Part shown: one piece after another, positions 1 to 64,000 of the stretch | How positions within the stretch are numbered: position 1 is the stretch's first letter | How the letters are laid out: the number at the start of each line of letters is the position of its first letter | Assembly: GCF_037860835.1 (NCBI RefSeq) | Contig: NZ_JBBEOG010000012.1 | Span: forward strand, 26,117 to 90,116 | Reading direction: 5' to 3' | DNA from: Aquipuribacter nitratireducens | GTDB lineage: Bacteria > Actinomycetota > Actinomycetes > Actinomycetales > JBBAYJ01 | Length of the DNA stretch: 64,000 nt | Notes under the pieces: generated by a model | Database searches by the model: none | What the model was told of the DNA's origin: nothing | The model's input: only the letters and a program-made list of their open reading frames with translations | Made by a program: the position numbers and the translations under genes

Positions 1-547
1 CGAGGTCGCCGAGCGGGGCGTTGGGGTCGAGCGGGAGCAGGGCCGCGTTGGCGACGAGCTGGAGGGCGAGGACGGCACGCAGCCGGTCCTCGGGGGCGTC
101 GAGCTCGGCGACCACGTCGTCCAGGAGCTGCGTGGCGAGCTCGTGCAGCCGGTCGGAGCGGGGGAACTCGGCGGGGGTGCGGAGCGCCTCGAGGACGAGG
201 AGGACGACCCCCGGGTGGGCGAAGGCGACGGTGGCGACGCGGCGCAGGAAGGCCCGTCGCCCCGCGTCGCCGGTCGGCGTGGTGCCGCCGCCGCCGAGGT
301 CGACCACGTAGGCCTCGACGTGGTCGATGACGGCGTCGTACAGCGCCTGCTTGGAGGTGACGCGTCGCAGCAGGCCGGTCTTGGAGTACCCGACGGCGTC
401 GGCGACCTGCTGCACCGACGTGCCGGCGAAGCCGTGACGGGCGAAGACCTCGGCGGCGGTGTCGACGATGGCCGCGTCGATCTCCTCCTGCGAGGGGCGG
501 ACGCCGCGCCACGAACCGCGGACCGGATCGGTGTGGGTGGTGACCAT
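1..547 (-). CDS. TetR-family transcriptional regulator (3' end outside window)
   Basis: A frame open from an ATG at 547 to the window edge encodes at least 182 residues, so the C-terminal end is missing. The N-terminus has a TetR helix-turn-helix: EEIDAAIVDTAAEVFARHGF, then TSVQQVADAVGYSKTGLLRRV, then SKQALYDAVIDH (roughly residues 20-75). The rest is the divergent ligand-binding helical domain, so the ligand cannot be read. Two inverted repeats lie over and just upstream of the start codon and suggest autoregulation. The next leftward genes are a flavin reductase and a molybdo-oxidoreductase, which are possible targets. The family is clear; the ligand and regulon are not. Confidence 0.9.
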   Translation of the reverse strand, partial: MVTTHTDPVRGSWRGVRPSQEEIDAAIVDTAAEVFARHGFAGTSVQQVADAVGYSKTGLLRRVTSKQALYDAVIDHVEAYVVDLGGGGTTPTGDAGRRAFLRRVATVAFAHPGVVLLVLEALRTPAEFPRSDRLHELATQLLDDVVAELDAPEDRLRAVLALQLVANAALLPLDPNAPLGDL

Positions 548-576
548 AACGGTCACATGGTGGACCAGATCGGTCC
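540..576. promoter_or_regulatory. Tandem inverted repeats at the tetR start (candidate operator)
   Basis: GTGACC-N5-GGTCAC (540-556) overlaps the tetR ATG. GGACC-N5-GGTCC (562-576) lies just upstream. Both have the same 5-base spacer and related half-sites, as expected for two TetR dimers. No footprint data exist here; this is a sequence reading. Confidence 0.45.
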
Positions 577-605
577 GAGGTGTCGAACCGGGTGCCCCGG
601 ACGGC

Positions 606-1322
606 TCAGCCGCTCGGGCCGAACCGCTCGACGCGCACCCGGTCGGCCGGCATGCCCGCGGCGACGAGCGCCTGGCTCGCGGTCTCGGCGAAGCCGGCGG
701 ACCCGCAGACGAAGCCGGCGTCGCGCCCGTCGACGAGCGGGGCGAGGTCCGCCGCGCGCAGGCGGCCCGCCGGCCGACCCGCGGGCGAGTCCTCCTGCGA
801 CAGCGCGACGAGGGTGCAGCCGTCCAGCATCTCCTCCGCGTACGGCAGGGACGCGGCGGTCCGCGCGGCGCCGACGAGGCAGAGCAGCTCGGGCCGGCCG
901 GTGTCGCGGGCGTGACGGAGCATGGAGACCAGCGGCACGACACCGGAGCCGCCTCCGACGGCGAGCGCGGGCGTCGTCCCGTCCCACACGAACCAGCCGC
1001 CGACGGGTCCGCGGACCTCGAGCTCGTCGCCGGGCTCGAGGACGTCGGCGAGGTAGCCGGACACCTCGCCGTCGACCAGTCGCTCGACGTAGAGCTCGAC
1101 GAGGGGGTCGCCCGGGGCGGAGGCGACGGAGTAGGACCGGGAGGCGGTGTACCCGTCGGGTGCCGTCAGCCGGACGACGTAGTGCTGGCCGGGCAGGTGG
1201 CTCACCCGGTCGGCGACGTCGAGGCGCAGCCGGACCGCGGCGGGACCGGGCCGGTCCACCGCGGCGACGCGGGCGCTGCGCCAGCCGCCGGTCGGGGCGA
1301 CGGACCCGGGGGTCGGCGTCAC
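606..1322 (-). CDS. Ferredoxin-NADP reductase-like flavin oxidoreductase
   Basis: The product (238 residues from GTG 1322) has an FAD-binding barrel with a Y-x-SRSYSVAS-like motif (TASRSYSVASAPG) and a following glycine-rich stretch (SGYLADVLEPGDELEVRGPVG). The NAD(P)-binding half begins with ALAVGGGSGVVPLVSMLRHA and ends with FVCGSAGFAE. No 2Fe-2S domain is present. The GTG start sits against the TGA of the upstream molybdo-oxidoreductase gene, so the two are probably co-translated. An upstream in-frame ATG at 1361 would add 13 residues inside the previous gene. It probably passes electrons from NAD(P)H to its partner; the pairing is inferred from adjacency. Confidence 0.85.
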   Translation of the reverse strand: MTPTPGSVAPTGGWRSARVAAVDRPGPAAVRLRLDVADRVSHLPGQHYVVRLTAPDGYTASRSYSVASAPGDPLVELYVERLVDGEVSGYLADVLEPGDELEVRGPVGGWFVWDGTTPALAVGGGSGVVPLVSMLRHARDTGRPELLCLVGAARTAASLPYAEEMLDGCTLVALSQEDSPAGRPAGRLRAADLAPLVDGRDAGFVCGSAGFAETASQALVAAGMPADRVRVERFGPSG

Positions 1323-1323
1323 G

Positions 1324-1926
1324 TCAGTCGCCCTGGTAGCGCTGCTGCTGCCACGGGTCACCCCGGTCGTGGTAGCCGTAGCGCTCCCAGAAGCCGGGTT
1401 CGTCGGCGGTGAGGAGCGTGAGCCGCTCGAGCCACTTCGCGCTCTTCCAGAAGTACAGGTGGGGCACGAGCAGGCGCACGGGACCCCCGTGCGGGACCGG
1501 CAGCGGCCGCCCCTCGTGCTCCCACACGGCCCACGCCCGGCCGCCGGTGACGTCGGCCAGCGGGAGGTTCGTCGTGTACCCGGTGACGGAGCGGGCGAGG
1601 ACGTGCGTCGCCGCCGGCAGCGGCCCGGCGGCGGCGAGGAGGTGGTCGACGCGCACGCCGGTGAACGAGGTGCCGAGCTTCGACCACGTCGTCACGCAGT
1701 GGATGTCGGTGTCGACGCGCTCGACAGGCAGGGCGTGCAGCTCGTCCCACGACCAGCTCGACGGCTGCCCCACGGCACCGTCGACGACGAGGCGCCACGT
1801 CGCCAGGTCGACCCCGGGCGTCACCTCGGCCGTGAGGACGGGCCAGTCGTCACCGACGTCGTACTGGCCGGGCGGGAGACGGGGGTCGCTGCGACGGGGA
1901 CGGCCGGTGAACCCGCGGGTGGTCAC
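1324..1926 (-). CDS. Sulfite-oxidase-like molybdopterin-dependent oxidoreductase
   Basis: A 200-residue protein matching the oxidoreductase molybdopterin-binding domain of the SUOX/MsrP family. The Mo-ligating cysteine is in DIHCVTTWSKLGTSFTGV (about residues 75-92). The substrate-channel motif HGGPVRLLVPHLYFWKSAKW follows near residue 150. There is no twin-arginine signal peptide and no dimerisation domain, so it looks like a compact cytoplasmic enzyme, unlike periplasmic MsrP. It starts with GTG at 1926 and is followed without a gap by a flavin reductase. The substrate is unknown. A second, membrane-anchored relative lies at 37699-39252. Confidence 0.87.
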   Translation of the reverse strand: MTTRGFTGRPRRSDPRLPPGQYDVGDDWPVLTAEVTPGVDLATWRLVVDGAVGQPSSWSWDELHALPVERVDTDIHCVTTWSKLGTSFTGVRVDHLLAAAGPLPAATHVLARSVTGYTTNLPLADVTGGRAWAVWEHEGRPLPVPHGGPVRLLVPHLYFWKSAKWLERLTLLTADEPGFWERYGYHDRGDPWQQQRYQGD

Positions 1927-1996
1927 GGCGCAGTGTCGGCGCTCGGCCCACGTGCCGACAAGGCCCCACGCGCCCGGAGCGGGTTAGCGTGCGCCC

Positions 1997-3217
1997 GTGC
2001 CGGCCGCCCCCGCCCCGTCCCTGCCGCGGCCGGTGTGGGTGCTGGGGGCGGTCGCGTTCGTCGTCGCCCTCGGCTTCGGCGTCGTCGTCCCGGCGATCGT
2101 GCTGTTCGCCGACTCCTTCGGGGTCGGCGCCACGGCGGTCGGGCTCGCCGTCAGCGCCTTCGCGTTCTTCCGCTTCGTCACCGGGCCGCTGGGCGGCCGC
2201 CTCGTCACGCGCTTCGGGGAGCGGCCCGTCCTCGTCGTCGGCGTCCTGGTCGTCGCGGTCACGACCGGGGCCGCGGGGTTCGCGCCGTCGTTCGCCGTCT
2301 TCATCGCGCTGCGTGCGGTCGGCGGGGTCGGCTCGGCCGCCTTCACCATCGCGGCGGTCACCCTGCTGCTGCGCGTCGCACCGGAGCACGCCCGGGCCCG
2401 GGCGACGGCGACGTTCCAGGGCGGCTTCCTCCTCGGCGGCATGGTCGGCCCGGCCTTCGGTGGGCTCCTGACGGACGTGGCGGTGTGGCTGCCGTTTCTC
2501 GTGTACGCCGCGTCCCTCGTCGTCGCCGCGCTCGTCGCGCAGCTGGGGCTGCCCTCTCCCCCTCCCGCCGAGCCCGTGGCGCGGGAGGCGGTGCCGCTGC
2601 CCGAGCGCCTGCGGGCGACCCGTCGCCTGCTCGGCCACCCCGTCCTCGCCGTGGCGCTGGTCGCGAACCTCGGCGTCGGCTGGATGCTGTTCGGCGTCCG
2701 CAACTCCCTCGTCACCCTCTACGTCGTCGACATCGGCGGGACCGCGACCGTCGCGGGGGTCGTCCTGCTCCTGGGGGCGGTCGCGCAGGGTCTGACGCTG
2801 CGGTTCGCCGGCGGGCTCGCGGACACCCGCGGGCGCCGTCCGGCCCTGCTGCTCGGGTCCTGGGTGGCGGCCGGGTTCGTCGGGCTCCTCGCCGTCCCCG
2901 CGACGGGCGTGCCCGGCCTCGTCGTCGCCGCGGTCGCCATGGCCGGGTTCGGCGTCGGCGCCGCCTTCCTCGCGAGCGCACCGGGTGCCCTGGTCGCCGA
3001 CGTCGGCCGTACGGGCGGACGCGTCGCCGCCCTGCAGATGGCCAGCGACCTCGGTGCCGTCGTCGGGCCGCTCGCCGCCGGCGCGCTCGTCGACGTGAGC
3101 GGCTACCCGCTCGCCTTCGCCGTGAGCGCGTGTGTGGTCGCGGTCGCCGGCGTGGCCGCGCTCCGGATGCCGGAGACGGCGCCGTCGGTACCGGTCCGGC
3201 GCACCGACGACGCCTGA
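1997..3217 (+). CDS. MFS transporter (DHA1-like exporter)
   Basis: A 406-residue hydrophobic protein with about twelve predicted membrane segments and the usual central loop near residues 185-215. The first cytoplasmic loop contains GGRLVTRFGERPVLVVG, the family's G-x3-D/E-R-x-G-R-R-like motif A, and AGGLADTRGRRPALLLG gives the second-half copy. These mark a drug/metabolite:proton antiporter, probably an efflux pump. A TAGCGT hexamer at 1985-1990, six bases before the GTG, supports this start and a leaderless message. The substrate cannot be read. The gene ends just before a 31-bp repeat array and a strong hairpin. Confidence 0.9.
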   Translation: MPAAPAPSLPRPVWVLGAVAFVVALGFGVVVPAIVLFADSFGVGATAVGLAVSAFAFFRFVTGPLGGRLVTRFGERPVLVVGVLVVAVTTGAAGFAPSFAVFIALRAVGGVGSAAFTIAAVTLLLRVAPEHARARATATFQGGFLLGGMVGPAFGGLLTDVAVWLPFLVYAASLVVAALVAQLGLPSPPPAEPVAREAVPLPERLRATRRLLGHPVLAVALVANLGVGWMLFGVRNSLVTLYVVDIGGTATVAGVVLLLGAVAQGLTLRFAGGLADTRGRRPALLLGSWVAAGFVGLLAVPATGVPGLVVAAVAMAGFGVGAAFLASAPGALVADVGRTGGRVAALQMASDLGAVVGPLAAGALVDVSGYPLAFAVSACVVAVAGVAALRMPETAPSVPVRRTDDA

Positions 3218-3220
3218 CCC

Positions 3221-3309
3221 CGCCGACACGGACACGCAGACGGCGCGAACGTCGACAGAAACGCAGACAGACGGCGCGAACGTCGACAGAAACGCAGACA
3301 GACGGCGCC
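3221..3309. repeat. Tandem 31-bp intergenic repeat, array A
   Basis: Two identical 31-bp units (3239-3269 and 3270-3300) start with GACGGCGCGAACGTCGACAG and end with AAACGCAGACA. A degenerate partial copy lies before them and nine bases of a third after. The array fills the gap between the convergent MFS and xylanase genes. A related array with the same 31-bp period is at 21351-21440. Units touch directly with no spacers, so this is not a CRISPR. Confidence 0.85.
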
Positions 3310-3318
3310 GGGGTGGAG

Positions 3319-3356
3319 CCGGTCCCGCGCCCGGAGTGCCCCGGGCGCGGGACCGG
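3319..3356. terminator. Bidirectional hairpin terminator
   Basis: A perfect 16-bp stem (CCGGTCCCGCGCCCGG at 3319-3334, complement at 3341-3356) with a 6-base loop lies between the stops of the convergent MFS and xylanase genes. There is no long T-run, as is common in GC-rich actinobacteria. Confidence 0.75.
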
Positions 3357-3359
3357 GGA

Positions 3360-6300
3360 TCAGCGCGGGCCCCGACCCGCCGGCCCACCGCGGACGACGA
3401 CGTCGCGGTCGAGCCCGGCGACGAGGTCACCGGAGCGCACCAGCAGGGTGTGCGGTCCCTTCCGCACGTCCTGAGGCACCACCGCGGCGACCGTCGCGCT
3501 GCCGTCGGGTCCGGCCGTCACCGTCGCGACGACGACCTCGGACGGGGCCCCGCCGCGCTCGTCGCGCAGGACGACCTCGACCTCGCTGCCCGGCACGAAG
3601 CCGGACACGGAGAGGTCGAGCGTGCCGCCCGCCGCCACGAGCCACGAGCCGACCTCGACCGCGGGGTCGGGGACGAACGCCGGCCCGACGAGCTCCAGGA
3701 CGCCCCAGCGGGCAGTCGTCTGGTAGCCGGCGCCGGTCGGGTCCGCCCACGTCCGGATACCCGTGCGGGCCCCGTCCGCGGCGTCGTTCACCTGGACGTC
3801 GAAGCCGTGGAAGGTACCGAGCCCGCCGTACTCGAGGAGGCTGACCGCGGCCTCGACGACGTACCCGCCGTCGACGACCGTCGTCGCGCTCTCGAGCCGG
3901 TCGGCCTGGAAGCCCTCGTCACCGGTCCCGAACGACACGACGTTCTCCGCGCTGACGCGGACCTGCGTGTCGTCGTAGCGGTAGGGCCCGTTCTTGACGT
4001 TCCCCGCGTCGAGGAAGATCTCGACGGAGTCCTGCTGCCACGGGTCCGATCCGGTCGTGTCGACCTCGTCGTCGCTCACCTCGGCGAGCACGTAGAGGGT
4101 CTGGCCCTGCCACAGGGTGCGGACGGCGGCGGTGGCCCCGCCGGTGCCCGAGACCTGCGTGTCGGTCGTGACGACCTGGGCGTCGGACCACACGTCGTCG
4201 ACGTCGCCGTCGACGGTCGGGGCGACCGGGACGGCCTCGACGGCCTGCGTGAACGACAGCGGCTCCACGAGCGTGAGCGTGCCGAGCGCGCCCGGCTCGT
4301 TCCACGCCGTGTCGGTGCCGTCGTCGGTGACGACCGCGTCGAAGGACACGAGGTCGCCCTCCGCCGCACCGGACAGCGGCAGGTGGACGACGAGCACGTA
4401 GCCGCCGTCGACCTCCGCCGCGACCGCCCGGACGCCGGAGGCGTCGGTGGACCCGTCCCGAGCGACGACGTACGAGCTGTCGCCGACGACGAACGTCACC
4501 TCGTCCTGGGCCGACGCGGTGGTGTCGGCGACGGTGACGTAGGCGGTGAGGTGGTCCGGCTCCCAGCGCAGCTGGAAGGCCGCGACGTCCTCCACCGGCA
4601 GCAGCGGCAGGCGGTCCCAGACCGGGGAGCCGACGGCCTCGCCGTCGAGCGGCACGTCACCGGCGAAGACGAAGGCCGAGCGCTGCCGGGCGGACAGCTC
4701 CCCGTCGACGACGCCGTAGTACGCGGGCTTCGCCTGCAGGCCGTCGTCGAACAGCAGCGGGTCGCCGTTGGCCGCGCGCCAGCTGCGCCCGTCGGTCAGG
4801 CCCCAGATCGTCACCGCGTACAGCTCGTCGGCCTGCTCGCGGAAGATCCGGAAGGCGTCGCGGTAGTAGTAGCCCTGGTCGACGAGCAGCGCCTCGGTGA
4901 CCGGGGTGCCGGTCGTGACGTCGAGCTCGGTGACGACCTGGGTGAGGGGCAGGTCGTCGAAGGCGAGGATCGCGTCCTCCAGCGCCTGGACGGGCAGCGA
5001 GAGGCTGACGTGGAACTGGTGCCCCACGCCGTCGATCGGCACCTCGCGGGCGAGCAGCCGCTCCACGAGCGCCCGGTAGCGCGCCTGCTTGCCCGACAGC
5101 TCCGTGTTGTAGTCGTTGATGAAGAGGGTGACGGGGCGGTCGACGCCCTCCGCCGCGTAGACGTCGTTGAACGCCTCGTCGGCGTAGACGAACGCGAGGT
5201 CGACGAACTCCTCACCGAGGACCCGGTACCACTCGCTGCGGCGCATGCCGTCGGAGAACTCCCCGGAGTCCGAGATGACCTCGTTGACGACGTCCCAGGC
5301 GACGAGGGGGTTCCCCTCGCTGCCGAAGGGCCCGTAGTCGTCCGCCAGCGTCTCGGCGACGGAGAAGACGTGCGTCCGCATCCGCTCGCGCAGCACCTGC
5401 TTGTCGGCCTCGCTCGTCGTGAGCGGCGAGCCGTCCGCGGCCTGGAAGAACCACGCCGGCGTCTGGCTGTGCCACACGAGGACGTGGCCGTACACGCGCA
5501 GGTCCTCCTGCACGGCGAAGTCCATGATCGCCTCCGCCTGCGGGTGGAGGCGGAACGTCTCCGGCCCGCTGCCGGAGTACCAGGCCTCCGGCTTCATGTG
5601 GTTCTCGGCGCTCACCTGGTCGAAGTGCCGGGTGAGCAGCTCCGCCGCGGGGCCGGTGGTCTCGCGCTGGTCGATGGCGACCCCGACCGGCCACGGGACG
5701 GTGTCCTGGATCGGGGTGACGTCCTGGATCTCCGGCGCCTCGAGCGGGGTGATCGCGACGTCGTCGACGAGGAAGCTGCCCGCCGAGCCGTCGGGGTAGG
5801 CGGTCTCGAAGTAGACGAAGAGCGAGTCCGCGGTCGGCACCTGGTAGGTGGCGCTCACCCGGGTCCAGCCGGCCGAGGTGACGCCGGCGAACTGCCCCAC
5901 GGTGTCGAAGGAGGTGGCCCCGCCGCCGGTGCGCTGCATGCTGAGCCAGACGTCGTCCGCCGTGGCGCCGGGCGCGAAGCGCACCTGCGCGGTGATCTCG
6001 TAGGTGGTGCCCGTGGTCATGAGGCCCGTGACGTCGCGGCCGATGCCGTCGCCCTGGCTGCTGCGCCCGCTCACGAGCGCCGACCGGGTGCCGGTGGCCG
6101 CGTAGTCGGTCGTCACGGCGAGCGTCGGGTCGCCGTCGCCGTCACCGCGCGGCACCCAGCCGTCGAGACCGTCCTCGAAGGAGGTCTGCAGGCCGGGACC
6201 GACGGGACCGTCGGGGTCGCCGGAGTCCTCGGCTGCGGCGGTGACGACGACGTCGTCGACGAGCACGGTGTAGGTCGAGCCGGTGTCCTCCGTGCCGACG

Positions 6301-7235
6301 TAGAGCTGCGTCTCGGCGGGGTCGACGTCGGCGGGCAGCGTGTAGGTGCCGGTGATCGTCGTCCAGCCCGTCGCGTCGACGGTGCCGCTCGCGACCCAGG
6401 TGTAGGCCGGCTTGAGCACGAGGCGCACGCCTGCGCTGCCGCTGGCGCCCTCGGGCAGGCGGGCCCGCAGCGAGAACGCGTACTCGCGGTCGGCCTCGAG
6501 GAGGCCGAGCGGGGACTGGATGCCGTCGAAGTCCGCGGTGCGCGTGATGCTGAGGGCGCGACCGGCGCTCCCGTCGGCCCCGGCGGCGTCGACGAACGTC
6601 AGCGTCGGCGACCCGCTCTGCGTCCACGGCTCGAACGAGTCGGCGTCGAAGTCGAGGGACGTGACGGTCTCGACGTCGGGACCGGTCGGCCCGCCGGTGA
6701 TGACGACGTCGTCGACGAGGTAGTCGTAGGGCCCGGCGAGGGCGCCGGTGCCGATGTAGACGCGCTGGGTGGCGCTGTCGCCGTCGGCGGGCACGGTGTA
6801 CGTGCCGCTGACGGTCGTCCACGCGTCCGCGGTCATCGTCGAGTTGCCGACCCACGTGTAGGCGGGCTCGACGACGAGGCGGACCCCTGCGCTGCCGGCG
6901 GTGCCGGGAGCGAGCCGCACGCGCATCGAGAAGGTGTAGCTCGCGCCCGGCTCGAGGAGCCCGGGAGGGCTCTTGATGCCGTCGTAGTCGTTGACCCGGC
7001 CCGCGACGAGCAGCGCGTTGCCGCCCTCGCCGTCGTCGACGACGGACAGGGTCGCGTCCCCGTTCTGCACCCACGGTCCCGTGGTGCCGTCCTCGAAGTC
7101 GGTGCTGACGACGACGGGCTCGTCGCCCGCCGACGTGGTGCCCGCTCCTGTGGCGGGGCCCGCGAGGCCCCCCGCCACGACGAGGACGAGCAGTGCCGCC
7201 CCCCATGTCCTCACGCGTGCGCGTGACAGCTGCAT
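3360..7235 (-). CDS. Secreted multimodular GH10 endo-1,4-beta-xylanase
   Basis: This 1,291-residue exoenzyme starts with a Sec signal peptide (about residues 1-31). Three CBM4/9-type carbohydrate-binding modules follow (about 41-182, 190-333, 347-497), each beginning with a D/SFEDG- or DFDAD-like strand and ending in LVDDV. The GH10 barrel spans about 512-850; N651-E652 in WDVVNEV is the acid/base and E770 in VVTELDV the nucleophile. A CBM9-like region (about 855-995), a second CBM9 (about 1003-1185) and an Ig-like C-terminal domain (about 1195-1285) follow. No sortase anchor or S-layer domain is seen. It should hydrolyse xylan outside the cell. It is last in the leftward transporter/GH3 operon, 70 bp after GH3, with its own ribosome site (AGGGAG). 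Confidence 0.96.
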   Translation of the reverse strand: MQLSRARVRTWGAALLVLVVAGGLAGPATGAGTTSAGDEPVVVSTDFEDGTTGPWVQNGDATLSVVDDGEGGNALLVAGRVNDYDGIKSPPGLLEPGASYTFSMRVRLAPGTAGSAGVRLVVEPAYTWVGNSTMTADAWTTVSGTYTVPADGDSATQRVYIGTGALAGPYDYLVDDVVITGGPTGPDVETVTSLDFDADSFEPWTQSGSPTLTFVDAAGADGSAGRALSITRTADFDGIQSPLGLLEADREYAFSLRARLPEGASGSAGVRLVLKPAYTWVASGTVDATGWTTITGTYTLPADVDPAETQLYVGTEDTGSTYTVLVDDVVVTAAAEDSGDPDGPVGPGLQTSFEDGLDGWVPRGDGDGDPTLAVTTDYAATGTRSALVSGRSSQGDGIGRDVTGLMTTGTTYEITAQVRFAPGATADDVWLSMQRTGGGATSFDTVGQFAGVTSAGWTRVSATYQVPTADSLFVYFETAYPDGSAGSFLVDDVAITPLEAPEIQDVTPIQDTVPWPVGVAIDQRETTGPAAELLTRHFDQVSAENHMKPEAWYSGSGPETFRLHPQAEAIMDFAVQEDLRVYGHVLVWHSQTPAWFFQAADGSPLTTSEADKQVLRERMRTHVFSVAETLADDYGPFGSEGNPLVAWDVVNEVISDSGEFSDGMRRSEWYRVLGEEFVDLAFVYADEAFNDVYAAEGVDRPVTLFINDYNTELSGKQARYRALVERLLAREVPIDGVGHQFHVSLSLPVQALEDAILAFDDLPLTQVVTELDVTTGTPVTEALLVDQGYYYRDAFRIFREQADELYAVTIWGLTDGRSWRAANGDPLLFDDGLQAKPAYYGVVDGELSARQRSAFVFAGDVPLDGEAVGSPVWDRLPLLPVEDVAAFQLRWEPDHLTAYVTVADTTASAQDEVTFVVGDSSYVVARDGSTDASGVRAVAAEVDGGYVLVVHLPLSGAAEGDLVSFDAVVTDDGTDTAWNEPGALGTLTLVEPLSFTQAVEAVPVAPTVDGDVDDVWSDAQVVTTDTQVSGTGGATAAVRTLWQGQTLYVLAEVSDDEVDTTGSDPWQQDSVEIFLDAGNVKNGPYRYDDTQVRVSAENVVSFGTGDEGFQADRLESATTVVDGGYVVEAAVSLLEYGGLGTFHGFDVQVNDAADGARTGIRTWADPTGAGYQTTARWGVLELVGPAFVPDPAVEVGSWLVAAGGTLDLSVSGFVPGSEVEVVLRDERGGAPSEVVVATVTAGPDGSATVAAVVPQDVRKGPHTLLVRSGDLVAGLDRDVVVRGGPAGRGPR

Positions 7236-7305
7236 CGATCGCTCCCTTGCGACTCGGTACCGGTTCCGCCGTTGGTGGTGCTGGTGCTGGTCCCGCTTCC
7301 CTGGC

Positions 7306-9633
7306 TCAGCCCTCCCCCGCCGGTGCGCCGCGCTCGACGCGCGACGTCGACAGGCGCTCGTCGCCCGTGCCGACCTCGTGGACCCCGCCGACGAGCTCGA
7401 CGCGGGCGCAGACCCGCCGCTCGACGGGCGTGCCGACCCACAGCTCGACGTCGCCGGGCTCGACGACGCGGTGCATGCGACGGTCGGACAGCGCGAGCCG
7501 GGTCGTCGGCACCTGCAGGTGGACGACGGCGGACTCCCCCGGCGCCAGCGGCACGCGCGCCCAGCCCAGGAGCTGGGCGACGGGCCGGGTGACGGACGCG
7601 ACCAGGTCGCGGGCGTACAGCTGGACGACCTCCGTCCCGGCGCGCTCGCCCGTGTTGCGCACCCGGACCGAGACGTCCAGGCGGCCGCCGGTGGGGACCT
7701 GGGCGGGCACGTCGAGCGCGTCGTGGGCGAACGTCGTGTACGACAGCCCGTGCCCGAACGGCAGCACCGGCGCGGTCTCGACGTTGCTCACCGACGACGC
7801 CCCTCCGAGGGTCGGGTGCAGGTACGACGCGGGTTGGGCACCGGCGGAGCGGGGCAGGCTGACCGGGAGACGCCCGGAGGGGTTGACGCGACCGGACAGG
7901 ACGCCCGCGACCGCGGCCGCACCCTCCTGGCCGGGGAAGAAGGCCTGCACGACGGCGGCGCACCGCTCGACCGCCCAGCCGATCGCGTACGGCCGACCGG
8001 TGACGAGGACGAGGACGACGGGCGTGCCGGTCGCGAGGACCGCCTCGACGAGGTCGCGCTGGACGCCCGGCAGCTCGAGGTCGTCGCGGTCGCAGCCCTC
8101 TCCCACCGTGCCGCGCCCGAAGAGCCCGGCCTGGTCACCCACCACGAGGACGGCGACGTCGGCCCCCTGCGCGGTGGCGACCGCCGACGCGAGCTGCGAA
8201 CGGTCGTCGTCGTCGACCGCGCAGCCGCGGGCGTAGGACACGTGCGTCGAGAGGAGCTCGTCGCGCAGCGCGGCGAGCACGGTCGGCGCCTCGATCCCCG
8301 TGGCCGTGCCCGGGTGGTGCGCGAGGACGTGGTTGACGAAGGAGTAGCAGCCGAACAGCGCCTCGTGCCGGTCGGCGTTCGGGCCGATCACCGCGACGTG
8401 CGCGCGCGGCCGGAGCGGCAGCACCCCGTCGTTCGCCAGCAGCACGACGGACTCCTCCGCCAGCCGCGCGGCGAGCTCCCGGTGAGCCGGCGGGTCGAGG
8501 TCCACGTCGCTGTCACGGCCGTCGTCGACGAAGTCGGCGTCGAGCAGCCCGAGCTCCTCCTTCTGCCGCAGGACGCGCACGACCGCCCGGTCGACGAGGG
8601 CCTCCGGCACCCGGCCCGCACGCACCTGCTCCGCGAGCGGCGCGAGGTAGGCGTTGCCCGTCGGCAGCTCGACGTCGACCCCGGCCTCCAGCGCCTGCGC
8701 GGCGGCGTCGCCGAGATCGGCGGCCACGCCGTGCAGGGTGTGGAGGAACGCGACGCCGAAGTAGTCGGCCACCAGCGTGCCGTCGAAGCCCCACCGCTCC
8801 CGCAGCAGGCCCGTCAGCAGCCGCGGGTCGGCCGCGACCGGGACCCCGTCGACCTCGGCGTAGGAGTGCATGACCGAACGGACGCCGCCGTCGAGGACGG
8901 CCATCTCGAAGGGGACCAGCAGGACGTCGGCGATCTCCCGCGGCCCGGCGTGCACGGGGGCGAGGTTGCGACCGGCGCGCGAGGCGGAGTACCCGACGAA
9001 GTGCTTGAGGGTCGCGACGACGCCGGTGTCCTGCAGGCCCTGCACGTACGCGGTGCCGACCTCGCCGACGAGGAACGGGTCCTCGCCGATGCACTCCTCG
9101 ACCCGTCCCCAGCGCGCGTCGCGCACGACGTCGAGGACGGGCGCCAGGCCCTGGTGGACGCCCAGGGCGGCCATGCTCTCGCCGATCGCGCGGCCCATCT
9201 CCCGCACGAGGTCGGCGTCGAAGCTCGCCCCCCACGCGAGCGGCGTCGGGAAGGTCGTCGCCTGCCACGCGGCGAGGCCGGTGAGGCACTCCTCGTGGGC
9301 GATCGCGGGGATCCCGAGGCGGGTGTTCTGCTGCAGCCAGCGCTGCGCGTTGCGCAGGACCTTGCGGCCCGCCGCCGGCGCGAGCGGCTTCGTGCCGAAC
9401 ACCCGCGTGAGGTGACCGAGCCCGTGGACGGCGAACCCGTCGAGCTCCGGCGGCACGTCGCCGACCATGGCGTCCTGCAGGGGCGCGACGACGTCGCCGC
9501 CGTCGGCGCCCGCCCCGATCCAGAGCCCGACGAGCTGCCCGAGCTTCTCCTCGAGCGTCATACGTCCCAGGAGGTCGCGGACCCGGTCCGAGGCCGGCTC
9601 CGTCGTCGTCGGTGCACCGAGCACGTGCGTCAT
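7306..9633 (-). CDS. GH3 family glycoside hydrolase (beta-xylosidase/beta-glucosidase)
   Basis: A 775-residue protein with the GH3 N-terminal barrel (LLGRMTLEEKLGQLVG near residue 22; KHFVGYSASRAGRNLAPVH near 210; nucleophile Asp at about 290 in GTLVADYFGV). The GH3 C-terminal sandwich (LLANDGVLPLRP, VAVIGPNA) and an Fn3-like end (LDVSVRVRNTGERAGTEVVQ) follow. There is no signal peptide, so it should act on imported oligosaccharides. The ATG at 9633 overlaps the stop of the upstream permease (ATGA). Context suggests beta-xylosidase, but GH3 specificity cannot be told from sequence. The nucleophile motif reads ADY rather than the more common SDW/SDY. Confidence 0.93.
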   Translation of the reverse strand: MTHVLGAPTTTEPASDRVRDLLGRMTLEEKLGQLVGLWIGAGADGGDVVAPLQDAMVGDVPPELDGFAVHGLGHLTRVFGTKPLAPAAGRKVLRNAQRWLQQNTRLGIPAIAHEECLTGLAAWQATTFPTPLAWGASFDADLVREMGRAIGESMAALGVHQGLAPVLDVVRDARWGRVEECIGEDPFLVGEVGTAYVQGLQDTGVVATLKHFVGYSASRAGRNLAPVHAGPREIADVLLVPFEMAVLDGGVRSVMHSYAEVDGVPVAADPRLLTGLLRERWGFDGTLVADYFGVAFLHTLHGVAADLGDAAAQALEAGVDVELPTGNAYLAPLAEQVRAGRVPEALVDRAVVRVLRQKEELGLLDADFVDDGRDSDVDLDPPAHRELAARLAEESVVLLANDGVLPLRPRAHVAVIGPNADRHEALFGCYSFVNHVLAHHPGTATGIEAPTVLAALRDELLSTHVSYARGCAVDDDDRSQLASAVATAQGADVAVLVVGDQAGLFGRGTVGEGCDRDDLELPGVQRDLVEAVLATGTPVVLVLVTGRPYAIGWAVERCAAVVQAFFPGQEGAAAVAGVLSGRVNPSGRLPVSLPRSAGAQPASYLHPTLGGASSVSNVETAPVLPFGHGLSYTTFAHDALDVPAQVPTGGRLDVSVRVRNTGERAGTEVVQLYARDLVASVTRPVAQLLGWARVPLAPGESAVVHLQVPTTRLALSDRRMHRVVEPGDVELWVGTPVERRVCARVELVGGVHEVGTGDERLSTSRVERGAPAGEG

Positions 9634-10544
9634 CCCTTCACCGCCCCGGTGAGCCCACCGACGATGCGGCGTTGAGCGAGGAGGAAGAACACCAGGGCGG
9701 GGACCATCGCCAGCGACGTGAAGGCGAGGACCGCGGCGGTGTCCTGCGTGTACTGCGTGGAGAACGTCGCGACCCCCAGCGGGAGCGTGTACGCGTCCGG
9801 GCTGCCGAGCACGAGCAGGGGCAGCAGGTAGGCGTTCCACGACTGGACGAAGGCGAGGACCCCGACCGTGATGAGCCCGGGCCCCGACAGCGGCAGCGCG
9901 ATGCGCCAGAAGAAGCCGAGCCGGCCGCAGCCGTCGACGAGCGCGGCGTCCTCCAGCTCGTCCGGCAGCGCCCGCAGGAACGGCCGGAGGATGACGACCG
10001 TCATGGGCAGGGCGAACGCCGCCTGCGGCAGCGCGACCCCGAGCGTCGTGTCCGTCAGTTGCATCTGCCGCAGCAGGAGGAACAGCGGGAGGATCGCGAC
10101 GGTCAGCGGGAAGAGCAGCCCGAGGGTGAAGAACGTGTAGAGCGCCTCACGGCCACGGAACTGGTAGCGCGACAGGGCGTAGGCGGCCATGACACCGAGG
10201 CCGACCGCGATGACGGTCGTGAGCGTCGCGACGACGGTCGAGTTGAGCGCCTGGCGCCAGAACGTGTCCGAGGTGAGGACGGCGACGTAGTTGTCGCTGA
10301 TCCACGGGTCCGGCAGCCCGACGGGGTCCGCCGTGATCTGCCCCGTGGAGCGGAAGGCGCCGAGGACGGCGTACACGACCGGGGCGAGGGTCGCGACGGT
10401 GACGACCGCGGCCACGAGGTAGACGGCGACGGTCGAGACGCCGAGGCGGCGGCGCGGGGCCCGGTCGAGCGTGCCCGCGGGTCCGCCGCCGGAGCGGTGC
10501 CCGTCGGAGGCGCGGGTGTCGGGACGCTGGTCGGTGGCGCTCAT
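9630..10544 (-). CDS. Carbohydrate ABC transporter permease (MalG type)
   Basis: A 304-residue inner-membrane protein with six predicted helices. The cytoplasmic EAA loop that contacts the ATPase reads EDAALVDGCGRLGFFWRIAL. An extended N-terminus precedes helix 1, as in the MalG/CUT1 family. The ATG at 10544 overlaps the stop of the partner permease, and the 3' end overlaps the GH3 start, so the operon is tightly coupled. With the partner permease and binding protein it forms a sugar importer. No ATP-binding subunit is encoded nearby; a shared MsiK-like ATPase elsewhere is the usual actinobacterial solution. Confidence 0.94.
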   Translation of the reverse strand: MSATDQRPDTRASDGHRSGGGPAGTLDRAPRRRLGVSTVAVYLVAAVVTVATLAPVVYAVLGAFRSTGQITADPVGLPDPWISDNYVAVLTSDTFWRQALNSTVVATLTTVIAVGLGVMAAYALSRYQFRGREALYTFFTLGLLFPLTVAILPLFLLLRQMQLTDTTLGVALPQAAFALPMTVVILRPFLRALPDELEDAALVDGCGRLGFFWRIALPLSGPGLITVGVLAFVQSWNAYLLPLLVLGSPDAYTLPLGVATFSTQYTQDTAAVLAFTSLAMVPALVFFLLAQRRIVGGLTGAVKG

Positions 10545-11527
10545 CGCACTCTCCCGCTCGTCGGCGCGGTGTCGCGTCGCATGACGAGCTGCTGGTAGGT
10601 GATGGCGAGCAGGAACGAGACCGCGAAGAGGATGACGGCGACGGCGCTGCCGTAGCCGAAGCGGAACCGCTCGAAGCCCTGCGAGATCAGGTAGGTGACC
10701 ATCGTGCTGCTCGCGTTCGCCGGGCCGCCGCCGGTCATGATCCACACCATGTCGAACAGCTGCAGCGAGCCGATCATCGACAGGAAGACCCAGATCCGGA
10801 TGGTGGGCCCGAGCAGGGGGATGGTGATGTTCCACTGCGTCTGCCACCAGGAGGCGCCGTCGAGGGCGGCCGCCTCGTGCAGCTCCTGCGGGACGCCCTG
10901 GAGGCCGGCGAGGAACAGGATGATCGCGAAGCCGACGTACTTCCACGTCAGCACGACCATGAGCGTGAACAGGACGACGTCGGGGTCGCCGAGCCACAGC
11001 TGGCGGAGGCCGCCGAGCCCGACCGAGGCCATCGCCTCGTCGACGACACCGTTCGGCTGGAGCATCAGGAGCCAGATGACCCCGGCGACGACCTCGGCGA
11101 GGACGTACGGCACGAAGATCAGCGTCCGCAGGACCCCGCGGCCGCGGATGTCGCGGTTGAGCAGCAGCGCGATCCCCAGCCCGAGCGGGAGCTGGATGAG
11201 GATCGACAGGACGACGATGAGCAGGTTGTGCCCGATCGCGTCCCGGAACACGGGGTCGCCGAGGGCGAGGGAGTAGTTCCCGAACCCGATGAAGTCGTCG
11301 AGCGCCTCCAGCCCGTTCCAGTTGAAGAGGCTGTAGTACGCGGCCTGGACCATCGGGACGAGGACGAACGTGAGGAACAGCGCGAGGGCCGGGAGCACGA
11401 GCAGGGCGACCTCGGCACGCCTGCGCCAGTCGTTGCCCGTCGACCCGCGCCGGGCCCGGGCCGGGCCCCCCGGCCGCGCGGTCGCGCGGCCGGGGGTCAC
11501 CGGGGTGTGAGTCGGCACAGCCGTCAC
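10541..11527 (-). CDS. Carbohydrate ABC transporter permease (MalF type)
   Basis: A 328-residue membrane protein of the CUT1 sugar-importer family. It has an N-terminal helix (VALLVLPALALFLTFVLVPM) after a charged leader, then five more helices and an EAA loop (ELHEAAALDGASWWQTQWNI). The GTG at 11527 overlaps the TGA of the binding-protein gene, and the 3' end overlaps the next permease by ATGA. It is one half of the translocation pore for a xylo-oligosaccharide-like substrate; that substrate is inferred from the surrounding xylanases and esterase. Confidence 0.94.
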   Translation of the reverse strand: MTAVPTHTPVTPGRATARPGGPARARRGSTGNDWRRRAEVALLVLPALALFLTFVLVPMVQAAYYSLFNWNGLEALDDFIGFGNYSLALGDPVFRDAIGHNLLIVVLSILIQLPLGLGIALLLNRDIRGRGVLRTLIFVPYVLAEVVAGVIWLLMLQPNGVVDEAMASVGLGGLRQLWLGDPDVVLFTLMVVLTWKYVGFAIILFLAGLQGVPQELHEAAALDGASWWQTQWNITIPLLGPTIRIWVFLSMIGSLQLFDMVWIMTGGGPANASSTMVTYLISQGFERFRFGYGSAVAVILFAVSFLLAITYQQLVMRRDTAPTSGRVR

Positions 11528-12840
11528 TGCGTGGCGGCGGCGGCCTCGACCGCCTCGACGACGTCCTCGGGGGTCGCCTCGCCCGCGAAGAGGAGGGCGA
11601 CGGCGTCGTTGAGGGCGCCTCCGACGTTGGGGCCGTAGGCGGTGTCGAGGTACAGCTGGACGTACGGCGCCTCGTCGCGGTAGTCGGCGAGGACCGCGAG
11701 GTTCTCGTCGGCGACCGCCTCCTGCGTGCCGGCGACGGTCGGGATGCCGATGCCGGTGCCGCCGAAGCCCTCCTGGTTCTCCGGGCTCATGACGAAGGCG
11801 AGGAAGTCCGCGCACTCCGGCGGCGCCTGCGCCGAGCAGGAGAAGCCGTCACCGCCACCGAGGGCCGCGGTGGGGTCGCCCTCGCCGTCGGTCGTCGGGA
11901 ACGGGAACCAGCCGAGGTCCTCGCCGAGGCCCGTGCCGTCCTCGGTGAGCCCCTCCATGACGCTGGGGTTCCAGTGGCCCATGAGCTCCATGGCGACCTC
12001 GCCGGTCGCGAGGAGGCCCGCGGAGCTCGTCGCGCCCTGCTGGGCGGACGTGCCGAGGTAGCCCTCGTTGAACGGCTCGGCCTCGACGATCTCCTGGACG
12101 ACCTCGCCGGCGCGCACGAAGCACGGGTCGGAGAAGTCGAAGGTCTGGCCGGCCTCCTCGAGCGTGTCCTGGTCGCACTCGCGGACCGCGGCGTAGTACC
12201 ACCAGTGGGCGGCCGGCCACTTGTCGGCGGCGCCGACGGCGACCGGCGTGATACCGGCGTCCTTCAGCTGCGCGGTGACGGAGAGGAACTCCTCGAGGGT
12301 CTCGGGGGTCTCGCTGATGCCCGCCTCCTCGAAGAGCGCCTGGTTGTACCAGACGCCCACGACGCCGAGGGAGAACGGCAGGCCGTACACCCGGTCGTCG
12401 ACGGTCCAGCCGGCCGCGGAGCCACCGACGGGCTCGATCGCGTCGGGGATCTCGTCGGTGAGGTCCATGAGCAGGCCGGACTCGACCTGCTGCTGCATCT
12501 CGCCGCCGCCCCACTGCTGGAACAGGTCGGGCGGGTCGTTGGACTGCAGCGCGGCCGTGAGGCGCGTGCGCAGGTCCTCGTTCTGCAGGGCGCTGATCTC
12601 GATGGAGACGTTGGGGTTCTGCGCCTCGTACTCGTCAGCGATCCCCTGCCAGTAGCCGAGGGCGGGGTCGTTGTTGCCGTTGTGCCACCACGTCAGCGTG
12701 ACGTCCTCGCCACTGCTGCCCCCGGCGGCCTCGCTGGCGCCACCTCCGGCGGTCGTTGCGTCGTCGCCACCGCAGGCGGCCACGAGCGTGGCGCTGAGGC
12801 CCAGGGCCGCGGCGGCGAAGAGGGTGCGGTTCCTCGTCAT
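11524..12840 (-). CDS. Sugar ABC transporter substrate-binding lipoprotein
   Basis: A 438-residue extracytoplasmic binding protein with a lipoprotein signal peptide ending in a lipobox (LVAACGGDD, Cys at about residue 23). The mature part has the type-1 sugar-binding fold (VTLTWWHNGNNDPALGYWQG, DLFQQWGGGEMQQQV, PFSLGVVGVWYNQALFEEAG). The ATG at 12840 is preceded by an AAGGGAT ribosome site; an earlier in-frame ATG at 12891 lies in the promoter region and is unlikely. It is first in the leftward operon and divergent from lacI across the palindromic operator. Expected ligand: xylo-oligosaccharides, by context. Confidence 0.95.
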   Translation of the reverse strand: MTRNRTLFAAAALGLSATLVAACGGDDATTAGGGASEAAGGSSGEDVTLTWWHNGNNDPALGYWQGIADEYEAQNPNVSIEISALQNEDLRTRLTAALQSNDPPDLFQQWGGGEMQQQVESGLLMDLTDEIPDAIEPVGGSAAGWTVDDRVYGLPFSLGVVGVWYNQALFEEAGISETPETLEEFLSVTAQLKDAGITPVAVGAADKWPAAHWWYYAAVRECDQDTLEEAGQTFDFSDPCFVRAGEVVQEIVEAEPFNEGYLGTSAQQGATSSAGLLATGEVAMELMGHWNPSVMEGLTEDGTGLGEDLGWFPFPTTDGEGDPTAALGGGDGFSCSAQAPPECADFLAFVMSPENQEGFGGTGIGIPTVAGTQEAVADENLAVLADYRDEAPYVQLYLDTAYGPNVGGALNDAVALLFAGEATPEDVVEAVEAAAATQ

Positions 12841-12911
12841 GTTCCATCCCTTGTCCACGTCGACAGGTGCTGTCGGGGTTAGGTTGCACACTCATCCGAA
12901 TCGATGTCAAT

Positions 12912-12925
12912 CGTTATCGATAACG
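12912..12925. promoter_or_regulatory. LacI-type operator palindrome
   Basis: CGTTATCGATAACG is a perfect 14-bp palindrome with the central CG typical of LacI-family operators. It lies between the divergent binding-protein gene and lacI, 25 bp before the lacI GTG and just upstream of a TAGGGT -10-like hexamer at 12938. It could control both directions. Confidence 0.8.
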
Positions 12926-12949
12926 TTTTAGTAGCGCTAGGGTGCAGCC

Positions 12950-13954
12950 GTGAGCGCTGGCCGGGTGACCATCACCGACGTCGCCCGGACCGCCGGGGTG
13001 TCGGTCGCGACGGTGTCGAAGGTCATCAACGGCCGCTACGGGGTGGCCGCCGCGACCACCGAGCGCGTGCAGCAGGTCATCGACACCCTCGGCTACGAGT
13101 CGAGCCTCGTGGCGAGGAGCCTGCGCAGCCACCGCACCAACGTGGTCGGGATCCTCGTCGCGGAGTTCGAACCCTTCAGCACGGAGATCCTCAAGGGCGC
13201 CTCGGCGGCCATCGCCGGCACGGGCTACGAGCTGCTCGCGTACTCCGGCGGCGGCCGCCACGGCAGCGAGGTCGGGTGGGAGAAGCGCTACCTGTCGCGG
13301 CTGTCGGGGACCCTCATCGACGGCGCGGTCCTCGTGACGCCGACCGTCGTCGACCCGGACGGCGGGGTCCCCGTCGTCGCGATCGACCCCCACACCGGTC
13401 CGGCGGACATGCCGACCGTCGACTCCGACAACCTCGCGGGCGCGGTCCTCGCCGTCGAGCACCTCCTCGCGCTGGGGCACCGGCGCATCGGCCACCTCGG
13501 CGGTCGTCCCGACCTCGAGTCGTCGCGGCTGCGCGAGCTCGGCTACCGGCAGGCGCTGCAGGCGGCGGGCGTCACGGTCGACCCGGCGCTCGTGCGGGTC
13601 GGCGGCTACGCCAGCGACACCGCGACCGGGCCCGCCCGCGAGCTGCTCAGCCTCCCTGAGCGCCCCACCGCGCTGTTCGCCGCGAACGACACCTCGGCGC
13701 TCGCCGCCGTCGAGGTCGCGCTCGAGCTCGGGCTGCGCGTGCCGGAGGACGTCTCCGTCGTCGGCTTCGACAACGTGCCCGAGTCGGCCCTGTCGCGCCC
13801 GCCCCTCACCACCGTCGCGCAGCCGATGCAGCGCATGGGACGCGAGGCGGTCGAGCTCCTGCTCCACCTGCTCGACGGCAGCGGCGAGGAGCGTGCGACC
13901 CACGTCCGGCTGCCGACCGAGCTCGTCGCGCGCGCGTCGACGCGCGCGATCTGA
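12950..13954 (+). CDS. LacI-family transcriptional repressor of the xylan locus
   Basis: A 334-residue regulator with the N-terminal LacI helix-turn-helix (VTITDVARTAGVSVATVSKV, about residues 6-25) and hinge (SSLVARSLRSHRTNVVGIL). A periplasmic-binding-protein-like sensor follows (VVAIDPHTGPADMPTVDSDN; ALFAANDTSALAAVEVALEL; GFDNVPESALSRPPLTTVAQ). The GTG at 12950 is six bases after TAGGGT, so the message may be leaderless. It probably binds the palindrome at 12912-12925 and releases it with a xylan-derived sugar. It is followed closely by an acetyl esterase and an intracellular GH10, so it probably represses its own operon as well as the importer. Confidence 0.95.
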   Translation: MSAGRVTITDVARTAGVSVATVSKVINGRYGVAAATTERVQQVIDTLGYESSLVARSLRSHRTNVVGILVAEFEPFSTEILKGASAAIAGTGYELLAYSGGGRHGSEVGWEKRYLSRLSGTLIDGAVLVTPTVVDPDGGVPVVAIDPHTGPADMPTVDSDNLAGAVLAVEHLLALGHRRIGHLGGRPDLESSRLRELGYRQALQAAGVTVDPALVRVGGYASDTATGPARELLSLPERPTALFAANDTSALAAVEVALELGLRVPEDVSVVGFDNVPESALSRPPLTTVAQPMQRMGREAVELLLHLLDGSGEERATHVRLPTELVARASTRAI

Positions 13955-13983
13955 CGCGCTCCGACCCGAGAGGACGACCGCCC

Positions 13984-14958
13984 GTGCACACCGACCTGCC
14001 CCTGGAGGAGCTGCGCGTCCGCCGGAGCGCGGTCGTGGAGCCGGCCGACTTCGACGACTTCTGGGCACGGACCCTCGACGAGGCCCGCCGTGCCGACGAC
14101 GAAGCACCTCGGCTCGCGCCGGTCTCCCACCCGCTCCGCACGCTCGTGGTCGACGACGTCACGTTCCCCGGCTTCGCCGGCGAGCCGGTGCGGGCGTGGT
14201 TCCGCCGCCCGGCCCGCGCCGACGGGCGCCTGCCGGTCGTCGTCGAGCACGTCGGCTACGGCGGCGGTCGTGGGCACGTCCTCGACGGCCTCGCGTGGGC
14301 CTCGGCCGGCTTCGCCCACCTCCTCGTCGACAGCCGCGGCCAGGGAGCGGGCTGGAGCCGCGGCGACACCCCCGACCCCCACGGCAGCGGGCCCGCCGTC
14401 CCCGGCGTCATGACGCGCGGCATCGAGGACCCCGAGACGTACTACTACCGCCGCTACCTCACCGACGCCGTCCGCGCCGTCGACGCCACCCGGCGCCTGC
14501 CGGGCGTCGACCCCGACCGGCTCGCCGTCGTCGGGACCAGCCAGGCGGGGGCGGCGGCGCTCGCCGTCGCGGGCCTGCGCGACGACGTCGCCGCCGTCGT
14601 CGCCCAGGTGCCGTTCCTCTGCGACGTGCCTCGCGCCATCACGGTCACGGACGAGTCGCCGTACCGGGAGGTCGCGGACTACCTCGCCCGCCACCGCGAC
14701 CGGGAGGAGCAGGTGCTGCGCACCCTGTCGTACGTCGACGGGGTCGTCATGGCCCGCCGTGCGACGGCGCCCGCCCGGTTCTCTGTCGCGCTCATGGACG
14801 CCGTCACGCCGCCCTCGACCGTCTTCGCCGCCCACAACGAGTACGGCGGACCGGCACGGCTGCGGGTGTGGCCGTACAACGGCCACGAGGCCGGGGAGGC
14901 CGACGACCTCGCCGAGTCCATCGCCTTCGTCTCCGACGTCCTCGGGAGCCCCGCGTGA
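13984..14958 (+). CDS. Acetylxylan esterase / cephalosporin-C deacetylase-like (CE7)
   Basis: A 324-residue alpha/beta hydrolase with all CE7 signatures: RGQ at about 118-120 (VDSRGQGAGWS), the nucleophile serine at about 186 in VVGTSQAGA, Asp at about 272 in LMDAVTPPST, and His at about 301 in YNGHEAG. No signal peptide is present, so it removes acetyl groups from imported xylo-oligosaccharides in the cytoplasm, which suits this family. GTG start at 13984 after a GAGAGGACG ribosome site. It overlaps the next GH10 gene by GTGA. The nucleophile elbow is GTSQAG where many members have GxSQGG. Confidence 0.93.
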   Translation: MHTDLPLEELRVRRSAVVEPADFDDFWARTLDEARRADDEAPRLAPVSHPLRTLVVDDVTFPGFAGEPVRAWFRRPARADGRLPVVVEHVGYGGGRGHVLDGLAWASAGFAHLLVDSRGQGAGWSRGDTPDPHGSGPAVPGVMTRGIEDPETYYYRRYLTDAVRAVDATRRLPGVDPDRLAVVGTSQAGAAALAVAGLRDDVAAVVAQVPFLCDVPRAITVTDESPYREVADYLARHRDREEQVLRTLSYVDGVVMARRATAPARFSVALMDAVTPPSTVFAAHNEYGGPARLRVWPYNGHEAGEADDLAESIAFVSDVLGSPA

Positions 14959-16187
14959 CCGACCTCTCGCACCGTCTCGTCGAGCAGGTCGTGCAGGTGC
15001 AGCGCGCCGACGGGTCACCGCTGGCCCACACCGACGTCGACGTCGAGCAGCGTCGCCACGCCGTCGCCTTCGGCTGCACGGGCTTCGACGCCCCCGGGCT
15101 GCCGGGGGACCCGGCTCTCGAGCGGCTGTGGCTCGACCTGTTCGACACCGCGACGCTGCCGTTCTACTGGGGCAGGCACGAACCGGTCCGGGGCGAGCCG
15201 CGCACGGAGGAGCTGCTCGACCTGGCGCACTGGTTCGCCGAGCGCGGCGTCCGGCTCAAGGGGCACCCCCTCGCGTGGCACACGCTCGCACCGGCCTGGC
15301 TCGCGCCGCTCACGACCGACGAGGTCGAGCAGGCGCTGCGGGCGCGCATCCGGCGCGAGGTCGACGCCTTCCGTGGCCTCGTCACGACGTGGGACGCGAT
15401 CAACGAGGTCGTCATCATGCCGGTCTTCGACAACGAGGCCGCGCTCGAGGGCGGCGGCCAGCCGCCCAGCGCGATCACCCGGCTGTGCCGCGAGCGAGGG
15501 CGCGTCGCGACCGTCCGCCTCGCCTTCGACGAGGCCCGCGCCGCCGACCCCACCGCGACGCTCCTCCTCAACGACTTCGACATGTCGACCGCCTTCGAGT
15601 GCCTCGTCGAGGCCGTGCTCGAGGGCGGGGTGCAGGTCGACGCGATCGGCCTGCAGAGCCACATGCACCAGGGGTGGTGGGGCGAGGAGCCGACACGCGC
15701 CGTCCTCGACCGCTTCGCCCGCTACGGGCTCCCTCTCCACATGACGGAGACGACGCTGCTGTCCGGCGACCTCATGCCCCCGGAGGTCGACGACCTCAAC
15801 GACTACCAGCCGGAGGTGTGGCCCTCGACGCCGGAGGGCGAGGCACGTCAGGCCGAGGAGCTCGTCCGGCACTACACGACGCTCATGGCGCACCCGGCGG
15901 TGGAGGCGGTGACGTACTGGGGACTCACCGACGCGGGGGCGTGGCTCGGCGCCCCCGCGGGCCTCGTCCGCCACGACGGGACGCCGAAGCCGGCGTACGA
16001 CGCGCTGCGCGCCCTGGTCCGGGACGAGTGGTGGCACCCGCGGCGGACCTACCGGACCGACGCGACGGGCCGGCTCCGGCTGCGTGGCTGGCGCGGGGAG
16101 TACTCGCTCCGGGTCGAGGAGGCGGGCGGCGCGGCCGCCGCGACGTTCGTGCTCGGCGACGACGGCGTCGTGGTGCGTCCTGGCTGA
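14955..16187 (+). CDS. Intracellular GH10 family xylanase
   Basis: A 410-residue GH10 enzyme with no signal peptide. It has a short N-terminal beta region (QRADGSPLAHTDVDVEQRRH), then the barrel with KGHPLAWHT near residue 102, acid/base E151 in WDAINEV and nucleophile E265 in LHMTETT. A small C-terminal beta domain begins near residue 355. The GTG overlaps the esterase stop. Acting behind the importer and esterase, it should cut deacetylated xylo-oligosaccharides. The divergence from the secreted GH10 at 3360 argues against recent duplication. Confidence 0.93.
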   Translation: MTDLSHRLVEQVVQVQRADGSPLAHTDVDVEQRRHAVAFGCTGFDAPGLPGDPALERLWLDLFDTATLPFYWGRHEPVRGEPRTEELLDLAHWFAERGVRLKGHPLAWHTLAPAWLAPLTTDEVEQALRARIRREVDAFRGLVTTWDAINEVVIMPVFDNEAALEGGGQPPSAITRLCRERGRVATVRLAFDEARAADPTATLLLNDFDMSTAFECLVEAVLEGGVQVDAIGLQSHMHQGWWGEEPTRAVLDRFARYGLPLHMTETTLLSGDLMPPEVDDLNDYQPEVWPSTPEGEARQAEELVRHYTTLMAHPAVEAVTYWGLTDAGAWLGAPAGLVRHDGTPKPAYDALRALVRDEWWHPRRTYRTDATGRLRLRGWRGEYSLRVEEAGGAAAATFVLGDDGVVVRPG

Positions 16188-16220
16188 GCGGCGGGTGGCG
16201 GAGACCTCCACTCGAGACGT

Positions 16221-17726
16221 TTGGACGCCTCGGACATGCGGCATCATGAGCGTGTGTCGTCCCAGCAGGAGAGGGGCCGCGGCCGACACACACGCCCGTC
16301 GACAGGGACCGACGGGCCCGTCGACGCGGCGAGGAACGCGGCTGCGCCCGTGACGGAAGGCATCGGTCGGCCCGGCGCCGCCGGGCCGCTCTCGAGCACC
16401 GTCGAGCGGCTCCGCGACGAGGTGGAGGGCTTGCACCGGAGCAAGCAGCACCGTGCGGTGATCGAGCAGGCGAAGGGCGTCCTCATGGGGCGCGACGGCG
16501 TCGACGCCGCCACCGCCTTCCAGCGGCTGCGGCAGCAGGCTCGCGACAGCAACCGCAGGCTCGTGGACGTCGCCGCCGACGAGCTCGCCCAGCGCGGGTC
16601 CGGCGCCATGGGCGCCGGCCCGGCGCCGACCTCGCTGCCGGACCTCTCCCCCGACCGGACCCGTGCCCCGGCCCCGACGTCCCCGGGCGAGTCCCCGGCC
16701 GGTACCGCGACCTCGGTCGGCCGGCCGCAGCCGGGTAGGCCGTCGCAGCGGTTCGACCGCTCGCTGGTGCTCCTCGCCGCCGCGGCACGGGAAGCCACGG
16801 ACGCCTGGAGGCTCCTCGAGGTGCTGCGGGCGCACGCGCAGCCCGTGGGCGCCGACCGGGCCGTGCTGCTCTCGCTCGGGCCGGACGCGAGCCTCGCGCT
16901 CGTCGCCCACAGCGGCCTGCCGGAGAACGTCGCCCAGCGCTGGCAGCACATCCCGCTGACTGTCGACTTCCCCGCCTCCCACGCCGCTCGGACCGGTGTG
17001 CCGGTCTTCGAGGACGACCTGGACGCCGCTCTCGAGCGGTGGCCCCTGCTGCGCCGCGGACGCTCGCCCCTCGGGGCCTTCTGCGACGTTCCCGTCGTCG
17101 CCGGCGGTGTCGTCGTCGCGGTCGTCGGCCTCGGCTGGCCCGCCGGCACCCCGATCGACGGCGCGGCCCGGCTGCTGCTGCGCTCCGCCGTGCGAACGCT
17201 CGCGGACGACATCGTCCGCGTGCTGCCGCCCGTGGGGGTGCACGTGCTGACCGCGGCCGAGGTCGCGCCGGCCGACCCCGCCGTGCGCCTCGCGCTCGAC
17301 GCCGTCGAGGACGAGTGCGTCCTGCTGCTGCCACACGCGCGGGAGGACGACTCCGAGGCGGGCGAGAGGGCCGCCGAGGCGGCGGAGGCACAGGCCGCCG
17401 CCGGGGCGGTGACGCCCTCGCGGCTGCTCCTCGCGTGGGGCAACCGCGCCGCGCGGGACGCCGCCGCGGGCGGTGGTGCCGGGCACCGCTTCGGCCGGAC
17501 GGTCGGAGAGGTCGCGCCCGACGTCGTCGAGAGCCCGCTGTGGCAGGCGGTGCGCCACGCGGTCGCCGGGGCGACGCCGGCGCCTCCGGTCCACACCGAC
17601 CGCTGGTTCTGGGGTCCCGTCGCGGCCCGTCGCATCACGGTCCACCCGCTGTACCACGGCGCGCTGCTCGTGGCCCGCCCGCTCCCCCGCGGTGAGCACG
17701 TGCCGGGTGCGGCGGGCCCGCCGTAG
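16221..17726 (+). CDS. ANTAR-domain regulator with a GAF-like sensor (ANTAR first)
   Basis: Up to 501 residues from a TTG at 16221; an ATG at 16236 or a later GTG are alternative starts. The ANTAR RNA-binding domain is near the N-terminus (HRAVIEQAKGVLMGRDGVDA, then FQRLRQQARDSNRRLVDVAADEL, about residues 75-125). A proline-rich linker and a GAF-like domain follow (about 175-345; LLEVLRAHAQPVGADRAVLL, GAFCDVPVVAGGVVVAVVGL). A C-terminal region of about 150 residues is not recognised. ANTAR proteins bind paired hairpins in nascent RNA and act as antiterminators. The usual order is sensor then ANTAR, so this order is inverted. No partner or target is visible nearby. Confidence 0.82.
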   Translation: MDASDMRHHERVSSQQERGRGRHTRPSTGTDGPVDAARNAAAPVTEGIGRPGAAGPLSSTVERLRDEVEGLHRSKQHRAVIEQAKGVLMGRDGVDAATAFQRLRQQARDSNRRLVDVAADELAQRGSGAMGAGPAPTSLPDLSPDRTRAPAPTSPGESPAGTATSVGRPQPGRPSQRFDRSLVLLAAAAREATDAWRLLEVLRAHAQPVGADRAVLLSLGPDASLALVAHSGLPENVAQRWQHIPLTVDFPASHAARTGVPVFEDDLDAALERWPLLRRGRSPLGAFCDVPVVAGGVVVAVVGLGWPAGTPIDGAARLLLRSAVRTLADDIVRVLPPVGVHVLTAAEVAPADPAVRLALDAVEDECVLLLPHAREDDSEAGERAAEAAEAQAAAGAVTPSRLLLAWGNRAARDAAAGGGAGHRFGRTVGEVAPDVVESPLWQAVRHAVAGATPAPPVHTDRWFWGPVAARRITVHPLYHGALLVARPLPRGEHVPGAAGPP

Positions 17727-17734
17727 GGTCGGGC

Positions 17735-18373
17735 ATGGCCCGCTACTTCGACGTGCACCCGGTCGACCCGCAGCCTCGCGCCGTCGCGCAGGTGGCTGCG
17801 ATGGTCCGCGACGACGACGCCCTCGTCGCCTACCCGACGGACTCCAGCTACGCCCTCGGCTGCAGGCTCGACAGCCGTACCGGGCCCGAGCGCATCCGCC
17901 GCGTCCGCGGCCTCGACGACCGGCACCACTTCACGCTCGTCTGCGCCGACTTCGCCCAGCTCGGCCAGCTCGTCCAGCTCGACAACGCGGCCTTCCGGGC
18001 GGTGAAGGCGGCCACGCCGGGTCCGTGGACGTTCATCCTCCGCGCGACGAAGGAGGTCCCGCGGCGGCTGCACCACCCGAGGAAGAAGACCGTCGGGGTC
18101 CGGATCCCGGACCACCCGTTCGTGTCGGCGCTCCTGCGCGAGCTCGGCGAGCCGCTGCTCAGCAGCACGCTCCTGCTGCCCGGCCACGACGACCCGCCGA
18201 CCGACGGCTGGGCGGTCAAGGAGGAGCTCGACGCGGTCGTCGACGCGGTGGTCGACGCCGGGGACTGCGGGACCGAGCCGACCACCGTCGTCGACCTGTC
18301 CGACGGCGTGCCCGAGGTCGTGCGGGTGGGCGCCGGGGACCCCGCCCGCTTCGGCTGGGCGGCCGAGGGGTAG
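17735..18373 (+). CDS. YciO/Sua5/YrdC-family L-threonylcarbamoyladenylate synthase-like protein
   Basis: A 212-residue protein with the YrdC fold: the substrate-binding segment LVAYPTDSSYALGCRLDS near residue 30, RGLDDRHHFTLVCADF in place of the K-R-x-x-P motif, and PGPWTFILRATKEVPRRLHH near 95. The length and the missing Sua5 C-terminal domain fit the YciO subgroup rather than the TsaC/Sua5 enzyme of tRNA t6A synthesis. The ATG at 17735 follows TAGGGT by five bases. The exact role of YciO proteins is less certain than that of TsaC. Confidence 0.87.
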   Translation: MARYFDVHPVDPQPRAVAQVAAMVRDDDALVAYPTDSSYALGCRLDSRTGPERIRRVRGLDDRHHFTLVCADFAQLGQLVQLDNAAFRAVKAATPGPWTFILRATKEVPRRLHHPRKKTVGVRIPDHPFVSALLRELGEPLLSSTLLLPGHDDPPTDGWAVKEELDAVVDAVVDAGDCGTEPTTVVDLSDGVPEVVRVGAGDPARFGWAAEG

Positions 18374-18382
18374 GACGTCACC

Positions 18383-18589
18383 ATGAGCGACCGGCCGATG
18401 GACGGCTCCCACCCCGGCCGACCGGGCCCCTTCCAGGACCTGCCCTACCGCGCGGGCTACGCGATCCGCTACGCCCTGCTGAGCGTGCTCGGGCCGCCGA
18501 CCCTGGAGGGCAGGGCCGACCCGAGGCAACGCATGCGGGAGGACCGGCGCCGCCGCTGGGAGGAGCGGGCCCGACGACGGGGGGAGTGA
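18383..18589 (+). CDS. Small hypothetical protein, Arg-rich C-terminus
   Basis: A 68-residue product, not recognised. The first half is proline/glycine rich with a short hydrophobic patch (YRAGYAIRYALLSVLG); the last 25 residues are strongly basic (RQRMREDRRRRWEERARRRG). It begins nine bases after the yciO-like stop and precedes a PspC gene, so it probably belongs to the same transcript. The compact spacing supports a real gene. It may be a membrane-associated or nucleic-acid-binding small protein, but nothing firm can be said. Confidence 0.6.
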   Translation: MSDRPMDGSHPGRPGPFQDLPYRAGYAIRYALLSVLGPPTLEGRADPRQRMREDRRRRWEERARRRGE

Positions 18590-18618
18590 GCACCGGCGCG
18601 CGCGGGTATGTCACCGGC

Positions 18619-18810
18619 ATGGCCTCCTCGCGACTGGTCCGCCCCCGCTCCCGGAAGATCATCGCCGGGGTGTGCGCCGCACTGTCCGACCGCTTCGGTC
18701 TCCCCCGCTGGCTCGTGCGGCTCGGTTTCGTCCTCTTCGGGCTGTTCGGTGTCGGGGAGATCGTCTACATCGCACTGTGGATCATCATCCCCAAGGAGCA
18801 GCCCGTCTGA
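18619..18810 (+). CDS. PspC domain membrane protein
   Basis: A 63-residue protein that is essentially one PspC domain: RSRKIIAGVCAALSDRFGLP followed by the membrane segment LVRLGFVLFGLFGVGEIVYI and ALWIIIPKE. PspC proteins sense or buffer envelope stress at the inner membrane. The ATG at 18619 gives the shortest complete domain. Longer frames through this region on either strand do not look like real protein. It is the last rightward gene before a degraded hydrolase gene on the other strand. Confidence 0.87.
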   Translation: MASSRLVRPRSRKIIAGVCAALSDRFGLPRWLVRLGFVLFGLFGVGEIVYIALWIIIPKEQPV

Positions 18811-18833
18811 GACGCTCGCTGCCGTCGCCCTGG

Positions 18834-19611
18834 TCAGGCGCCGAGCAGGTCGCGGGAGCGCTCGGCGAGCAGCCCGGTGACGAGGTCGGCCACCGGCTCG
18901 GGGTGCGACCAGACGAGGGCGTGGGCGCCGGGCACCTCCGCGAACGACCCCGGACGGGAGACGCCGAGCCAGCTCGCGCGCCCAGCCGTCGGGCACGACC
19001 GTGTCACGGTGGCCCCTCACCACGACGGCGGGGGCACGCACCCGTCCGGCGGTCGCGAGCACGTCGTGGGCCAGGGCCGCGTCGAAGGTCCGCACCGCAC
19101 GTCGCGGCCCGCCGCGTAGCACGTCCTGCCCGAGGACGGGGAGCACGCCCGGCCGCTCGCGCAGCAGGTCGACGGCGAAGCGCCCGACCTGCTGGTGCCA
19201 CGAGCGCCGTGCCGGGTCCACGGTCGGGGACGCGAGGACGAGGACCCCCACGTCCTCCGGCCGGTGCGCCGCCAGCTCGAGGACGACCTGCGCGCCCAGG
19301 GAGTGGCCGAGGACCAGCGAGCCGGTCCGGCCGGTCGCCCGCAGCCAGTCGCCGAGCGCGTCCGCGAGCCCGCGGACGTCGTGCGCCCGTCGTGGGCCTG
19401 GCGTGCCGCCGAAGCCCGGGAGGTCGGGTGCCACGACCCGCACGTCGGGCAGTGCCGCCGCGAGCGGCGCGAGGTAGCGGTGCGAGCACCCGAGCCCGTG
19501 GACGAGCACGACGGTCGGGCCCTCGCGGGTGCCCGCGAGGGCGGCGTGGAACCGGGTCCCCCCGGCGGGGGTCGTCTCGGTCGCGGACCAGGGGCCTGCC
19601 AGAGGTGCCAT
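18834..19611 (-). pseudogene. Alpha/beta hydrolase, disrupted by a frameshift
   Basis: From ATG 19611 the frame encodes a normal alpha/beta hydrolase: VVLVHGLGCSHRYLAPLAAA (oxyanion loop), LVLGHSLGAQVVLELAAHRP (nucleophile Ser) and VVVRGHRDTVVPDGWARELA (acid Asp). At a run of four C at 18948-18951 the protein breaks. Dropping one base restores the expected ending with the catalytic histidine (SFAEVPGAHALVWSHPEPVA, then ...RSRDLLGA) and a stop at 18834. Uncorrected, the frame runs on as Arg-rich nonsense across the antisense PspC gene to 18469. Either a recent pseudogene or a sequencing error in a homopolymer. The span of 778 bases, 3n+1, fits one extra base. Confidence 0.75.
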
Positions 19612-19728
19612 CTCCCGGAGGGTGCCCGGTGGGCGAGGTCCCAACCCCGTCCCCGCCCTCCGGTTGCAGCCTCAACCACCGTGGGGTCCCCTGGCGAGGA
19701 CCCAGCCACCACTTCGGGAGGACCCGCC

Positions 19729-20331
19729 ATGACCCAGGTCGCCGTCATCTACTACAGCTCCACCGGGACCAACCACGCGATGGCCCAGGCCGTCGCCGAG
19801 GGCGCCGCGGACGCCGGCGCCGACGTCCGCCTCCGCATCGCGCCGGAGACCGTGCCGTACGACGTGCTGTCGGGGAACCCGGCGTGGAAGCAGTTCGTCG
19901 ACGAGGTCCGCCCGGGCGTGCAGGAGGTCGCCGCGTCCGACATCACGGAGGTCGACGGCGTCGCGCTCGGCACCCCCACGCGCTACGGCGCACCCGCGGC
20001 GCAGCTCAAGGGCTTCCTCGACTCCCTCGGGCCGCAGTGGATGCAGGGCGAGCTCGCCGACAAGGCCTACACCGCCTTCACGTCCGCGATGAACGACCAC
20101 GGCGGCAACGAGGGCACGATCCACTCCCTGTACAACGTCGTCATGCACTTCGGCGGGATCATCGTCCCGCCCGGGTACACCGACCCGGCGGTGTTCGCCG
20201 CAGGCGGCAACCCGTACGGCACGAGCTGGGGCACGGGGCAGTCCGGCGACCCGGTGCCGGACACGGTCCTCGCGGCCGCGCGCTACCAGGGGCGCCGGCT
20301 CGCGACCTTCGCGGCCCGCCTCGCGGGCTGA
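19729..20331 (+). CDS. WrbA-like flavodoxin / NAD(P)H:quinone oxidoreductase
   Basis: A 200-residue flavodoxin-fold protein. The FMN phosphate loop is VAVIYYSSTGTNHAMAQAVA at residues 4-23. The WrbA-type motif GTPTRYGAPAAQLKGFLDSL is near residue 84 and GTSWGTGQSG near 165. Such proteins bind FMN, form tetramers and reduce quinones by two electrons, which limits oxidative stress. The ATG at 19729 has an upstream GGGAGGA ribosome site. Its last 49 bases overlap the 3' end of the convergent EamA gene. Confidence 0.9.
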   Translation: MTQVAVIYYSSTGTNHAMAQAVAEGAADAGADVRLRIAPETVPYDVLSGNPAWKQFVDEVRPGVQEVAASDITEVDGVALGTPTRYGAPAAQLKGFLDSLGPQWMQGELADKAYTAFTSAMNDHGGNEGTIHSLYNVVMHFGGIIVPPGYTDPAVFAAGGNPYGTSWGTGQSGDPVPDTVLAAARYQGRRLATFAARLAG

Positions 20332-21266
20332 CCGGCGGTGTCGCGGCTGTCGGGCGCGGTGGGCGGCTCGTCGCCCGCCGCGTCCGGCAGCGCCACCGGC
20401 TCGGGCACCGGCGGGCGCGAGCGCCGCGTCGCGAGCACCGACCCGACGAGCACGAGCGGGAAGCCGACGAGCATGCCGAGCGTCACCCGCTCCCCCAGCA
20501 GGGCGACCCCGAGGACGAGGGCGACGGCCGGGTTGACGTACGTGATGACGGTGGCCCGCGCGGCTCCCACCTCGGCGATGAGGGCGAAGAACAGCAGGAA
20601 CGCCAGCGCCGTGCACACGAGCCCGAGCACGACGACCGCACCGAGGACCGCCGGCCCCGGCGGCGTCGCCGGGAGGTCCGTGAGCGCCCACGGCACGTAC
20701 ACGAGCGCGGCGAGGGCCAGGGCGAGGGTGTTGACACCGAGCGCCGGGACCTCGCCGAGCCGCCGTGCCACGATGATCGGCCCGACCGCGTAGCAGACGG
20801 CGACGACGAGCAGCTCGACGACGGCGAGGGCGTCGGCACCACCCGCGAGGTCGACCCCGAGGAGCAGCACGACGCCGACGAGGCCGACGAGCAGGCCGAC
20901 CGCCCGGCCGCCGTCCAGGCGCTCCCGGTGCAGCGCCCACGCGATGCCGGCACCGACGAGCGGCACGGTCGCGATGACGAGCCCGGCGAACGAGCTCGAC
21001 ACCCGCAGCTCCGCGTGCGACAGCAGCCACCACGGCGCCGCCATCTCGACCGCGGCGTAGGCGGCCACGGTGCCGCGGTGCCGCCAGGCCGCCCGCAGCG
21101 CACCGCGGCGCAGGGCGAAGGGCAGGAGCACCGCGACGGCGAGCACGAGCCGGCCCGCCACGAGGACGACGGGCCCGAGGTCGACCACCGCGACCTTGAT
21201 GAGCAGGTACGGGACGCCCCAGATCACCGACATCGCCGCGAACAGCAGAGCCCCTCGACGGCTCAC
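20283..21266 (-). CDS. EamA-family (DMT superfamily) transporter
   Basis: A 327-residue protein with two EamA repeats, about ten membrane segments in all (LLFAAMSVIWGVPYLLIKVA first; AALVYVPWALTDLP and VITYVNPAVALVLGVALLGE in the second half). A hydrophilic tail of about 45 residues runs into the convergent wrbA gene. It is probably a metabolite or amino-acid exporter; the substrate is not readable. GTG start at 21266. The 3' overlap of coding sequence between two convergent genes is unusual, and the tail is poorly constrained. Confidence 0.9.
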   Translation of the reverse strand: MSRRGALLFAAMSVIWGVPYLLIKVAVVDLGPVVLVAGRLVLAVAVLLPFALRRGALRAAWRHRGTVAAYAAVEMAAPWWLLSHAELRVSSSFAGLVIATVPLVGAGIAWALHRERLDGGRAVGLLVGLVGVVLLLGVDLAGGADALAVVELLVVAVCYAVGPIIVARRLGEVPALGVNTLALALAALVYVPWALTDLPATPPGPAVLGAVVVLGLVCTALAFLLFFALIAEVGAARATVITYVNPAVALVLGVALLGERVTLGMLVGFPLVLVGSVLATRRSRPPVPEPVALPDAAGDEPPTAPDSRDTAGQPARRAAKVASRRPW

Positions 21267-21350
21267 CGACGGCTCACCGGGTCCGGACCTGCGTCACGGC
21301 GCCGGACGCTACACCGGCGCGCGGGTGACGCACCCTCGGTCCCCCCCACC

Positions 21351-21440
21351 TCCGACACGAATGCCGACCGACGCCGCGGACGTCGACACGAATGCCGACA
21401 GACGCGACGGTTGTCGACACAAACGCAGACAGACGTCTCG
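21351..21440. repeat. Tandem 31-bp intergenic repeat, array B
   Basis: Two full 31-bp units (21370-21400 and 21401-21431) with a partial unit on each side. Units share the frame GACG-CG-CG-ACGTCGACAC-AA-GC-GACA with array A (3221-3309) but the units differ from each other at several positions, so this array is more degraded. It lies between the EamA start and the end of the P-type ATPase gene. Confidence 0.8.
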
Positions 21441-21456
21441 TGGGCGCCGCGACGAG

Positions 21457-24189
<2,733 letters not shown>

Positions 24190-24249
24190 GGGGACAGCCT
24201 CGCGGTGGACGGCCTCCCGCGCCTTCCGACGCCGGGCTACGGTTCGGAC

Positions 24250-24564
24250 GTGAGCGAGGAGACCGTGACGGTGCGCGACGCCCCGGAGCAGAGCCGGTAC
24301 GAGGCGCGGGTCGGTGAGGAGCTCGCGGGGTTCGCCGAGTACTCGACGACGCCGCAGATGCTCGTCATGACGCACACCGAGGTGCTGCCGGACTTCGAGG
24401 GACGCGGCGTGGGCAGCGCCCTCGCCCGCTACGCCCTCGACGACATCCGCTGCCGGGGCCTGCGGGTGCTGGCGGTGTGCCCGTTCATCCTCGAGTGGAT
24501 CCGTCGGCACCCCGCCTACGCCGACCTCGAGTACCGCTCGAGGACCCGCGCCGACGTCGACTGA
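24250..24564 (+). CDS. GNAT-family N-acetyltransferase (YjdJ-like)
   Basis: A 104-residue short GNAT. It has the start strand RYEARVGEELAGFAEY, the acetyl-CoA loop FEGRGVGSALARYALDDIRC (a Q/R-x-x-G-x-G/A motif) and a C-terminal CPFILEWIRRHPAYADL typical of this small subfamily. The GTG at 24250 is six bases after TACGGT, which suggests a leaderless transcript divergent from the ATPase. The substrate is unknown. Confidence 0.9.
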   Translation: MSEETVTVRDAPEQSRYEARVGEELAGFAEYSTTPQMLVMTHTEVLPDFEGRGVGSALARYALDDIRCRGLRVLAVCPFILEWIRRHPAYADLEYRSRTRADVD

Positions 24565-24736
24565 GACCACGGGCGGGGCGCCCGGCGGCGGCGCAGCGTG
24601 ACCGCCGCACCGCGGACCGGGTGATGCGGCTGCGGCGACCGGGTGGGACCGGGGCGAACCGGTCAAGACCGGGCGCGTCGACGACGACCGGACCGGTACG
24701 CCGGCGCCCGCTCCGGCGGAGGGAGGACGACCGACG

Positions 24737-24967
24737 ATGCCGCACGCAGGTGACCCAGCCCGTCGCCTGGGGGACGCCGCCACGCACACCCCTATGCACG
24801 CCGACCACGGCGTGGACGAGGCGTGCATGGACCTGCTCCACGAGCACGTGCCCCTGACGCTCCTCGTCGACCTCGTCGACGCGCCGCCGTCGGAGCAGGT
24901 GCTCGTCGAGGAGGGCCTGCCGGACGAGCCGTGGTGGCAGCCCGGCCACGACCCGGAGCGGCCCTGA
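24737..24967 (+). CDS. Small hypothetical protein
   Basis: A 76-residue acidic protein, not recognised. It has several His and Met near residues 19-32 (MHADHGVDEACMDLLHEHVP) and an aliphatic segment LTLLVDLVD, and ends DEPWWQPGHDPERP. ATG at 24737 with a purine-rich GGGAGGACGA stretch upstream. It sits alone between the GNAT gene and tRNA-Lys. Acceptable codon use and the absence of any competing gene favour it being real, but no domain supports it. Confidence 0.5.
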   Translation: MPHAGDPARRLGDAATHTPMHADHGVDEACMDLLHEHVPLTLLVDLVDAPPSEQVLVEEGLPDEPWWQPGHDPERP

Positions 24968-25018
24968 CCGGCGCCTGACGATTTCGGGGCGTGGCGCGCC
25001 CGCTGCTACCCTCGCTGC

Positions 25019-25094
<76 letters not shown>

Positions 25095-25116
25095 CCGCTG
25101 CCCTAGCGTGTACACC

Positions 25117-25800
25117 ATGTCCTCCTCGCCGGACGACCTCGACCCGCTGTCCCGGCTGCGTCGCCAGGGCGTCCTCACATGGGTGTGGCTCGCGGTCGCG
25201 GGCGGGGTCTGCCTCGTCCTCGGGATCGTCAGCATCGCCGCGCCCCGGACCTCCATAGGGGTCCTCGGCGTCGTGCTGAGCCTCGTCCTGCTCGGGACGG
25301 GCCTGTCACGCATCGCCTTCGCGGTCGGGGTGCGCGCCTGGCCGGCGCGTCGCCGCGCCGTCCAGGGGGTGCTGGGCGGGGTCCTCGTGCTCGCCGGGCT
25401 CGCCGGCCTCGCCGGGCTCTGGGCGGCGGCGACCGTCGTCGGCGTGGTGGTGGGGGTCGCGTTCCTCGCAACGGGCCTGGCGGACCTCGTCATCGCCGCG
25501 ACGGGCCCCCGCGGGCTGGGGCGCGCCGCCACGGGCGGCCTCGGCGTCGTCCACCTCGGGGTCGGCCTCGTGTTCCTCCTGCTGCCGGAGGTGGGGCTCG
25601 CGGTGCTGACAGTCCTCGTCGGTGTCGTGCTCGTCGGGCTCGGCCTCGTGCAGCTGGGGGCCGCGGCCCTGGTCCGGCTCCTCGTCCGGCAGGGCGACGC
25701 CCTCGCCGAGCGGCTGCGGACCGAGCCGGGCCTCGGCCGGGCGGGGGGTCCCGACGACGGGGACGACGGACCCCGCGTCATCCGCGGGGAGGTCATCTGA
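25117..25800 (+). CDS. HdeD-like membrane protein (DUF308)
   Basis: A 227-residue integral membrane protein with three pairs of helices. The repeated pattern is VLGIVSIAAPRTSIGVLG, VLAGLAGLAG and GLVFLLLPEVGLAVLTVLVG, which is the DUF308/HdeD layout. HdeD is linked to acid resistance in enterobacteria; the role here is unknown. TAGCGT lies seven bases before the ATG at 25117; a GTG at 25108 is an alternative. The stop overlaps the ATG of the next gene, so the two are co-translated. Confidence 0.83.
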   Translation: MSSSPDDLDPLSRLRRQGVLTWVWLAVAGGVCLVLGIVSIAAPRTSIGVLGVVLSLVLLGTGLSRIAFAVGVRAWPARRRAVQGVLGGVLVLAGLAGLAGLWAAATVVGVVVGVAFLATGLADLVIAATGPRGLGRAATGGLGVVHLGVGLVFLLLPEVGLAVLTVLVGVVLVGLGLVQLGAAALVRLLVRQGDALAERLRTEPGLGRAGGPDDGDDGPRVIRGEVI

Positions 25801-27068
25801 TGGGGCTGCTCGACCGGCTCCTGGGTCGCCGCGGCGCCGCCCCGACGCCGACCGCACCCGTCGAGGTCGTGCCGGCGGGGCCGCTGCTGCCCCGACCGGT
25901 GGTCACGCTCCTCGGCCTCGCCGCCGGGCTCATCGTGCTCGGCGGGCTGCGGACGGCGCAGTCCGTCGTCGCGCCGATCCTGCTCGCGCTCGTCATCGCC
26001 ATCGCCGTGCACCCGGTGCAGGTGTGGCTGCGCCGGCGTCTGCCCGGCTGGCTGTCCCTCACCCTCACCCTGCTCCTCGCGTACGCCGCCATCACGGCGT
26101 TCGCCGGCGCGCTCGTGCTGTCGGTGCTCCGCTTCGCCGACCAGGCCGGGCGCTACCAGCAGGAGCTCAACGACCTCGTCCAGCGGGGCGAGGACCTGCT
26201 CAGCCGCCTCGGCGTGGACCAGGAGCAGATCGACACGTTCCTCGCCTCGTTCGACCTCAACCGGCTGTTCACGATCGCCGTCGACGTCGCCCTCGCGAGC
26301 TTCTCCGTCGTGAGCAACCTGTTGTTCATCCTCCTGCTGCTGTTCTTCCTGCTCATCGACGGCGGCAGCATGGGCGACCGCATGCGGGCGGTGGCCGCCC
26401 TGCGGCCCGGTGCCGCGCAGGCGCTCGGCACGTTCACCTACGGCACGCGCCAGTACCTCGTCGTGACGGCCGTCTTCGGCGCGGTCGTCGCCGTCCTCGA
26501 CGTCGTCCTCCTCGTCGTGCTCGACGTGCCCCTGCCGCTGCTGTGGGGGCTGCTCGTGTTCCTCGCGAGCTTCGTGCCGACCATCGGGCTCATCGTGGGG
26601 ATCGTCCCGCCGGCGGTCATCGCCCTGCTCGACGGTGGCCCGGTCACGGCGTTGTGGGTCGTCGTCGGCTTCCTCGTCATCAACAACGTCATCGACAACT
26701 TCGTCAAGCCGAAGTTCGTCGGGGACGCCGTCGGCATCAGCATCTCCGTGGCGTTCCTCAGCCTCGTCGTGTGGGGCTTCGTCCTCGGCCCGCTCGGCGC
26801 GCTGCTCGCGATCCCCGCCACCCTGCTCACCCGGGCGGTGCTCCTCGGGGCGGGTGACCCCCGGCACCGCTGGCTGGTGTGGCTGCTCGGGGACCACGCC
26901 CCGAGCGACGAGGAGGTCGAGCGCACCGTCGCCGACGCCCGGGCGGCGCACCCCGAGGACACGGACATCGGCGGCGGCGCAACCCCGGCCCCGGCCCCGG
27001 TTCCGGCGACGCCCGCGGGTGGGCGGACCAGGACCAGGTCCCGCAGGGTGGCGCGCGCCCGTCGCTGA
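25800..27068 (+). CDS. AI-2E family transporter
   Basis: A 422-residue membrane protein of the AI-2E/PerM transporter family. Features are an N-terminal helical hairpin (TLLGLAAGLIVLGGL), a long amphipathic stretch (about 115-160), VVSNLLFILLLLFFLLIDGG, and the conserved end VGFLVINNVIDNFVKPKFVG then GPLGALLAIPATLL. The C-terminal 70 residues are hydrophilic, Pro/Ala/Arg rich. Members move autoinducer-2 or ions; the substrate here is not known. The ATG shares a base with the previous TGA. Confidence 0.9.
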   Translation: MGLLDRLLGRRGAAPTPTAPVEVVPAGPLLPRPVVTLLGLAAGLIVLGGLRTAQSVVAPILLALVIAIAVHPVQVWLRRRLPGWLSLTLTLLLAYAAITAFAGALVLSVLRFADQAGRYQQELNDLVQRGEDLLSRLGVDQEQIDTFLASFDLNRLFTIAVDVALASFSVVSNLLFILLLLFFLLIDGGSMGDRMRAVAALRPGAAQALGTFTYGTRQYLVVTAVFGAVVAVLDVVLLVVLDVPLPLLWGLLVFLASFVPTIGLIVGIVPPAVIALLDGGPVTALWVVVGFLVINNVIDNFVKPKFVGDAVGISISVAFLSLVVWGFVLGPLGALLAIPATLLTRAVLLGAGDPRHRWLVWLLGDHAPSDEEVERTVADARAAHPEDTDIGGGATPAPAPVPATPAGGRTRTRSRRVARARR

Positions 27069-27078
27069 CCGCCGACCC

Positions 27079-27456
27079 TCAGGCCCTGAGGACCGCCACG
27101 TCGTAGCGGGCGATCGCGGCGTCGTGAGTCACCAGCGTCAGGTCCTCCGCTCGCGCCTGGGCCACGAGCATCCGGTCGAAGGGATCGGCGTGGTGCCGAG
27201 GCAGAGCGGCCGCCGCGAGGGTGTGCTCCACACTCATCGGGAGCTCGTCCGCTCGGAGTGCGACGATCTGCTCCCGGAGGTCGTCCGGCGCGTCCAGGCG
27301 GCCGAGCGCCCGCTTGATGCCGATCTCCCACGTGCTGGCCGCGCTGACGACGAGCCGGTTGGCCGCGGACGTCAGCGCCGACCGCTCGCCGGCGCTCAGC
27401 CTGTCGTCGTCGGCGAGGGCCCACAGCAGCACGTGCGTGTCGAGGAGCAGGTTCAC
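27079..27456 (-). CDS. Type II toxin, PIN-domain ribonuclease (VapC-like)
   Basis: A 125-residue PIN protein. The acidic catalytic residues are visible in NLLLDTHVLLWALADDD (Asp near residue 6), SAASTWEIGIKRALGR (Glu near 45) and HHADPFDRMLVAQARAEDLT (Asp near 89). The GTG at 27456 overlaps the antitoxin stop by GTGA. In this family the toxin cleaves RNA, often tRNA, when the antitoxin is lost. The DTHVLLWA start is typical of PIN proteins paired with Phd-type antitoxins. Confidence 0.93.
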   Translation of the reverse strand: MNLLLDTHVLLWALADDDRLSAGERSALTSAANRLVVSAASTWEIGIKRALGRLDAPDDLREQIVALRADELPMSVEHTLAAAALPRHHADPFDRMLVAQARAEDLTLVTHDAAIARYDVAVLRA

Positions 27457-27695
27457 CGCTCGTCCCCGAACGCTGTCGCCAGCTCCTCCGGCAGGGGGTC
27501 GTCGAACTCCGGTGCGACGCGCACGCGCCCTTTCCACCCGCCGAGCACCCGCGGGGACGGGTCGTGCTCGTAGGCGACCAGCACCGCGACCGGACGGCCG
27601 GCGTTCCCGATGACGACCGTCTCCCCACGTCGGGCGCGTTCGATCAGCCGGGACAGCTGCGCCTTGGCCTCGCTGATGTTCACGACGACGGACAC
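27453..27695 (-). CDS. Type II antitoxin, Phd/YefM family
   Basis: An 80-residue antitoxin. The N-terminal Phd fold (VVVNISEAKAQLSRLIERA, then GETVVIGNAGRPVAVLVAYE) binds operator DNA. The C-terminal tail (FDDPLPEELATAFGDE) should wrap the PIN toxin. GTG at 27695 follows a TAGACT hexamer (27702-27707, minus strand) by six bases, so the message may be leaderless. It is first in a two-gene operon with the PIN toxin and probably autoregulated. Confidence 0.93.
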   Translation of the reverse strand: MSVVVNISEAKAQLSRLIERARRGETVVIGNAGRPVAVLVAYEHDPSPRVLGGWKGRVRVAPEFDDPLPEELATAFGDER

Positions 27696-27738
27696 CGCCC
27701 GAGTCTACGAGATCTGACCAGACCAGACCAGGTCTGCT

Positions 27739-28677
27739 CTACGGATACGGCCAGGCGTTGGCCACGCACCCGTCGAGCCGGACGGTCTGCTGGAGCATGA
27801 CCGGCGCAGGGACACCCGGTTCGGGGCAGCCGACGTGGCCGTAGCCGAGCAGGTGACCGACCTCGTGGTTGACGAGGTACTGCCGGTACCCGGCGACGTC
27901 GTCCCCCCACGTGGTCGCGCCCAGCAGCCACCGTCGCGCGTTGAGGACGACGAGGTCGCCGTTGCGGCACGAGACCTCGCCGTTGGTCCGAAGCGGCGCG
28001 CACAGCCGGTCGGTGGTGTCGGGGCTCGTCACGAGGATGCGGGCGTCCCCGTCGGTCGGGACCCGCTGCAGGGCCCACCGCCCCTCGGCGATCCACGAAC
28101 GGGGGTCGGCGAGCACGGCGTCGACGACCTCGGCGACGGCCGTCGGGTCGACCGGCACGCCGCCCTCGACCTCGACGGTGTACGTGAGCGTCTGCCCGTC
28201 GCCCGCGGGACCGGCGCCGCCCGGGGCGATCGCGAAGGTGCCGTCACCGGCTCGGGGGATCACCACCTCACGGGCCTGCTCGGAGGGCTGCGCGTGACGC
28301 TCGGGAGCCGAGGCGGACGGGTCGTCGGACGGCTCGGCCGTCGCGGTCGTCGCCTCGGCGGCAACCGGCGCGGCCGACGACGACGCTGCCGCCGACGGCG
28401 CGGGCGAGGGCGCGGGCGAGGGCGCGGCTGCGCCGGCGGCCCCCACCGCACCGGCGGCCGCGGCGTCCTGCCCGCTCGACGCCGCGACCGGCTCCCGGTC
28501 CGCCTCCGGAGACGCCCACGGCAGCAGGAGCCACGCACCCCAGACCGCGAGCACGACGGCGGCACCGGTCACGGCGGCACGCCGCTCGCGGGGCACGTCC
28601 GCGTCCGGCAGGCGGCCGGGCCCCGCCCGCCGGCGGCCGTGCCCGGGTCGCCCGGGCGGCGGGTCCGTCGACGTCAT
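27739..28677 (-). CDS. DUF3152 protein, membrane-anchored zinc-protease-like
   Basis: A 312-residue protein with a short basic N-terminus, one membrane helix (AAVTGAAVVLAVWGAWLLLP, about 35-55), an Ala/Pro/Ser-rich linker of about 80 residues, and an extracellular DUF3152 domain. The domain ends with NHEVGHLLGYGHVGCP, an HExxHxxGxxH-type metal site as in metzincins (here H-E-V-G-H-L-L-G-Y-G-H). A single-pass secreted-side peptidase is likely but its substrate is unknown. ATG 28677 follows TATCGT by seven bases; a GTG at 28680 adds one residue. Confidence 0.87.
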   Translation of the reverse strand: MTSTDPPPGRPGHGRRRAGPGRLPDADVPRERRAAVTGAAVVLAVWGAWLLLPWASPEADREPVAASSGQDAAAAGAVGAAGAAAPSPAPSPAPSAAASSSAAPVAAEATTATAEPSDDPSASAPERHAQPSEQAREVVIPRAGDGTFAIAPGGAGPAGDGQTLTYTVEVEGGVPVDPTAVAEVVDAVLADPRSWIAEGRWALQRVPTDGDARILVTSPDTTDRLCAPLRTNGEVSCRNGDLVVLNARRWLLGATTWGDDVAGYRQYLVNHEVGHLLGYGHVGCPEPGVPAPVMLQQTVRLDGCVANAWPYP

Positions 28678-28732
28678 CACGACGACGATACGGGCCGGCG
28701 GCCGCCCGGGGACGCACCCGACGGGTGTGCCG

Positions 28733-30139
28733 CTACCGCCGCGGCCGTGCCGCCAGGTGCATGCCCCCGCGGGGGCGCAGCGTCACCGACGGCACGACGG
28801 CCGGCCGGGGACCGGCCGGGGCGACGCTGCGGTCGCGCAGCAGGTCGGCGAGCACGACGACGGACTCCACGAGGGCGAAGTCCCGCCCGATGCACAGCCG
28901 CGGCCCCGCCCCGAAGGGGATGTAGGCGTCGCGCCGCGCCCCGGGCGCCCGGTCGAGCCACCGGTCGACGTCGAAGCGCTCCGGGTCCGGCCACACGTCG
29001 GGACGGCGGTGGTGCACCCAGGGGGAGGTGATGACGAGGGAGCCCGCGGGCACCGCGACGCCGTCGAGGACGTCGTCCTCCAGCGCCCGCCGCGTGACGA
29101 CCCACGCGGGCGGGTACAGGCGCAGGCCCTCGTCGACGACGGCGCGGACCACGGGAAGGCGGGGCACGTCCTCCCAGCCCGGTCGGCGTCCGTCGAGCAC
29201 CGTGTCGAGCTCGGCGTGGACCCGGGCGACGACCTCGGGGTGCTCCGCGAGCAGCCGCAGGGTCCACGCGAGGCTGGCCGCGACGGTCTCGTGGCCGGCG
29301 ATGACGAGCGTGACGAGCTCGTCGCGGATCTCGCCGTCGGTGAGCCCGGCGGCGAGGAGGAGGCCGAGGACGTCGTGGCCGGGCCCCCGGCCGTGCGGGC
29401 CCGCCGCGAGCGCCGCCCGGCGGTCGGCGAGGACCGTGGCGCACGCGTCGTCGAGGGTGCGCCGCGCCCGTTCGAGCCGCCGGGCCGCCGGGGTCGGCAG
29501 GCCCGGTGGGGCGGTCCACGGCTGCTGCGCCCGGCGCACGACGACGGCGAGGGCCTCGTGGACGGCGGCCACGAGCCGGTGGCCGTCCGCGGCGCCGCCG
29601 TCGACGAGGTCGGCCCCGAGGAGCGCGCGGCCCACGACCGCGAGCGTCGCCCGCACGACGACGTCGTCGACGTCCACGACGCGCCCCGGAGCCGTGTCCC
29701 ACTCGACGCGGACGAGGTCGGCCGCGCGCAGCGACTCCGCGGCGACGTGGCCCAGGGTGTCGCGGTGGAACGCCGGCTGGGCCGCCCGGCGGTGTGCGCG
29801 CCAGACCTCCCCGTCCGTCGTGAGGAGGCCGGCACCGGTCACCAGGGACAGCGACGTGTACTGGACGGTCCCCTTGCCGTAGGCCCGGTGGTTGTCCTGC
29901 AGCACGCGCCGGACCCCCGCGACCCCGTTGACCAGGACGGCGGGGCGCCCGCGCACCGGGAACGGGACGACGTCGCCGTACCGGGCGGCGGTCCGCTCGA
30001 GGAACGGCAGCGCGTCCCGCATGATCCCCGGGACCGCGGCGAGCATGTGCCACGGCAGCGGGCCCTCCGCCTCGACCGGGGTGAAGCGGGCGTTGCGGCG
30101 GGGTCGCGCCGGAGGCGCGGGCTGCGCGGGCGCCGTCAC
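28733..30139 (-). CDS. Cytochrome P450
   Basis: A 468-residue P450. The I-helix oxygen-binding motif is AGHET (about 281-285), the K-helix ExxR is EGLR (337-340), and the heme ligand is Cys at about 416 in FGAGPRLCIGRDFAL. Length and LYPPAWVVTRRA resemble CYP102/CYP4-like fatty-acid or terpenoid hydroxylases. The GTG at 30139 overlaps the stop of the GroES-like gene (GTGA), which removes about 60 residues of poor sequence that a longer frame would add. No ferredoxin or reductase gene is adjacent; the flavin reductase at 606 is far away. Substrate unknown. Confidence 0.93.
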   Translation of the reverse strand: MTAPAQPAPPARPRRNARFTPVEAEGPLPWHMLAAVPGIMRDALPFLERTAARYGDVVPFPVRGRPAVLVNGVAGVRRVLQDNHRAYGKGTVQYTSLSLVTGAGLLTTDGEVWRAHRRAAQPAFHRDTLGHVAAESLRAADLVRVEWDTAPGRVVDVDDVVVRATLAVVGRALLGADLVDGGAADGHRLVAAVHEALAVVVRRAQQPWTAPPGLPTPAARRLERARRTLDDACATVLADRRAALAAGPHGRGPGHDVLGLLLAAGLTDGEIRDELVTLVIAGHETVAASLAWTLRLLAEHPEVVARVHAELDTVLDGRRPGWEDVPRLPVVRAVVDEGLRLYPPAWVVTRRALEDDVLDGVAVPAGSLVITSPWVHHRRPDVWPDPERFDVDRWLDRAPGARRDAYIPFGAGPRLCIGRDFALVESVVVLADLLRDRSVAPAGPRPAVVPSVTLRPRGGMHLAARPRR

Positions 30140-30486
30140 AGGTACAGGCCCGTCCCCCCGTCCTCGACGCGGGGTGCGGCGACGGCGTGGAGGTCGCGCT
30201 CGCGGAGCACGACGTACGTGGCGGCGTGGAGCTCGACCTCGGCCTTGTCCTCCGGGTCGTAGAGCACCCGGTCGCCGAGCTCGACCTGACGGACGTGCTG
30301 GCCGGTGGCCACGACCTCCGCCCACGCGAGCCGGCGGCCCATCGTCGCGGTGGCGGGGATGACGATCCCGGCGCCGGAGCGGCGCTCCCCGTCGTTCTCC
30401 GCGCGGACGAGGATCCGGTCGTGGAGCATGCGCACCGGCACGCGGCTCGCGGGCTCGCCCGCCGTGGTGGGGGTCTGTCGGCTCAC
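30136..30486 (-). CDS. GroES-like co-chaperonin (non-canonical paralogue)
   Basis: A 116-residue protein with a Cpn10 fold: MLHDRILVRAENDGERRSGA (first strand and mobile-loop start), GIVIPATATMGRRLAWAEVV, then VELGDRVLYDPEDKAEVELH. It carries about 18 extra residues at each end compared with GroES, and no GroEL gene is adjacent, so it is not the groESL operon copy. It overlaps both neighbours by GTGA (DUF427 upstream, P450 downstream). Similar proteins are common near DUF3618 genes in actinobacteria. Its chaperonin partner, if any, is unknown. Confidence 0.87.
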   Translation of the reverse strand: MSRQTPTTAGEPASRVPVRMLHDRILVRAENDGERRSGAGIVIPATATMGRRLAWAEVVATGQHVRQVELGDRVLYDPEDKAEVELHAATYVVLRERDLHAVAAPRVEDGGTGLYL

Positions 30487-31016
30487 CAGCCCATGCTGCC
30501 AGGTGCTCCCTTGAACGGGCCGACGACGTCGTCGGTGACCCACCCCCCGTAGAACGACCCGGGCTGCGCGCGGACCCGCTCCCCGGCCACCGTCACCTCG
30601 TCGGCGGCCTCGGGGTAGAGCGCGACGTGGTCGCGCAGCGTCTCGTAGCCGGGCAGGGGGTCGGGGTAGGTCCACGCGGCTGCGCCGGCGGTGCGCCCGT
30701 CGGGGGCGACGAGGTCGAGGTAGGCGGCCTGTCCCTTGAACTCGCACAGCGAGCGCCCCGCGGCCGGGCGGAGCGCACCGGGCGCGAAGTCCGCGACCGG
30801 CAGGTACCACGTGGGCGGGTGCGAGGTCTCGAGCACGCGGAGGGCAGCGGTCGTGCGGCACACCTCCCCGCCGAAGCGGACGACGACCGGCCGGGCGTCC
30901 GCGACGACGACGGGCGGGCGGGGGTAGTCCCACACCGACTCCTGGCCGGGACCGGGCACCTCGGGCTCGACCCCGGGCGGCAGGCGGCGTCCGGTGCCCC
31001 CGCGGGGCGGGCCCAC
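30483..31016 (-). CDS. DUF427 domain protein
   Basis: A 177-residue protein of the DUF427 family: SVWDYPRPPVVVADARPVVV, TSHPPTWYLPVADFAPG, SLCEFKGQAAYLDLVAPDG and AAWTYPDPLPGYETLRDHVA. The final part has FYGGWVTDDVVGPFKG. These small beta proteins are widespread but without settled function. The GTG at 31016 lies three bases after the DUF3618 stop and the end overlaps the GroES-like gene, so it sits inside a four-gene operon. Confidence 0.87.
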   Translation of the reverse strand: MGPPRGGTGRRLPPGVEPEVPGPGQESVWDYPRPPVVVADARPVVVRFGGEVCRTTAALRVLETSHPPTWYLPVADFAPGALRPAAGRSLCEFKGQAAYLDLVAPDGRTAGAAAWTYPDPLPGYETLRDHVALYPEAADEVTVAGERVRAQPGSFYGGWVTDDVVGPFKGAPGSMGW

Positions 31017-31018
31017 GG

Positions 31019-31327
31019 CTACCGGCGCCGCTTGCGGACGGACCGTGCGACGAGCAGTCCGACCACCACCACGACGGCGGCCGCGATCGCGGCGACGCGC
31101 TCCTTGAGGAGGGTGCCGTTCTCGTCGGTGACGGCCGCACGTGCCTTCGTGACGGCGGCGTCCTTCGCGTCGGCAGCGAGGTTGGCCGGCTTCACGCGCT
31201 CGACGAGCTCGTCGAGGGTCCCGGTGAGGTGCTCGCGCCGCGCGCGGATGGCGGCCTCGAGGGCCTCGGGGGTCTGCGGCGCCTCGGCCGTGCCGGACGC
31301 GGGTGTGCTCGGGTCGGCGTGGCTCAC
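31019..31327 (-). CDS. DUF3618 membrane protein
   Basis: A 102-residue protein. TPEALEAAIRARREHLTGTL and DELVERVKPANLAADAKDAA form the DUF3618 helix pair. A single C-terminal membrane helix (AAIAAAVVVVVGLLVARSV) ends in RKRRR. GTG 31327 lies seven bases after TACGGT (31335-31340), which favours it over an upstream GTG at 31336. It heads the operon with DUF427, a GroES-like protein and the P450. Confidence 0.85.
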   Translation of the reverse strand: MSHADPSTPASGTAEAPQTPEALEAAIRARREHLTGTLDELVERVKPANLAADAKDAAVTKARAAVTDENGTLLKERVAAIAAAVVVVVGLLVARSVRKRRR

Positions 31328-31348
31328 CCGCCTCACCGTAGTGACCGC

Positions 31349-32167
31349 TCAGGCCGGGCGCCTCCGCACGACCACACGGGCCGGGTCGAAGCCGACGGGG
31401 AGCTCGAGCCGGTGCCGGGCGAGGAGGGCGTCGTCGGCGAGGACCTGTGCGGTCGGGGCGTCGTGGACGACCCGGCCGCCGTCGAGGACGACGCTGCGCT
31501 CGCACAGCTCGAGGGCGAACGGCAGGTCGTGCGTGACGACGAGCACGGTCACGGGCAGGTCGGCGAGGACGTCGAGCAGCTCGCGGCGGCTCGCCGGGTC
31601 GAGGTTGCTCGAGGGCTCGTCCAGCACGAGGAGCTCGCAGTCCATCGCGAGGACGGTCGCGACGGCGACCCGGCGTCGCTGCCCGAACGACAGGTGGTGC
31701 GGCGGCCGGTCGGCGAAGGCGGTCATCCCCACGGCGGCGAGCGCCCGCTCGACGCGGGCGTCGAGCGCGTCACCACGCAGCCCGAGGTTGGTCGGCCCGA
31801 ACGCGACGTCGTCGCGCACCGTCGGCATGAACAGCTGGTCGTCCGGGTCCTGGAAGACCAGCCCGACCCGGCGGCGCACCTCGCGCAGCGTGTCCTTGGC
31901 GACGGCGACCCCGCCGACCCGGACCGTGCCGACGCCGTTGGACCCGGCGGCGGGGCCGAGGATCCCGTTGAGGTGGAGCAGCAGCGTCGTCTTGCCCGCC
32001 CCGTTCGGCCCGAGGACCGCGACCCGCTCTCCGGGTGCGACCACGAGGTCGACGCCGAAGAGGGCCTGGTGCCCGTCGGGGTAGGCGAACGCGACACCGT
32101 CGAGCTCGAGGGCCGGCGGGGTCGCGCGCGGCGCGTCCGGCGCGTCGGCCTGTGCCACGGTCCTCAC
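31349..32167 (-). CDS. cbiO: Energy-coupling factor ATPase CbiO (cobalt/nickel importer)
   Basis: A 272-residue ABC ATPase: Walker [11 protein letters not shown]-loop [20 protein letters not shown] (typical of ECF ATPases), signature LSFGQRRR, Walker [10 protein letters not shown] and the switch His in VTHD. The signature has LSFGQ where LSGGQ is common, as in many CbiO proteins. GTG 32167 overlaps the cbiQ stop. It powers uptake with CbiM and CbiQ, encoded just upstream in the same operon. Confidence 0.94.
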
Positions 32168-33039
32168 CCTGCCACCCCCGTCGGCGCGGCCGCCGCGCGG
32201 GTGAGCCACGGCTCGAGGGACGTCTCCGGGCCGGCGAGGGCCGCCGCGACGGCGACGGCGGCGACGACGACCCACGTGCCGGCGACGAGCAGCCACTGGC
32301 CGGGGCGCGCCCGGGGGGCGGCGAGGACCGGCATCGTGCCGGTGAAGCCGCGCGACACCATCGCGAGGTGCACCCGCTCGCCGCGCTCGAAGGCCCTTAC
32401 GAACAGGGCGCCGGCGCCGCGCGCGACGACGGGCAGGTGCCCGAGGTGGCGCGCCTCGAAGCCGCGGGCGGCCCTCGCGACGGCCATGCGGCGCATGTCG
32501 TCGACGACGACGTCGAGGTAGCGGACCATGAACGACACGATCGTCACCAGCAGCGCCGGCACCCGGAGCCGCTGCAGGCCCACGAGGAGGTCGCGCGGAC
32601 GCGTCGTCGCCGACAGGACGATCGCGGCCACCACGCCGAGCGTGCCCTTCGCGAGCACGTTGAACCCGCCGAGGAGGCCCTCGACGGACAGCGACAGGCC
32701 GAGCACGTCGACGCGTTCCCCGAGGGCGACGAAGGGCAGGAGCAGCGCGAACACCACGAACGGCACCTCGATGACCATCCGCCGCAGCACGGTGCGGGCG
32801 GGGATGCCCGCGACGGCGACGAGGGCGGCGAGGACGAGCGCGTGGAGGCCGAACGCCCACACCTGCTCCCGCGGCGTCGCGACGACCGTGACGACGACGG
32901 CGACGAGCCCGACGACCTTCGCCTCGGCGGGCAGCCGGTGGAGCACCGAGCTCCCCTCGACGTAGAGCCCGTCGGAGACGCTGCGGGAGCGGCCCGACGA
33001 CGGCGCCGTGAGGGAGCCGTGGGAGTGGCCCGCGCCCAT
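32164..33039 (-). CDS. cbiQ: Energy-coupling factor transmembrane protein CbiQ
   Basis: A 291-residue membrane protein with about five helices. Two ECF-T Ala-Arg-Gly-type coupling motifs are seen ([11 protein letters not shown] and, further on, VSRGFTGT). The N-terminus carries three His (GAGHSHGS) that may touch metal. It couples the CbiO ATPase to the CbiM substrate-binding unit. ATG 33039 overlaps the cbiM stop (ATGA). Confidence 0.93.
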
Positions 33040-34100
33040 CAGACCCTCTCGGTCTCCCGCGAGCCCTGGGGGCGCGCGCGCCGGCCGGCGGCCAGCCGCG
33101 CGATCGCGACCATGACGAGCAGGACGAGCGCCACCCCCAGCACGCCCGCCAGTCCCGTCGCGAGGACGGGGTTGTCGATGCCGACCACGGCGTAGTCGCC
33201 GAACGGGCTGCCCGCCACTGCGGAGTCCTCGGCCGTCTCGAGGAAGCCGAGCTGCTCCGCGACGTACTCCAGTCCGTCGGGGTCGGCGCTCGCGACGCTC
33301 GACACCAGGCCCGCGAGGACGAGGACGACGCCGAGGGCACCGGCGACCCAGCCCATCCCGATGCGGCGGACGCCCTCGGCGACCGGCGTGTCGCCCGCGG
33401 TCACCTCGCGGGAGGTGCCGTCGGCGGCCGTCACCACCAGGGAGGTGCGGTAGCGCCGGACGAGCCGGACGAGGTCGGGCCGGGTGGCGACGACGGCGCC
33501 GACGGTGAGCGCCGTGATGACCGCCTCGCCGATGCCGATCACCACGTGCCAGCCGAGCATGAAGGTCGTGAGCTGGCCGAGGTCGAGCGGCGCGGCACCG
33601 CCGACGGCGTAGAGCCCGACGAAGACGAGCGCCGTCGCAGGCACGGAGACGAGCGCGCCGAGCGCCGCGGCCGGCACGGCCGAGGCGGGCCGCTTCGGCA
33701 GGACCGCCATGGCGCCCTTCGCCACCGCGTACCCCACGAGGGCCGTGACGACGGCGATGAGCAGGACGTTCGTCCCCAGGGCCGTGACGCCGCCGTCGGC
33801 GAACAGCAGCGCCTGCAGGACCACGACGACCGTCACGGCCAGCAGCCCCGTCCACGGCCCCACGAGGACCGCCGCGAGCGCGCCTCCCATGAGGTGGCCG
33901 GACGTGCCGACCCCGACGGGGAAGTTGAGCATCTGGACGGCGAACACGAACGACGCGACGAGACCGGCCATCGGGGCCGCCGCCGTCGTCTCGGCGACCT
34001 CCTCCCGGGCCCGGCGCAGCGCGACGCCGACGACCGCGGCGGCCGCGACGCCGGTGGCGACGGAGGTGGTGACGTCGAGGAAACCGTCGGGCACGTGCAC
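33039..34100 (-). CDS. cbiM: Cobalt/nickel transporter CbiM with fused C-terminal PDGLE (CbiN-like) domain
   Basis: A 353-residue protein. It starts MHVPDGFLD, where the N-terminus and His2 form the metal site of CbiM/NikM. About seven helices follow with [15 protein letters not shown] (the conserved loop with a second His). Residues from about 240 form a CbiN/PDGLE-like unit ([20 protein letters not shown], then a helix near the end). CbiM and CbiN are often separate, so this is a fusion. It is first in the operon cbiM-cbiQ-cbiO. Co2+ versus Ni2+ cannot be told from sequence. Confidence 0.93.
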
Positions 34101-34200
34101 GGGAGGGCTCCAGGGGTCGGGGCGCGACGGGCAGGGGTGCCGCCGGCGTGCTCACGATCCTGCTCGCGGGGGCCCGTGGGCGCAATGCCAAACTGCAACC

Positions 34201-34701
34201 ATGTCGCAGGTTGAGGTCGTTCCCGCCCCGGTGCCCCGGCTCGCCGTCGGCGATGCCGCCCCCGACTTCACGCTGCCCGCGCACGACGGCTCGACGGTGA
34301 CGCTGTCGGCGCTGCGCGGGTCCCGCGTGGTCGTGTACTTCTACCCCGCGGCCATGACCCCCGGATGCACCCGGCAGGCGTGCGACTTCCGGGACAGCCT
34401 CGCCGCGCTGCGGTCGGCGGGCCTCGCCGTGCTCGGCGTCTCCCCCGACCCGGTCGACACGCTCGCGCGCTTCGCCGAGCGGGACGGCCTCACGTTCCCT
34501 CTGCTGGCCGACACCGACCGCGCCGTCATGACGCGCTGGGGCGCCTTCGGGGAGAAGCGCCTCTACGGCAAGGTCGTCACGGGCGTCATCCGCTCGACGG
34601 TCGTCGTCGCCGCCGACGGGACCGTCGAGTGGGTCCGGTACAACGTCAAGGCCACCGGGCACGTCGCCATGCTGCGGAAGGCCCTCGGACTCGAGGCGTA
34701 G
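34201..34701 (+). CDS. bcp: Thioredoxin-dependent peroxiredoxin, Bcp/PrxQ type
   Basis: A 166-residue peroxiredoxin: APDFTLPAHDGSTVTLSALR, then VVYFYPAAMTPGCTRQACDF with the peroxidatic Cys in the PGCTRQAC motif and a second Cys five residues later, the PrxQ alpha pattern. RWGAFGEKRLYGKVVTGVIR closes the fold. It reduces hydroperoxides using thioredoxin. It is divergent from cbiM and convergent with a Fur-family gene. Confidence 0.95.
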   Translation: MSQVEVVPAPVPRLAVGDAAPDFTLPAHDGSTVTLSALRGSRVVVYFYPAAMTPGCTRQACDFRDSLAALRSAGLAVLGVSPDPVDTLARFAERDGLTFPLLADTDRAVMTRWGAFGEKRLYGKVVTGVIRSTVVVAADGTVEWVRYNVKATGHVAMLRKALGLEA

Positions 34702-34708
34702 CGGACCG

Positions 34709-35194
34709 TCAGCCCGGTCGCGTGCTGCCGCCGGCGCACGCCGCGCACCGACCGGACAGGGCGACGTGCGTCGCGTCGAGCACGAACCCGTGGTCGCGGC
34801 GCAGCCGCCGCGAGGCGCCCGCGAGCACCGCCGCCGGCGCGTCGACCACGGTGCCGCAGCCGTCGCACTGCAGGTGGAGGTGCCGCCCACCGCCGTCGGC
34901 GCCGAGGTCGACGAGGTGGTAGGCGGTGCCGCCGTGCCCGAGGTGGACGTGCTGGACCACCCCGGCGGCCGCGAGGGCCTCGAGCGCGCGGTAGACGCTC
35001 GCGCGGTGGACGTCGGGCGCCTGCTCCGCGACCGCCTGGACCACGCCCTCGGCGCCCAGGTGCCCCCCGGCCGCCGCGAGGACCTCGGCGACCGCACGTC
35101 GCGGCCGCGTCATGTGCTGACCGCTCGCCCGCAGCCGCGCGGCCACCACGTCGAGGACGTGGCCGGCGTCGGGCGCGTCGCGGCGGGACGGCAT
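34709..35194 (-). CDS. Fur-family metal-responsive regulator
   Basis: A 161-residue Fur protein: winged helix (QHMTRPRRAVAEVLAAAGGH, SVYRALEALAAAGVVQHVHL), metal sensing HLHLQCDGCGTVV and a C-terminal CAAC structural zinc motif. Conserved His/Cys ligands are present. The ATG at 35194 lies seven bases after TAGGCT (35202-35207). Fur, Zur and Nur look alike; being next to CbiMQO makes a nickel sensor (Nur) plausible, but that is inference. Confidence 0.9.
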   Translation of the reverse strand: MPSRRDAPDAGHVLDVVAARLRASGQHMTRPRRAVAEVLAAAGGHLGAEGVVQAVAEQAPDVHRASVYRALEALAAAGVVQHVHLGHGGTAYHLVDLGADGGGRHLHLQCDGCGTVVDAPAAVLAGASRRLRRDHGFVLDATHVALSGRCAACAGGSTRPG

Positions 35195-35239
35195 GCGGTC
35201 GAGCCTAGGGGCGGGCGCGGCGCCCTACCCTGGTGCGGC

Positions 35240-35320
35240 GCGGGAGTGGTGGAACTGGCAGACACGCAGGATTTAGGTTCCTGTGCCTCGTGCGTGCGGG
35301 TTCGAGTCCCGCCTCCCGCA
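35240..35320 (+). tRNA. tRNA-Leu(TAG)
   Basis: Acceptor GCGGGAG (35240-35246) pairs with CTCCCGC ending at 35319, discriminator A at 35320. The anticodon stem CAGGA/TCCTG encloses loop TTTAGGT, anticodon TAG. A long variable arm follows, as in class II tRNAs. CCA is not encoded. Confidence 0.96.
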
Positions 35321-35370
35321 CCCTCGTCCGGCACGGCCCCCGTGTCCCGGGTGGGCCCTACGCTCGGCGC

Positions 35371-35988
35371 GTGTTCGTCCTCACCGCCGACCAGCGCGGC
35401 AGCCGCTCCTCGGCGGACCGCGTCGGTGCGGGGCTGCGCCTGCTCGCCGGCGTCGTGGCGACGCCCGCGCGGGGGTTCGAGCGCACCGCCGGCGACGAGC
35501 TCCAGGGGGTGCTCGACGACGCGGACGACGTGGTCCGCGCCGTGCTCGCGCTCGTACGGGACGGCGCCTGGTCGGTCGGCGTCGGCGTCGGGGCGGTGGA
35601 GCGGCCGCTGCCGGCGTCCACGCGGGCGGGCCGCGGTCCCGCGTTCACCGCCGCGCGGGAGGCCGTCGAGGCGGCGAAGCAGCGACCCTTCCGGGCCGCG
35701 GTCGTCGGAGCGGGCCGCTGCGCCCCCGTGGCGGCCGACGCCGACGCCGTCCTCGCGCTCGTGCTGGCCGTGGAGGCGAGGTGGAGCGCGGAGGCCGTCG
35801 AGGCCGTCGGTCTCGTCGAGTCCGGGCTCACGCAGACCGCGGCCGCGGAGCGGCTCGGGGTCACCCGCCAGGCGGTCGGCCAGCGGCTGCAGGCGGCCCT
35901 GCACCGCCAGCACGACGACGCGCTCGGCGCCGTCCGGCACCTGCTCGAGCGGGCCGACGCCGCGGCCCGCACCGAGGAGCCTGCGTGA
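35371..35988 (+). CDS. SatD-like / HTH DNA-binding protein
   Basis: A 205-residue protein beginning VFVLTADQRGSRSSADRVGA, a start seen in SatD-family proteins. The C-terminus has a helix-turn-helix (LVESGLTQTAAAERLGVTRQ, then AVGQRLQAALHRQHD). The middle part (GDELQGVLDDADDVVRAVLA; GVGVGAVERPLPASTRAGRG) looks like an adenylate-cyclase-type fold, without clear metal ligands. GTG at 35371 is six bases after TACGCT. It overlaps the next membrane-protein gene by GTGA, so the pair probably works together. Role unknown. Confidence 0.75.
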   Translation: MFVLTADQRGSRSSADRVGAGLRLLAGVVATPARGFERTAGDELQGVLDDADDVVRAVLALVRDGAWSVGVGVGAVERPLPASTRAGRGPAFTAAREAVEAAKQRPFRAAVVGAGRCAPVAADADAVLALVLAVEARWSAEAVEAVGLVESGLTQTAAAERLGVTRQAVGQRLQAALHRQHDDALGAVRHLLERADAAARTEEPA

Positions 35989-36617
35989 GCGCCGTGCTCG
36001 CCGTGGTCCTGGCGGTCGTGCTGGCCGCCGGGTGCCTCGTGCTCCTGCCGTTCTCGATGCGGCCTGCCATCGTGACTGGCCCCCCGTGGCGAGGGGCCCT
36101 CGTGGTCGCGGGCCTGCTCGTCCCGCTCGTCGGCGTCGCCCTGCTCGCGCTCGCCGCCGGCCCGCTCGAGGGACTGCTCCTCGGTGTCGTCGTCGCGGCG
36201 ATGCTCGTCGCCGCCGCGGCAGGGGGCTCGCCGATGGCCACCGGGGTCCTGCGCCTCGCCGACCCCGCCGCCGCCCGCGCGAACGAGGGGGTCGCGCTCG
36301 AGCGCGCCGGGTCGGGCAGCGCCCTGCGCCCCGGTGCACCCGCCGGCGCGTCGCCGCTGCCGGTCGTCGCGACCCTCAGCGCCCCCGGGCTGCTGCGCGG
36401 GGGCGCCACCCTCGGCCTGCTCGAACGCGTCGCGACGTTCGGCACCCTCGCCGTCGGGAGCCCGGAGGGGATCGCGGTCGTGCTGGCGGTCAAGGGCCTG
36501 GGCCGCTTCGGCGAGCTCAAGGTCCCCGCCGCACCCGAGCGCTTCATGATCGGGACGTTCGCGAGCGTCCTGTGGGCCTGCGCGTGCTGGGCCGTGGTCG
36601 TCGCGGCGCTCGCGTAG
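35985..36617 (+). CDS. Membrane protein of unknown function, paired with SatD-like protein
   Basis: A 210-residue protein with about three N-terminal helices (SAVLAVVLAVVLAAGCLVLL; GALVVAGLLVPLVGVALLAL; LLLGVVVAAMLVAAAAGG) and one C-terminal helix (MIGTFASVLWACACWAVVVA). The middle about 100 residues are hydrophilic with GLLRGGATLGLLERVATFG and VLAVKGLGRFGELKVPAAPE, the latter conserved-looking. Its GTG overlaps the stop of the SatD-like gene. It ends 26 bases before the left 55-bp palindrome. No function can be assigned. Confidence 0.75.
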   Translation: MSAVLAVVLAVVLAAGCLVLLPFSMRPAIVTGPPWRGALVVAGLLVPLVGVALLALAAGPLEGLLLGVVVAAMLVAAAAGGSPMATGVLRLADPAAARANEGVALERAGSGSALRPGAPAGASPLPVVATLSAPGLLRGGATLGLLERVATFGTLAVGSPEGIAVVLAVKGLGRFGELKVPAAPERFMIGTFASVLWACACWAVVVAALA

Positions 36618-36643
36618 CCGTCGCGCGCCGCCGCCCAGCCTGT

Positions 36644-36698
36644 GAGAGGTCACCCGTACGCGCGACACGCCGGCGTGTCGTCGTACGGGCGACCTCTC
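36644..36698. repeat. 55-bp palindromic element, left copy
   Basis: The outer arms GAGAGGTC and GACCTCTC, then CCCGTACG and CGTACGGG, then CGACACGCC and GGCGTGTCG pair almost perfectly. One A-C mismatch and a one-base bulge remain. The matching copy at 37630-37684 lies on the other side of a nuclease-like gene in the same orientation, with the same bulge asymmetry. Confidence 0.9.
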
Positions 36699-36710
36699 GT
36701 CAGAGAGCGA

Positions 36711-37577
36711 TCACCCGAGGGCCGCGCGGACGCGGGCCACGACGCGACGGGGGTCGTCGACCAGGTCGCGGCCGGTGAGGACGACGACGCGCCAGCCTGC
36801 GGCCTCGAGGCGCTCGCGCCGACCCAGATCGGCCTGCCACTGCCGCCGATCCCTGTGGTGGTCGCCGTCGTACTCCACCACGACGCGCCGCGACGGGTAC
36901 GCGAGGTCGACCCGCGCGACGAACCGGCCCCTGCGGTCGGTGACGGTGTGCTGGACGGCCTCGGGCGCCAGGCCCTCGAGCACGAGCAGAACGCGCAGCC
37001 ACGACTCCCTCGGCGACTCGGCGCGCGTGTCGACGAGCGTGAGGGCCCGGGCCGCCACGTCCGTGCCCCGCCCGCCGCGTCGGGCCTCGAGCAGCCGGAC
37101 CACGACGTGCCGAGCCGCGTCGGAGCGCAGGAGGACGTCCGCGACGGCGACGAGACGGGCGAGACCCTCGTGCCCCGGCGCCGGCCCGGCGAGCGCCGCC
37201 GCGTCGCACCAGGCGCGGCACGGACCGCTGACCGGGACCTCCTCGTCCGCGGTCACGGGCCGCACGGCCGAGCGGTGCACGACCAACCCCGGCGTCCGCC
37301 GGCGCATCGTCGGGGGGACGGTGACGTGCAGCCGCCCGACCTCGTCCGGCGGTACGGGCAGCTCCTCCAGCTCCAGCGCCGTCCAGTGGCTCACGACCGC
37401 CGACGGCACCGCCTCCACCGCCGCGGCGCACCGCGTCAGCAGGTCCTCCGCCCAGCACGCCTCGACGTAGTGACCGGGCACTACCCGGACGAACTCGACG
37501 CCGCCGGTCAGCACCCGCTCGCTGACGCCCTCTCGTCGCGCCCGTTCGCGCGTCCACACCCGGTCCCGGACACCCAC
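36711..37577 (-). CDS. Endonuclease-like protein (DUF559/Vsr-like fold) with N-terminal winged helix, flanked by palindromes
   Basis: A 288-residue protein. Residues about 8-45 (WTRERARREGVSERVLTGG) resemble an AbiEi-type winged helix. The middle is a scaffold with HVTVPPTMRRRTPGLVVHRS. Residues about 188-288 form a restriction-endonuclease-like domain: E191 in PRESWLR, D224 in ARVDLAYPSR, E235 and D237 in VVVEYDGDHH, W247, then RRERLEAAGWRVVVLTGRDL. The acidic residues are all present, so it may be active. No methyltransferase or toxin partner is next to it. It lies 12 bp from the left and 52 bp from the right 55-bp palindrome. Related single genes are frequent in actinobacteria; function unproven. 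Confidence 0.85.
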   Translation of the reverse strand: MGVRDRVWTRERARREGVSERVLTGGVEFVRVVPGHYVEACWAEDLLTRCAAAVEAVPSAVVSHWTALELEELPVPPDEVGRLHVTVPPTMRRRTPGLVVHRSAVRPVTADEEVPVSGPCRAWCDAAALAGPAPGHEGLARLVAVADVLLRSDAARHVVVRLLEARRGGRGTDVAARALTLVDTRAESPRESWLRVLLVLEGLAPEAVQHTVTDRRGRFVARVDLAYPSRRVVVEYDGDHHRDRRQWQADLGRRERLEAAGWRVVVLTGRDLVDDPRRVVARVRAALG

Positions 37578-37629
37578 GGCGCCACAGTGCCGCGGGTCGG
37601 TCCGAGCCCGCTGACGGCCTGTGGACGAC

Positions 37630-37684
37630 GAGAGGTCACCTGTGCGCGCGGCACGCGGGCGTGTCGTCGTACAGGTGACCTCTC
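37630..37684. repeat. 55-bp palindromic element, right copy
   Basis: Begins GAGAGGTCACCTGTGCGC and ends CGTACAGGTGACCTCTC. Compared with the left copy, CCC/GGG in the stem is replaced by CCT/AGG, a change on both arms that keeps pairing. The A-C mismatch of the left copy is an A-T pair here. Confidence 0.9.
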
Positions 37685-37698
37685 ACCGGGCGGCACCG

Positions 37699-39252
37699 TC
37701 ACGTCACCCGGACGGTCACCTCGTCGTAGCCCTGCGCGCCGTCCGGGGCGGGCGGTGCCGGCTCCTCGATCTGCACGTCGCCCGCCTGGTCGATCGCCCG
37801 GACCCGCAGCGTGTGCGAGCCGGGGTCGGCCTGCCACGCCCACCGCCACTGCCGCCACGTGCTGCTCGTTCCCGCGTCCGCGAGCTCCGCCTCCTGCCAC
37901 GGCCCGTCGTCGACCTGCACCTCGACGGCGGCGACGCCCACGTCCATCGCCCACGCGAGACCGGCGACGACGACCTCGCCCGCGCGCACGTCGCTCCCGC
38001 CCGGGCGGTCGATGCGGGAGGAGATCTTCACGGGGCCCCGAGCCGACCAGCCACGCGGGGTCCAGTACCCCTGGTCCTGCGCGAAGGTCGTGAGCGTCAT
38101 CTCGGTGACCCACTTCGTCGCCGACACGTAGCCGTAGAGCCCGGGCACGACGAGCCGCGCCGGGAAGCCGTGCTCCAGCGGCAGCGGCTCGCCGTTCATT
38201 CCGATCGCCAGCAGCGAGTCGCGGTCGTCCGTCATGGCCTCGACGGGGGTGCCGGCGGTGAAGCCGTCGGTGCTGCGCGACAGCACCATGTCGGCGCCGG
38301 GCAGCGGTCGCGCCTCCGCGAGCAGCTCCCGTGTCGGCACCCCGAGCCACAGGGCGTTGCCGACGAGGTCACCGCCGACGCGGTTGCTCACGCACGACAG
38401 CGTCGCCCACTTCTCCACCAGCGGGCGGGCGAGCACGTCGTCCCACGTGAGCTCGACCTCCCGCTCGACCATGCCGCCGATGCGCAGCCGCCAGTCGCGG
38501 GTGGTGAGCCGCGGCACGACGAGCGCGGTGTCGATCCGGTAGAAGTCCGGGTTCGGCGTGCGGAACGGCGCGAGGCCGGGGACGTCGTCGTACGTCCCCT
38601 GCTCCGGCAGCGGGGGGGCCTGCTCGGCGGCCGTCGGCAGCTCGACCGCGGCACGGGCCTCCTCCCCGCCGCGGGCCCCGACCCGCCGCAGCAGCCCGGC
38701 GCCGAGGCCGGCGCCGAGCGCCGCAGCCCCGGTCCCGACGAGCAGCACGACCCGCCGGCGGGGCCCTGCGCCGGTCACCACGAGCCGCGCGAGCAGCACG
38801 CGCAGGACGACGATGCCGACGACCGCGGCCACGGCGCCCGGCAGGACGGACAGGGTGCCCGTGTCCGGCCGGGTGAGCGCGGCGGCGGCCACGGTGACGC
38901 CGAGGGCGGCGGTGAGCAGGGCCCCGAGCGGGGGGCGTCGGCGTTCGAGGACCCCGGCGGTCGCACCGACCAGGGCGGCGACGGTCGCGACGACGGCGAA
39001 GAGGAAGACCTTGTCGTTCGTGCCGAACAGCGCGATGGCGGCGTCCTTCGCCCACGGCGGCGTGAGGTCGACGACCGTGTCCGACACCGCGACGACGGGG
39101 GTCGCCGACCGGCTCGTCACCAGCCCCACGAGCTCGGCCGCGGCGAGGCCCGCCCCGAGCGCCACGAGCCCGGCCGCGGCGTCCCACCACCGGCTCGACG
39201 GCTCGTCGCGGTGCTGCTCGACGGGGGCCACGGGTGCACTGGTGGTGCTCAT
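37699..39252 (-). CDS. Membrane-anchored sulfite-oxidase-like molybdopterin oxidoreductase
   Basis: A 517-residue protein. The N-terminal part has about five helices (AAAGLVALGAGLAAAELVGL; FLFAVVATVAALVGATAGVL; GALLTAALGVTVAAAAL; AVVGIVVLRVLLARLVV; VLLVGTGAAALGAGLGAGLL). The exported part has the molybdopterin domain with the Mo-ligand Cys in WATLSCVSNRVGGDLVGNAL and FPARLVVPGLYGYVSATKWV, then the Mo-co dimerisation domain (VEVQVDDGPWQEAELADAG). It probably oxidises or reduces a small molecule at the outer face. The ATG at 39252 starts just before helix 1. The neighbours are CcdA and a TlpA-like lipoprotein, which support envelope redox work. Confidence 0.9.
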   Translation of the reverse strand: MSTTSAPVAPVEQHRDEPSSRWWDAAAGLVALGAGLAAAELVGLVTSRSATPVVAVSDTVVDLTPPWAKDAAIALFGTNDKVFLFAVVATVAALVGATAGVLERRRPPLGALLTAALGVTVAAAALTRPDTGTLSVLPGAVAAVVGIVVLRVLLARLVVTGAGPRRRVVLLVGTGAAALGAGLGAGLLRRVGARGGEEARAAVELPTAAEQAPPLPEQGTYDDVPGLAPFRTPNPDFYRIDTALVVPRLTTRDWRLRIGGMVEREVELTWDDVLARPLVEKWATLSCVSNRVGGDLVGNALWLGVPTRELLAEARPLPGADMVLSRSTDGFTAGTPVEAMTDDRDSLLAIGMNGEPLPLEHGFPARLVVPGLYGYVSATKWVTEMTLTTFAQDQGYWTPRGWSARGPVKISSRIDRPGGSDVRAGEVVVAGLAWAMDVGVAAVEVQVDDGPWQEAELADAGTSSTWRQWRWAWQADPGSHTLRVRAIDQAGDVQIEEPAPPAPDGAQGYDEVTVRVT

Positions 39253-39304
39253 GTCCCCAGGATCCGTCGGCGACCCCCGTGGCGTCGCCCCCACGGGCGC
39301 GACG

Positions 39305-40210
39305 TCACCGACCCGTCATCTCCTGCTCGGCCCGGCCCGCACCGCTCGCGTCGGCCTGCCGGGCGCCGCGCCGGCGCCCCCGGACCCGCGCGACCACGAC
39401 GACGAGCAGGGTCGCGACCACGACGGCGACGAGTGGCCACGGGCCCACCGCGACGGCCGTCCGGGACAGGACGCCCTGCAGGGCGAGGGCCGCGTCCACG
39501 ACGGGGTCGGCGACGGACCCGCCGGACAGCACCCGCAGCTCGTAGACGCCGTAGTAGGCGACGTACAGGCCCGCGACCACGAGGAGCCCGCCGCTGGCAC
39601 GGGCGACGTACGGCGTGGCGCGACGCATCCGGTCGACGAGTCCCCGCCGGGCGAGGGCGACGGCCACCGCGAGGGTCGTCACCACCGCGCCCATCCCGAG
39701 GGCGTACACGACGAAGACCGCGCCGGCCGCCACCGCGCCGCCCGTGGTGAGCGCGGCCGTCGTCACGGCGAGGAACGGCGCGACCGTGCACGACAGGCTC
39801 GCGAGCGCGTACGCGACGCCGTACCCGACCATCGAGCGCGCCGTGCCCGTCGGCGCCGACCCGGCGCGCGGGGCGACGACGGCGAGCTCGCGACCGGCGA
39901 GCAGCCAGCCGCCGGCGGCCACGAGGAGGACGCCGACGACGACCGTGAGCCACGGCAGGAACCGCTCGACGGACAAGGCGAGCGGGACCGCGACGGCGGC
40001 GAACGCACCGAAGACGGCGACGAAGCCGACGGTCATCGACCCGGACATCACGAGGGCCCGGACCAGCGCCGCGGAGCGGCCCGGGCGTGCGTCCTCCCCG
40101 CCGGTGACGACGAGGGCGAGGTACGCCGGGAGCAACGCGAACCCGCACGGGTTGAGCGCTGCGAGCAGGCCCGCGACGAGGGCGAGGGAGAGGGTGGCGG
40201 CGTCGACCAC
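39305..40210 (-). CDS. CcdA-like cytochrome c biogenesis / thiol-disulfide transmembrane protein
   Basis: A 301-residue membrane protein with seven or so helices. The start VDAATLSLALVAGLLAALNP followed by CGFALLPAYLAL is the CcdA signature, with the first redox Cys in NPCGF. The second Cys is in SLSCTVAPFLAV. It should carry electrons from cytoplasmic thioredoxin to the outer face. The GTG at 40210 follows the TlpA-like gene by ten bases, which is its likely electron acceptor. Confidence 0.93.
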   Translation of the reverse strand: MVDAATLSLALVAGLLAALNPCGFALLPAYLALVVTGGEDARPGRSAALVRALVMSGSMTVGFVAVFGAFAAVAVPLALSVERFLPWLTVVVGVLLVAAGGWLLAGRELAVVAPRAGSAPTGTARSMVGYGVAYALASLSCTVAPFLAVTTAALTTGGAVAAGAVFVVYALGMGAVVTTLAVAVALARRGLVDRMRRATPYVARASGGLLVVAGLYVAYYGVYELRVLSGGSVADPVVDAALALQGVLSRTAVAVGPWPLVAVVVATLLVVVVARVRGRRRGARQADASGAGRAEQEMTGR

Positions 40211-40220
40211 GGCGGAGGCC

Positions 40221-40826
40221 TCAGCCGGCGAGCGCGTCGAGCTCGGCGCGCAGCCGGTCGACGGGCACGGGGCCCGTGAGGACCCGCGGCTCGCCCGAGG
40301 CGTCGAGCACCACCGAGTCGTACTGGCTCGCGACACCGAAGCGCGTGTAGAGCGTGCCGTCGAGGTCGGCGACGTGCTCGATGCCGTCGACGCCGCCGCG
40401 CGCGACGAAGTCGCTCATGGCGTCGCCGTCGCTCGACAGGCCCGCGACCCCGACGACGCGCACGCGACCCTCGTACTCCTCGGCGAGGGCGGCGATCTCG
40501 GGGGCCTCACGCGCGCACACGGTGCACCAGGGGGCCCAGAACCACAGCAGGGTGGGCTCGCCGAGGAGCGAGGCGCCCTCGAAGGTGCCCCCGTCGACGG
40601 TGGGTGCGGTGAAGGCGAGGACCTCCGGCACCTCCTGCGGCGCCGCCTCGGCGTCCTCCGACGCCATCGGCTCCTCCGACGCCATCGGCTCCTCCGACGC
40701 CATCGGCCCGGTCGGGTCTGCGGAGGCGGCGTCCTCGGCGGTCGCCGCGCCTCCGCAGGCGGCGAGGAGGAGCGCCGCCGCGAGGGCGAGCGCGGGCAGG
40801 GTGCGGGCGGGGGCTCGTGTGCTCAC
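40221..40826 (-). CDS. TlpA/thioredoxin-like lipoprotein
   Basis: A 201-residue protein with a lipoprotein signal peptide (lipobox ALLLAACGG near residue 22). A linker with three copies of MASEE(P/D) comes next (about 40-60), then a thioredoxin fold. The active site is WAPWCTVCAREAPE and the cis-Pro region lies near DSVVLDASGEPR. It should reduce or exchange disulfides outside the membrane, fed by CcdA. GTG 40826 gives the shortest complete signal peptide. Confidence 0.92.
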   Translation of the reverse strand: MSTRAPARTLPALALAAALLLAACGGAATAEDAASADPTGPMASEEPMASEEPMASEDAEAAPQEVPEVLAFTAPTVDGGTFEGASLLGEPTLLWFWAPWCTVCAREAPEIAALAEEYEGRVRVVGVAGLSSDGDAMSDFVARGGVDGIEHVADLDGTLYTRFGVASQYDSVVLDASGEPRVLTGPVPVDRLRAELDALAG

Positions 40827-40873
40827 CCCACCATCGTGCGCGGCGCCGGCGTCCCGCGGGAGGGCCGGACCCC

Positions 40874-41899
40874 TTACGAGGTGCTGACGTCCGCGGCCGG
40901 CAGCTCGAGCCGGGCGAGGCACCCGCCCGCGACGGGGCGCACCTCGGCGCGCCCGCCGTGCCGCTCGGCGACGGACCGGACGATGGCGAGACCGAGCCCG
41001 GCCCCGACGCGTCCCGGGCTGCGCGCGGCCTCGCCGCGCCAGCCGGGCTCGAACATCCGCTGCAGCGTCTCCTCGCTCACACCGCCGCAGGAGTCGCGGA
41101 CCTCGACGGTGACCGTCCCCGCTGCGCGCGTCACGCCGACCGACACCGACCCGCCGGGACCGCTGCTCCGGACGGCGTTGTCGAGGAGGTTGACCACCGC
41201 GCGCGCCAGCTCACCGGTCCGGCCGCGCACGAGCACACCCGGTGCCGCCTCACCCGTCAGCGCGACGCCGTCGGCCCGGGCCAGCGGGTGCACCTGCGCG
41301 ACGGCGTCGGACAGGACGTCGGCGACGTCGACCTCCTCCTCCGCCGCGGCGGAGCCCGGCGCGCCGGAGCGCAGCCGCGACAGCATGAGGACGTCGTCGA
41401 CCATGCCGCTGGTCCGGTCGGCCTCCTCCCGGATCCGGGCGAGGTAGCGGGCGGGGTCCTCGGCGACGCCGTCCTCGAGGGCCTCGGCCATCGCGCGGAT
41501 CCCGGCGAGCGGGGTGCGGAGGTCGTGGGAGACCCACGTCACGAGCTCGCGGCGGCCCCGCTCGACCTCGGCCTCGCGCCGTGACCCGGCGGCGTCGTCG
41601 GCCGCACGACGCAGCACGTGCGCGACGCGGCGGGCGAGGAGCCCGCCGAAGAGCAGGGCGACGGGGACCGTCGCCGCGAGGACGACGAGGACGACCCGGA
41701 GGTCCCCCGGCGACAGCAGCATCGCCTGCGCTGCGGCGGCCACGCCGGCGGCGACGGACGCGACCGCGACGACCGGTGTGACGACGACCGCGGCTGCGAC
41801 CGCACGCCGGGCGAGCGCGACGACGACGACGGCACCGACCAGCCCGACGGCGAGCGCGACCGCGGCGGCGATCGCCACCACGGACGCCGCGGCGCTCAC
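40874..41899 (-). CDS. Two-component sensor histidine kinase
   Basis: A 341-residue kinase with two N-terminal pairs of helices ([60 protein letters not shown]) and almost no extracellular domain. Then HisKA ([20 protein letters not shown], phospho-His) and HATPase ([34 protein letters not shown]). The GTG at 41899 overlaps the regulator stop by GTGA. The lack of a sensing loop suggests it senses the membrane itself or a partner. Confidence 0.93.
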
Positions 41900-42612
41900 C
41901 GGCCCTCCTGCGGGTCCCAGCGGTACCCGACCCCCCACACGGTGACGAGCCGCTGCGGGGACGCGGGGTCGGCCTCGACCTTGCCGCGCAGGCGGCGGAC
42001 GTGGACCGTGACGGTCGACAGGTCGCCGAACTCCCACCCCCACACGTCCCGCAGGAGGTCCTCGCGCGAGAACGCGCGGCCCGGGTGGCGCAGCAGGTGG
42101 ACGAGCAGCGCGAGCTCGCGGCTCGTGAGGGGGAGCTCCTGCCCCGCGCGGGTGGCCCGGTGCCCCGCGACGTCGACCTCGAGGTCGCCGTCCCGCAGCA
42201 CGTCGCCGGCCCCCTCGGCGGCGGGCCGCGGGCCGGGCGAGGTCCGCCGGAGCACGGAACGGGCCCGCAGGACGAGCTCGCGCGGGCTGAAGGGCTTGGG
42301 CACGTAGTCGTCGGCCCCGGCGACCAGCCCCGCGACGCGGTCCTCCTCCTCGCCGAGGGCGGTGAGGAGGATGACGGCCGGCTCGCGGCCGTGCGCCCGA
42401 CCGGGCTCCCGCAGCAGCCGGCAGACGTCGAGCCCCGAGCCGCCGGGGAGCATGACGTCGAGCACCACGAGGTCGAGGACGTGCGCGTGCGCGACGGCGA
42501 GGGCGGACGCCACGTCGTCGGCCTCGAGGACCTCGTGCCCGTCGCGGGCGAGGTAGGCCCCCGCGACCTCGCGGACGGTCGGGTCGTCGTCGACGACGAG
42601 GACGCGGGGCAC
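41896..42612 (-). CDS. OmpR-family response regulator
   Basis: A 238-residue regulator. The receiver has the phospho-Asp in [13 protein letters not shown], acidic DDD at residues 8-10, and K in [10 protein letters not shown]. The winged helix ends with [20 protein letters not shown] and GVGYRWDPQ. The GTG at 42612 follows TACGCT (42619-42624) by six bases, so the operon with the kinase may be leaderless. Targets unknown; TlpA/CcdA/molybdo-oxidoreductase downstream are candidates only by position. Confidence 0.94.
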
Positions 42613-42691
42613 GTGCCGAGCGTAGGTGGGCCCGGGTCGTCGGCCGGGGCGTCGCCCCGGTCCGTCACCGGTCCGTCAGATCTCGCCCCCG

Positions 42692-43348
42692 TCAGCGACC
42701 CGTCTCGGGGCCGCGGGCCAGGAGCGGGGCGAGCGTCGCGACGAGCGCGCGGACGGCCTGCCCCCGGTGGCTGATCGCGTCCTTCTCGTCCGGCGTGAGC
42801 TCGGCGCACGTCCGCACGTCACCGTCCGGCACGAGGACCGGGTCGTAGCCGAAGCCGCCGTCCCCTCGGGGCTGCCGCGCGAGCCGGCCGTGCAGCGTCC
42901 CGCTCGTGACGGTCTCCTCGACCCCCGGGCCGGACAGCGCGGCGGCGCACTCGAACCAGGCCGCGCGGTGGGCGTCGGGGACGTCCGCCAGCTGGGCGAG
43001 GAGCAGCCGGAGGTTCGCCGCGTCGTCGCCGTGCCGACCGGCCCAGAGCGCGGAGAACACCCCGGGGGCCCCGCCGAGGACGGCGACGCAGAGCCCCGAG
43101 TCGTCGGCGACGGCCGGCAGGCCGGTGGCCGCGGCGACGGCCCGGGCCTTGAGCAGCGCGTTCTCGGCGAACGTCACCCCGGTCTCGGCCACCTCGCCCG
43201 GGTCGGGCAGGCCGGCGGCGACCGCACCGGCGACGGAGACCACGTCGCCCTCGGCCAGGCCCGGCACGTGCGGGGCGAGCAGCCGCCGGAGCTCGACGAC
43301 CTTGTGCTCGTTGCGGGTCGCGAGCACGAGCCGCGGCGCAGCGGCCAC
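42692..43348 (-). CDS. rdgB: Non-canonical purine NTP pyrophosphatase (HAM1/RdgB)
   Basis: A 218-residue HAM1 protein: LVLATRNEHKVVELRRLL at the start, ETGVTFAENALLKARAVAAA, VADDSGLCVAVLGGAPGVFS and GGFGYDPVLVPDG. It hydrolyses ITP/XTP/dITP and so keeps deaminated purines out of nucleic acids. It starts two bases after the rph stop and is last in the conserved cysO-to-rdgB run. Confidence 0.95.
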   Translation of the reverse strand: MAAAPRLVLATRNEHKVVELRRLLAPHVPGLAEGDVVSVAGAVAAGLPDPGEVAETGVTFAENALLKARAVAAATGLPAVADDSGLCVAVLGGAPGVFSALWAGRHGDDAANLRLLLAQLADVPDAHRAAWFECAAALSGPGVEETVTSGTLHGRLARQPRGDGGFGYDPVLVPDGDVRTCAELTPDEKDAISHRGQAVRALVATLAPLLARGPETGR

Positions 43349-43349
43349 G

Positions 43350-44093
<744 letters not shown>

Positions 44094-44117
44094 GCCGGCC
44101 ACCCTAGGACCGCGCCG

Positions 44118-44900
44118 TCAGACCTCGACGACGAGCCCGGGCCGGGCGGTCGCGAGGGGCCCGGACCACACCTCGCGCGCCTCGCGCGCGGCCGCGCCCG
44201 GGTCGTTCCACGCCGGCACGTGCGTGACGAGGAGCGAGCGGGCACCGGCCGACCGCGCGGCCTCCCCCGCGCGGCGGCCCGTGAGGTGGATGCCGCGGGC
44301 CTCGTCGCGGCCCTCGACGAACGCGGCCTCGCACAGCAGCAGGTCGGCGTCCCGGGCCGCCTCGACGAGCCCGTCGCAGGCGTCGGTGTCGCCGGAGTAC
44401 GCGAGGACCCGCTCCCGCCCGTCCGGCCCCGTCCACGCGACCCGGACCGCGTACGCCTCCACCGGGTGCAGCACCGGGTAGGCGGTGACGGTCAGCGCCC
44501 CCACCTGCACCGGCTCCTCCGGGACCCAGCGGTGCACGGCGAGCTCCCCGGCCATCGCGTCGGGCTCGGTGAGGTCGTAGCCGCGGGCGAGCCGCAGGGC
44601 CGTGCCGCTCGGGCCCCACACCGGCACGCGCCGGCCGGTCGGCCCCGCGGGGTGGTGCCGCTGCATGACGTAGAGGCCCATGAGGTCGAGGCAGTGGTCG
44701 GCGTGCAGGTGCGACAGCAGGACGGCGTCGAGGCGGCGCGGGTCGACGTGCCGCTGCAGCGGCCCGATGGCCCCGCTGCCGAGGTCGAGCACCACCCGCG
44801 TCGTCGACCCGTCGGGGCCGTCGGCCTCGACGAGGTAGCAGGAGGCGGCCGAGTCCGGCCCGGGGTACGAGCCGGCGCACCCGACGACCGTCAGCCTCAC
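44118..44900 (-). CDS. MBL-fold metallo-hydrolase (possible cyclic-nucleotide phosphodiesterase or RNase Z-like)
   Basis: A 260-residue metallo-beta-lactamase-fold protein. Metal ligands are in [17 protein letters not shown], then [27 protein letters not shown] and VTHVPAWND. The start [20 protein letters not shown] is typical of the group that includes the mycobacterial cluster member (Rv1339-like). Known relatives include phosphodiesterases and RNase Z; the substrate here is not proven. The GTG overlaps the murI stop by GTGA. Confidence 0.9.
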
Positions 44901-45712
44901 GCGGGGGTCCCGGCGCTCAGCTCGACCGCCCCGACGACCGGGCCGAGGAAGCGCCCGGCGAGGTCGTGGAACGCCTGGCCGTCGCCGGTGGCGAGGAACC
45001 GGTGCCGCGGTGGGGGCGCGTCGTCGGGACGGAACAGGTCGTGCCGGGCGAGGGTGCGGTAGACGTCCTTCGCGGTCTCCTCGGCGCTCGACACGAGTGT
45101 GACGTCCTCGCCCATGACGTAGCCGATGACGCCCGTCAGCAGCGGGTAGTGGGTGCAGCCGAGCACGAGGGTGTCGACGCCGGCCTCGCGCACGGGCGCG
45201 AGGTACTCCTCGGCGACGGCGAGGAGCTCCGGGCCGCTCGTGACGCCCTGCTCGACGAACTCGACGAAGCGGGGGCACGCCCGCGTCGTCAGCTCGAGGT
45301 GCACGGCGGCGGCGAACGCGTCCTCGTACGCGCGCGACGACACGGTCGCGCGGGTCCCGATGACCCCCACCCGGCCGCTGCGGGTAGCGGCGACGGCGCG
45401 CCGGACGGCGGGCTGGATGACCTCGACGACCGGGACGTCGTAGCGCTCGCGGGCGTCGCGCAGCATGGCGGCGCTCGCCGAGTTGCACGCGATCACGAGG
45501 AGCTTGACGCCCGACTCGACGAGCGTGTCGAGGCAGTCGAGGGCGAACCGGCGCACCTCGGCGATGGGCCGTGGGCCGTACGGGGTGCGGGCGGTGTCGC
45601 CGAGGTAGCGGATCGGCTCGTGCGGGAGCTGGTCGAGCACGGCACGTGCGACGGTGAGGCCGCCGACCCCCGAGTCGAAGATCCCGATCGGGGCGTCGAG
45701 CTCCTCCAGCAC
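44897..45712 (-). CDS. murI: Glutamate racemase
   Basis: A 271-residue racemase: [20 protein letters not shown], first catalytic Cys in [12 protein letters not shown], second in [15 protein letters not shown]. It makes D-glutamate for peptidoglycan. GTG 45712 follows TAGCAT (45720-45725) by seven bases, which favours it over the 10-residue longer form at 45742. Part of the conserved cysM-murI-rph cluster. Confidence 0.95.
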
Positions 45713-45781
45713 GGCTCGGATGCTACCCGCGGCCCCGGACACGTCCGGGTGCCTGCACCGCGCCGCGGAGCGCCGCCTCGC

Positions 45782-47042
<1,261 letters not shown>

Positions 47043-47170
47043 GGTTCTCCTCGGCTCGGCGGTGGTGGCCGTCGTGGCCAACCGTGCCGCCCCGGTCCGC
47101 TATTCCGGCGGCGCCGGACCCGGGACCGAGGTCCCGGGTGACGGTCGCGGACGCCGGGGAGCATCGGGGC

Positions 47171-47710
47171 ATGACAGCCCAAGGGGACGAGGACGGGCCC
47201 GCCGAGGGCCGGGCGCCGCGCGTCAGCGTCCTGGACCGCTCGCAGTGCCTCGAGCACCTCGCCCGCACGAGCGCGGGTCGGGTGGCGTACCCGGCACCGG
47301 ACGGCACGGTCGCCGTGGTGCCGGTGGCGTACGTCCTCGACGGGGAGGACGTGGTCTTCCGGACGTCGAGCGGCAGCGGCGTCGACCGTGCCGCACGCGA
47401 GGGCGTGCTCACCTTCCAGGCCGACGAGGCGGACGTGCGGCGGCGGACCGGCTGGAGCGTGATGGTCGTCGGCCAGGTCGAGGTGCACCGCACCGGGGGC
47501 GGCGGCCGCCCGCCGGTCGGGGAGGACGCCGCCACCCTGCTGCGGCCGTGGGCCCCCGGCGTCAAGGACGTGTGGGTGCGCGTGCGGGCCGAGCGGCTGA
47601 GCGGTCGGCGGGTGGGCCCGGTGGGCAGCACGACGCAGCGCCCCCACGGTCCGCACGCGACGTGGCACGTCGCGTCCCGGTCGTGGGTCGTGCCCTACGA
47701 CGGTCGCTGA
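47171..47710 (+). CDS. Pyridoxamine 5'-phosphate oxidase-fold (FMN-binding split barrel) protein
   Basis: A 179-residue protein: VLDRSQCLEHLARTSAGRVA, VAVVPVAYVLDGEDVVFRTS, VLTFQADEADVRRRTGWSVM, VVGQVEVHR. This is the small FMN or F420-binding split barrel common in actinobacteria. Function unknown. It sits on the opposite strand between cysO and mec, so it interrupts the usual mec-cysO order. Confidence 0.88.
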   Translation: MTAQGDEDGPAEGRAPRVSVLDRSQCLEHLARTSAGRVAYPAPDGTVAVVPVAYVLDGEDVVFRTSSGSGVDRAAREGVLTFQADEADVRRRTGWSVMVVGQVEVHRTGGGGRPPVGEDAATLLRPWAPGVKDVWVRVRAERLSGRRVGPVGSTTQRPHGPHATWHVASRSWVVPYDGR

Positions 47711-47722
47711 GGCGCCCGCACC

Positions 47723-48133
47723 TCAGCCGTCGACGACCTCGACGGCCTCCTCACGCGCCTCCCCGTCGACGATGCGCCAGCTGCGCACCTCGTCCTGCGC
47801 GGGGTCGCGTGTCGAGACCAGGAGGTAGTGGGCGCCGGGCTCGGAGGCGAGGGCGATGTCGGTGCGCGACGGGACCGCCTCCGTGGCGGTGTGGGAGTGG
47901 TAGACGACGACGGGGTCCTCCTCGCGGGCGTCCATGTCCCGGTAGAGCGCGAGCAGCTCGCTGCTGTCGAACTCGTAGAACGTCGGCGAGCGGGCCGCGT
48001 TGAGCATGGGCACGAGCCGGCGGGGCTCGTCGCTGCCCTGCGGTCCGGCGACGACACCGCACGCCTCGTCGGGGTGGTCGCGACGCGCGTGGGCGACGAC
48101 CGCGTCGAGGAGGGACCGTCGGATGCGGAGCAC
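47723..48133 (-). CDS. mec: CysO-cysteine peptidase Mec (JAMM metalloprotease)
   Basis: A 136-residue JAMM protein. Glu near residue 21 in HPDEACGVVAG; metal motif H-S-H-x7-S-x2-D in VVYHSHTATEAVPSRTDIAL. In mycobacteria this zinc peptidase releases cysteine from CysO-Cys. GTG 48133 follows TACGCT (48140-48145) by six bases. It is in the cysO-cysM-murI cluster but split from cysO by a flavin-fold gene on the other strand. Confidence 0.94.
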   Translation of the reverse strand: MLRIRRSLLDAVVAHARRDHPDEACGVVAGPQGSDEPRRLVPMLNAARSPTFYEFDSSELLALYRDMDAREEDPVVVYHSHTATEAVPSRTDIALASEPGAHYLLVSTRDPAQDEVRSWRIVDGEAREEAVEVVDG

Positions 48134-48294
48134 GAGCGGAGCGTAGGCGCGGCACCACATCCACGCCGAACCGCGTCGTAGGTTGTTCAACTTGCCTGGC
48201 GGCGCGGTCGAGCGTCCCATGGAAGAGCGCAGGCGGGTCCACGCAGACGTGGGTCACCCGCTCCCCTGCTGCGCCCGACCGATGGAGGCACCCG

Positions 48295-49188
48295 ATGGTC
48301 GAAGAGCTGAGCCAGGCTCAGTACGACACCGTCTACAACTTCCTGTCCCTGGTGATCGCGAGCCAGCTGTTCACCGCGTTGTTCATCGTGATGAGCCTGC
48401 GACGGGTGCTCCCGAAGTACCGGGCGGCGCTCATCATCTCCGCGACGGTGTGCGGGATCGCCGCCTACCACTACTTCCGGATCTTCGACTCCTTCCGGGA
48501 GGCGTACGTCACGGACGCCGTCGGCGGCCAGGGCGTCTACACGCTGGCCGAGGGCGTCTCGTTCAACGTCGCCTACCGCTACGTCGACTGGCTCCTGACG
48601 GTCCCGCTCCTGCTGCTCGAGGCCATCGCCGTCCTGGCGCTCGCCCGGAAGACGCAGACCTCGCTGCTCGTCCGGCTCATCCCGGCCTCCGCGCTCATGA
48701 TCGTGCTCGGCTACCCCGGCGAGATCAGCGACGACGTCACGACGAAGATGATCTGGGGCGCGCTGTCGACGATCCCGTTCGCCTACATCCTCTACGTGCT
48801 CTTCGTCGAGCTCGGTCGCATCCTGGCCGGCGCCCCGAGGGAGATCGCGGTGACCGTGCGGAACCTCCGCCTGCTCCTGCTCGGCACGTGGGGCGTCTAC
48901 CCGATCGCCTACCTGTTCCCCGTGCTGGGGATCGAGGGCAGCGACGCGTTCGTCGCCCGGGAGGTCGGCTACTCGGTGGCGGACATCCTCGCGAAGGCGC
49001 TCTTCGCCCTCGTGATCTTCCGCATCGCCCGCCTCAAGAGCGCGTACGACGACCCGGACTACGCCGAGACGCACGACCCCACGACGCTCATGACCATCGA
49101 GGAGGTCGACGGCCGGCGCCCGACGGGGGTCGCTGAGCCGGAGACGGCGCGGACCGGGGAGCGCGAGCGGCGGGCCGCCCCGGCCTGA
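48295..49188 (+). CDS. Proton-pumping microbial rhodopsin (xanthorhodopsin/actinorhodopsin-like)
   Basis: A 297-residue seven-helix opsin. In helix C the motif is R95, D98 (Schiff-base counterion), T102 and E109 (proton donor) within YRYVDWLLTVPLLLLEA, the DTE pattern of light-driven H+ pumps. The retinal Lys is K234 in ADILAKALFALVIF, with D230 as second counterion. H59 in AYHYFR matches the conserved helix-B His. L106 at the tuning site suggests green absorption. A hydrophilic tail of about 45 residues follows helix G. GGAGG lies six bases before the ATG. No carotenoid or retinal gene is nearby. It interrupts the conserved clpS-mec cluster on the opposite strand. Confidence 0.95.
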   Translation: MVEELSQAQYDTVYNFLSLVIASQLFTALFIVMSLRRVLPKYRAALIISATVCGIAAYHYFRIFDSFREAYVTDAVGGQGVYTLAEGVSFNVAYRYVDWLLTVPLLLLEAIAVLALARKTQTSLLVRLIPASALMIVLGYPGEISDDVTTKMIWGALSTIPFAYILYVLFVELGRILAGAPREIAVTVRNLRLLLLGTWGVYPIAYLFPVLGIEGSDAFVAREVGYSVADILAKALFALVIFRIARLKSAYDDPDYAETHDPTTLMTIEEVDGRRPTGVAEPETARTGERERRAAPA

Positions 49189-49232
49189 GCCACGGTGCGC
49201 GTGCGGGCCCTCCGCCGCCCTCGACCCTGCTC

Positions 49233-49955
49233 TCAGCGGTCGAGGGCCCGCACGAGCATCTCCAGCAGCGCCGACAGGAAGTCGTACACCGCGATGCGGT
49301 ACGCCCGCAGGGCGCGCTCGCTGCCGGCGGGGTCGACGACCACGTCGTCGCCCTCCCCCGCGGCCACGGCCTCCGCCACGATCTCGGCCTCGTACGCGTC
49401 GAGCTCGCCGTGGAGGTCGTCGTCCTCGCCCACGGCGAGGAGGGTGCCGAGCGCGAGCCGGCAGTCGTTGAGCGCCGTGAGCCACGCCGCCGCGCGGCCG
49501 GGGTCGACGACGACACCGCCCTCCTGCCGCCGCAGCGTCACGAGGTCCGCGAGGACGGAGTCGATCGCGGCGACCTTCGCGTCCCGCACGCCGGTCCCGG
49601 CCAGGCGGCGGAACTCGGCGGCGGTGGCCTCGTCGTCGAGGGACGCGTCGGGCAGCAGCCGCCGCAGCACCGGGTCGTCGGGTCGCTCGTCGGCGCCGAC
49701 GTCGGCCCGCCCGGTCCCGTCCTCGCCCGTCGTCGGCATGTCGAGCCCTGCGACGATCGCGTCGAACTCGTCGTCCGGTCCTCCGACGGCCTCGGCCCCC
49801 GACGCCGCCTCGGCGGCGCCGCCGGTCACAGGTGGCTCCTCGCCCAGCAGGACGGCCCGCGTCTGCTCGAGCGCCTCCGCGACGACCCCCGCGTGGACGA
49901 CGTCGAGGTCGAAGGCGACGTGGCCGTCCCGGCGCCGCCGCACCATCGCGCTCAT
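49233..49955 (-). CDS. DUF2017 domain protein
   Basis: A 240-residue protein of the DUF2017 family. Recognisable parts are DPVLRRLLPDASLDDEATAA and EFRRLAGTGVRDAKVAAIDS, and AWLTALNDCRLALGTLLAVG towards the C-terminus. Acidic, soluble, no known activity. Always found next to clpS in actinobacteria, as here (stop of clpS 17 bases upstream). Start at ATG 49955 or 49946. Confidence 0.87.
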   Translation of the reverse strand: MSAMVRRRRDGHVAFDLDVVHAGVVAEALEQTRAVLLGEEPPVTGGAAEAASGAEAVGGPDDEFDAIVAGLDMPTTGEDGTGRADVGADERPDDPVLRRLLPDASLDDEATAAEFRRLAGTGVRDAKVAAIDSVLADLVTLRRQEGGVVVDPGRAAAWLTALNDCRLALGTLLAVGEDDDLHGELDAYEAEIVAEAVAAGEGDDVVVDPAGSERALRAYRIAVYDFLSALLEMLVRALDR

Positions 49956-49971
49956 CCGGCGGGCCACCGCG

Positions 49972-50316
49972 TCACGGCTCCTCCCGCTGCAGCGTCGCCC
50001 ACAACCCGTACCTGTGCATCGCGCTGACGTCGCCCTCCATCCGCTCCCGGCTGCCGGAGCTCACGACGGCACGGCCCTCGGTGTGGACCCGCATCATGAG
50101 CTCGTCGGCCTTCTCCTTGGAGTACCCGAAGTACGAGCGGAACACGTACGAGACGTACGACATGAGGTTGACGGGGTCGTTCCACACGATCGTCGTCCAT
50201 GTGCCGTGGCGCTGCTCGACGGGCTGCTCCGCGACAGCCGTCGCCGAGCCGGGGGCCTCGGGCGCCCCCGGTTCCGCCGCACGCACGGGGAGCGGGTGGG
50301 GCAGGACCGACGGCAC
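49972..50316 (-). CDS. clpS: ATP-dependent Clp protease adaptor ClpS
   Basis: A 114-residue adaptor. The N-terminus is a flexible 40-residue stretch; the ClpS core is WTTIVWNDPVNLMSYVSYVF, GYSKEKADELMMRVHTEGRA and HRYGLWATL. It delivers N-degron substrates to ClpCP. GTG 50316 is seven bases after TACGCT (50324-50329), which points to a leaderless transcript. Divergent from the nicotinate phosphoribosyltransferase gene. Confidence 0.94.
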   Translation of the reverse strand: MPSVLPHPLPVRAAEPGAPEAPGSATAVAEQPVEQRHGTWTTIVWNDPVNLMSYVSYVFRSYFGYSKEKADELMMRVHTEGRAVVSSGSRERMEGDVSAMHRYGLWATLQREEP

Positions 50317-50323
50317 GCCCCAC

Positions 50324-50343
50324 AGCGTAGGCGCGGCTAGCGT
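50324..50343. promoter_or_regulatory. Back-to-back -10 elements for clpS and the nicotinate phosphoribosyltransferase gene
   Basis: TACGCT on the minus strand (50329-50324) lies seven bases from the clpS GTG. TAGCGT on the plus strand (50338-50343) lies seven bases from the GTG at 50351. The two hexamers are only eight bases apart, so the polymerase sites must overlap. Confidence 0.55.
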
Positions 50344-50350
50344 GGCGGTC

Positions 50351-51649
50351 GTGCGCGTCCCCGCCCTCGCCACCGACCGCTACGAGCTGACGATGGTGCA
50401 GGCCGCGCTGGCCGCCGGGACCGCGGACCGCGAGTGCGTGTTCGAGGTCTTCGGGCGCAGGCTGCCCTCCGGGCGGCGCTTCGGGGTCGTCGCCGGCATG
50501 TCGCGGGTGCTCGAGGTGCTCGAGGGCCTGCGCTTCGACGACGCCGACCTCGAGGCGCTGCGGTCCGGCGGCGTCGTCGACGACCGCACGTGCGAGTGGC
50601 TGGCCCGCTACCGCTTCGACGGCGACGCGGTCGCCTACCCGGACGGCGAGGTCCACGTGCCCGGCTCGCCCCTGCTGCAGGTGCGGGCCTCCTTCGCCAC
50701 CGGCGTCGTCCTCGAGACCGTCGTGCTGAGCGTCCTCAACCACGACTGCGCCGTCGCCGGCGCCGCCGCCCGCATGGTCGTCGCCGCGGAGGACCGCCCC
50801 ATCGTCGAGATGGGGTCCCGGCGCACCCACGAGCACGCTGCCGTCGACGCCGCCCGCGCCGCCCACCTCGCGGGGTTCACGTCGACGAGCAACCTCGAGG
50901 CCGGCGTGCGGTTCGGCGTGCCGACGGCGGGCACGAGCGCCCACGCCTTCGTGCTCCTCCACGACTCCGAGCGCGAGGCCTTCGCCGCCCAGGTCGCCGC
51001 GCAGGGACCGGGCACGACGCTCCTCGTCGACACGTTCGACATCGCCGAGGGGATCCGCGCGGCGGTCGAGGTCGCGGGCACGTCGCTGGGCGGCGTGCGG
51101 ATCGACTCCGGCGACCTCGCCGTGCACGCGCGCTTCGCCCGCCGCCTGCTCGACGACCTGGGCGCGACCGGCACCAAGGTCGTCGTCTCCGGCGACCTCG
51201 ACGAGCACGGCATCGCGCGGCTGTCGGGCGCCCCGGTCGACGTGTACGGCGTCGGGACCTCCGTCGTCACCGGTTCCGGAGCCCCCACCGCCGGCCTCGT
51301 CTACAAGCTCGTCGAGGTCGACGGCCGACCGGTCGCGAAGCGCTCGACGGGCAAGGCCACGCACGCCGGGGCGCACCGCGTCGTGCGGCGCCACCGCGCC
51401 TCGGGGGTCGCGACGGAGGAGGTGCTCGTGGCGGGCGGCGCCGACGTCGACGAGCGTCCCGGCGACCGCTCGCCGCAGGTGGCACTCCTGCGACGCGGGC
51501 AGCGCACGGACGACACCGCGGACTCGGTCGACCTCGAGGCGGCCCGGCGGCGGCTCCGGGAACGGCTGTCGACGACCCTGCCGTGGGACGCGCTGTCGCT
51601 GTCCGAGGGCGACGCGGCGTTCCCGACGACGTACGTTGGGGAGGCATGA
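50351..51649 (+). CDS. pncB: Nicotinate phosphoribosyltransferase
   Basis: A 432-residue enzyme. ALATDRYELTMVQAALAAGT at the start, VVEMGSRRTHEHAAV-like region (IVEMGSRRTHEHAAVDAARA), TSTSNLEAGVRFGVPTAGTS, GVRIDSGDLAVHARFARRLL and GVGTSVVTGSGAPTAGLVYK. It turns nicotinate and PRPP into nicotinate mononucleotide in NAD salvage. The stop overlaps the ATG of the next gene, a nicotinamidase, which makes its substrate. Confidence 0.95.
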   Translation: MRVPALATDRYELTMVQAALAAGTADRECVFEVFGRRLPSGRRFGVVAGMSRVLEVLEGLRFDDADLEALRSGGVVDDRTCEWLARYRFDGDAVAYPDGEVHVPGSPLLQVRASFATGVVLETVVLSVLNHDCAVAGAAARMVVAAEDRPIVEMGSRRTHEHAAVDAARAAHLAGFTSTSNLEAGVRFGVPTAGTSAHAFVLLHDSEREAFAAQVAAQGPGTTLLVDTFDIAEGIRAAVEVAGTSLGGVRIDSGDLAVHARFARRLLDDLGATGTKVVVSGDLDEHGIARLSGAPVDVYGVGTSVVTGSGAPTAGLVYKLVEVDGRPVAKRSTGKATHAGAHRVVRRHRASGVATEEVLVAGGADVDERPGDRSPQVALLRRGQRTDDTADSVDLEAARRRLRERLSTTLPWDALSLSEGDAAFPTTYVGEA

Positions 51650-52251
51650 CGGACCCCTCGGACGTCGGCTACGACGCCACCACGGCCCTCGTGGTCGTCG
51701 ACCTCCAGAACGACTTCGCGGACCCTGCGGGCGGCCTCCACGTCGCCGGTGGCGAGGACCTCGCCGCCGCGCTCGGCCCGCACCTGGTCGCGGCCCGGGC
51801 CGCGGGCGCCCTCGTCGTCCTCACCCAGGACTGGCACCCGCCGCGCACGCCGCACTTCGACACCGACGGCGGTCCCTGGCCGGTGCACTGCGTGGCAGGC
51901 ACGTGGGGCGCGGAGCTCGTCGACGGGCTCGACGTCCACGCCGACGACCCGGTCGTCCGCAAGGGCACCGGCGGCGAGGACGGCTACTCCGGCTTCTCGG
52001 TCCGCGACCCGGTCTCCGGCGAGGTCGACCGGACCGAGCTGCAGGGCCACCTCGAGCGCCACGGCGTCCGCCGCGTCGTCGTCACCGGTCTGGCGGGCGA
52101 CGTGTGCGTGGCGGCGACCGCGCACGACGCGCTCGCGCTCGGCTACGAGACGCTCTACCCGCTCGACCTCACCCGCTTCGTCGAGCGGCAGCCGGGCGAC
52201 GGCGAGCGCACCGTTACCCGGCTGCGGGAGGCCGGCGCCCGGGTGCTGTGA
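51646..52251 (+). CDS. pncA: Nicotinamidase (isochorismatase family)
   Basis: A 201-residue amidohydrolase with the triad Asp in LVVVDLQNDFADP, Lys in VVRKGTGG and Cys in GLAGDVCVAATAHDA, plus metal ligands in TQDWHPPRTPHF. It converts nicotinamide to nicotinate, feeding the phosphoribosyltransferase in the same operon. ATG 51646 has a GGGGAGG ribosome site. Overlaps the previous stop by four bases. Confidence 0.95.
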   Translation: MTDPSDVGYDATTALVVVDLQNDFADPAGGLHVAGGEDLAAALGPHLVAARAAGALVVLTQDWHPPRTPHFDTDGGPWPVHCVAGTWGAELVDGLDVHADDPVVRKGTGGEDGYSGFSVRDPVSGEVDRTELQGHLERHGVRRVVVTGLAGDVCVAATAHDALALGYETLYPLDLTRFVERQPGDGERTVTRLREAGARVL

Positions 52252-52261
52252 CGCAGCGGGA

Positions 52262-54061
52262 TCAGCCGGTGAGGAGCCAGCGGCGCACGGTGTCGACGCG
52301 GGCCCGGACCTGGCCGAGGTCCGCCTCGGGCACGGCCGGGCCGCCGCACGTGGTCCGCAGCCGGGCGTGGACGACGGCGTGGGGGCTGCCCGTGCGACGC
52401 GCGTAGGCACCGACGAGGCCGTTGAGCTCGCGGCGCGCGGCCGCGACCGCGCGGTGGTCGACGACGACCTCGGCCGCATCGGCGGCGGGCGACGGCCGGG
52501 CCGGGCGCCGGCGCAGGTGCGCCCCCATCTCGTCGGCCTCCACGAGACCCGGCAGGGCGAGCAGCGCCTGCTCGCCGTCGCTGCCCTCGTCGTCGGCCCA
52601 CGTCGCGTGGTTGGAGAACTCGTCGCCGTCCCACACCGCCCGGTCGAACGCCGCGTCGGACTCCAGCGCCTGGAACGGCAGCTCCTCCGCCCCCGGCGCG
52701 TTCCGCTCGGTCCGCGCCTCCGCCAGCAGGTCCTCCTCCGGCGCCCACAGGTCGTCGCCGTCCGCCGCCCGTGGGCGGTCGAGGACGTGGTCGCGCGCGA
52801 CCTCGAGCTCGGCGGCGTAGCGCAGCAGCTGCGGCACGCTCGGCAGGAACACCGAGGCGGTCTCCCCGCGACGGCGGGCCCGGACGAAGCGGCCGACGGC
52901 CTGGGCGAAGAACAGCGGCGTCGCGGTCGTCGTCGCCCACACCCCGACCGACAGCCGGGGCACGTCGACGCCCTCGGACACCATCCGGACCGCGACCATC
53001 CACCGCGGGCCCTCGGGCCCGGCGGCGGCGAACGACTCGATGCCGGCGGAGGCGTCGGGGTCGTCGGACAGCACCACGGTGGGCGGGGCCCCGGTCAGCT
53101 CGCGGAGGATGCCCGCGTACGCCCGCGCGGAGGCCTGGTCGCTCGCGATCACGAGGCCACCGGCGTCCGGCACCGTCCGCCGCACCTCGGCGAGGCGACG
53201 GTCGGCGGCCCGGAGCACGGCCGGCACCCACTGCCCCTGGGGGTCGAGCGCCGTCCGGAGCGCCTGGGCCGTGAGGTCCTTCGTCAGCGGTTCCCCGAGC
53301 CGCGCGGCGACCTCGTCGCCCGCTCGGGTCCGCCACCGCATGTTGCCCGCGTAGGCGAGGAAGAGGACCGGCCGCACGACGCCGTCGGCGAGGGCCTCGC
53401 CGTAGCCGTAGAGGTGGTCGGGGCGGGAGCGACGGGACCCGTCGGCCTCCTGCACGTACGTGACGAACGGGATCGGGTTGGCGTCGGAGCGGAACGGGGT
53501 GCCGCTGAGCGCCAGACGCCGCTCGGCGTCCTCGAAGGCCGTCGCGACGCCCTCGCCCCAGGAGCGCGCGTCGCCCGCGTGGTGGATCTCGTCGAGGACC
53601 ATGAGGGTGCGACGGGCCCGGCAACGGGCGGCGAAGGCGTGCGGGCGCAACCCCACCTGGGCGTACGTCACGACGCCACCGTCGAACCCGGCCGTGCCGG
53701 CGCCCGTGGAGCGGAACGACGGGTCGAGGCGGATGCCGACCCGGCTCGCGGCGTCCGCCCACTGGGTCTTGAGGTGCTCGGTCGGGCACACCACGACGAC
53801 CCGCTCGACGGTGCGGCGCTGCAGCAGCTCCGTCGCCACGCGGAGGGCGAACGTCGTCTTGCCCGCGCCGGGCGTCGCCGCCGCGAGGAAGTCGCGCGGG
53901 CCCCGGGCGAGGTAGCGGTCGAGGGCGTCGCGCTGCCACGCCCGCAGCGCACCGGCGGTGCCCCACGCGGCCCGCTCGGGGAAGGCCGGGGACAGCTGCG
54001 CCGCGGCCGCGGCGCTCGGGTGCTCGGGGGTGTGGTGGACGCTCGGGCGGGCCTGGCTCAG
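52262..54061 (-). CDS. DEAD/DEAH-box helicase (SF2)
   Basis: A protein of about 599 residues: RAWQRDALDRYLARGPRDFL, Walker A AATPGAGKTTFAL, VVVCPTEHLKTQW, DEAH-type box LMVLDEIHHAGD, LALSGTPFR and the C-terminal helicase motif (VSEGVDVPRLSVGVW; AQAVGRFVRARR). The frame has no ATG/GTG near the expected start; a CTG at 54061 overlapping the DUF3039 stop, or a GTG further upstream inside that gene, must be used. It probably unwinds or remodels nucleic acid. Next to DUF3039 as in other actinobacteria. Confidence 0.91.
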   Translation of the reverse strand: MSQARPSVHHTPEHPSAAAAAQLSPAFPERAAWGTAGALRAWQRDALDRYLARGPRDFLAAATPGAGKTTFALRVATELLQRRTVERVVVVCPTEHLKTQWADAASRVGIRLDPSFRSTGAGTAGFDGGVVTYAQVGLRPHAFAARCRARRTLMVLDEIHHAGDARSWGEGVATAFEDAERRLALSGTPFRSDANPIPFVTYVQEADGSRRSRPDHLYGYGEALADGVVRPVLFLAYAGNMRWRTRAGDEVAARLGEPLTKDLTAQALRTALDPQGQWVPAVLRAADRRLAEVRRTVPDAGGLVIASDQASARAYAGILRELTGAPPTVVLSDDPDASAGIESFAAAGPEGPRWMVAVRMVSEGVDVPRLSVGVWATTTATPLFFAQAVGRFVRARRRGETASVFLPSVPQLLRYAAELEVARDHVLDRPRAADGDDLWAPEEDLLAEARTERNAPGAEELPFQALESDAAFDRAVWDGDEFSNHATWADDEGSDGEQALLALPGLVEADEMGAHLRRRPARPSPAADAAEVVVDHRAVAAARRELNGLVGAYARRTGSPHAVVHARLRTTCGGPAVPEADLGQVRARVDTVRRWLLTG

Positions 54062-54369
54062 CGGTCCTGCCCCGAGCCCTCGTCGTCGCCGCCGCCGCGC
54101 AGACCCTCGTAGATCTCCTTGCACGTGGGGCACACGGGGAACTTCTTCGGGTCCCGGCTCGGCACCCACACCTTCCCGCAGAGCGCGGTCAGCGGCTCCC
54201 CCGTCACCGCGCTGGCGACGATCTTGTCCTTCTTCACGTAGTGCGCGAAGCGCTCGTGGTCGCCGGGCTCGGCCGGCTCGACGGTGCGCTCCTGCTCCAG
54301 CACCGCCGTGCCCGCCGGCTGCCGGCCGGGCTCGGGCGGTGGTGCGGACGGGAAGGACGGCTCCGACAT
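54058..54369 (-). CDS. DUF3039 domain protein (zinc-ribbon-like)
   Basis: A 103-residue protein: FAHYVKKDKIVASAVTGEPL, LCGKVWVPSRDPKKFPVCPT and CKEIYEGLRGG. Cys-x-n-CPTC gives a zinc-ribbon-like metal site. ATG 54369 lies seven bases after a TACACT hexamer. It is upstream of and overlapping the helicase gene. Function unknown. Confidence 0.88.
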   Translation of the reverse strand: MSEPSFPSAPPPEPGRQPAGTAVLEQERTVEPAEPGDHERFAHYVKKDKIVASAVTGEPLTALCGKVWVPSRDPKKFPVCPTCKEIYEGLRGGGDDEGSGQDR

Positions 54370-54507
54370 GGCGTCGAGTGTAGGACCCCCATCCGCTCCG
54401 GGGCCCGGCTCCGGACCACTGTGGACAGGACCTGCTGCGCACGCGCGACTCCGGCCTCTACGGTCGGAGCACGTGACGTGCGCGACCGCTCAGGGGAGGA
54501 GCCGATC

Positions 54508-55398
54508 GTGAGCCGCGGCAGCATCGACATCGACGCCCAGCTCGACCGCATGGAGGCCGAGGGCGCGATCGCCGTCGACTCCGTCGACTTCGGCGTCCCG
54601 GACGCCACGGCGGTCCGCCGTGAGCTCGGCTCGACCCTCGACTACTTCGCCCGGGTCGAGCGGGAGGTGGAGCGCAACGTCCTGGAGCTGCAGGTGCTGC
54701 TGCCGCAGGCCGACGACCGCACCCGGCGCTTCATGCGGGTGTGGGAGGAGCAGGAGCTGCCGCACGGGTGGATCTTCGACCGGCTGCAGCGCGAGCTGGG
54801 CCTGCCGGAGTCGACGCCGAACCTCAACCACATCAGCCGCTCCCTGCGCCTCGGCGGCGTGCTCGGGCACGTGCCGGGGGTGCACGACGCCCTGATGTTC
54901 CTCTACTTCTCCATCGGCGCCATGCACGAGCGCCTCACCGCCGTCGGCTACGACCTGCTGAAGGAGCGGCTGCTCCACCTCGGCGCACGCGGGTTCGCCG
55001 AGACCGCCGTCGCCCCGATCCGCGGGCAGGAGTCGACCCACTACGCGTACTACCGCAACTCCGCCCTGCTGCAGCGGGAGCGGCTGGCCGACTGGCAGCT
55101 CCACCTGTGCCGCATCGTCCGCACGCGCACGTACCACCCGATCGGGGCGACCACGCCGTCGAACCGCGCCGACTTCGGCGGCGTCGCCGTCCACCTCAGC
55201 GGCTCCGACGACGTCGACCGCTTCGCGGTGCCCGTGCAGCGTGTCGCGCAGGAGCTCCTCGTGCGGCAGCGGGACGGCCTGCGCCTGCCGGCGTTCGTCG
55301 CCCGCGGGCTGCGCGAGTCCGTCGCGGCCTTCCGTGCGCGCGAGTCCGGGCACCGCCCGGACCGCGACGAGGACCTCGACGGGCTCGTGCCGGCGTGA
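54508..55398 (+). CDS. Ferritin-like diiron protein (acyl-ACP desaturase-like)
   Basis: A 296-residue, mostly helical protein. Two ExxH motifs are visible: ELPH in MRVWEEQELPHGWIFDRLQR (about residue 78) and ESTH in PIRGQESTHYAYYRNSALLQ (about 174). Further acidic residues in REVERNVLELQVLL and AMHERLT could complete a diiron site. This layout resembles acyl-ACP desaturase/ferritin-like enzymes. GTG at 54508 with a GGGGAGGAG ribosome site. It stands alone between divergent and convergent neighbours. Activity unknown. Confidence 0.7.
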   Translation: MSRGSIDIDAQLDRMEAEGAIAVDSVDFGVPDATAVRRELGSTLDYFARVEREVERNVLELQVLLPQADDRTRRFMRVWEEQELPHGWIFDRLQRELGLPESTPNLNHISRSLRLGGVLGHVPGVHDALMFLYFSIGAMHERLTAVGYDLLKERLLHLGARGFAETAVAPIRGQESTHYAYYRNSALLQRERLADWQLHLCRIVRTRTYHPIGATTPSNRADFGGVAVHLSGSDDVDRFAVPVQRVAQELLVRQRDGLRLPAFVARGLRESVAAFRARESGHRPDRDEDLDGLVPA

Positions 55399-55428
55399 CG
55401 CCGTGACCGGGCCGGTCGACGACGTCGA

Positions 55429-56028
55429 TCAGTTGACCTCGGGGTCGCTGCGGTAGGTCGCGGCGAGCGCAACGGTCGTGGTCTGGCGCAGGAGCACGTC
55501 GCGCCACAGCGTCTCGGTGTCGCCGCGGAAGCCGTCGCCGGGCTCGCCCTCGACGACGAACCACGCACCCTCGGCCAGCTCCGACTCCAGCTGCCCGGGT
55601 CCCCAGCCCGCGTGCCCCGCGTACACCCGCAGGCCCGCCGCGGCGGGCGCGACGATCTCCGGCGGGGCGTCGAGGTCGACGACGGCGATGGAGCCGACGA
55701 GCCGCTTGAGGCCGGGCGGCTCGCCGTCGTCGCCCGGCAGGCGGGCGAGGCCGATGGCGGAGTCGAGGCCGACCGGGCCCCCCTGGAAGAGGTGGGGCGG
55801 CTCGGTGACGTGGTCGTGCCACGCGGGGAGGACGTCGACGACGTCGCTGACGAGCGGGCGGTTGAGGACGAGCCCGAGCGCACCCTCGTCCGAGGCGTTG
55901 AGGAGCAGGACGACGGTCGCGCGGAAGTTCGGGTCGAGCAGGCCGGGGTGCGCGACGAGCAGCGCGCCCGCACGGGGCTCGGCGGGCGGGGGCGGCAGCA
56001 GCGGACCGAGCCGCTCTCGCCCGATCAC
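55429..56028 (-). CDS. YqgE/AlgH family protein (DUF179)
   Basis: A 199-residue protein: GALLVAHPGLLDPNFRATVV, LNASDEGALGLVLNRPL, FQGGPVGLDSAIGLARLPGD and VYAGHAGWGPGQLESELAEG. The family is widespread with unsettled function. GTG 56028 overlaps the stop of the malic enzyme gene by GTGA, so it is translationally coupled. Confidence 0.93.
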   Translation of the reverse strand: MIGRERLGPLLPPPPAEPRAGALLVAHPGLLDPNFRATVVLLLNASDEGALGLVLNRPLVSDVVDVLPAWHDHVTEPPHLFQGGPVGLDSAIGLARLPGDDGEPPGLKRLVGSIAVVDLDAPPEIVAPAAAGLRVYAGHAGWGPGQLESELAEGAWFVVEGEPGDGFRGDTETLWRDVLLRQTTTVALAATYRSDPEVN

Positions 56029-57419
56029 GTCGGCGGCTCCCCCTTCGCCGCGCGCTCGACCGCCGCCGCCACGGCCGTCGTGCTCTCGGCGTGGAACACG
56101 CTCGGGACGATGTACGTCGCGTTGAGCTCGTCCGGGTGCACCGTGTCGGCGAGGGCCCGCGCCGCCGCCAGCAGCATCGCCTCGTCGACGGTGTGGGAGC
56201 GGGCGTCGATGAGGCCGCGGAAGACGCCCGGGAACGCGAGCACGTTGTTGATCTGGTTGGCGAAGTCGCTGCGCCCGGTGGCGACGACCGCGGCGTGCTC
56301 GGCCGCCTCCGCGGGGTCGACCTCCGGCACCGGGTTGGCGAGGGCGAAGACGATGGCGTCGTCCGCCATGGTCGCGATGTCGTCGCCGTCGAGGATCCCG
56401 CCCGCCGACAGCCCGACGAAGACCTCCGCGTCGACGATCGCGTCCCTCAGGGTGCCGGTGAGCCCGCGAGGGTTCGTGTGCTCCGCCGTCCACGCCAGCT
56501 CCGGGGCGAGGTCGGCGCGGTCGCGGTGGACGATCCCGTCGACGTCGACGACCACGGCGTCCCGCACGCCCGCGGCGAGGAGCAGCTTGAGGACCGCCGT
56601 CCCGGCCGCCCCGGCCCCGGACATGACGAGCCGGACCTCGCCGATGTCCTTGCCGACGACCTTCAGGGCGTTCGTCAGCGCCGCGAGGACGACGATCGCG
56701 GTGCCGTGCTGGTCGTCGTGGAAGACGGGGATGTCGAGCTCCTCCCGCAGGCGCCGCTCGACCTCGAAGCAGCGGGGCGCCGCGATGTCCTCGAGGTTGA
56801 TGCCCGCGAACACCGGCGCGATCGCCTTGACGGCGGTGATGATCTCCTCGGTGTCCTGCGTGTCGAGGCAGATGGGGAACGCGTCGACGTTCGCGAACCG
56901 CTTGAACAGCACCGCCTTGCCCTCCATGACCGGCAGCGCCGCGAGCGGACCGAGGTTGCCCAGCCCGAGGACCGCGGAGCCGTCGGTGACGACGGCCACC
57001 GTGTTCCGCTTGATCGTGAGCCGGCGGGCGTCCTCCGGGTTGGCGGCGATCGCCTCGCACACCCGGGCCACGCCGGGGGTGTAGGCGAGGGAGAGGTCGT
57101 CGCGGTTGCGCAGCGGGACCTTGGAGCGCACCTCGAGCTTGCCGCCGAGGTGGGCGAGGAACACCCGGTCCGACACCTTGCCGATCTCGACGCCCTCGAG
57201 CCCGCGGAGGGACCGGACGAGCTCCTCCGCGTGCTCCTGCCCGCGCGTGGCCGCGGTGACGTCGACGGCGAGGCGCCCGGCCCCGGAGGCCGTGACGTCG
57301 AGCGCGGTCACGATGGCCCCGCTGTGTTCCATGACGGTCGTGAGCTCGCTGACGGCGGTCGGGCGCGCCGGCAGCTCGAGCCGGATCGTGACGGAGTAGG
57401 ACACGCTCGCGGACGGCAT
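56025..57419 (-). CDS. NAD(P)-dependent malic enzyme with N-terminal ACT domain
   Basis: A 464-residue enzyme. The N-terminal about 80 residues form an ACT domain (VTIRLELPARPTAVSELTTV). The malic part has LSLAYTPGVARVCEAIAANP, GLGNLGPLAALPVMEGKAVL, FHDDQHGTAIVVLAALTNAL, VMSGAGAAGTAVLKLLL and FALANPVPEVDP. It decarboxylates malate to pyruvate. The ACT domain suggests allosteric control by an amino acid. ATG 57419 gives an intact ACT domain. Confidence 0.95.
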   Translation of the reverse strand: MPSASVSYSVTIRLELPARPTAVSELTTVMEHSGAIVTALDVTASGAGRLAVDVTAATRGQEHAEELVRSLRGLEGVEIGKVSDRVFLAHLGGKLEVRSKVPLRNRDDLSLAYTPGVARVCEAIAANPEDARRLTIKRNTVAVVTDGSAVLGLGNLGPLAALPVMEGKAVLFKRFANVDAFPICLDTQDTEEIITAVKAIAPVFAGINLEDIAAPRCFEVERRLREELDIPVFHDDQHGTAIVVLAALTNALKVVGKDIGEVRLVMSGAGAAGTAVLKLLLAAGVRDAVVVDVDGIVHRDRADLAPELAWTAEHTNPRGLTGTLRDAIVDAEVFVGLSAGGILDGDDIATMADDAIVFALANPVPEVDPAEAAEHAAVVATGRSDFANQINNVLAFPGVFRGLIDARSHTVDEAMLLAAARALADTVHPDELNATYIVPSVFHAESTTAVAAAVERAAKGEPPT

Positions 57420-57532
57420 GGGCCGATCCTGTCGCGCGCGCCGCACGGGGTCCACCTCGGCACGCCTGCGAGGACGTGCGGGCCCGTGGGCCCCGCTCCT
57501 ACCGTCGGGAGGACCCGAGACGAGGAGGAGAC

Positions 57533-57736
57533 ATGCGTCCCACCACGACCGGCACGACCACCCTCACCGCGCTCCGCGGCCGCGCGCGGCGACCTGCGAC
57601 GGCCGTCGTCGCTGCGGCGGCCCTGGCCGGGGCAGTCGCCCTCAGCGGCTGCGCCGAGGACGCCGACGACGGGACCGTCCCCGAGGACCTCGAGGAGGAG
57701 ATCGAGGACCTCGACGCGCCCGGCACCGACTTCTGA
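57533..57736 (+). CDS. Small acidic lipoprotein, copy 1
   Basis: A 67-residue product with a basic N-terminus, a hydrophobic stretch (AVVAAAALAGAVALSGCAED) and a lipobox Cys at about residue 44. The mature part is only about 24 residues and very acidic (EDADDGTVPEDLEEEIEDLD). A GAGGAGGAG ribosome site precedes the ATG. A paralogue is at 57849. Function unknown. Confidence 0.75.
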   Translation: MRPTTTGTTTLTALRGRARRPATAVVAAAALAGAVALSGCAEDADDGTVPEDLEEEIEDLDAPGTDF

Positions 57737-57848
57737 GCCGGTCGCCGGGCGTCCGGCCGGTCCCGCGCCGACGTGCGGGGGCCGCCGCGCGGGCCTAGCG
57801 TCCCAGCACCGTGCGGCCGGGAGGGACCCGGTCGCGGGGAGGAGAGCC

Positions 57849-58052
57849 ATGCGCACGACACTCAGCACCCTCCGGCGCGCCCCCGTCGCCGCCGCCGCGC
57901 TCGTCGCCGCCACCACCCTCCTCGTCGCCGGCTGCGGCGAGGACGTCGTCGACGACGGGGTCGAGCAGGAGCTCGAGGACGCCGGCGAGGACCTGGAGGA
58001 CGCCGGCGAGGACGTCGGCGACGCCGTGGAGGACGAGGCCACGGACGGCTGA
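57849..58052 (+). CDS. Small acidic lipoprotein, copy 2
   Basis: A 67-residue product with hydrophobic AAAALVAATTLLVAGCGEDV and lipobox Cys near residue 29. The mature peptide is acidic and repetitive: EDAGEDLEDAGEDVGDAVED, two seven-residue EDAGEDL/V repeats that would form an amphipathic helix. It has the same length and plan as the gene at 57533, 112 bp upstream. GGGGAGGAG ribosome site. Function unknown; a cell-surface acidic peptide is likely. Confidence 0.75.
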   Translation: MRTTLSTLRRAPVAAAALVAATTLLVAGCGEDVVDDGVEQELEDAGEDLEDAGEDVGDAVEDEATDG

Positions 58053-58057
58053 GCCCC

Positions 58058-58978
58058 TCAGGGCCGCCTCGGGCGGGTGGCCGTCCCCGCGAGCAGCGCG
58101 TCGACCGACGCGGCGTCCGGCATGGACGGCACCGCCCCGGCGGTCCGCACCGCGAGGGCGCCCGCCGCGCACGCGCGCCGCACGGCCGCGTCGAGCGCGG
58201 AGCCGGCGGCGAGCGCCGCCGCCAGCGCCCCTGCGGCCGCGTCACCCGCCCCCGTCGTGTCCACCGCGTCCGACGGGGGCGAGGGGATCCCGACCTCGCT
58301 GCCGTCTCGGCGCACGACGAGCGCGCCCTGCGCTCCCAACGTCACCACGACGTCCCGCTGCCCCGCGGCGAGACCGGAGGCCGCCCCCGCCGCGTCGTCG
58401 GTGCCCGTCAGCGCCCGCGCCTCGGCCTCGTTGACCAGCAGCACGTCGACGAGAGCGAGCAGCTCGCCGGCCTCGGGGACGACGGGTGCGGCGTTGAGCA
58501 GGACCCGCGCGCCGGCCGTCCGGGCGCGCACCGCCGCCGCCCGAACGAGCGCGGGTGGCACCTCGAGCTGCACCAGAAGGACCCGTGCCGTGTCGACGGC
58601 GCGGGCACCTGCCGCCGTGAGGTCGACGCGCGAGTGGTTGGCGCCCGGCACCACGACGATGGCGTTGTCCCCGTCGGCCTGGACGAGGACGTGGGCCGTG
58701 CCGGTCCGGGCACCGCGCCGGAGCTCCAGGGCGTCCACCGCGACCCCGGCGGTCTCGCACGCGTCACGCAGCAGCGCTCCCGCGCGGTCGTCACCGACCG
58801 TCGCGACGAGAGCCGTCCCCGCGCCGGCCCGCGCCGCCGCGACCGCCTGGTTCAGGCCCTTGCCCCCGGGGTGCTCCACGGGGTCCGCCACCGCGAGCAC
58901 GGTCTCACCCGCGCTCGGGACGTGAGGGACCCCGACGACCACGTCGAGGTTCGCGCTACCGACCACCACGACGTCCAC
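58058..58978 (-). CDS. PfkB-family sugar kinase, ribokinase-like
   Basis: A 306-residue kinase. Start VVVVGSANLDVVVGVPHVPS with GGKGLNQAVAAARAG, then DAVDTTGAGDAAAGALAAAL with the catalytic Asp. This is the ribokinase pattern (G-S-x-N-x-D and DTTGAGD). It should phosphorylate ribose or a similar pentose; the xylan locus lies far away. GTG at 58978 begins in front of the first strand. It is convergent with the small lipoprotein at 57849. Confidence 0.93.
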   Translation of the reverse strand: MDVVVVGSANLDVVVGVPHVPSAGETVLAVADPVEHPGGKGLNQAVAAARAGAGTALVATVGDDRAGALLRDACETAGVAVDALELRRGARTGTAHVLVQADGDNAIVVVPGANHSRVDLTAAGARAVDTARVLLVQLEVPPALVRAAAVRARTAGARVLLNAAPVVPEAGELLALVDVLLVNEAEARALTGTDDAAGAASGLAAGQRDVVVTLGAQGALVVRRDGSEVGIPSPPSDAVDTTGAGDAAAGALAAALAAGSALDAAVRRACAAGALAVRTAGAVPSMPDAASVDALLAGTATRPRRP

Positions 58979-59058
58979 CGGGCCAGCCTCCCCCCTGCGT
59001 CGGGTCGGCGCCCTCCCGGCCGGGAACACGGGCGCCGGCCGCGGCATTGCACCAGCAC

Positions 59059-59970
59059 GTGAGCGCTCCCTCCGTGCACGCCGTCCACGAGAACCCCGCC
59101 TGGTGGCCGCCCTTCCAGGCCGCGTTCGACGCCGAGGGCGTCCCTGTCGAGCAGTGGCTGCTCACCGGTGGGGAGACCGTGGATCTCGGGGTCCCGCCTC
59201 CCGACGGCGTGTTCTGGTCGCGGATGAGCGCGTCCTCGCACACCCGCGGTCACACCCGCAGCATCGCCCACACGCGTGCGGTGCTGCGCTGGCTCGAGGG
59301 CCACGGTCGGCGGGTCGTCAACGGCTCCGCCGTCCTCGAGCTCGAGGTGAGCAAGGTCGCGCAGGACGCGGCGCTGCGGGCCGCAGGCGTGGAGACGCCC
59401 CGCACGGTCGTCGCCTTCGACCGGCAGCAGGTCCTCGACGGCGCGAAGGCGCTTGTCGCCGACGGCGTCCCCTCGGTGGTGACGAAGCACAACCAGGGCG
59501 GGAAGGGCCTCGGTGTCCAGCGCTTCGACGACCTCGGCGCCCTCGAACGCCACCTCGCCTCCGACGCCTGGGTCGAGCCGGTCGACGGGGTCGCGCTCGT
59601 CCAGGAGTACGTGCAGCCCGCCGAGGCGTTCGTCACCCGGGCCGAGTTCGTCGGCGGACGCTTCCTCTACGCGCTCGCGGCGTCGACCGCGCAGGGCTTC
59701 GAGCTGTGCCCCGCGGACGCGTGCGCGCTCGACGGCGGACCGCTGTTCCGGCTGCGGGAGGGGCACGTGCCGCCCCGGCTCGAGCGCTACCTCGCGTTCC
59801 TCGCCGACGCGGGCGTCGAGATCGCCGGCATCGAGTACGTCGAGACCGCGGACGGGCGCGTCGTGACGTACGACGTCAACACGAACACGAACTACAACCC
59901 GGACGTGGAGGCGGTCGCCCCGGCGAGCGGGCCGCGGGAGATCGCCCGGTACCTCGGTTCCCTGCTCTGA
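59059..59970 (+). CDS. ATP-grasp ligase (RimK / glutamate-ligase-like)
   Basis: A 303-residue ATP-grasp protein. The N-terminal part reads FWSRMSASSHTRGHTRSIAH. The ATP loop is VVTKHNQGGKGLGVQRFDDL, and the metal-binding end has VVTYDVNTNTNYNPDVEAVA. RimK-type ligases join an amino acid to a carboxyl group on a protein or small molecule. No obvious substrate gene is next to it. GTG 59059 or TTG 59047 as start. Confidence 0.85.
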   Translation: MSAPSVHAVHENPAWWPPFQAAFDAEGVPVEQWLLTGGETVDLGVPPPDGVFWSRMSASSHTRGHTRSIAHTRAVLRWLEGHGRRVVNGSAVLELEVSKVAQDAALRAAGVETPRTVVAFDRQQVLDGAKALVADGVPSVVTKHNQGGKGLGVQRFDDLGALERHLASDAWVEPVDGVALVQEYVQPAEAFVTRAEFVGGRFLYALAASTAQGFELCPADACALDGGPLFRLREGHVPPRLERYLAFLADAGVEIAGIEYVETADGRVVTYDVNTNTNYNPDVEAVAPASGPREIARYLGSLL

Positions 59971-59988
59971 CAGGGGCGTCGAACGGGT

Positions 59989-60023
59989 CGGGCCCGGCCC
60001 CCTCGACGAGGGGACCGGGCCCG
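59989..60023. terminator. Bidirectional hairpin terminator
   Basis: CGGGCCCGG-C-CCCCTCG pairs with CGAGGGG-A-CCGGGCCCG across a very short loop, between the stops of the convergent ATP-grasp and LVIVD genes. Confidence 0.72.
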
Positions 60024-60046
60024 GGTGGTGCGTGCCGTGCGTCGGC

Positions 60047-61441
60047 TCAGTAGGACGGCTGCGTCTGCGGGTTGAAGTCCTCCGCGTACTTGCCGGCCTT
60101 GCCGTTCGCGACCCGCGGGTCGCGGATCTCCAGGACGTCCAGGCCCTTCTGGATGTCGTTGGAGTAGATGTAGCCGTCGTAGTAGTACGCCGACCAGGAG
60201 CCACCGAGGATCAGGCGCTCGTCGGACAGCGGGCCGCGGTCGAAGTAGCCGAGCTCGACCGGGTTCGCGGCGTCGGTGAAGTCGACGACGCTGATGCCGC
60301 CCTGGTACCAGGCCTGGACCATGACGTCCTTGCCCTTGACCGGGATGAGCGAGCCGTTGTGGGCGACGCAGTTCTCGGTGCTCGCCTGCTCGCGCGGGAT
60401 CTTGAAGTAGCTCTGGAACGTGAGCTCACCCGCGTCCGACAGCGAGTAGTAGGCGTTGGCGCCCTTCTCCGGCCCCACGACCGGGTTGCACGTCGCGCCA
60501 CCGCCGCCGCCGAGCTCGTCGGTGAACATGACCGTCGAGCCGTCGTTGTTGAACGTCGCCGAGTGCCAGAAGGCGAAGTTCTCGGTGTCGGCGACCCGGT
60601 CGAGCACGACCGGGTTCTCCGGGTCCTCGATGTCCATGACGACGCCCTCACCCATGCAGGCGCCGGCGGCGAGGCCGAGCTCCGGGTAGGCGGTGATGTC
60701 GTGGCATCCGGCCGTCCGCGGGATGAGCCCGCCGTCCGGGAACAGCACGGGCTCGGAGATGACGGCCGCCGCCGTCGGGTCGTCGAGCGGGACCTCGACG
60801 ATCGAGATCTTGTCGTGCGGCGGCTGGCAGTCCGCCAGCGCCGCGGTCGGGTTGTAGGACGACACGTAGACGTAGACGGACTCGCCCGCCTCGTCCGGCA
60901 CGAGCGTGTGGGTGTGGGACCCGCAGTCGGTCTCGACCGACTTCACGTACACCGGGTTCAGCGGGTCGCTGATGTCCCAGACCCGGATGCCCTCCCAGTA
61001 GCCCGTCCCGGTCGCGGACGCCGCGCTGGTCGACAGCTGGGTGCTGTTGCAGCTGTCGTCGCTACGGAGGGAGTCGACGGAGAGGAACATGAGGTCGCCG
61101 TAGACCGTGATGTCGTTCTGGGATCCCGGACAGAACACCTGGAGGGCCTGCTTCGCCTTCCGCGGGTTCTTGATGTCGTAGACCGTGAAGCCGTTGTAGT
61201 TGCCGGCGAAGGCGTAGTCGCCCTTGAAGGCGAGGTCGCTGCTGAAGGAGCTCTCCGCCTCGAACGCCCCGTTCTTGGGGATGTTCGTCAGCAGGTGCAT
61301 GTTCTTGCTCTTCTCGATCTCGCCGGGCGAGAGCACGTCGGCCGAGGCAGGCGACGCGAACGCCGTCATGCCGAGACCGACGGCGAGTGCTGCGACGGCG
61401 CCGAGAGCGCGCGCGCGTCTGCTGGGTGCAGCACCTGTCAT
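60047..61441 (-). CDS. Secreted LVIVD-repeat beta-propeller protein
   Basis: A 464-residue protein with a Sec signal peptide (about residues 1-34; GMTAFASPASA). Repeats of the form GFTVYDIKNPRKA, GIRVWDISDPLNPVYVKSVE, GVVMDIEDPENPVVLDRV, GISVVDFTDAANPVELGYFD and GLDVLEIRDPR indicate an LVIVD propeller. Several Cys may form disulfides. No catalytic site is known for such proteins. The ATG at 61441 has a GGAGGTCATCC ribosome site. Confidence 0.92.
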   Translation of the reverse strand: MTGAAPSRRARALGAVAALAVGLGMTAFASPASADVLSPGEIEKSKNMHLLTNIPKNGAFEAESSFSSDLAFKGDYAFAGNYNGFTVYDIKNPRKAKQALQVFCPGSQNDITVYGDLMFLSVDSLRSDDSCNSTQLSTSAASATGTGYWEGIRVWDISDPLNPVYVKSVETDCGSHTHTLVPDEAGESVYVYVSSYNPTAALADCQPPHDKISIVEVPLDDPTAAAVISEPVLFPDGGLIPRTAGCHDITAYPELGLAAGACMGEGVVMDIEDPENPVVLDRVADTENFAFWHSATFNNDGSTVMFTDELGGGGGATCNPVVGPEKGANAYYSLSDAGELTFQSYFKIPREQASTENCVAHNGSLIPVKGKDVMVQAWYQGGISVVDFTDAANPVELGYFDRGPLSDERLILGGSWSAYYYDGYIYSNDIQKGLDVLEIRDPRVANGKAGKYAEDFNPQTQPSY

Positions 61442-61681
61442 GGATGACCTCCGGTGGCTGGGGTCCGTCCGGCAGGCAACTGCGCCTGTCGGACGTTCGG
61501 ACTGGGTGCGGCACAGACTGTCGTCCCCCGTCGTCGTCCGAACAGATGACGAGGGTCACGAATCGATAACGATCCCGAACGACCGGTCACCGTGGGATGT
61601 GCTGGTCGCGGGAAGGCTGACGTACTCTCCGCTGCATCGACTGTCCCCCTACCGGAGACGCCTCCCGTGCCCTCGTCCGCC

Positions 61682-62341
61682 ATGCCCCGACACGTCCTCC
61701 TCGCCGCCGCCCTGGTCCTCGTGGCAGCCGGCTGTGGAGGCACCACGAGCGACGCCGCTCCGCCTCCCGCAACCATCGAGTTCACGGCCGCGACGGACGT
61801 CCCGGTGCTCGTACCAGGGCGTCCCGGCGAGCCGACGACGACGATCGCGCCCGGGGAGACGGGACGTATGGAGAACATCGCAACCTGGTCGCAGGACGAC
61901 GTCGACTTCCTCACCGCGATGGTCCCCCACCACGCCCAGGCCCTCGACATGGCAGCGCTCGCCCCGGACCGCGCCGCGGACTCCCGCGTCCGCAGCCTCG
62001 CCGAGCGGATCGCCGCCGCCCAGGGGCCGGAGATCGAGGCCATGCAGCAGTGGCTGCGGGCGAACGACCTGCCCGAGGCCGACGAGGACGACCACAGCCA
62101 TGACCTGATGAAGGGGATGGCGTCGACGGAGCAGATGCTCGCTCTCGACGCGGCGCGGGGCGCTGAGTTCGACGCACTGTTCCTCGAGCTCATGATCGCC
62201 CACCACGAGGGCGCGCTCGACATGGCGGCGGACGCGGCGGACAGCCGCAACGTGCAGGTCAACGAGATGGTGCAGGACACGACCATCAAGCAGGGCGTCG
62301 AGATCGCCCGCATGGAGGAGCTGCTCGCCGATCTCGCCTGA
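61682..62341 (+). CDS. DUF305 lipoprotein
   Basis: A 219-residue protein with lipobox VAAGCGG near residue 20 and two DUF305 motifs: FLTAMVPHHAQALDMAALAP and FLELMIAHHEGALDMAADAA, with MKGMASTEQMLALDAARGAE between them. The His-His and Met residues could bind copper or another metal; this role is not proven for this protein. ATG 61682 or GTG 61667. Confidence 0.92.
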   Translation: MPRHVLLAAALVLVAAGCGGTTSDAAPPPATIEFTAATDVPVLVPGRPGEPTTTIAPGETGRMENIATWSQDDVDFLTAMVPHHAQALDMAALAPDRAADSRVRSLAERIAAAQGPEIEAMQQWLRANDLPEADEDDHSHDLMKGMASTEQMLALDAARGAEFDALFLELMIAHHEGALDMAADAADSRNVQVNEMVQDTTIKQGVEIARMEELLADLA

Positions 62342-62391
62342 GCGTCGTGCGGTCTGGGTCTCCTCTTCTGCACGACCTAGGGTCGAGCACC

Positions 62392-63333
62392 ATGACCACC
62401 GTCGCAGTCGTCAGCGCCGGCAAGGCGGAGGGTGCCGGGCGGCAGGTCGCGGAGGTGGAGCGGGTTCTTCGGGAACACCTAGGGCCGGCTGACGCACGGG
62501 TCCGCGTGCTCGAGCGCGACGACGACCTGGCCCGGGCGCTGCGGTCGGACGCGTCGCGCGTCGTCGTCCTCGGCGGTGACGGGTCGATCAACAAGGCCGT
62601 CGCGACCCTCCACCAGCTGGGCCTGACCGGCGTGGACGCCGGTCCCGACCTCGGGCTCGTGCCGCTCGGGACGGGCAACGACCTCGCTCGGGGGTCCGGG
62701 ATACCCCTCGACGTCACCGAGGCGGCACGACTGGCCGTCACCGGGCGAGCGCGTGCCCGGGCGCTGCTGCTGGAGCGGGAGGACGGCGGGGTGGTCGTCA
62801 ACGCGGTCCATGCCGGCGTCGGGGCCGGCGCGGCGAGGACGGCTGACGAGGCGAGCGGGGCGAAGTCGGTCCTGGGTGGCCTCGTCTACAGCGCGGCCGC
62901 GGTCGCCGCGGGCCTGCGGGTCCGCGGGTGGCACCTCAGGGTCGAGGCCGACGGGGCGGTCGTGCACGACGGCCACGAGCCCGTGCTCATGGTGGCGGCG
63001 GCGGTGGGCCACACGATCGGAGGCGGCGCTCCCCTCGCCCCGGACGCCGAGCCGTTCGAGGGCGTCGCGCAGGTCACCGTGTCCCGGTCGACGGGCTGGT
63101 TGTCCCGTCTCGGCTACGCGGCCGCCCTGCGGGCGGGTCGCCATCACCTCCGCCGCGACGTCACGACGGCGTTCGCCCACCGGTCGGTGACCGTGTCGGC
63201 CGAGCGAGGGGACCGGTTCAGAACCGACTCCGACGGAGAGATCGCAGGTCCGTTCGCCCACCGGACGTGGACCGTCCTCGCCGAGGCGTGGCGGCTCGTG
63301 GTTCCCGACGACACGAACACACCCCCCGCGTGA
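62392..63333 (+). CDS. Diacylglycerol kinase / lipid kinase family protein
   Basis: A 313-residue DagK-like enzyme. VVLGGDGSINKAVATLHQLG (the GGDG nucleotide motif) and LGLVPLGTGNDLARGSGIPL are diagnostic. A C-terminal beta sandwich ends with FRTDSDGEIAGPFAHRTWTV. It probably phosphorylates diacylglycerol or a similar lipid at the membrane. ATG 62392 follows TAGGGT (62378-62383) by eight bases. It ends 2 bp before a strong hairpin. Confidence 0.93.
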   Translation: MTTVAVVSAGKAEGAGRQVAEVERVLREHLGPADARVRVLERDDDLARALRSDASRVVVLGGDGSINKAVATLHQLGLTGVDAGPDLGLVPLGTGNDLARGSGIPLDVTEAARLAVTGRARARALLLEREDGGVVVNAVHAGVGAGAARTADEASGAKSVLGGLVYSAAAVAAGLRVRGWHLRVEADGAVVHDGHEPVLMVAAAVGHTIGGGAPLAPDAEPFEGVAQVTVSRSTGWLSRLGYAAALRAGRHHLRRDVTTAFAHRSVTVSAERGDRFRTDSDGEIAGPFAHRTWTVLAEAWRLVVPDDTNTPPA

Positions 63334-63334
63334 C

Positions 63335-63376
63335 GCACGGAAGGCCCGTCCTCGGGCGAGGACGGGCCTTCCGTGC
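63335..63376. terminator. Bidirectional hairpin terminator
   Basis: A perfect 19-bp stem (GCACGGAAGGCCCGTCCTC at 63335-63353, complement at 63358-63376) with a 4-base loop lies between the lipid kinase (+) and tmRNA (-) genes. Confidence 0.85.
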
Positions 63377-63387
63377 GGGGACCAGGG

Positions 63388-63752
63388 TGGAGGTGGCGGG
63401 AATTGAACCCGCGTCCGACGGTGAACGACCAGGGCTTCTCCGGGTGCAGCCTGCTGACGAGTTTCTCGGCCCCAGCGATCACACAGGCAAGTCGCTGACG
63501 GGCTCAGTCACCTAGGTGTCGGACCGTCCCCGATGACGAGGAACGGACCCAGTGGCTCCCTGGTCGACGCCGGCTACCGGGACGGGAGCACGCCCGGGCC
63601 GACGGACTTCAGAGCTCGCTCAGGCGGCGAGCTGGAAGTCGCTGCGCTTGGAATCGGCAGCTATTGGTTTCGCAGGGACGTTAGCGAGATGACCTGCGCT
63701 TCTCGACCCGCTTCCCCTGGCTCGACGACCGCCGTCGAAACCTGTCACCCCC
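63388..63752 (-). ncRNA. ssrA: Transfer-messenger RNA (tmRNA)
   Basis: The 5' end GGGGGTGACAGGTTTCGACGG (63752 downward) and the 3' end CACCTCCA (to 63388) form the tRNA-like acceptor; the T arm is GGGTTCAATTCCCGCC. CCA is not encoded. The tag frame ends at the TGA on 63620-63622 and reads AADSKRSDFQLAA. Length is about 365 nt, normal for the family. It rescues ribosomes stalled on broken mRNA. Confidence 0.94.
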
Positions 63753-63937
63753 TGTGGACTTGTCAACGCACCCATCATAGCGAGCCCGCGCAAGCCCGTA
63801 TCGCCGACGGGTGACGGACCCCGGCCACGAGCCGAGACGGTCGAGCCGCACCCGCGGCGGTCAAGCCCGTCGTCGCGGCCGGCTCGCCGTGAGCCGGCGA
63901 CGCATGCGGCTCGTGCGAGCCGCCTCGTCCCGGAAAC

Positions 63938-63972
63938 CACAGAGGCCGCCCCCGTGGGGGGCGGCCTCTGTG
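63938..63972 (-). terminator. Terminator after the 5S rRNA (rRNA operon end)
   Basis: A perfect 16-bp stem (CACAGAGGCCGCCCCC at 63938-63953, complement at 63957-63972) with a 3-base loop lies seven bases beyond the 5S 3' end on the minus strand. Confidence 0.85.
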
Positions 63973-63978
63973 TGAAGT

Positions 63979-64000
63979 GTGTCCGGCGGTGTCCTACTCT
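63979..64000 (-). rRNA. rrf: 5S ribosomal RNA, 3' end only
   Basis: Read on the minus strand, the last bases give AGAGTAGGACACCGCCGGAC, the conserved 3' end of actinobacterial 5S rRNA. The rest lies outside the window, so an rRNA operon runs leftwards towards this end. Confidence 0.85.

Follow-up and report, generated by a model that had tools for sequence, protein, structure and literature searches.

A predicted AbiEi-Vsr nuclease gene of Aquipuribacter nitratireducens bracketed by matched palindromes, and the pairing of its family with flanking repeats

The window gene and its palindromes

A single 288-amino-acid gene on the minus strand (positions 36711 to 37577 of the 64-kb window, by which we mean the whole stretch of DNA that was analyzed) is bracketed by two 55-bp imperfect palindromes in direct orientation that share 89% identity. 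On the plus strand, the downstream palindrome occupies positions 36644 to 36698, 12 bp from the stop codon, and the upstream palindrome positions 37630 to 37684, 52 bp from the start codon, so that the whole cassette, from palindrome to palindrome, spans 36644 to 37684. A preliminary description of this locus had these positions and distances right, as well as the shared orientation and bulge asymmetry of the two palindromes, and was slightly generous in calling them near-identical. Its claim that no further copy occurs within the window also holds: a scan of the 64 kb with a degenerate 55-mer pattern, allowing up to 3 mismatches, returned exactly these 2 matches and 0 in 100 shuffles. Folded as single-stranded DNA, the two palindromes gave free energies of -20.7 to -27.5 kcal/mol over four strands, with z scores of -5.5 to -6.9 against shuffled sequences. 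Neither a terminator-like site nor a sigma-70-like site was found near the gene and its palindromes, and between positions 36000 and 38300 no Rfam family reached its gathering score, the three sub-threshold hairpin matches being to microRNA models.

The protein matched only MTES_1575, DUF559, and, weakly, DUF2726 in Pfam and only AbiEi models in PADLOC, while NCBIfam returned no match; a reading of the gene as a defense system was rejected on the basis of the latter two results. The fold was assigned from a structure job followed by Foldseek and VIA searches, together with a profile search against solved structures. From these domain and structure matches the product is predicted to be an AbiEi-type DNA-binding module fused to a Vsr/DUF559-type nuclease domain with the Vsr/I-Bth0305I fold. 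The AbiEi-like module covers residues 7 to 135 by two HMMs together (37173 to 37559, minus strand), the structural AbiEi match extending over residues 1 to 183, and the nuclease domain covers residues 187 to 288 (36714 to 37019, minus strand). Within the latter lie the acidic residues E191 (codon 37005 to 37007), D224 (36906 to 36908), and E235 (36873 to 36875), all read on the minus strand. They had been numbered correctly and described as intact beforehand, and they are conserved in 88, 88, and 84, respectively, of 88 family members including the window gene.

The four neighbors scanned with Pfam are a protein with weak helix-turn-helix (HTH) matches, a protein without a match, a molybdopterin oxidoreductase, and a protein with a weak DsbD match, and for these four the earlier view of a lone gene without a partner stands. 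A phage origin was rejected because the phage collection searched contained no match. The plasmids searched yielded four matches only, all partial and distant.

Pairing of the gene family with matched flanks

Homologues of the window gene in its own genome (G000) number eight by sequence and ten by profile, and one of these paralogues shares 63% identity with the window protein. The seven other homologues whose flanks were inspected have repeats on both sides, with letters that differ from locus to locus. In a matrix of left against right flanks for this genome, the diagonal scores ranged from 40 to 111 and were mostly high, and the off-diagonal scores were low, with a few up to 56; two paralogues had modest own-flank scores of 40 and 44, below some of these off-diagonal values.

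The comparison was extended to 88 loci, namely, those of the own genome and 80 further loci that were the best by E value among the matches listed, using 450-bp flanks and a strict threshold score of at least 50. At this threshold 63 of the 88 real loci passed, compared with 0 of 154 shifted intervals and 4 of 438 mismatched flank pairs from the same genomes (median scores, 67, 29, and 28, respectively). With a looser threshold of 34, 81 of the 88 loci passed, compared with 19% of shifted intervals and 17% of mismatched pairs. None of the 29 other genes at the same loci with gaps of at least 60 nucleotides on both sides passed the strict threshold. By genome, at least one locus scored 50 or more in 16 of 21; those with no passing locus were G001 (0 of 5) and G008, G014, G015, and G017, with one or two loci each.

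The family was present in 27 of the 29 genomes of a search of relatives, the own genome included, and in 50 of the 149 genomes of a phylum-wide search, with 1 to 14 matches per genome across the two. The best loci from 26 further genomes of the phylum sample included 24 that were testable, and 12 of these passed, whereas none of the 552 mismatched pairs did. Named genomes supplied 11 loci, of which four passed, in Rathayibacter (two), Compostimonas, and Rhodococcus, and seven failed. The total of matched protein-repeat pairs is 79 (63 plus 12 plus 4). The preliminary description had named homologues without flanking palindromes as an observation that would count against a link, and loci below the threshold do exist (25 of the 88, 12 of the 24 in the phylum sample, and 7 of the 11 from named genomes); nevertheless, the association of these nucleases with flanking repeats is genuine, has very strong statistical support, and recurs across the family. 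Most sampled copies of the family sit between two matched repeats of their own, which are mostly palindromic or inverted.

Two side observations concern the distribution and state of the cassettes. Three genomes of the same class, G065, G100, and G121, contain 13, 14, and 10 family matches, respectively; in G121, a 70-kb stretch of contig C23 holds four of these matches. The homologue at L110 (G025 C11:303723-304577) is interrupted by a stop codon, and its flanks show no clear match to each other (score, 37); it is possibly a decaying cassette.

Architecture, dispersal, and turnover of the repeats

Sorted by match orientation, 36 of the 63 passing cassettes match both ways and are palindrome-like, 22 match in inverted orientation only, and 5 match in direct orientation only. 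Some cassettes have single hairpins, and many relatives have tandem arrays in inverted orientation, as where GTGATCATGCACG units precede the gene and are reversed after it. At the paralogue L004 (G000 C8), 52-bp units form one array on each side of the gene, at 1175 to 1458 (5.5 copies) and at 2559 to 2790 (4.5 copies), with a match of 99 to 100% among the units, and the two arrays stand in inverted relation. The median distance of the repeats from the model match was 149 bases upstream and 24 bases downstream. Arrays of a GTGATCATG-like unit with a TGATCA core occur in a subfamily from several genera (L075, L076, L080, L081, L086, L089, L102, and L104), many members of which are not syntenic.

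A genome-wide count of the 55-bp element, as proposed in the preliminary description, gave six copies with up to 3 mismatches in the 3.83-Mb genome, four of them away from the gene, so that the uniqueness of the pair is a property of the window and not of the genome. Two of these four solo copies apparently lie between converging gene ends (open reading frames read by eye), and the solo sites L010 and L011 had no counterpart in G001 or G002 at an E value of 1e-20 or lower. In two genomes of the same genus no copy of the element was found within 3 mismatches, and G002 contained a single 36-bp partial match. The element of L112 in G028 occurs at 12 places, ten of them away from its cassette. For a third element, that of G006/G024, no solo copies matching the exact arms were found beyond its cassettes. 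Of the three elements counted across whole genomes, two are thus dispersed. A 222-amino-acid open reading frame with no Pfam match lies between two of the L112 copies away from the cassette (L190 1501-2345; G028 C1:61753-62592), which gives the impression that a different gene can be carried by the repeats.

Hairpin symmetry was assessed in 43 cassettes by folding one copy alone and reading the other copy onto the resulting structure, which gave 79 foldings. Compensatory Watson-Crick changes were observed in 40 of 1852 pairs, compared with 9.8 (standard deviation, 3.2) of 1904 when substitutions were randomly placed, and 186 pairs in the hairpin arms were broken where 330 were expected with random substitutions. 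Among the eleven distinct G028 copies, 8 pairs covary, and the covariation score is 0.159 compared with at most 0.036 for slid partners; covariation among the six copies of the window element was below significance. The two cassette copies of the window element resemble each other (89% identity) no more than they resemble the solo copies (83 to 90%), and the two cassette copies of the L112 element are identical to each other. Invariant boxes, for example, GAGATCGAC, lie among the covarying spacers, a pattern that suggests sequence recognition combined with preserved symmetry.

One explanation of these features is copying of the REP/RAYT kind, in which the nuclease would act on hairpins that become single stranded during replication and would spread palindromes in trans, the gene being a resident helper rather than cargo. 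The solo palindromes dispersed in G000 (4) and G028 (10), the strong hairpins with compensatory changes in their arms, and the pair of L112 repeats around the 222-amino-acid frame all speak for such copying. It accords poorly with the low copy numbers, with the G006/G024 element lacking solo copies, and with the 22 inverted-only cassettes, several of which are tandem arrays; moreover, we know of no strand-transfer chemistry for the Vsr-type nuclease fold. We consider this explanation unlikely.

The behavior of the repeats at conserved sites bears on a second alternative. Twenty-three syntenic pairs passed the filters (22 between genomes and one within G028), some of which share a locus and so are not independent. 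In 20 of these 23 pairs the repeat score between loci was lower than both scores within the cassettes (means, 36 and 85), and the repeats therefore turn over fast between syntenic orthologues, the left and right copies changing together. Furthermore, 9 of the 30 syntenic pairs that are two-sided, which represent five loci, have the cassette in opposite orientations between the same neighbors. Among relatives with at least 40% identity and no common neighbor at the DNA or protein level, repeats were shared in 22 of 194 pairs, compared with 20 of 3515 less similar pairs; in 2000 label permutations, carried out before the protein-level filter, sharing pairs averaged 2.7 and never exceeded 10, against the 22 observed. 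One subfamily, with TGATCATG arrays, accounts for 15 of these 22 pairs, and when the comparison is confined to pairs from the same genome, sharing amounted to only 4 of 43 compared with 5 of 174 (P = 0.08). Comparison by eye showed an inner core, GACACGCCG, common to the window element, the orthologue L062, and the paralogue L002.

In G001, which belongs to the same genus, the neighbors of the window gene are joined without the cassette. The sequence GGGCGGCACCGT, which lies directly beyond the right palindrome of the window cassette, is present in G001; the left edge at this site is not sharp, and the palindrome boundary does not stand out in a cut scan. This is the one clean cassette-free site found. 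The cassette of the paralogue L002 is likewise missing in G001, but we do not count that site as cleanly empty because a neighboring gene, identified by eye as sugar-isomerase-like, is different as well. Near the L002 site, contig C6 of G002 (L149) contains a long inverted repeat without a gene, with a CGACACGCCG / CGGCGTGTCG arm, to the right of the sugar-isomerase-like gene. With one genome compared per species, many cassettes were found at conserved loci and no transposition event was caught; given the many conserved loci, inheritance of the cassettes is largely vertical.

The second alternative holds that the repeats are static operators or insulators, that is, sites of AbiEi-style autoregulation at which one protein reads both sides and nothing moves. 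AbiEi antitoxins attach to inverted repeats within the promoters that drive them (PMC7319586), and both the conserved boxes such as GAGATCGAC amid variable spacers and the ability of related proteins to share repeats agree with such a role. Against it stand the presence of repeats on the downstream side too, the solo sites far from the gene, two of which seem to be flanked by convergent genes, the absence of the cassette at the G001 site, and the flipped cassettes at other loci. The spacers covary rather than simply hold a consensus, and no terminator- or sigma-70-like site lies nearby; taken together, we judge this reading to be rather improbable.

A passive origin must also be weighed, with palindromes being inserted or made more perfect by unrelated mechanisms and the nuclease genes simply persisting between them. 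Template switching alone perfects palindromes and gives compensatory changes, and it could also yield the hairpin symmetry described above; a MITE moved by an unrelated transposase would be another such process. However, the link is specific to the nuclease family, being absent from the other gapped genes (0 of 29) and the shifted intervals (0 of 154), and, in at least one subfamily, related proteins at different sites have related repeats, which makes a passive origin very doubtful. That the palindromes arose by chance or are ordinary terminators, a possibility raised in the preliminary description, would account for the hairpin shape only and, refuted by the lack of terminator-like sites and of matches in 100 shuffles, the family-wide flank matching, the phylum sample, and the 0 of 29 other genes, has a negligible probability.

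Proposed explanation and comparison with known systems

We lean toward interpreting the locus as a self-bounded, single-gene chromosomal nuclease cassette whose protein would recognize its own repeats and drive their recombination or copying. The protein would likely bind and nick its matched palindromes, with the result that copying, inversion, or loss would affect the gene and its repeats together. Because AbiEi antitoxins bind inverted repeats in promoters, the AbiEi module may by analogy recognize the repeat boxes, while the nuclease domain may nick or cut at the repeats, perhaps on a palindrome extruded as a hairpin. Repair between the repeats could then homogenize both flanks or delete the gene and leave a solo palindrome, and repair between inverted repeats could invert the cassette. 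A solo palindrome that has been cut might also receive a copy of the cassette during repair, in a homing-like cycle with short repeats in place of an intron or intein. A nuclease that opens its own repeats, with recombination doing the rest, is the most economical model and fits the features seen, namely, matched and cassette-specific repeats, their joint turnover, compensatory changes in the arms, solo copies, a cassette-free site, and flips; it is from these that we infer recognition and cutting of the repeats and mobility of the cassette.

More tentatively, and with somewhat less than even confidence, we propose that the family may constitute a new superfamily of minimal mobile elements consisting of one AbiEi-Vsr nuclease gene and two palindromic or inverted repeats of its own, without a transposase, integrase, intron, or intein. 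Such elements would spread, invert, pop out, and home by way of their repeats, with up to 14 members per genome across the Actinomycetota, and would be convergent with REP/RAYT systems on a restriction-enzyme fold.

A common and unexplained gene family of the Actinomycetota thereby gains a testable function, as each protein seems to be paired with an adjacent repeat of its own. If the cassettes are mobile, they represent a new class of enzyme for bacterial mobile elements and for the origin of bacterial palindromic repeats; mobile or not, each is a predicted nuclease with a predicted long target beside its gene, and the 79 matched protein-repeat pairs are enough to begin reading a DNA recognition code. 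No report of an association between this nuclease family and flanking repeats was found among the entries listed from the open-licence PMC papers, and the locus lacks a defining feature of each of RAYT, AbiE, and integron cassettes. For these reasons we regard the pairing of gene and repeats as new and the mobility of the cassettes as a proposal.

Vsr and solitary DUF559 proteins share with the window protein the nuclease fold and the conserved acidic residues. Vsr repairs T:G mismatches and is encoded next to a cytosine methyltransferase, whereas no methyltransferase was found among the neighbors scanned here. TnsA of Tn7 works with a DDE transposase and an ATPase; here, the nuclease is the only gene between the repeats. 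A DDE transposon with terminal inverted repeats differs in the same place, since a nuclease and no DDE transposase lies between the repeats. Integron cassettes resemble the locus in that a single gene adjoins a palindrome with an asymmetric bulge, but the neighbors scanned include no integrase, Rfam gave no attC match, and the repeats are cassette specific. The attC core is RYYYAAC/GTTRRRY, and AAC and GTT are absent from both window 55-mers as read from the sequence.

EDxHD homing endonucleases such as I-Bth0305I have in common with the window protein a Vsr-like catalytic domain. Such endonucleases lie in an intron or intein or are free-standing genes that home to an allele without the cassette; a cassette-free allele exists in G001, and the window gene is at most a candidate member of this group. 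In contrast to these endonucleases, no Rfam intron match was found, the repeats are whole on both sides, an AbiEi module is present, and the family is a chromosomal multigene family. The AbiEi antitoxins of type IV AbiE systems correspond to the N-terminal module by HMM and by fold and are known to bind inverted repeats. Here, however, the module is fused to a nuclease and repeats lie on both sides, and Pfam identified no AbiEii nucleotidyltransferase among the four neighbors scanned.

A further comparison is with REP/RAYT systems, of which the preliminary description had suggested an actinobacterial analogue. What does not carry over is the enzyme, an AbiEi-Vsr nuclease with no HUH/Y1 transposase domain among its Pfam matches, and the copy number, since the two elements that are dispersed reach 6 and 12 copies where PMC2817692 gives usually more than 100 REPs per genome. 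Many cassettes are tandem inverted arrays, and the window element, whose 55-mer ends are GAGAGG..CCTCTC, has no foot corresponding to the GTAG or CGTC tag that REP palindromes carry at one end (PMC3733652). What does carry over is a chromosomal gene with cognate palindromes on both sides, solo copies dispersed through the genome for two of three elements, and several gene-repeat pairs per genome. The window protein is no RAYT, but the analogy is right in kind.
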